DNA of 15,653 bases, taken from assembly GCA_029858755.1 (NCBI GenBank), contig JAOUEK010000006.1, positions 1 to 15,653 of the forward strand, read 5' to 3'. Made by a program: the position numbers and the translations under genes. How positions within the stretch are numbered: position 1 is the stretch's first letter; every line of letters begins with the position of its first letter. This DNA comes from Thermoleophilia bacterium (GTDB lineage: Bacteria; Actinomycetota; Thermoleophilia; Gaiellales; Gaiellaceae). This document shows, in pieces, positions 1 to 15,653 of this stretch. A model generated the notes under the pieces. That model was given only the letters and a program-made list of their open reading frames with translations. It was not told where the DNA came from and searched no databases.

Positions 1-1
1 G

Positions 2-1654
2 TCCGCAGGGAACCTGCTCAAGCCGATGCTCGCGCGCGGTGAGCTGCGCGCGGTCGGCGCGACGACGCTCGACGAGTACCGGAAGCACATCGAGAAGGAC
101 GCGGCGCTCGAGCGGCGCTTCCAGCCCGTGCTCGTCGGCGAGCCGTCGTCCGGCGACACGATCGCCATCCTTCGAGGCCTCAAGGAGCGCTACGAGGCGC
201 ACCACGGCGTGCGCATCCGCGACGCGGCGCTCGTCGCCGCCGCGATGCTCTCCGACCGCTACATCGCCGACCGGTTCCTTCCCGACAAGGCGATCGACCT
301 CGTCGACGAGGCCGCGAGCAGGCTGCGGATGGAGATCGACTCCTCCCCGGTCGAGCTGGACGAGGCCGACCGGCGCGTGCGCCAGCTGGAGATCGAGCTG
401 ACGGCGATGGCGAAGGAGGCCGAGGCGGTTCGCGAGCCGGTCGAGCGCGAGCTGGCGGAGGCGAGGGCCCGCCGCGACGAGCTCGCCGCTCGCTGGGCAC
501 AGGAGAAGGACGTGCTCGACCGCGTGAAGGAGATCACGCGGCTGATCGACGAGCTGCGCATGGAGGCCGAGCGCGAGGAGCGCCTGGGGAACCTGCAGCG
601 CGTGGCCGAGATCCGCTACGGCGAGCTGCCCGCGCTGGAGAAGGAGCTCGCCGAGCGGGGCGAGGCGGCGGAGGCAGCGGAGCCGATGGTGAAGGAGGAG
701 GTCGACGAGGACGACGTCGCAGCGGTCGTGGCGAGCTGGACGGGGATCCCCGTCGATCGCCTGCTCGAGGGCGAGGTGGAGAAGCTGGTGCACATGGAGG
801 AGCGGCTGCACCAGCGCGTCGTCGGCCAGGACGCCGCGATCGACGCTGTCTCCAACGCCCTGCGCCGGGCGCGCTCGGGGCTGCAGGACCCGAACCGGCC
901 GATCGGATCCTTCGTCTTCCTCGGCCCCACCGGGGTCGGCAAGACCGAGCTGGCGCGGGCACTGGCGGAGTTCATGTTCGACGACGAGCGGGCGATGGTG
1001 CGGCTCGACATGTCGGAGTACATGGAGAAGCACACGGTCTCGCGGCTCGTGGGCGCGCCCCCGGGATACGTCGGCTACGAGGAGGGCGGCCAGCTGACCG
1101 AGGCCGTGCGGCGGCGGCCCTACTGCGTGATCCTGCTCGACGAGATCGAGAAGGCGCACGCCGACGTCTTCAACGTGCTGCTGCAGCTGCTCGACGACGG
1201 GCGGCTCACCGACGGCCACGGCCGGACGGTCGACTTCCGCAACACCGTCGTGATCATGACGTCGAACATCCGCACCGCGGACGCGATGCTCGAGCACTTC
1301 CGGCCGGAGTTCGTCAACCGGGTGGACGAAATCGTCGTCTTCGAGAGCCTGACGCGGGAGCAGCTGGCGACGATCGTGGAGCTGCAGCTGGCACGGCTGC
1401 GCGCGCGGCTGGAGGAGCGGAAGCTCGAGCTCGAGCTCACGGACGGGGCCAAGGACCTCGTCGCCGAGGCGGGCTGGGACCCCCAGTTCGGCGCCCGGCC
1501 GCTGAAGCGGGCGCTGCAGCGGCTGGTCGAGAACCCGTTGGCGCTGGAGCTGCTGGAAGGGCGCTACGCGGAGGGTGATGTGATCCGCGTGCACGCCGAC
1601 CGCGGCGAGCTCGTGTTCGAGAAGGCGGAGACGGCCGAGCCGGCGGCCGCCTGA
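2..1654 (+). CDS. clpB: ATP-dependent disaggregase ClpB, C-terminal part (5' end outside window)
   Basis: ClpB is a cytoplasmic hexameric AAA+ machine that threads aggregated proteins with DnaK. The frame is open from base 2, so the first ATG at 26 is internal; 550 residues are visible and, compared with E. coli ClpB, roughly the first 300 (N-domain and most of the first ATPase domain) are missing. In order one sees the end of the first AAA+ domain ([45 protein letters not shown]), the charged coiled-coil middle domain (about residues 118-230), then the second AAA+ domain: Walker A GPTGVGKT (nt 923-946), pore loop GYVGYEEGG, Walker B VILLDE, sensor-1 TSN, arginine finger in FRPEFVNR, sensor-2 GARPLKRAL. 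One oddity: the stretch between TSN and FRPEF is 10 residues against 29 in E. coli ClpB, an in-frame shortening. No partner chaperone gene is adjacent downstream. Identification is certain. Confidence 0.97.
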
Positions 1655-1722
1655 GGCGCCCCTGCACGGCACGACGCCTGCGCGCATTCTCGGGCCGAGG
1701 TGCGTCCGGTCGCCGGCGGGCT

Positions 1723-1764
1723 CCGTGACCCGGGTCCGACTTCGAGTCGGACACGGTGACCGGG
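1723..1764 (+). terminator. Hairpin downstream of clpB, possible terminator
   Basis: An 8-bp perfect inverted repeat (GTCCGACT at 1734-1741, AGTCGGAC at 1745-1752) with a 3-nt loop lies about 80 nt after the clpB stop; three more G-C pairs are possible outside one mismatch. It is flanked by near-direct copies of GTGACC(C)GGG at 1725-1734 and 1757-1764. There is no T-run, so it would be a U-less terminator or a processing or stability hairpin. It lies between clpB and the end of the convergent minus-strand unit, where a terminator is expected. Confidence 0.4.
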
Positions 1765-1886
1765 AACGGCCTCGCCTCAGCTCGGGATCAGCCGGCCGAC
1801 GAAGCTGCCGGCGGCGAAGCACACGACGCCGCCGACGACCTCGAACAACGTGCTCTCGGCTTGCGCTGGAGGGCGGGACGCGGCTA
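1765..1886. other. Intergenic stretch; one tiny minus-strand ORF of doubtful reality
   Basis: No convincing gene lies between the clpB hairpin and the end of the VOC gene. On the minus strand an open frame from TTG at 1848 to a TGA ending at 1777 would give a 23-residue peptide with a hydrophobic middle (VVGGVVCFAAGSFVGRLI), resembling a single membrane helix. No Shine-Dalgarno sequence is clear and the start is only TTG. It would be the last member of the minus-strand unit if translated. I regard it as a candidate micropeptide only. Confidence 0.2.
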
Positions 1887-2294
1887 CTACGCGGGCCAGA
1901 TCTCGTCGGCCGTCAGCTCGACCGAGTTCCCGGCCGGGTCGCGCACGTAGAGCGAGCGGCCGCCGCGCGGCCACTCCACCTCGCGCTCGACCACGACGCC
2001 GTGCTCGAGCAGGGCATGCCGCCACTCGTCGTGCGTTCCCGGCGGGATGCGGAACGCGACGTGCCCGGTGCCGTGTGCGCCGTGGGAAGGCACGGCGCGG
2101 CTCGGCTGGCCGGAGCGTCCGGGGTGGAACACGAGCAGCACGCCGCCGTCGGGGAGACGGAACGCGGCCGACAGCTCGTCGGGCCCGTCCACGAGACGGA
2201 GCCCGAGCACGTCCTCGTAGAAGGCCTTCATCGCCTCCACGTCGTCCGCGTAGAGGACGGTCTCGTAGACGCCCGTGATCGCGCGCTCTCTCAC
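1887..2294 (-). CDS. VOC family protein (glyoxalase/bleomycin-resistance/dioxygenase fold)
   Basis: A 135-residue single-domain protein with the paired beta-alpha-beta-beta-beta pattern of the vicinal oxygen chelate superfamily: first module GVYETVLYADDVEAMKAFYE followed by DVLGLRLV; second module GHVAFRIP, then GRSLYVRDPAGNSVEL. Likely metal-ligand positions are Glu11, the His of GHVAF and the final Glu of SVEL. VOC proteins are usually dimers acting in glyoxalase, antibiotic-resistance or ring-cleavage chemistry; the substrate cannot be read here. The start is GTG at 2294, backed by GGGGAAGG just upstream on the minus strand (4 nt spacer). It is the second gene after the MDR oxidoreductase, separated by a 121-nt gap filled by repeat element copy A. 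With the repeat collapsed, this GTG would overlap the oxidoreductase stop as GTGA. Confidence 0.85.
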   Translation of the reverse strand: MRERAITGVYETVLYADDVEAMKAFYEDVLGLRLVDGPDELSAAFRLPDGGVLLVFHPGRSGQPSRAVPSHGAHGTGHVAFRIPPGTHDEWRHALLEHGVVVEREVEWPRGGRSLYVRDPAGNSVELTADEIWPA

Positions 2295-2423
2295 GACGCC
2301 TTCCCCGCAGAGCGCGGATCTGCGCGAGCAGATCCGCGCTCGCCACGATCCCTGAAGCGGCCGCCGTCGCGGCCGGTGCCTGCGATCGACGCGCGAGGGG
2401 CTGGCACAGGGCTTCTCACGACG
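2289..2423 (-). mobile_element. Putative 125-bp mobile element, copy A, with flanking direct repeats
   Basis: On the minus strand the 10-mer CGTCGTGAGA occurs twice, at 2423-2414 and 2298-2289, 125 bp apart; the match extends to 15 bp with one mismatch (2428-2414 and 2303-2289). Between them are 115 bp related to copy B at 7694-7808. The best part, 2305-2392, aligns without gaps to 7702-7789 with 76 of 88 bases identical. The upstream repeat contains the oxidoreductase stop TGA and the downstream repeat contains the VOC start GTG, so neither gene is damaged. It has no ORF of its own. Terminal inverted repeats are weak or absent. The copy-specific direct repeats are the mark of a target-site duplication; mobility itself is inferred. 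In size and position between co-transcribed genes it recalls enterobacterial ERIC elements, but I see no sequence relation. Confidence 0.7.
2310..2341 (-). ncRNA. Main hairpin of element copy A (14-bp stem, 4-nt loop)
   Basis: A perfect 14-bp inverted repeat (arms 2310-2323 and 2328-2341) closes a 4-nt loop, UCGC on the minus strand. It ends 5 nt before the GGGGAAGG of the VOC gene. A second, 7-bp GC-only hairpin lies upstream in the transcript (arms 2358-2364 and 2369-2375). Together with the conserved 20-nt stretch at 2345-2364 these form the common structure shared with copy B. It would be part of the oxidoreductase-VOC mRNA rather than a free RNA. It could act as a stability or processing signal, or affect translation of the second gene. 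Confidence 0.55.
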
Positions 2424-3429
2424 GCTTCGGGATGGAGAGCACGACCTTGCCGAACCGCTCGGGGGCGTCGAGGCGGCGGGCGGCGGCATCGATCTCCGCG
2501 AGCGGGAAGACGCTGTCGACGACGGGGCGCCACGACGCCGTCTCGACGTGCGCGAGCAGCGCGCGGTACTCCCGCGGGCTGCCCATCGTCGTCCCCACGA
2601 TCCGCCGCCACTGCCAGTAGACCTCGGAGACGTCGATCGCCGCCTCCGCGGCACCGGTGTCGCCGAAGGAGACGAGCGTGCTGCCGCGGCGCAGCGTCCG
2701 CAGCGCGCCCGCCCACGAAGCGCCGCCGTAGCTGTCGATCGCGGCGTCGAGCGGCGCTCCTGCGAGCTCGACGAGGCGCTCCGGCCAGGCCGGGTGGCGG
2801 TAGGAGACGCCGCCGGCTGCGCCGAGCGCCGCCGCACGCGCGAGCTTCTCCTCGCTGCCCGAGGTGACCCAGACCTCCGCGCCGAGTGCGGCGGCGATCT
2901 GCACGGCGAACGTCGAGACGCCGCTGCCCGCCCCCGTGATCAGCAGGCTGCGGCCGGGCGCCGCCTCCGCGCAGGTCACGACCGCGCGCCACGCGGTCAG
3001 CCCGGCGAGGCTGAGCGCCGCGGCCTCCTCCCAGCTGAGCCGTGCGGGCTTCGGGGCGACGTTCGCCGCGGGCACGACGACCTGCTCCGCGAAGGTGCCG
3101 TCGAGCGGCGAGCCGAGGATGTCGAACGCCTCGCCCGGCTCGTCCTCGCGGTCGCCCCAGCCGAGCGTGGCGTCGATCACCACCTCGTCGCCGACGGCGA
3201 CACCGTCGACGCCGCCGCCGACGGACTCGACGACGCCCGCTCCGTCCGAGCCGAGGGTGACGGGGAGCGGGTCGCTCGCGGGGTCGGTCCAGATCCACCA
3301 GTCGCGGCGATTGAGCGCCGCCGCGCGGAGCGAGACCACCACCTCGCCCGGGCCCGCGACGGGCCCGGGGAGCTGCTCGAGCGCAAACGTCGGCGGGTCT
3401 CCCGGCTCGACGAGCCGTGTGGCGATCAC
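2416..3429 (-). CDS. Medium-chain dehydrogenase/reductase, quinone-oxidoreductase / YogA-like
   Basis: A 337-residue zinc-independent-looking MDR enzyme, expected to be a soluble NAD(P)H-dependent oxidoreductase. The N-terminal GroES-like domain shows AAALNRRDWWIW (about 36-47), LGSDGAGVVESVG (59-71) and VGDEVVID (79-86); the segment WGDREDEPGEAFDILGSPLD (91-110) and GTFAEQVVVPA match alcohol-dehydrogenase-like YogA proteins. The Rossmann domain has ITGAGSGVSTFAVQIAAALG (about 164-183). The catalytic Cys/His zinc set of true alcohol dehydrogenases is not present. GTG at 3429 is chosen because VIATRLVEPGDPPTF matches the usual N-terminus, with GGAG 11 nt upstream; a longer open frame (to 3621) overlaps the divergent mqnB. 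It is the first gene of a unit with the VOC gene. The 51-bp divergent gap to mqnB must hold its promoter, but no clear -10 box was seen on this strand. Confidence 0.87.
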   Translation of the reverse strand: MIATRLVEPGDPPTFALEQLPGPVAGPGEVVVSLRAAALNRRDWWIWTDPASDPLPVTLGSDGAGVVESVGGGVDGVAVGDEVVIDATLGWGDREDEPGEAFDILGSPLDGTFAEQVVVPAANVAPKPARLSWEEAAALSLAGLTAWRAVVTCAEAAPGRSLLITGAGSGVSTFAVQIAAALGAEVWVTSGSEEKLARAAALGAAGGVSYRHPAWPERLVELAGAPLDAAIDSYGGASWAGALRTLRRGSTLVSFGDTGAAEAAIDVSEVYWQWRRIVGTTMGSPREYRALLAHVETASWRPVVDSVFPLAEIDAAARRLDAPERFGKVVLSIPKPS

Positions 3430-3466
3430 GGTCGGGCCCGCTCCGTCGTGCTCTCGGCGGCACGCA

Positions 3467-3472
3467 TAGGAT
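3467..3472 (+). promoter_or_regulatory. TAGGAT box, likely leaderless promoter of mqnB
   Basis: TAGGAT fits a TAnnnT -10 element and ends 8 nt before the ATG at 3481, so transcription would start at or next to the start codon. No Shine-Dalgarno sequence precedes the ATG, which agrees with leaderless translation. No clear -35 is visible. Confidence 0.5.
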
Positions 3473-3480
3473 CGGTCGCC

Positions 3481-4050
3481 ATGCCGGGGATTCTGCTCGT
3501 CGCCGCCACCGAGCGGGAGTTGTGCGGTCATCGGGGCCTCGTCTGCGGGGTGGGGCCGGTGGAGGCTGCGGCGGCGACGGCACGCGCCCTCGCGCTCGAC
3601 CGGCCCCACTGCGTGCTGCACGTCGGTGTGGCCGGGGGCCGCGGCCTGCCGCCGGGCTCGCTCGTCGTCGGCTCGGAGGCGGCCTACGCCGACCTGCGGG
3701 CGGCGATCCCGGTCGTCGACAGCGCCCTCCCGGACGGGGTGCTGCTCGAGCGGGTGACGGCGGCGCTGCCGGACGCCCTGCCGCTCCCGATCACGACCAG
3801 CGCCGCCGTCTCCGGGCCCCGTGACGACCGGGCAGGAGGGATCGCGGTCGAGGCGATGGAGGGGTTCGGGGTGCTCCGGGCCTGCGCGCTCGCGGGCGTG
3901 CCGGCGATCGAGGTGCGCGCGATCTCGAACGAGCTCGGAGAGGCCGATCGATCGCGCTGGGACGTGGCGGCGGCGCTGCGCGCGCTCGACGTCGTCCTGC
4001 CGACGCTCCTGTCCGTGCTCACGGGCGCCGCCGGGGCGCCTCGCCGCTGA
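3481..4050 (+). CDS. mqnB: Futalosine hydrolase-like nucleosidase (MqnB)
   Basis: A 189-residue phosphorylase/nucleosidase-fold enzyme. MqnB cleaves futalosine to dehypoxanthine futalosine (plus hypoxanthine) in the alternative menaquinone pathway. Visible marks are the N-terminal strand ILLVAATERE, the short GVGPVEAAAATARAL (23-37), HVGVAGGRGLPPGSLVVGSE (47-66) with AYADL after it, and the diagnostic C-terminal block VEAMEGFGVLRACALAGVPA (123-142) followed by RAISNELGEADRSRWD (146-161), close to the VExMEG and RxISN motifs of futalosine hydrolases. It is slightly short for the family. Other MTA/SAH-type nucleosidases are the alternative, but the ISN...GEADRSRW block favours MqnB. ATG at 3481 follows a TAGGAT box. 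The next gene starts 1 nt after its stop, so the two are probably coupled, although their functions look unrelated. No other mqn genes are in the window. Confidence 0.78.
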   Translation: MPGILLVAATERELCGHRGLVCGVGPVEAAAATARALALDRPHCVLHVGVAGGRGLPPGSLVVGSEAAYADLRAAIPVVDSALPDGVLLERVTAALPDALPLPITTSAAVSGPRDDRAGGIAVEAMEGFGVLRACALAGVPAIEVRAISNELGEADRSRWDVAAALRALDVVLPTLLSVLTGAAGAPRR

Positions 4051-4051
4051 C

Positions 4052-5533
4052 GTGGCCTCACGCCCCAGCGCGTCACCGGCGGGCGCCGGCCGGCCCGGGA
4101 TCCCCGCCGGCGCCTGGGCAGCGGCAGGCGGTGTGGTGGTGCTCCTCCTCGCCGTCTCCGCCCGCTACGGCTTCCACCGCGACGAGCTGTACTTCATCGT
4201 CGCCGGCCGCAACCCGGACTGGGGGTACGTCGACCAGCCGCCGTTCGTGCCGCTGCTGGCCCGGCTGGCCGAGCTGATCGCCGGCACGGGGTCGCCGGTG
4301 CCCCTCCGTGTCCTCCCCGCGCTGGCCGTGGGAGCGGTGGCTCTGCTCGCCGCCTCGATGGCATTGCGCTTCGGCGGCGGGCGCTGGGCTGCGGTGTACG
4401 CCGCGTTCGGCGTCGGCTGGGTCGGCGTCCTCCTCGGTGAGGGCCACCTGCTCAGCACCGCCGTCTTCGACTTCGCGCTCTGGACGCTCGCGCTCTGGAT
4501 GCTCGTGCGGCTGCTGGACGGCGCCAGCCCGCGAGGGTGGCTCGCGCTCGGCGCGACGATCGGCGTCGGCCTGCAGAACAAGCACACGATCGGGTTCCTC
4601 GCCGTGGCTGCGCTCGCCGGGGTGCTGCTCGGAGGCCGGCGGGGGCTGCTCCGCGGGCCCTGGCCGTGGCTCGGCGCGTCGGTCGCCACCGTCCTCGCCC
4701 TGCCGAACCTCCTCTGGCAGGCGACGAACGGATGGCCGCAGCTCGAGATGGCACGCGCCATCGCCGATCGCGGCGACGGGCCGCTCGCGTTCGTGGCGCT
4801 CCAGCCTGCGCTCCTGTCGATCGTGCTCGTCGCTCCCGCAGCGGCCGGGTGGTGGTGGCTGCTGCGGTCGGGCGAGGCGCGACGGTGGCGGCCGCTGGCC
4901 GTCGCCTTCGCGCTGCTCTTCGTCACCTTCCTCGCCGTCGGGGGCAAGGCGTACTACCTCGCCCCGATGTACTCGTGCCTGATCGCTGCAGGCGCCACGC
5001 GCGTCGAGCGCCTGGGGCGGGCACCGCGGCGGCTGACCGCGGGCGCCACGGCGCTCGGCCTCGCGTTCGGGCTGTTCGTCGCCCTGCCGCTGCTGCCGGT
5101 GCGCTCGATGTCGGCGCTGGATGCGACGGGCGAGCTCGCCGAGACCGTCGGCTGGCCCGACTTGATCGCGCAGGTCGGAGGCGTCCTCGACCAGATCCCC
5201 GCCGCCGACCGCGCGGACGCCGTCGTCTTCACCGGCTCGTACGGGGAGGCCGGGGCAGTCGACGTGCTCGGGCCCGGCGGCGACCTGCCGCCCGCGTTCA
5301 GCGGGCACAACTCCTACTGGTCGTGGGGGCCGCCCGAGCGACACGGGCCGGTGATCGGCGTCGGAGCGGTGGGCGACGTGCTCGCCGCCATCTGCCCCTC
5401 CCTCCAGCGGTGGGGGAAGATCGCGAACGCGGACGGCGTGGAGAACGAGGAGGCCGGCCTTCCGCTCTATCTCTGCCTCGCCCCTAGCCGGCAGCTCGCC
5501 GACATCTGGGTCGACGTGCGCCACTTCAACTGA
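4052..5533 (+). CDS. GT39-type (PMT/ArnT-like) integral membrane glycosyltransferase
   Basis: A 493-residue polytopic membrane protein of the GT-C fold. These enzymes move sugars from polyprenyl-phosphate donors on the outer face of the membrane. After the first helix (about 20-37) the first outer loop has the acidic pair in FHRDELYFI (41-49), the expected catalytic site, followed by GRNPDWGYVDQPPFVPLLAR (52-71), a hallmark of PMT_2-type proteins. About ten hydrophobic helices follow to about residue 350. The C-terminal soluble part (from about 365) includes ALPLLPVRSM and GSYGEAGAVDVLG and probably faces outside. GTG at 4052, right after the mqnB stop (TGA C GTG), is the first start that avoids mqnB; no strong ribosome site is seen, so translation may rely on coupling. 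Acceptor and donor are unknown. A second GT39-type gene lies at 10207-11844. Confidence 0.85.
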   Translation: MASRPSASPAGAGRPGIPAGAWAAAGGVVVLLLAVSARYGFHRDELYFIVAGRNPDWGYVDQPPFVPLLARLAELIAGTGSPVPLRVLPALAVGAVALLAASMALRFGGGRWAAVYAAFGVGWVGVLLGEGHLLSTAVFDFALWTLALWMLVRLLDGASPRGWLALGATIGVGLQNKHTIGFLAVAALAGVLLGGRRGLLRGPWPWLGASVATVLALPNLLWQATNGWPQLEMARAIADRGDGPLAFVALQPALLSIVLVAPAAAGWWWLLRSGEARRWRPLAVAFALLFVTFLAVGGKAYYLAPMYSCLIAAGATRVERLGRAPRRLTAGATALGLAFGLFVALPLLPVRSMSALDATGELAETVGWPDLIAQVGGVLDQIPAADRADAVVFTGSYGEAGAVDVLGPGGDLPPAFSGHNSYWSWGPPERHGPVIGVGAVGDVLAAICPSLQRWGKIANADGVENEEAGLPLYLCLAPSRQLADIWVDVRHFN

Positions 5534-5537
5534 GGCC

Positions 5538-5555
5538 GCGGCGCGATCGCGCCGC
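5538..5555. terminator. 18-bp perfect palindrome after the GT39 gene
   Basis: GCGGCGCGATCGCGCCGC lies 4 nt after the stop codon at 5531-5533. As RNA it folds to a 7-bp stem with a GAUC loop; there is no T-run. It may be the transcription end of the mqnB-GT39 unit. As DNA it could instead be a dimer-protein binding site just upstream of the next promoter (TACGGT at 5577). The sequence alone cannot separate these. Confidence 0.35.
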
Positions 5556-5576
5556 CGGCCGGACGCTCGCTCACAG

Positions 5577-5582
5577 TACGGT
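5577..5582 (+). promoter_or_regulatory. TACGGT box, likely leaderless promoter
   Basis: A TAnnnT box ends 6 nt before the ATG at 5589, and no Shine-Dalgarno sequence intervenes. This suits a leaderless start for the membrane-protein gene. Confidence 0.42.
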
Positions 5583-5588
5583 TCCGCG

Positions 5589-6311
5589 ATGCCTCGACCG
5601 CGGTATCCGAAGGGGAGCGGTCCGCGCCCGCCCGCGCTCCCGCCCGCGACGCAGACGGTCGGCCAGCTCGTCGCCGAGACGCTCCGGCTGTACGGGAGCC
5701 GCTTCTTCGCGGCGCTCCCCGTCGGCCTGCCGCTCGCCGTCGCCGACGAGTTCGCGCTCGACCTCTCCACGGTCGGCCGGGTGCTGGTGCTCGCCGCCGC
5801 CGCGCCCTTCCTCACCGCTGCGTACGTGGTCGCGTGCGCGATCGTCTTCGACATGCGCCCCGGCGCCCGGGCGTGGGCGGCGGCAATGGTCACCGGGACG
5901 CTCGCCTTCCTGCCTGCAGCGGCCGTGTTCCCCTGGTTCGCGCTCGCAGCCGTCGCGTGGCTCGCGCTCGTCGGGCACGTCGTGCCTGCAGCCGTCAAGG
6001 AGGGCCTCGCGCCGGTGCCGGCTCTCCGGCGGGCGGTCGAGGTGGCCCGCGCCGACTACGTCCATGCCGCCGGCGGGCTGGCGACGCTCGTGCTCGTCTT
6101 CGGCCTCACGCGCCTGCTCCTCGGGCTGCTGCTCCGCGAGCAGGCGGACAACACGATCCGCGTCTCGATCTTCCTCGCCGACGTCGTCCTGGCGCCGATC
6201 CTCTTCCTCGGCGGCGCGCTCATCTACCTCAACCTCGCCGCCCGCGTCGGCGTCGACCGGGAAGAGCGCCGACGCACCCGTCGCGGCTCGCCGGGGCGCA
6301 TGGCCGAGTAG
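5589..6311 (+). CDS. Integral membrane protein of unknown function
   Basis: A 240-residue protein with a proline/arginine-rich N-terminus (MPRPRYPKGSGPRPP), an amphipathic segment (TVGQLVAETLRLYGSRFFAA, about 22-41) and then about five to six hydrophobic helices, ending in a basic tail. The pattern of an N-terminal 'VGQLVAETLRLYGSRF' helix, paired helices and an internal VPAAVKEGLAPVPALRRAVE segment resembles bacterial membrane proteins related to the glycerophosphodiester-phosphodiesterase membrane domain/YciC group, but this is a weak resemblance. I do not recognise a specific function. The ATG at 5589 follows a TACGGT box. Its TAG stop (6309-6311) is the start of a TAGGCT box that may serve the next gene. 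Confidence 0.75.
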   Translation: MPRPRYPKGSGPRPPALPPATQTVGQLVAETLRLYGSRFFAALPVGLPLAVADEFALDLSTVGRVLVLAAAAPFLTAAYVVACAIVFDMRPGARAWAAAMVTGTLAFLPAAAVFPWFALAAVAWLALVGHVVPAAVKEGLAPVPALRRAVEVARADYVHAAGGLATLVLVFGLTRLLLGLLLREQADNTIRVSIFLADVVLAPILFLGGALIYLNLAARVGVDREERRRTRRGSPGRMAE

Positions 6312-6343
6312 GCTCGGGGCGTCACGACCCGTCGCCGAGGAGG
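6309..6343 (+). promoter_or_regulatory. TAGGCT box and strong ribosome site before the GYD gene
   Basis: TAGGCT (6309-6314) overlaps the previous stop codon and is 36 nt from the ATG at 6351. GAGGAGG (6337-6343) with a 7-nt spacer is one of the two strongest Shine-Dalgarno sites in the window, the other being GGAGGTGA at 15316-15323. This gene would therefore have a true leader, unlike most unit heads here. Confidence 0.45.
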
Positions 6344-6350
6344 CCCACGC

Positions 6351-6635
6351 ATGCCGACGTACCTGATGCTCACCTCGCTCACCGAGAAGGGCGTCCAGAC
6401 GCTCAACTCGAACCCGGCCCGCCTGCGCGAGGTCAACACCGACGTCGAGGAGCTCGGCGCGAAGGTGCTGCACCAGTGGGCCTCCATCGGCGAGTACGAC
6501 TTCGTGAACGTCGTGGAGGCGCCCGACGACCTCACGCTCGCCAAGCTGTCGGTGCGCTTGAGCGCGCGCGGGAGCCTGAAGATCGAGTCGCTGCCGCTCG
6601 TCTCCGTCGACGAGCTGCTGCGCTCGCTCGAGTAG
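6351..6635 (+). CDS. GYD domain-containing protein
   Basis: A 94-residue protein that is almost entirely one GYD domain: MPTYLMLTSLTEKGVQTL at the start, then the name-giving strand GEYDFVNVVEAPDD (about 47-60), and an end SLPLVSVDELLRSLE. GYD proteins are small ferredoxin-fold, probably oligomeric, cytoplasmic proteins of unknown biochemical role. The length matches the family. The start is well supported by GAGGAGG 7 nt upstream. It follows the membrane-protein gene by 39 nt on the same strand and ends 3 nt before the convergent enolase-superfamily gene. Confidence 0.9.
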   Translation: MPTYLMLTSLTEKGVQTLNSNPARLREVNTDVEELGAKVLHQWASIGEYDFVNVVEAPDDLTLAKLSVRLSARGSLKIESLPLVSVDELLRSLE

Positions 6636-6638
6636 CGG

Positions 6639-7691
6639 CTAGGAGCCCAGCCGGAAGCCGGTCGGCGTGGCAGTCACCTCGAGCGGGCTCGTCGGCAAGC
6701 CCGGCGCGGGCTCGGTCGCGTTGTAGCCTCCCGGGGCGACGTCGTTCGGCGTGCCCGGGTGGAAGAGCGACGCGAGCAGCTGGATCTGGCCGCGCCCGAC
6801 TCCGAGCTCGAACTGGCCGCCGCCGTAGGCGGCGATACCGTGCGCCTCGCAGTGCTCGTAGGCGGCGAACAGTCGCTCCACCGAGCCGAACCGCGACGGC
6901 TTCACGTTCACCGTGGTCGGCGGCCAGCGCAGTGCCTCGATGTCCGCGACCGAGTGGATGATCGCGTCCCATGTGACCCGGTCGGCCACGGGCTCGAGCA
7001 GCGCCTCCGTCTCGGGCGTCAGCGCCGGGTCCTCGAGCCACGCCTTCGGGAACGCCTCGATCACGCGCCGGTAGAGGTCCGGGTCGGCCGGGTTGTCGAC
7101 GGTCGTGCCCGAGTACTGGCCCTTGAGGTCGATCGAGTCGACGCAGCCGAGCTCGCGGAGCTCGTCGAAGATCGCGTCGGTCCACTCGGGCCGCGCGTCG
7201 AGCTTGAAGCGGAGGCCGGGGTAGAGGTCGAGGAAGCCTCGCAGGCGTGCTGTGCTCGGCGGCTCGCCGAGCCCGCCCGACGCCACGAACGTCACCGGCT
7301 GTGCGCGGCGGCCCACCGCGTCGCCCAGCGAGCGGCCGGCCTGGCGCAGCGCGAGGTCGAGCGCCGCGCTCTCGAAGGCCCAGCGGCGGTAGTCGAGGTA
7401 GGCGTGCCGCTCGGGCTCCTCCTCGAACAGGGGCAGCGTGGCGAGATGCTGCGAGAACGAGTGCAGGGTCCAGTCTCCCTGCAGCGGCAGCACCGGCCCC
7501 CGTGCCTGCTGCGCGTCGTGGAGCTCGCCGTCGTAGGTGACGTCCTCGCCGTGGCCCTCCTCGCCGCCGCCGACGAGGCGCACGACGGTCGTCTTGCGCG
7601 TGAACTCCGGGCGAACGACCTGCTGGAGGCCGTCCAGCGCGTAGCGCTCGACGAGGAGCGGCAGGTCGCGGACGGAGTCGTAGAGGCTCAC
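6639..7691 (-). CDS. Enolase-superfamily enzyme (MLE/OSBS-like), substrate unknown
   Basis: A 350-residue protein with the two-part enolase-superfamily plan: an N-terminal capping domain (YALDGLQ..., TRKTTVVRLVGGGEEGHGED) and a barrel with ordered catalytic positions: Lys163 in RFKLDA, Asp188 in VDSIDLKGQY, Glu220 in AWLEDP, Asp242 in VTWDAIIHS and Lys264 in VNVKPSRFGS. This is the muconate-lactonizing subgroup pattern of lysines and Mg ligands on successive strands, for enolate-forming chemistry on carboxylates (racemisation, elimination, cycloisomerisation). The end GGGQFELGVGRGQIQLLASL is well marked. It could be an o-succinylbenzoate-synthase relative, but the putative MqnB suggests menaquinone is made by the futalosine route, so OSBS is unlikely. 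GTG at 7691 has GGAGG 4 nt upstream. It follows psuG, with element copy B filling the 121-nt gap; a joint role with PsuG is possible but unproven. Confidence 0.8.
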   Translation of the reverse strand: MSLYDSVRDLPLLVERYALDGLQQVVRPEFTRKTTVVRLVGGGEEGHGEDVTYDGELHDAQQARGPVLPLQGDWTLHSFSQHLATLPLFEEEPERHAYLDYRRWAFESAALDLALRQAGRSLGDAVGRRAQPVTFVASGGLGEPPSTARLRGFLDLYPGLRFKLDARPEWTDAIFDELRELGCVDSIDLKGQYSGTTVDNPADPDLYRRVIEAFPKAWLEDPALTPETEALLEPVADRVTWDAIIHSVADIEALRWPPTTVNVKPSRFGSVERLFAAYEHCEAHGIAAYGGGQFELGVGRGQIQLLASLFHPGTPNDVAPGGYNATEPAPGLPTSPLEVTATPTGFRLGS

Positions 7692-7818
7692 AGTGCCTCC
7701 GCCGCAGAGCACGAATCTGCGAACGCAGATCCGTGCCCGCGACGATCCCTGAAGCGGCCGCGGTCGCGGCCGCTGCCGGCGCTCGACGCAGGAAGGGTCG
7801 ACGGGGGAAGGCTCACAG
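7684..7818 (-). mobile_element. Putative 125-bp mobile element, copy B, with flanking direct repeats
   Basis: On the minus strand CTGTGAGCCT occurs at 7818-7809 and at 7693-7684, 125 bp apart; the match extends to 14 of 16 bases. The enclosed 115 bp carry the segment 7702-7789 that aligns without gaps to copy A (76 of 88 identical). The upstream repeat holds the psuG stop TGA and the downstream one holds the GTG of the enolase-superfamily gene. The repeat sequence differs from that of copy A except for the shared GTGAG, as expected for two independent insertions at similar targets. The gap between stop and start is 121 nt, exactly as in copy A. Confidence 0.7.
7707..7738 (-). ncRNA. Main hairpin of element copy B
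   Basis: This is the same structure as at 2310-2341, with arms 7707-7720 and 7725-7738 and loop GUUC. Compared with copy A one G-C pair has become A-U (7711 with 7734), and two single-sided changes (at 7714 and 7737) give G-U wobbles on the minus strand, while on the plus strand they would be A-C mismatches. The second hairpin (arms 7753-7761 and 7766-7774, loop at 7762-7765) is 9 bp here. It would lie in the psuG-enolase mRNA just before the GGAGG ribosome site. Confidence 0.55.
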
Positions 7819-8700
7819 CGCCGCGTACGCTACCGCCACGTCGGCGGCCAGCCGTGCGTTGGCGACGATCAGGTCCCGGTTGACCCGCAGCGTCTCGCCG
7901 CCCGTGCGCTCGTGAAGGGCCGCAAGCACGAACGGGGTCACCGCCTGTCCTGTGATCCCGCGCGTGGCGGCGTCGAGCACGGCCTGCTCGAGCAACGGCT
8001 CCACTTCGAGGCTCTCCGCGGGCGGGCGTCCGACGAGCAGGCCGCCACCGCCGAGCCGCCAGTGGGACACCGCGATGCGCGCCGCCTCGTCAGCGGCCTC
8101 CACCCTCGTCGACACGGGTGGCCCGCCCTCCGCCGCGTAGAAGAGCGGCAGAGTGTCGGTACGCCAGCCGAGCGTGGGCACGCCGAGCGTCTCCAGCAGC
8201 TCCGCGGTGGCTGGCACGTCGAGCAGCGACTTCACCCCCGAGGAGACGACGACGGCCGGAATGCGCGCGAGGGCGCCGAGGTCGGCGGAGACGTCGGGCG
8301 GGTCCGGGAAGCCGCGGTGCACGCCACCGAGGCCGCCGGTGCCCATGAAGCGGATGCCGACGGTGGCCGCGACCGCGAGCGTGCCCCCGACGGTGGTCGC
8401 GCCGACGGCTCCCTGCACGGCGCAGGCGGCGAGGTCGCGGGGCCCGAGCTTGCGCGCCTCCGGCGTGAAGCGCTCGAGGTCGGCGGCGGCGAGGCCCACC
8501 TGGACGCGCCCGTCGAGCACGCCGATCGTCGCGGGTATCGCGCCCGCCTCCCGGACGGCTGCCTCGCTCGCGAGGCCCACCGCGACGCCGTCGGGCGCCG
8601 GGAAGCCGTGCGCGATCAGAGTCGTCTCGAGCGCGACGACCGGGCGCTCCTCCCCGAGCGCCACCCGCACTTCGTCCGAGACCGCGACGGGACCCTGCAC
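7813..8700 (-). CDS. psuG: Pseudouridine-5'-phosphate glycosidase
   Basis: PsuG reversibly splits pseudouridine 5'-phosphate into uracil and ribose 5-phosphate in pseudouridine salvage; it is a cytoplasmic trimer that needs a divalent metal. The 295-residue protein has the normal family length and blocks: PVVALETTLIAHGFPAP (20-36, catalytic Glu25), ATIGVLDGRVQVGL, ACAVQGAVGATTVGGTLAVA, FMGTGGLGGVHRG, DVSADLGALARIPAVVVSSG followed by VKSLLD (active-site Asp and Lys region), LGWRTDTLPLFY, and the tail ITGQAVTPFVLAALHERTGG. GTG at 8700 is 6 nt from a minus-strand TAGGCT box with no Shine-Dalgarno site, so it is probably leaderless. It is the first gene before the enolase-superfamily gene. A PfkB kinase that could be PsuK lies beyond the divergent gene 8758-9210. 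Confidence 0.95.
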   Translation of the reverse strand: MQGPVAVSDEVRVALGEERPVVALETTLIAHGFPAPDGVAVGLASEAAVREAGAIPATIGVLDGRVQVGLAAADLERFTPEARKLGPRDLAACAVQGAVGATTVGGTLAVAATVGIRFMGTGGLGGVHRGFPDPPDVSADLGALARIPAVVVSSGVKSLLDVPATAELLETLGVPTLGWRTDTLPLFYAAEGGPPVSTRVEAADEAARIAVSHWRLGGGGLLVGRPPAESLEVEPLLEQAVLDAATRGITGQAVTPFVLAALHERTGGETLRVNRDLIVANARLAADVAVAYAAL

Positions 8701-8706
8701 GACGCG

Positions 8707-8750
8707 AGCCTACCGGCGCCTCCCTCGTCGGGCCCGGCTGCAGCTAGGCT
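8707..8750. promoter_or_regulatory. Divergent pair of TAGGCT boxes (psuG and the DUF1579-like gene)
   Basis: The 57-bp gap between two divergent starts has TAGGCT on the minus strand (8712-8707, 6 nt from the psuG GTG) and TAGGCT on the plus strand (8745-8750, 7 nt from the ATG at 8758). The same hexamer at nearly the same distance on both sides supports two leaderless promoters. Confidence 0.55.
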
Positions 8751-8757
8751 CGAGGCG

Positions 8758-9210
8758 ATGGGCGACGTCGCTGCTGCCCTCACCGTCGAGGAGCGCCAGT
8801 TCGACTTCTGGCTGGGCGCGTGGCGGGTGACCTGGGGCGACGGCCTCGAGGGCCGGAACCGGATCGAGCGGCGGCTCGGACGCGTGATCGTCGAGGAGTT
8901 CGACGGGCGACCCGGCGTCGACCTGCTCGGGCACAGCGTCTCGGTCTACGACAGGGACGCCGCCTGCTGGAAGCAGACGTGGGTGGACAGCGAGGGCGGC
9001 TACATCGACCTGGTGGGCGGCCTCGCCCACGGCCGCATGGAGCTCTTCCACGAGCGCGAGGCCGAGGGCGAGCGCGTCCGCTTCCGCATGCTCTTCGACG
9101 ACATCTCCGAGGACGGCTTCGACTGGACGTGGAGCCGCTTGCTCGACGGAGCCTGGGCGACGCGCTGGGCGATCCGCTACGAGCGCCTCGAGCCCCCGGC
9201 CGGCGGGTAG
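8758..9210 (+). CDS. DUF1579-like conserved protein
   Basis: A 150-residue soluble protein opening with VEERQFDFWLGAWRVTWGDG (10-29), the FDFWLGxWxV motif typical of DUF1579-like and related lipocalin/THAP4-type beta-barrel proteins. It then runs as alternating beta strands with many Trp/Tyr: SVSVYDRDAACWKQTWVDSE, GGYIDLVGG, MELFHEREAEG, FDWTWSRLLDGAWATRWAIR. No catalytic motif or signal peptide is visible, and the function is unknown. The ATG at 8758 is preceded by a TAGGCT box and no ribosome site. It separates psuG from the kinase gene and ends 3 nt before the convergent kinase stop. Confidence 0.82.
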   Translation: MGDVAAALTVEERQFDFWLGAWRVTWGDGLEGRNRIERRLGRVIVEEFDGRPGVDLLGHSVSVYDRDAACWKQTWVDSEGGYIDLVGGLAHGRMELFHEREAEGERVRFRMLFDDISEDGFDWTWSRLLDGAWATRWAIRYERLEPPAGG

Positions 9211-9213
9211 CCG

Positions 9214-10035
9214 TCAGGAGCGCGGCGGCATCGACCCGGCCCGCTCGACGCAGCGGGCGGCCGCCGCCAGCGCCAGCTCCGGGCCACCGACGAGCCACCC
9301 GGCCGCGAGCGCATCACCGGCGCCGGTCGTGTCCACGACGTCGGCGACGGGGAGGGCCGGCAGCTCTTCGCCGTCGAAGGAGCAGCCCGCGGCGCCGCGC
9401 TTGACGATCCACGACGGGCCTTCGACCCGGCCGCCGACCCACTCGTCCTCGTCCTCGTTGGCGAAGACGACGTCCGGTCGGAGGGTCGCGAGGTCGGCCC
9501 TCACCCTGTCGTGCCCGGCGTCGCGGATGCCGGTCCAGGAGGCGAGGTCGACGCTCACCCGTGCGCCCGCCCCCCGCGCCAGCGCGGCCGCTCGCAGCGC
9601 GGCGCTCCGCACCGGCTCGGCGAACAGCGCGTAGCCGGACACGTGCAGCCAGCCGCAGCCTTCGAGCCATGCGGGCTCGAGCTCGTCGGGGTGCAGCTCG
9701 ACGGCGACCCCGCGGTCTGGGCACATCGTGCGCTCGCCGTCTGCATCGACCAGCGAGACCACGACGCCGCTGCGACCGTCCGCCACGACCGGGCCCACGA
9801 TCTCGACGCCCTGCGCCGCGAGCTCGGACGCCGCGGCGCGGCCTGCGGCATCGTCGCCGCGCTTCCCGATGTAGCGGGCGTGCCCGCCGAGCGCGCAGAC
9901 CCACGCGGCGACGTTCGCCGCCTGACCGCCCGCCCCGATCGTGATCTCCGACGAGGCGTCGGCCCCGCGCGCGAGGGGCTCGCGCAGGCGGACGATCACG
10001 TCGAGCGCGAGGTCGCCGAGGGTGCAGATGCGCAT
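9214..10035 (-). CDS. PfkB/ribokinase-family sugar kinase, possible pseudouridine kinase
   Basis: A 273-residue PfkB-family kinase that phosphorylates a hydroxymethyl group of a sugar or nucleoside with ATP. Marks are the N-terminal ICTLGDLALDVIVRL, the substrate-binding glycine motif TIGAGGQAANVAAWVCALGG (32-51), VVFANEDEDEWVGG (PfkB NEDE-like block), and the C-terminal signature DTTGAGDALAAGW (235-247, catalytic base Asp241). Its closeness to psuG makes pseudouridine kinase (PsuK) a reasonable guess, since psuG and psuK are commonly neighbours; ribokinase or another sugar kinase remains possible. ATG at 10035 is chosen from the start of the conserved first strand. A GGGAGG lies upstream at 13 nt spacing, and no TAnnnT box at the usual distance was found. 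It is divergent from the small gene at 10055, with 19 bp between. Confidence 0.85.
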   Translation of the reverse strand: MRICTLGDLALDVIVRLREPLARGADASSEITIGAGGQAANVAAWVCALGGHARYIGKRGDDAAGRAAASELAAQGVEIVGPVVADGRSGVVVSLVDADGERTMCPDRGVAVELHPDELEPAWLEGCGWLHVSGYALFAEPVRSAALRAAALARGAGARVSVDLASWTGIRDAGHDRVRADLATLRPDVVFANEDEDEWVGGRVEGPSWIVKRGAAGCSFDGEELPALPVADVVDTTGAGDALAAGWLVGGPELALAAAARCVERAGSMPPRS

Positions 10036-10042
10036 GGAGGTC

Positions 10043-10048
10043 TACGAT
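10043..10048 (+). promoter_or_regulatory. TACGAT box, likely leaderless promoter of the small protein
   Basis: TACGAT ends 6 nt before the ATG at 10055. The box sits inside the 19-bp gap between two divergent start codons, so the promoter of this gene must overlap the start of the kinase gene. Confidence 0.45.
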
Positions 10049-10054
10049 CCTCCC

Positions 10055-10249
10055 ATGGACGACGGCGAACGTCGCCCGCGGCGCTTGCGCTCGTTCGTGC
10101 TCGGCGGGCTCGTCGGGGCCTCGGCGATGGCCGCCGCTCGGCGCCGCGCGCAACGACGTCGCGGCCGGCGGGCGCGTGGGCTGTCCGCGTTCGAGAGCGC
10201 CCCCTGCTACCGGGAGTCCGTCGAGCGCAGCCACAGCGACGGGCCGTAG
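10055..10249 (+). CDS. Small basic membrane-associated protein, unknown
   Basis: A 64-residue protein: MDDGERRPRRLRSFVLGG opens into a short hydrophobic stretch (SFVLGGLVGASAMAAA, about 13-28), then a run of arginines ([14 protein letters not shown]) and a short C-terminal piece GLSAFESAPCYRESVER. A weak single helix followed by strong positive charge suggests an inner-membrane protein with its C-terminus in the cytoplasm. I do not recognise a family. Support comes from the TACGAT box at the usual distance, an ATG start and a non-random hydrophobic/basic layout. Against it, the last 43 nt overlap the end of the convergent GT39 gene (10207-10249), and arginine runs are easy to get in very GC-rich DNA. 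Confidence 0.5.
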   Translation: MDDGERRPRRLRSFVLGGLVGASAMAAARRRAQRRRGRRARGLSAFESAPCYRESVERSHSDGP

Positions 10250-11844
10250 CCGCGCAGCGCCCGCGACGCGTGCTCGACCGTGGCCATGTTCACGGCAGCG
10301 TCGCCGATCCCCAGCGAGCGGCCGACGAGCATCGCGCGCGCCGCATAGAAGAGGTAGCGCTCGGCGCTGCGCACGGGCTCCCGCGTGCGCAACACCAGGA
10401 ACGGGCCGAACGCGCGGGCCTCGAACGCTGCCGCCGGTGTGGGTGACCGTTCCTCGATCTCGAGGCGCCGCCGCACGTTGTTGCGCCTGCTCGCGTCGAA
10501 TGCCCAGACGCCGCGCCCGAGCGGGAGCGGCTGCTCGAGCAGCGTGCGGAGCGCGAGCACGGAGTCGGCACGGGGGAGGACGATGCGGGAGAAGCGCGCG
10601 TCCCGCTCCCAGGCGCCGAGGAAGAGGGGGTCGTAGCCGAGGAGGACGTCGTCGGGGCGGGAGGTCGACGCGAGGAAGGCCTCGGCGCTCGAGCGGGCGA
10701 GCTGACGCTGGTCGGGCTCCCATTCGAACAGCGGCGCCGTGCGCTGCCACGCCCAGCCGACCTCCGCCACCAGGAGGGCGGCGACTGCGACCGCGGCGAG
10801 CGTGGGTGCCCGCCTGCCGACACGGGCGAGGCCGGCGGCGACCAGGATCGCGAGGAACGGCAGCGCGAAGATCAGGTGACGGGGCTCGGGTGACGCGGAG
10901 CCGCCGAAGCGGGCGGTGAGGAACGCGGCGGCCGGCACGCCGACCGTGGCCAGGGCGAGCAGCCGCGCCTCCCTGCGGACGGAGACGAGCCCGACCGCCG
11001 CCAACGCGAGCACCGGCCCGAGCAGCCACCACCATCCGGTGCTGAAGTCGCCGGCGCTCCGCCACAGGAAGCGCGCGACGGAGTCGGGCCCCCCGAGGCG
11101 GGCGCCGCCCGGGCCCACGCCGACGTCGAAGCGCCCTGCGAGCACGAGGTCGGTGATCCAGAACGGCGTCCCGAGCACGAGCACGGCGACGCCGGCCCAT
11201 GCCGCCTGGCGGATCCGGTCGCGCCGTTCGGCGAGCACGTACGCACCCTGGGCGGCGAGCACGAGCGCACCGTAGGGGTGTGCCGCCACCGCCAGCAGGC
11301 CGATCCCCACCCACGCGGCCCAGAGCCTGCGACCGCCGTGGTCGAGCGCCCGCAGCAGGACGAGGAACGAGGCGGTCGACACCAGGAGGAAGAGGCTGTA
11401 CATGCGTCCGTAGACGCCGTGGAAGAGAAAGCCCCAGCTGCAGGCGGCGAGCGCAGTCGCGGTCACGCCGACCAGCGGGCCGGCCAGCCGCCGCCCGAGC
11501 AGGGCGATCAGCGGCAGGCTCGCCACTGCGAACACGGCCGAGAGGGTGCGCAACGCCCCCAGGCCGAAACCCGCGTGCGCGACGGCCCAGGCGAGCAGGA
11601 AGTGCAGCGGCGCGCCGCCGCGATCACGGGTCACGTGGTCGATCAGGCCGGGAAGCGTGTCGCGGCCCACGAACAGCGCCAGCGTCTCGTCCTCGTGCGG
11701 CGGCCACGCCATCAGCTGGTGCGCCAGGAACCCGGCGGCGGCGGCTACCACCATGCTCACCCCGAGCCAGAAGCCGCGCGCGGCGACCAGCGCGCGTGGC
11801 GGCGCCGTGGGCAGCCGCGTGACCGGCCGGAGGGTCTCCGTCAC
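10207..11844 (-). CDS. GT39-type membrane glycosyltransferase (second)
   Basis: A 545-residue polytopic protein of the GT-C/PMT type, expected to use a polyprenyl-phosphate sugar at the outer membrane face. After helix 1 (about 25-45) the outer loop has WPPHEDETLALFVGRD (47-62), with the acidic residues at 51-53 in the catalytic position, then DRGGAPLHFLLAWAVAH, a usual second loop motif. About ten helices follow (ALRTLSAVFAVASLPLIALL, WVGIGLLAVAAHPYGALVLA and others). EPRHLIFALPFLAIL (about 320-334) is the usual motif before the last helices, and a roughly 180-residue soluble C-terminal domain ends the protein. GTG at 11844 is 7 nt from a minus-strand TATCGT box. It is not obviously a duplicate of the GT39 protein at 4052: the two differ in loops and tail. 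The substrate is unknown. Confidence 0.85.
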   Translation of the reverse strand: MTETLRPVTRLPTAPPRALVAARGFWLGVSMVVAAAAGFLAHQLMAWPPHEDETLALFVGRDTLPGLIDHVTRDRGGAPLHFLLAWAVAHAGFGLGALRTLSAVFAVASLPLIALLGRRLAGPLVGVTATALAACSWGFLFHGVYGRMYSLFLLVSTASFLVLLRALDHGGRRLWAAWVGIGLLAVAAHPYGALVLAAQGAYVLAERRDRIRQAAWAGVAVLVLGTPFWITDLVLAGRFDVGVGPGGARLGGPDSVARFLWRSAGDFSTGWWWLLGPVLALAAVGLVSVRREARLLALATVGVPAAAFLTARFGGSASPEPRHLIFALPFLAILVAAGLARVGRRAPTLAAVAVAALLVAEVGWAWQRTAPLFEWEPDQRQLARSSAEAFLASTSRPDDVLLGYDPLFLGAWERDARFSRIVLPRADSVLALRTLLEQPLPLGRGVWAFDASRRNNVRRRLEIEERSPTPAAAFEARAFGPFLVLRTREPVRSAERYLFYAARAMLVGRSLGIGDAAVNMATVEHASRALRGYGPSLWLRSTDSR

Positions 11845-11851
11845 GGAGGCG

Positions 11852-11922
11852 ACGATAGTGGCTGCCGGGGCGCCCTCGCACCCGCTGCGGCGCGGGGTCG
11901 CGCGGGTCGACGCTGGTAGATT
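11852..11922. promoter_or_regulatory. Divergent TAnnnT boxes between GT39 and fmdB
   Basis: In the 86-bp gap a minus-strand TATCGT (11857-11852) stands 7 nt from the GT39 GTG, and a plus-strand TAGATT (11917-11922) stands 8 nt from the fmdB GTG at 11931. Neither gene has a Shine-Dalgarno site, so both look leaderless. Confidence 0.5.
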
Positions 11923-11930
11923 GCCCCCCC

Positions 11931-12254
11931 GTGCCGATCTACGAGTACCGCTGCCCGGACGGCCACACCTTCGAGGTGTTCCAGCGGATGGCCGACCCGC
12001 CGGTCGAGCGGTGCGAGGTCTGCGGCGCCGGCCCGGTGGAGAAGGTGTTGTTCCCGGTCGCCGTGCACTTCAAGGGCTCCGGCTTCTACTCCACCGACTA
12101 CGGACGCGGCTCGCGCAAGGCTGCGGCCAAGGAGAGCGACTCGGGTGGCGACAGCGGCTCGGAGAAGTCGACCGAGAAGAAGGACACGCAGTCGTCCGGC
12201 ACGTCGGGCTCCGGGTCGAGCTCGGGGTCGACGTCGTCCGGCGCGTCGGATTGA
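11931..12254 (+). CDS. FmdB-family zinc ribbon protein
   Basis: A 107-residue protein with an N-terminal FmdB-type zinc ribbon (MPIYEYRCPDGHTFEVFQRM, then CEVCGAGPVEKVLF) and the usual VAVHFKGSGFYSTDYG block (about 44-59). The last 45 or so residues are a low-complexity Ser/Gly/Lys/Glu tail, probably unstructured. FmdB proteins are small putative regulatory proteins of unclear function. The first ligand pair is Cys8 and His12 (CPDGH) instead of the common CxxC, so the site would be C-H-C-C (Cys8, His12, Cys28, Cys31). The start is GTG at 11931, 8 nt after a TAGATT box; MPIYEYRC is the canonical N-terminus, so the start is secure. The gene ends 13 nt from the convergent LCP gene. Confidence 0.93.
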   Translation: MPIYEYRCPDGHTFEVFQRMADPPVERCEVCGAGPVEKVLFPVAVHFKGSGFYSTDYGRGSRKAAAKESDSGGDSGSEKSTEKKDTQSSGTSGSGSSSGSTSSGASD

Positions 12255-12267
12255 GCGGCGCACGGTG

Positions 12268-13458
12268 CTACAGGCGGCGGTCGCCGACGACGCAGCCCGG
12301 CGCATAGAGCAGCCCTTTCGGGGGTGGGAGCGGCGCGGACTTCCCCGCGAACATCGCCACCGTGGCGACGTTGTCCTCGGAGCCCAGGATCACCGACTCG
12401 CCGCCGATCGTCGCCGGGTCTCCGCCGAGCCGGCAGTGCAGGGCCTTTTCCGAGTCGGCCCTGAAGTAGACCCAGCCGAGCTGGACGAGTTGCGCGGCGC
12501 CGAGGTCCGTGGCGAGCGGCGCCATCACGTCGCCGCCGGAGAAGGGGAGCCGCAGCAGCCCGCCGAGGCTCGTCAGCCGGTCCGCCGTGGCCTGCACGAC
12601 CTGCTGCTGGCGACGCGCGCGGTCGAGGTCGGTCTCCGACGGGTCGAGGCGGTTCTCGCGGATTCGCGAGTAGACGAGCGCGCGACGGCCGTCCATGTGC
12701 TGCCGGCCCTTCGCAAACCGCCAGCCCTCCCATTGCGAGCAGCGCGCCGCGGTCGCGTACGGGCAGTCGAACCGGTTCGAGACGATCGGCGCGGGCACCG
12801 TCACGTCGATCCCGCCGACGGCGTCGATCAGCTCCTCGAAGCGGTCGAAGTCGACGAACGCGACGTGGTTCACCTCGAGCCCGGTCAGCTCCTTCACCGT
12901 CCGCAGCGCGAGCGTGGCGCCACCGCTCTGGTAGGCGGAGTTGATCTTGGCGGTGCCCACTCCGGGGATGTCGACGCGGAGGTCCCTCGGGATCGACAGG
13001 AAGGCGAGGCGGCCCGTGCCGGGGTCTGTGCGGAGGAGCATGATCGAGTCGGAGCGGTTCGACCCGGCCCGGTCCGCCCGTAGGCCGCCGTCGGTGCCCA
13101 GCACGAGGATCGTCGTCGGCTTCGACACGAGCAACCCGTCCTGCGGCGTGAGCAGCGGGAGCACGCTCCGCGGCACACGCTCGTTGGCCTTGGCGACGCC
13201 GCTGCGGAAGGAGAGGAAGCCGGCCACCGCCCAGACCACGAGCAGCACGCCGAGCACGGCGAGCCCCACGAGGGCACCCCGGCGGATGCGGCGCCGCCGG
13301 GAGCGCGTCGTCGGGCTGCGGGCCGGGGTCGGAGTCGGGGCCGGGGCCGCGGCCGCGGGCTGGCGCGAGGCCTGCGGCGAGGTGTGGCGTGTGAGGGGGA
13401 CCCGGCCCTTGACCCGCCCGCCCTTGTAGCGGCGGTACGGCTTCTGCTGCTCGGGCAT
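12268..13458 (-). CDS. LytR-CpsA-Psr (LCP) family cell-wall glycopolymer transferase
   Basis: LCP proteins transfer polyprenyl-linked glycopolymers to peptidoglycan outside the membrane. The 396-residue protein has a basic, Pro/Ala-rich cytoplasmic N-terminus (1-60), one transmembrane helix (about 61-84, GALVGLAVLGVLLVVWAVAG) and an external LCP domain with all the usual marks: TTILVLGTD (115-123), RSDSIMLLR (135-143), SIPRDLRVDIPG (155-166), KINSAY (171-176), and HMDGRRALVYSRIRENRLDP (254-273) with the arginines that bind the pyrophosphate lipid. ATG at 13458 is the first start that leaves the divergent ROK gene intact and is 10 nt after a minus-strand TACCAT box. The frame stays open far upstream (to 15180), but that is antisense to ROK and rsmI. 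It may work with the two GT39 proteins in surface glycan assembly (inference). Confidence 0.92.
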   Translation of the reverse strand: MPEQQKPYRRYKGGRVKGRVPLTRHTSPQASRQPAAAAPAPTPTPARSPTTRSRRRRIRRGALVGLAVLGVLLVVWAVAGFLSFRSGVAKANERVPRSVLPLLTPQDGLLVSKPTTILVLGTDGGLRADRAGSNRSDSIMLLRTDPGTGRLAFLSIPRDLRVDIPGVGTAKINSAYQSGGATLALRTVKELTGLEVNHVAFVDFDRFEELIDAVGGIDVTVPAPIVSNRFDCPYATAARCSQWEGWRFAKGRQHMDGRRALVYSRIRENRLDPSETDLDRARRQQQVVQATADRLTSLGGLLRLPFSGGDVMAPLATDLGAAQLVQLGWVYFRADSEKALHCRLGGDPATIGGESVILGSEDNVATVAMFAGKSAPLPPPKGLLYAPGCVVGDRRL

Positions 13459-13467
13459 GCGGGCCGA

Positions 13468-13474
13468 TATGGTA
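13468..13474. promoter_or_regulatory. Overlapping bidirectional -10 box between LCP and ROK genes
   Basis: The 7-mer TATGGTA gives TATGGT on the plus strand (13468-13473, 9 nt from the ATG at 13483) and TACCAT on the minus strand (13474-13469, 10 nt from the ATG at 13458). One near-symmetric box could thus serve two leaderless genes in a gap of only 24 bp. Confidence 0.5.
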
Positions 13475-13482
13475 GCCGCGCG

Positions 13483-14388
13483 ATGGACGGATCCCGGGTG
13501 ATCGCCGTCGATCTCGGCGGGACGAAGATCCTCGCGGGCCTCGTCGGCCGCGACGGCCGGGTGGAAGGGATCGTCGAGGCCGTGACGCCGACCTCGTCCG
13601 AGCGGGACGTCGTGGAGGCGATCTGCGGCGCCGTCTCCGGCCTGGACGACGGCACCGCGGCGGCGATCGGCGTCGGCGTGCCCGGCAACCTCGACCGCCG
13701 CACCGGCGTGCTGCTGCGGGCGACGAACCTGCCGCTCGACGACGTCGACCTGCACGCGGTGCTGGGGAAGCGGTTCGGCCGGCCCGTGGGGGTCGAGAAC
13801 GACGGCAATGCCGCGGCGCTGGCCGAGTGGCGCGTCGGGGCGGGCCGCGGCACCCACGACCTCGTGATGCTCGTGCTCGGCACCGGCGTCGGGGGTGGCA
13901 TCGTCCTCGACGGCCGGCTCTACCGCGGCTGGGCGGAGCTGGGCCACGTCGTCGTCGAGCTCGACGGGCCACCGTGCCAGGGCAGCTGCCACGGCAGAGG
14001 CCACCTGGAGGGCGTTGCGTCGGGGCACGCAGCAGACGGCGCCGCGCGCGTGCTGTACGGCCCGGACGCAGACGCCCACGCGCTCGTCTCCCGTGCCCGC
14101 GCCGGCGATGGGCCGGCCGTGCAGGCGCTCGCCCGGATGGGGCGGTTGCTGGGCGCGGCGATCGGCTCGCTCGTCAACATCTTCGACCCCGAGCTGATCG
14201 TCGTGGGCGGCGGCTTCGGTGCCGCGGCCGGCGACTTCCTCCTCGACGCCGCCCGCGAGGTCGCACGGCGCGAAGCGGTGCAGCCGGCCGACGAGCGGCT
14301 GACCATCGTCGCTGCGGAGCTCGGAGCCTCCGCCGGCCTCGTCGGCGCAGGTCTCGTCGGCTTCCAGGCGCTCGACGGGGAGCGCTAG
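13483..14388 (+). CDS. ROK-family sugar kinase (glucokinase-like)
   Basis: A 301-residue cytoplasmic ROK kinase, most likely acting on glucose or another hexose with ATP. It has the phosphate-binding DLGGTK (10-15), GVGVPGNLD (63-71), GRPVGVENDGNAAALAEW (99-116, catalytic Asp107), LGTGVGGGI (132-140) and the ROK signature region GWAELGHVVVELDGPPCQGS (149-168) running on to CHGRGHLE (169-176). The zinc site normally written CxCGxxGCxE reads C-QGS-CHGRG-H-LE here, so the last Cys is His174 and the spacing differs; I believe variants like this occur in related actinobacteria, but could not check. It lacks a DNA-binding N-terminus, so it is a kinase and not a ROK repressor. ATG at 13483 follows a TATGGT box. 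rsmI follows 48 nt downstream on the same strand. Confidence 0.9.
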   Translation: MDGSRVIAVDLGGTKILAGLVGRDGRVEGIVEAVTPTSSERDVVEAICGAVSGLDDGTAAAIGVGVPGNLDRRTGVLLRATNLPLDDVDLHAVLGKRFGRPVGVENDGNAAALAEWRVGAGRGTHDLVMLVLGTGVGGGIVLDGRLYRGWAELGHVVVELDGPPCQGSCHGRGHLEGVASGHAADGAARVLYGPDADAHALVSRARAGDGPAVQALARMGRLLGAAIGSLVNIFDPELIVVGGGFGAAAGDFLLDAAREVARREAVQPADERLTIVAAELGASAGLVGAGLVGFQALDGER

Positions 14389-14436
14389 TGGTGCGCCGGG
14401 GGACGCTACCGCGGGCCATGAAGGGGCGGTAGGGCG

Positions 14437-15252
14437 ATGCCGCTCGCGGTGTGTGCGACGCCGATCGGCAACCTCGACGACGTCACGCTCCGCGTGCTGC
14501 ACGAGCTGCGCGAGGCCGACCTCGTCTTGTGCGAGGACACGCGCCACACGCGGCGGCTGCTCGATCGCCACGCGATCCGGGCCCGCGCTCTGCGGAGCCA
14601 TCACCGTCACAACGAGGCCGGGCGCGTGGGCGAGGTGGTAGCACGGCTGTTGGCGGGCGAGCAGGTCGCGCTCGTCTCGGACGCCGGGATCCCGCTCGTC
14701 AACGACCCGGGCGCGCGGCTCGTGAGCGCGGCGCTCGAGGCGGGCGTCCCGGTCACCGTGCTCCCCGGCCCGTCCGCAGTGGAGGCAGCGCTCGTCGTGA
14801 GCGGGCTGGCCGGCGACGGCTACCGCTTTCTCGGCTGGCTCCCTCGCAAGCAGGGGGAGCGGGACGCGTTGTGGGACGAGCTCTCGACCGTTGCCACCCC
14901 CTGCGTGGCGTTCGAGTCGCCGCAGCGCCTGGCCGCCTCGCTCGCCAGCCTGGCCGCGGCCGACCCGGCGAGGCCCGTAGCGGTGTGCCGTGAGCTGACC
15001 AAGGTGCACGAGGAGGTCGTGCGCGGCACGGCCGCCGAGCTCGCGGCGCGGCTCGGCGCAGGCGTGCGCGGGGAGGTGACCGTGGTGATCGGGGGCGCCA
15101 CTGCCCGAGGCGAAGGGGACGAGGCGACCGCGACCGCCGTTGCCGCCGTCGCGGAGCTGGTGGGTGCAGGGGCGGCGCATCGCACCGCCGTGGACGTCGT
15201 CGCGCGGCTGACCGGCGCCCCGCGCAACACGCTCTACCGCTCGACGCTGTAG
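14437..15252 (+). CDS. rsmI: 16S rRNA (cytidine(1402)-2'-O)-methyltransferase RsmI
   Basis: RsmI methylates the 2'-O of C1402 in the decoding centre of 16S rRNA using S-adenosylmethionine. The 271-residue protein has the tetrapyrrole-methylase fold and all RsmI blocks: CATPIGNLDDVTLRVL (6-21), LCEDTRHTRRLLDRH (31-45), ALVSDAGIPLVNDPGARLVS (78-97), VLPGPSAVEAALVVSGL, FLGWLPRKQGER, and CRELTKVHEEVVRG. The C-terminal piece AVDVVARLTGAPRNTLYRST matches the helical tail of many bacterial RsmI proteins. The start ATG at 14437 begins the conserved first strand; only a loose G-rich site (AAGGGGCGG) precedes it. It is probably in one unit with the ROK gene. Length is normal. Confidence 0.96.
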   Translation: MPLAVCATPIGNLDDVTLRVLHELREADLVLCEDTRHTRRLLDRHAIRARALRSHHRHNEAGRVGEVVARLLAGEQVALVSDAGIPLVNDPGARLVSAALEAGVPVTVLPGPSAVEAALVVSGLAGDGYRFLGWLPRKQGERDALWDELSTVATPCVAFESPQRLAASLASLAAADPARPVAVCRELTKVHEEVVRGTAAELAARLGAGVRGEVTVVIGGATARGEGDEATATAVAAVAELVGAGAAHRTAVDVVARLTGAPRNTLYRSTL

Positions 15253-15258
15253 TCGGAC

Positions 15259-15323
15259 TTGACAACGATGCGGGCGCTTCGCTACGCTGGCGTCTCAGTT
15301 GTCATTTCGAGCAACGGAGGTGA
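15259..15323 (+). promoter_or_regulatory. Sigma70-like promoter and ribosome site of the M23 peptidase gene
   Basis: TTGACA (15259-15264) and TACGCT (15283-15288) with an 18-nt spacer make the only textbook -35/-10 pair seen here. GGAGGTGA (15316-15323) lies 6 nt before the GTG at 15330, with a leader of roughly 35 nt. The promoter begins 6 nt after the rsmI stop. Confidence 0.75.
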
Positions 15324-15329
15324 CGAGTC

Positions 15330-15653
15330 GTGTCCCGGTCGATGAGGTCGATCGTTCTCCTGGGGGCGATCGCGGCCGTGTTGGCAGCGCCCTCGTGGGC
15401 GGCCGCGTGGTCGTGGCCGGCGGAGGGAGCCGTGCTCCGTCCGTTCCTCCTCGGTGACGACCCCTACGCGGGTGGGCAGCATCGCGGCGTCGACGTCGCC
15501 GCTGCCGACGCCGAGCCCGTCCACGCCCCCGCCGCGGGCACCGTGACGTTCGCCGGCACCGTGCCACGCCACGGCAAGACCGTCAGCATCCTCACGGGCG
15601 ACGGGCTGTCGGTCACGCTCACCCATCTCGGTGGAATCCGAGTGGTCGAGGGC
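15330..15653 (+). CDS. Secreted M23-family metallopeptidase, N-terminal part (runs off the window)
   Basis: The first 108 residues of a peptidoglycan-hydrolase-like protein. A signal peptide is clear: MSRSMRSIVL followed by a hydrophobic core LGAIAAVLAA and a likely cleavage after SWAAA (about 22-26). The mature part starts with a WPAEGAVLRPF type segment and holds the M23 (LytM/lysostaphin) metal motif HRGVDVAAADAEPVHAPAAG (51-70) with His51 and Asp55 as zinc ligands, then TVTFAG and VTLTHLGG with His99. The final HxH ligand pair would lie beyond the window end. The GTG start at 15330 has an ideal GGAGGTGA ribosome site; an ATG four codons on (15342) is less well spaced. A role in cell-wall remodelling or daughter-cell separation is likely. 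The gene is its own unit with a strong promoter. Confidence 0.9.
   Translation, partial: MSRSMRSIVLLGAIAAVLAAPSWAAAWSWPAEGAVLRPFLLGDDPYAGGQHRGVDVAAADAEPVHAPAAGTVTFAGTVPRHGKTVSILTGDGLSVTLTHLGGIRVVEG

Follow-up and report, generated by a model that had tools for sequence, protein, structure and literature searches.

The window, by which we mean the whole stretch of 15,653 nucleotides analysed here, carries on its minus strand a gene for an MDR-type zinc-binding dehydrogenase (2416..3429; Pfam PF08240 and PF00107, ADH_N/ADH_zinc_N), followed by a gene of VOC/glyoxalase type (1887..2294; PF00903, Glyoxalase). The first-pass annotation pointed out a 10-mer, CGTCGTGAGA, at both ends of the gap between these genes, and it is indeed there, at 2289-2298(-) and 2414-2423(-), 125 bp from start to start and nowhere else in the window. 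The chance expectation is 0.13, and two copies were reached in none of 200 shuffles. Extended by eye into the flank, the repeat becomes 15 bp with one mismatch, GAAG[C/G]CGTCGTGAGA, with its left copy at 2414..2428 and its right copy at 2289..2303 (both on the minus strand). It also contains, as had been proposed, both the MDR stop and the VOC start.

The two copies bound a unit of 129 nt from GTGA to GTGA (copy A, 2291..2419, minus strand), which matches the covariance model R1, built from 22 copies, with 129.1 bits. In the left GTGA (2416..2419, minus strand) TGA is the stop of the MDR gene and GTG is the start of a mini-frame; in the right one (2291..2294, minus strand) TGA is the stop of the mini-frame and GTG the start of the VOC gene. 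The mini-frame, of 42 residues (VRSPVPAPRASIAGTGRDGGRFRDRGERGSARADPRSAGKAS*; 2291..2419, minus strand), thus closes exactly on the downstream start. Within the unit we find two hairpins on the same strand. Hairpin 1, GGCCGC..GCGGCC (2359..2374), comes out of folding and of the 22-copy alignment, where it is nearly invariant; hairpin 2 (2307..2343), seen in folding and in covariation over 22 copies, has a long stem of variable sequence in which the pairing is kept. A purine-rich end, GGGGAAGG (2299..2306, minus strand), stands at the same position in other copies and may, judging from its sequence, act as a Shine-Dalgarno stretch for the downstream gene.

The interior is common to a second copy in the window, copy B, as the annotation had also noticed. 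Copies A and B are 82% identical along 111 nt, a length that no other direct repeat listed for the window exceeds, and we place the bounds of copy B at 7688..7816 (minus strand), compared with the earlier 7694-7808. It is again a GTGA-to-GTGA unit with 125-bp spacing (120.5 bits), its two ends have the flank CTGTGAGCCT in common (by eye), and it lies between an upstream gene of Indigoidine_A type (7813-8700, by Pfam) and a downstream gene of 350 residues without a Pfam match (6639-7691, minus strand). A further stretch of the window, 5478-5597(-), matches the model weakly (19 bits, E 0.0005) and is perhaps a decayed copy.

A dispersed family with a phased frame

The proposal of a short dispersed repeat of mobile type gains support from the host genome, an assembly of 2.7 Mb in 564 contigs that is 80% complete. 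A blastn search with the element gave 45 matches there, and R1 gave 72, of which five are the palindrome on the opposite strand, so that 67 are left. We judge 38 of these, at 27 sites between co-directional genes, to be coupled to their neighbours, while 29 were not counted as coupled. In the direction of the genes the unit reads [DTGA]-GAC..CCTGTGTC..-hairpin 1-CTTCAGGGATCGTCGCGA-hairpin 2-CTGCGGGGGAGG..-[DTGA]. At all 27 sites, which were selected for showing coupled ends, the right end is the start of a downstream frame of at least 60 codons (GTGC at C562, DTGA at the other 26), and at 24 of them the left DTGA is the stop of an upstream frame of at least 60 codons; at C47 the stop lies 18 bp earlier, and C12 and C339 run into contig ends. 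Some sites hold tandem units, for example three at C537 and two each at C344, C546 and C486. The last of these contigs carries a nuo operon (L209; names given by sequence) with four copies, at nuoB-nuoC, nuoC-nuoD (two in tandem) and nuoF-nuoG.

The distance from DTGA to DTGA is 3n-1 in 31 of 32 frames. The 31 comprise 22 sites read directly and nine frames within four arrays; the exception is C562, whose frame ends at a TAG just before a GTG. With such a distance a short frame opens on the stop of one gene and closes on the start of the next. The standard unit gives a frame of 41-42 codons that overlaps both neighbour genes by four bases, and the description of the element as non-coding is not supported. 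The distances take 15 distinct values, from 104 to 311, the longest spanning two or three repeats in one frame. If each site is counted once, without splitting the arrays, 3n-1 holds for 22 of 27 where one third would be expected (p=4e-7), which indicates that the phase is kept through changes of length between copies.

Since the 27 sites had been picked for their coupled ends, we also ran a strict automatic test, which requires two frames, each of 60 codons or more, with a pair of DTGA in phase between them. It is passed by 19 of the 38 single matches in the 27 sites, by one of the 29 others and by 38 of 3217 control windows. Many of the misses are units within arrays, contig ends, or hand-chosen offsets; the DTGA was chosen by hand at four sites, with offsets from the model end of -39 (C156), -12 (C529), -19 (C486BC) and +18 (C440). 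The one that passes among the 29, C529:14960-15088 (L101; 36.8 bits), has GTGA..ATGA in phase with a spacing of 107 and is possibly a 28th coupled site, kept here outside the 27.

That 31 of 32 frames run open from a start to a stop could also mean a small protein gene that spreads thanks to a useful peptide. In our opinion this is extremely unlikely. In a set of 12 equally long units, the differences fall evenly on codon positions 1, 2 and 3 (0.40, 0.40, 0.41). By region the values are uneven: 0.41, 0.53 and 0.50 in the head, 0.42, 0.32 and 0.22 in hairpin 1, 0.37, 0.30 and 0.50 in hairpin 2. We do not take it as a sign that the peptide is under selection, because pairing constrains the stems; the greater third-position variation in hairpin 2, a point in favour of a peptide, leaves room for such selection in that region. 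At C47, C339 and part of C549 the core is read in a shifted frame (by eye) that still closes on the right DTGA with 3n-1 kept, and the protein collection, searched with a hand-made consensus peptide, gave no candidate. What is kept would seem to be the coupling, not the peptide.

Flanks, element-free junctions and hairpins

The annotation took the flanking repeat for a target-site duplication. In that case other copies should have flanks of their own that agree with each other, and as a set they do. Left and right flanks were compared at 25 of the 27 sites, leaving aside C546 and C344, where the left flank is itself a preceding copy. From position -7 to the first base of DTGA the two flanks agree 103 times against 78.0 expected (sd 5.9; permutation p=0.0001), and the A/G of the left and right DTGA is the same in 21 of 24 (Fisher p=0.0013). 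There is no excess of agreement after DTGA (p=0.94), and from -12 to -8 agreement is below expectation (p=0.99). Target duplications that differed in length and have since decayed would leave such a pattern. The length is indeed variable: a copy in the congener G005, with a spacing of 146 (3n-1), is flanked around DTGA by a repeat of 20 bp that has a single mismatch (by eye), and at gatA-gatB of the host, which reads ATGA..insert..ATGA, only the ATGA looks duplicated.

We looked for empty sites in conserved operons in place of the MDR-VOC junction, because the dehydrogenase has many paralogues in relatives, mostly of modest identity (57% or less outside the window's own copy). Orthologous junctions without the element are found. 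At gatA-gatB it is absent in all 13 readable relatives, where the second gene follows the stop within a few bases, with ATGA or GTGA at 10 of the 13 junctions; 19 relatives were read of 34 with a gatB match, and six of the 19 were without a start motif. It is absent from nuoF-nuoG in 8 of 8 relatives, with a bare ATGA in G002, G005, G006 and G010, a different repeat in G003 and G004 and other junctions in G001 and G008, and likewise from nuoB-nuoC in 8 of 8. All 18 relatives read at nuoC-nuoD (of 33 with a nuoD match) are without it too, a weak test since 15 of the 18 use TAG or TAA there. There is no element at tilS-hpt in the 11 relatives read (of 29 with an hpt match), nor at pdhA-pdhB in the one relative, and the junctions are varied at both places. 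Scanned with R1, the 57 relative loci around six junctions gave no full unit, the sole match being a 28-bp stem, found on both strands, in L210. Other inserts, of roughly 170 bp, are seen at nuoC-nuoD in L122 and L124 (G008 and G007, two other genera).

The family is therefore not a set of junctions shared by every relative, as it would be had the sites never been empty. The same observations bear on the idea of old spacers kept alike through gene conversion. The copies are similar and at times tandem, as that idea would have it; since congeners have overlapping junctions without the element at gatA-gatB, nuoF-nuoG and nuoB-nuoC, and since the flanks are specific to each copy, we consider it hardly credible.

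The hairpins raise a different question. In hairpin 2, 93% of the cells are paired, and two-sided changes occur at nine of 20 pairs. Both helices together have 38 two-sided cells compared with 12.7 in shuffles and at most 12 in slid controls; the pairs were derived from the same copies that were tested, and related copies can exceed shuffles. Hairpin 1 is neutral on this point because it hardly varies. A covarying hairpin directly 5' of a start codon is what one would expect of a cis-acting structured RNA, a leader or attenuator controlling the downstream gene. The genes 3' of the element, on the contrary, look unrelated by eye (nuoD, nuoG, gatB, grpE, sufU, purH, azlD, pdhB, hpt); the element sits between operon genes, sometimes in tandem, it is absent from the corresponding junctions of the relatives read, and Rfam at gathering scores has no match in the whole window. 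Thus such a regulatory role is very unlikely in our judgement.

Counting the host genome, R1 has a match in 9 of 61 genomes of relatives (at E 0.001), in 16 of 299 genomes of the class (at 1e-5), all of one family, and in 4 of 396 genomes of the phylum, the same family accounting for three and a weak single match elsewhere (E 8e-6) for the fourth; once a scan covers more than 40 genomes its filters are stricter, and weak matches are lost. Nearly all matches fall in a single bacterial family, which probably belongs to class Thermoleophilia, given that the best named relative of the host GatB is from a Thermoleophilia MAG (67%). Among the copies read in other genomes (15 and 20, some of them the same), coupling looks clear only in G005 and in G024, which has three units 125 apart; in G104 (L354) a spacing of 140 is counted from a TAG stop, and coupling is uncertain. 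Exact pattern scans of the genome-contig and viral-contig collections and a blastn search of the plasmid collection returned no match.

Comparison with MIRUs and REP-type palindromes

MIRUs, the mycobacterial interspersed repetitive units reportedly described by Supply et al. in 1997, are widely used for typing, and we know of no account of how they spread. They are the closest parallel to our element. According to Brown and Wade 2025 (PMC12548453), who cite Supply 1997, MIRUs seem to be mobile; start codons are where they insert, and the frame that comes with them is coupled at -4 nt. The repeat units of MIRU04 are given as 77 and 53 bp in PMC2453075, and both are 3n-1 by simple arithmetic. 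In PMC2734929 the rnc-fpg1 gap measures 279-358 bp within the M. tuberculosis complex, and 6-54 bp in the other mycobacteria shown there; one stem-loop family is listed with MIRU repeats in PMC2267715. Judged by these descriptions, our element is like a MIRU in being a short dispersed repeat of mobile type, here at the DTGA stop/start overlap of co-directional genes at 27 sites; in its internal frame, which overlaps both neighbours with -4 coupling and is 3n-1 in 31 of 32 frames; and in its tandem copies at some sites. The opinion that it matches no nameable family is therefore not supported, since site, phase and tandem habit are as described for MIRUs (PMC12548453), the likeness being one of description. 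A search of a literature collection returned no report of such elements outside mycobacteria, which is not proof of absence.

The differences also deserve attention. The host probably belongs to another class of Actinomycetota, and the standard unit is longer. The covarying long stem of the unit, and a related uncoupled form in the same genome, may be further differences. This uncoupled form is what most of the 29 other host matches represent: mostly the core only, roughly positions 47-125 of the model, in intergenic stretches of the ordinary kind; at least one adjoins a tRNA-like sequence (by eye). C501, one of the 29, stands at a contig start, where coupling is not judgeable. It is in their ends that the two forms differ, and the coupled one may thus be a core palindrome that has gained additional ends.

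Another palindromic repeat, GTCCGACT..AGTCGGAC, is present in the window at 1734-1752 and elsewhere (L203, L208, L391-L427), with 9 copies in the host, 61 in G003, 56 in G004 and none in four congeners. In the 43 clusters read, DTGA stands on both sides in five, and three are in-phase 3n-1 coupled inserts, one of them at the same nuoF-nuoG junction. With only 3 of 43 clusters closing in phase, we rejected coupling as a rule for this palindrome.

The existence of a bare core invites the most serious competing reading, namely that we are dealing with an ordinary palindrome of REP/BIME type moved by a Y1 (RAYT/IS200-like) transposase, and that DTGA sites are simply where insertions survive. REP/BIME repeats, GTAG- and CGTC-tagged in PMC3733652, are likewise stem-loop repeats with a tetranucleotide beside the stem and intergenic copies, and beside the stem of our element we read CGTC, TGTC, CCTC or CTTC (by eye). 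Unlike them, as they are described there, the element has a coupled frame, an operon-fixed orientation at 27 sites, a flanking duplication and a 129-nt unit, and no REPtron was seen. The same core recurs in the 29 other matches, and the host genome has one Y1_Tnp gene; on its contig, on the other hand, the best match to the element (11.2 bits, E 0.078) is not convincing, and Y1_Tnp scores above the cut-off in 24 of 37 genomes, in many of which the R1 scan of relatives gave no match. IS200/605 insertion is not known to leave flanking duplications, and an in-phase DTGA pair is rare in the 29 other matches (the one at C529:14960, spacing 107). We regard this reading as possible, yet rather doubtful. 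The element also resembles a MITE in being short, apparently non-autonomous and flanked by a duplication of variable length; it differs in that no terminal inverted repeats are seen at its ends (by eye, in the alignment) and no parent transposon was found.

How the element may spread and what it means

In our opinion the element is probably a short mobile mini-cistron of MIRU type. Against this may be held that 29 of the 67 matches were not counted as coupled, most of them being core only, and that terminal inverted repeats are not seen. Other points against it are the flanks, which show no excess agreement after DTGA or from -12 to -8, the greater third-position variation in hairpin 2, the incomplete host assembly, and the selection of the 27 sites by their coupled ends. 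We propose that a two-hairpin repeat, of about 125 bp as a standard, inserts at the four-base DTGA overlap of coupled genes and duplicates its target, typically DTGA with some preceding bases. With an insert of 3n-1 the upstream gene would keep its own TGA, and the same four bases would start a short frame that ends on the second DTGA, where the downstream gene begins. A ribosome that has finished the upstream gene could then re-initiate, read the insert, and re-initiate again; the mini-frame is presumably translated. The purine-rich 3' end of the element, a few bases before the restored start, may help this re-initiation; at least four consecutive letters of AAGGAGGTG are found in 17 of 29 listed ends, and the likeness is weaker in the rest.

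Movement would occur by a transposition-like process with the enzyme supplied in trans; no transposase was found adjoining the element. The coupling itself is presumably the selected trait. A broader thought is that coupling overlaps are a general niche for small repeats, which would have arisen at least twice in Actinomycetota, where a 3n-1 frame and a ribosome-binding stretch in the ends would turn an intergenic palindrome into a low-cost operon insert. On this view the chemistry might be directed at the stop/start region while an operon is being translated or transcribed, or at the mRNA of that operon. We find this improbable, though worth stating.

A second family with a MIRU-like site and phase, with an uncoupled form and with empty junctions in congeners, apparently in non-pathogens, offers a comparative system for studying how elements of this kind reach DTGA sites and whether selection acts on coupling. 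It also means that insertions can come to lie between the genes of core-function operons (nuo, gat, dnaK-grpE, suf).
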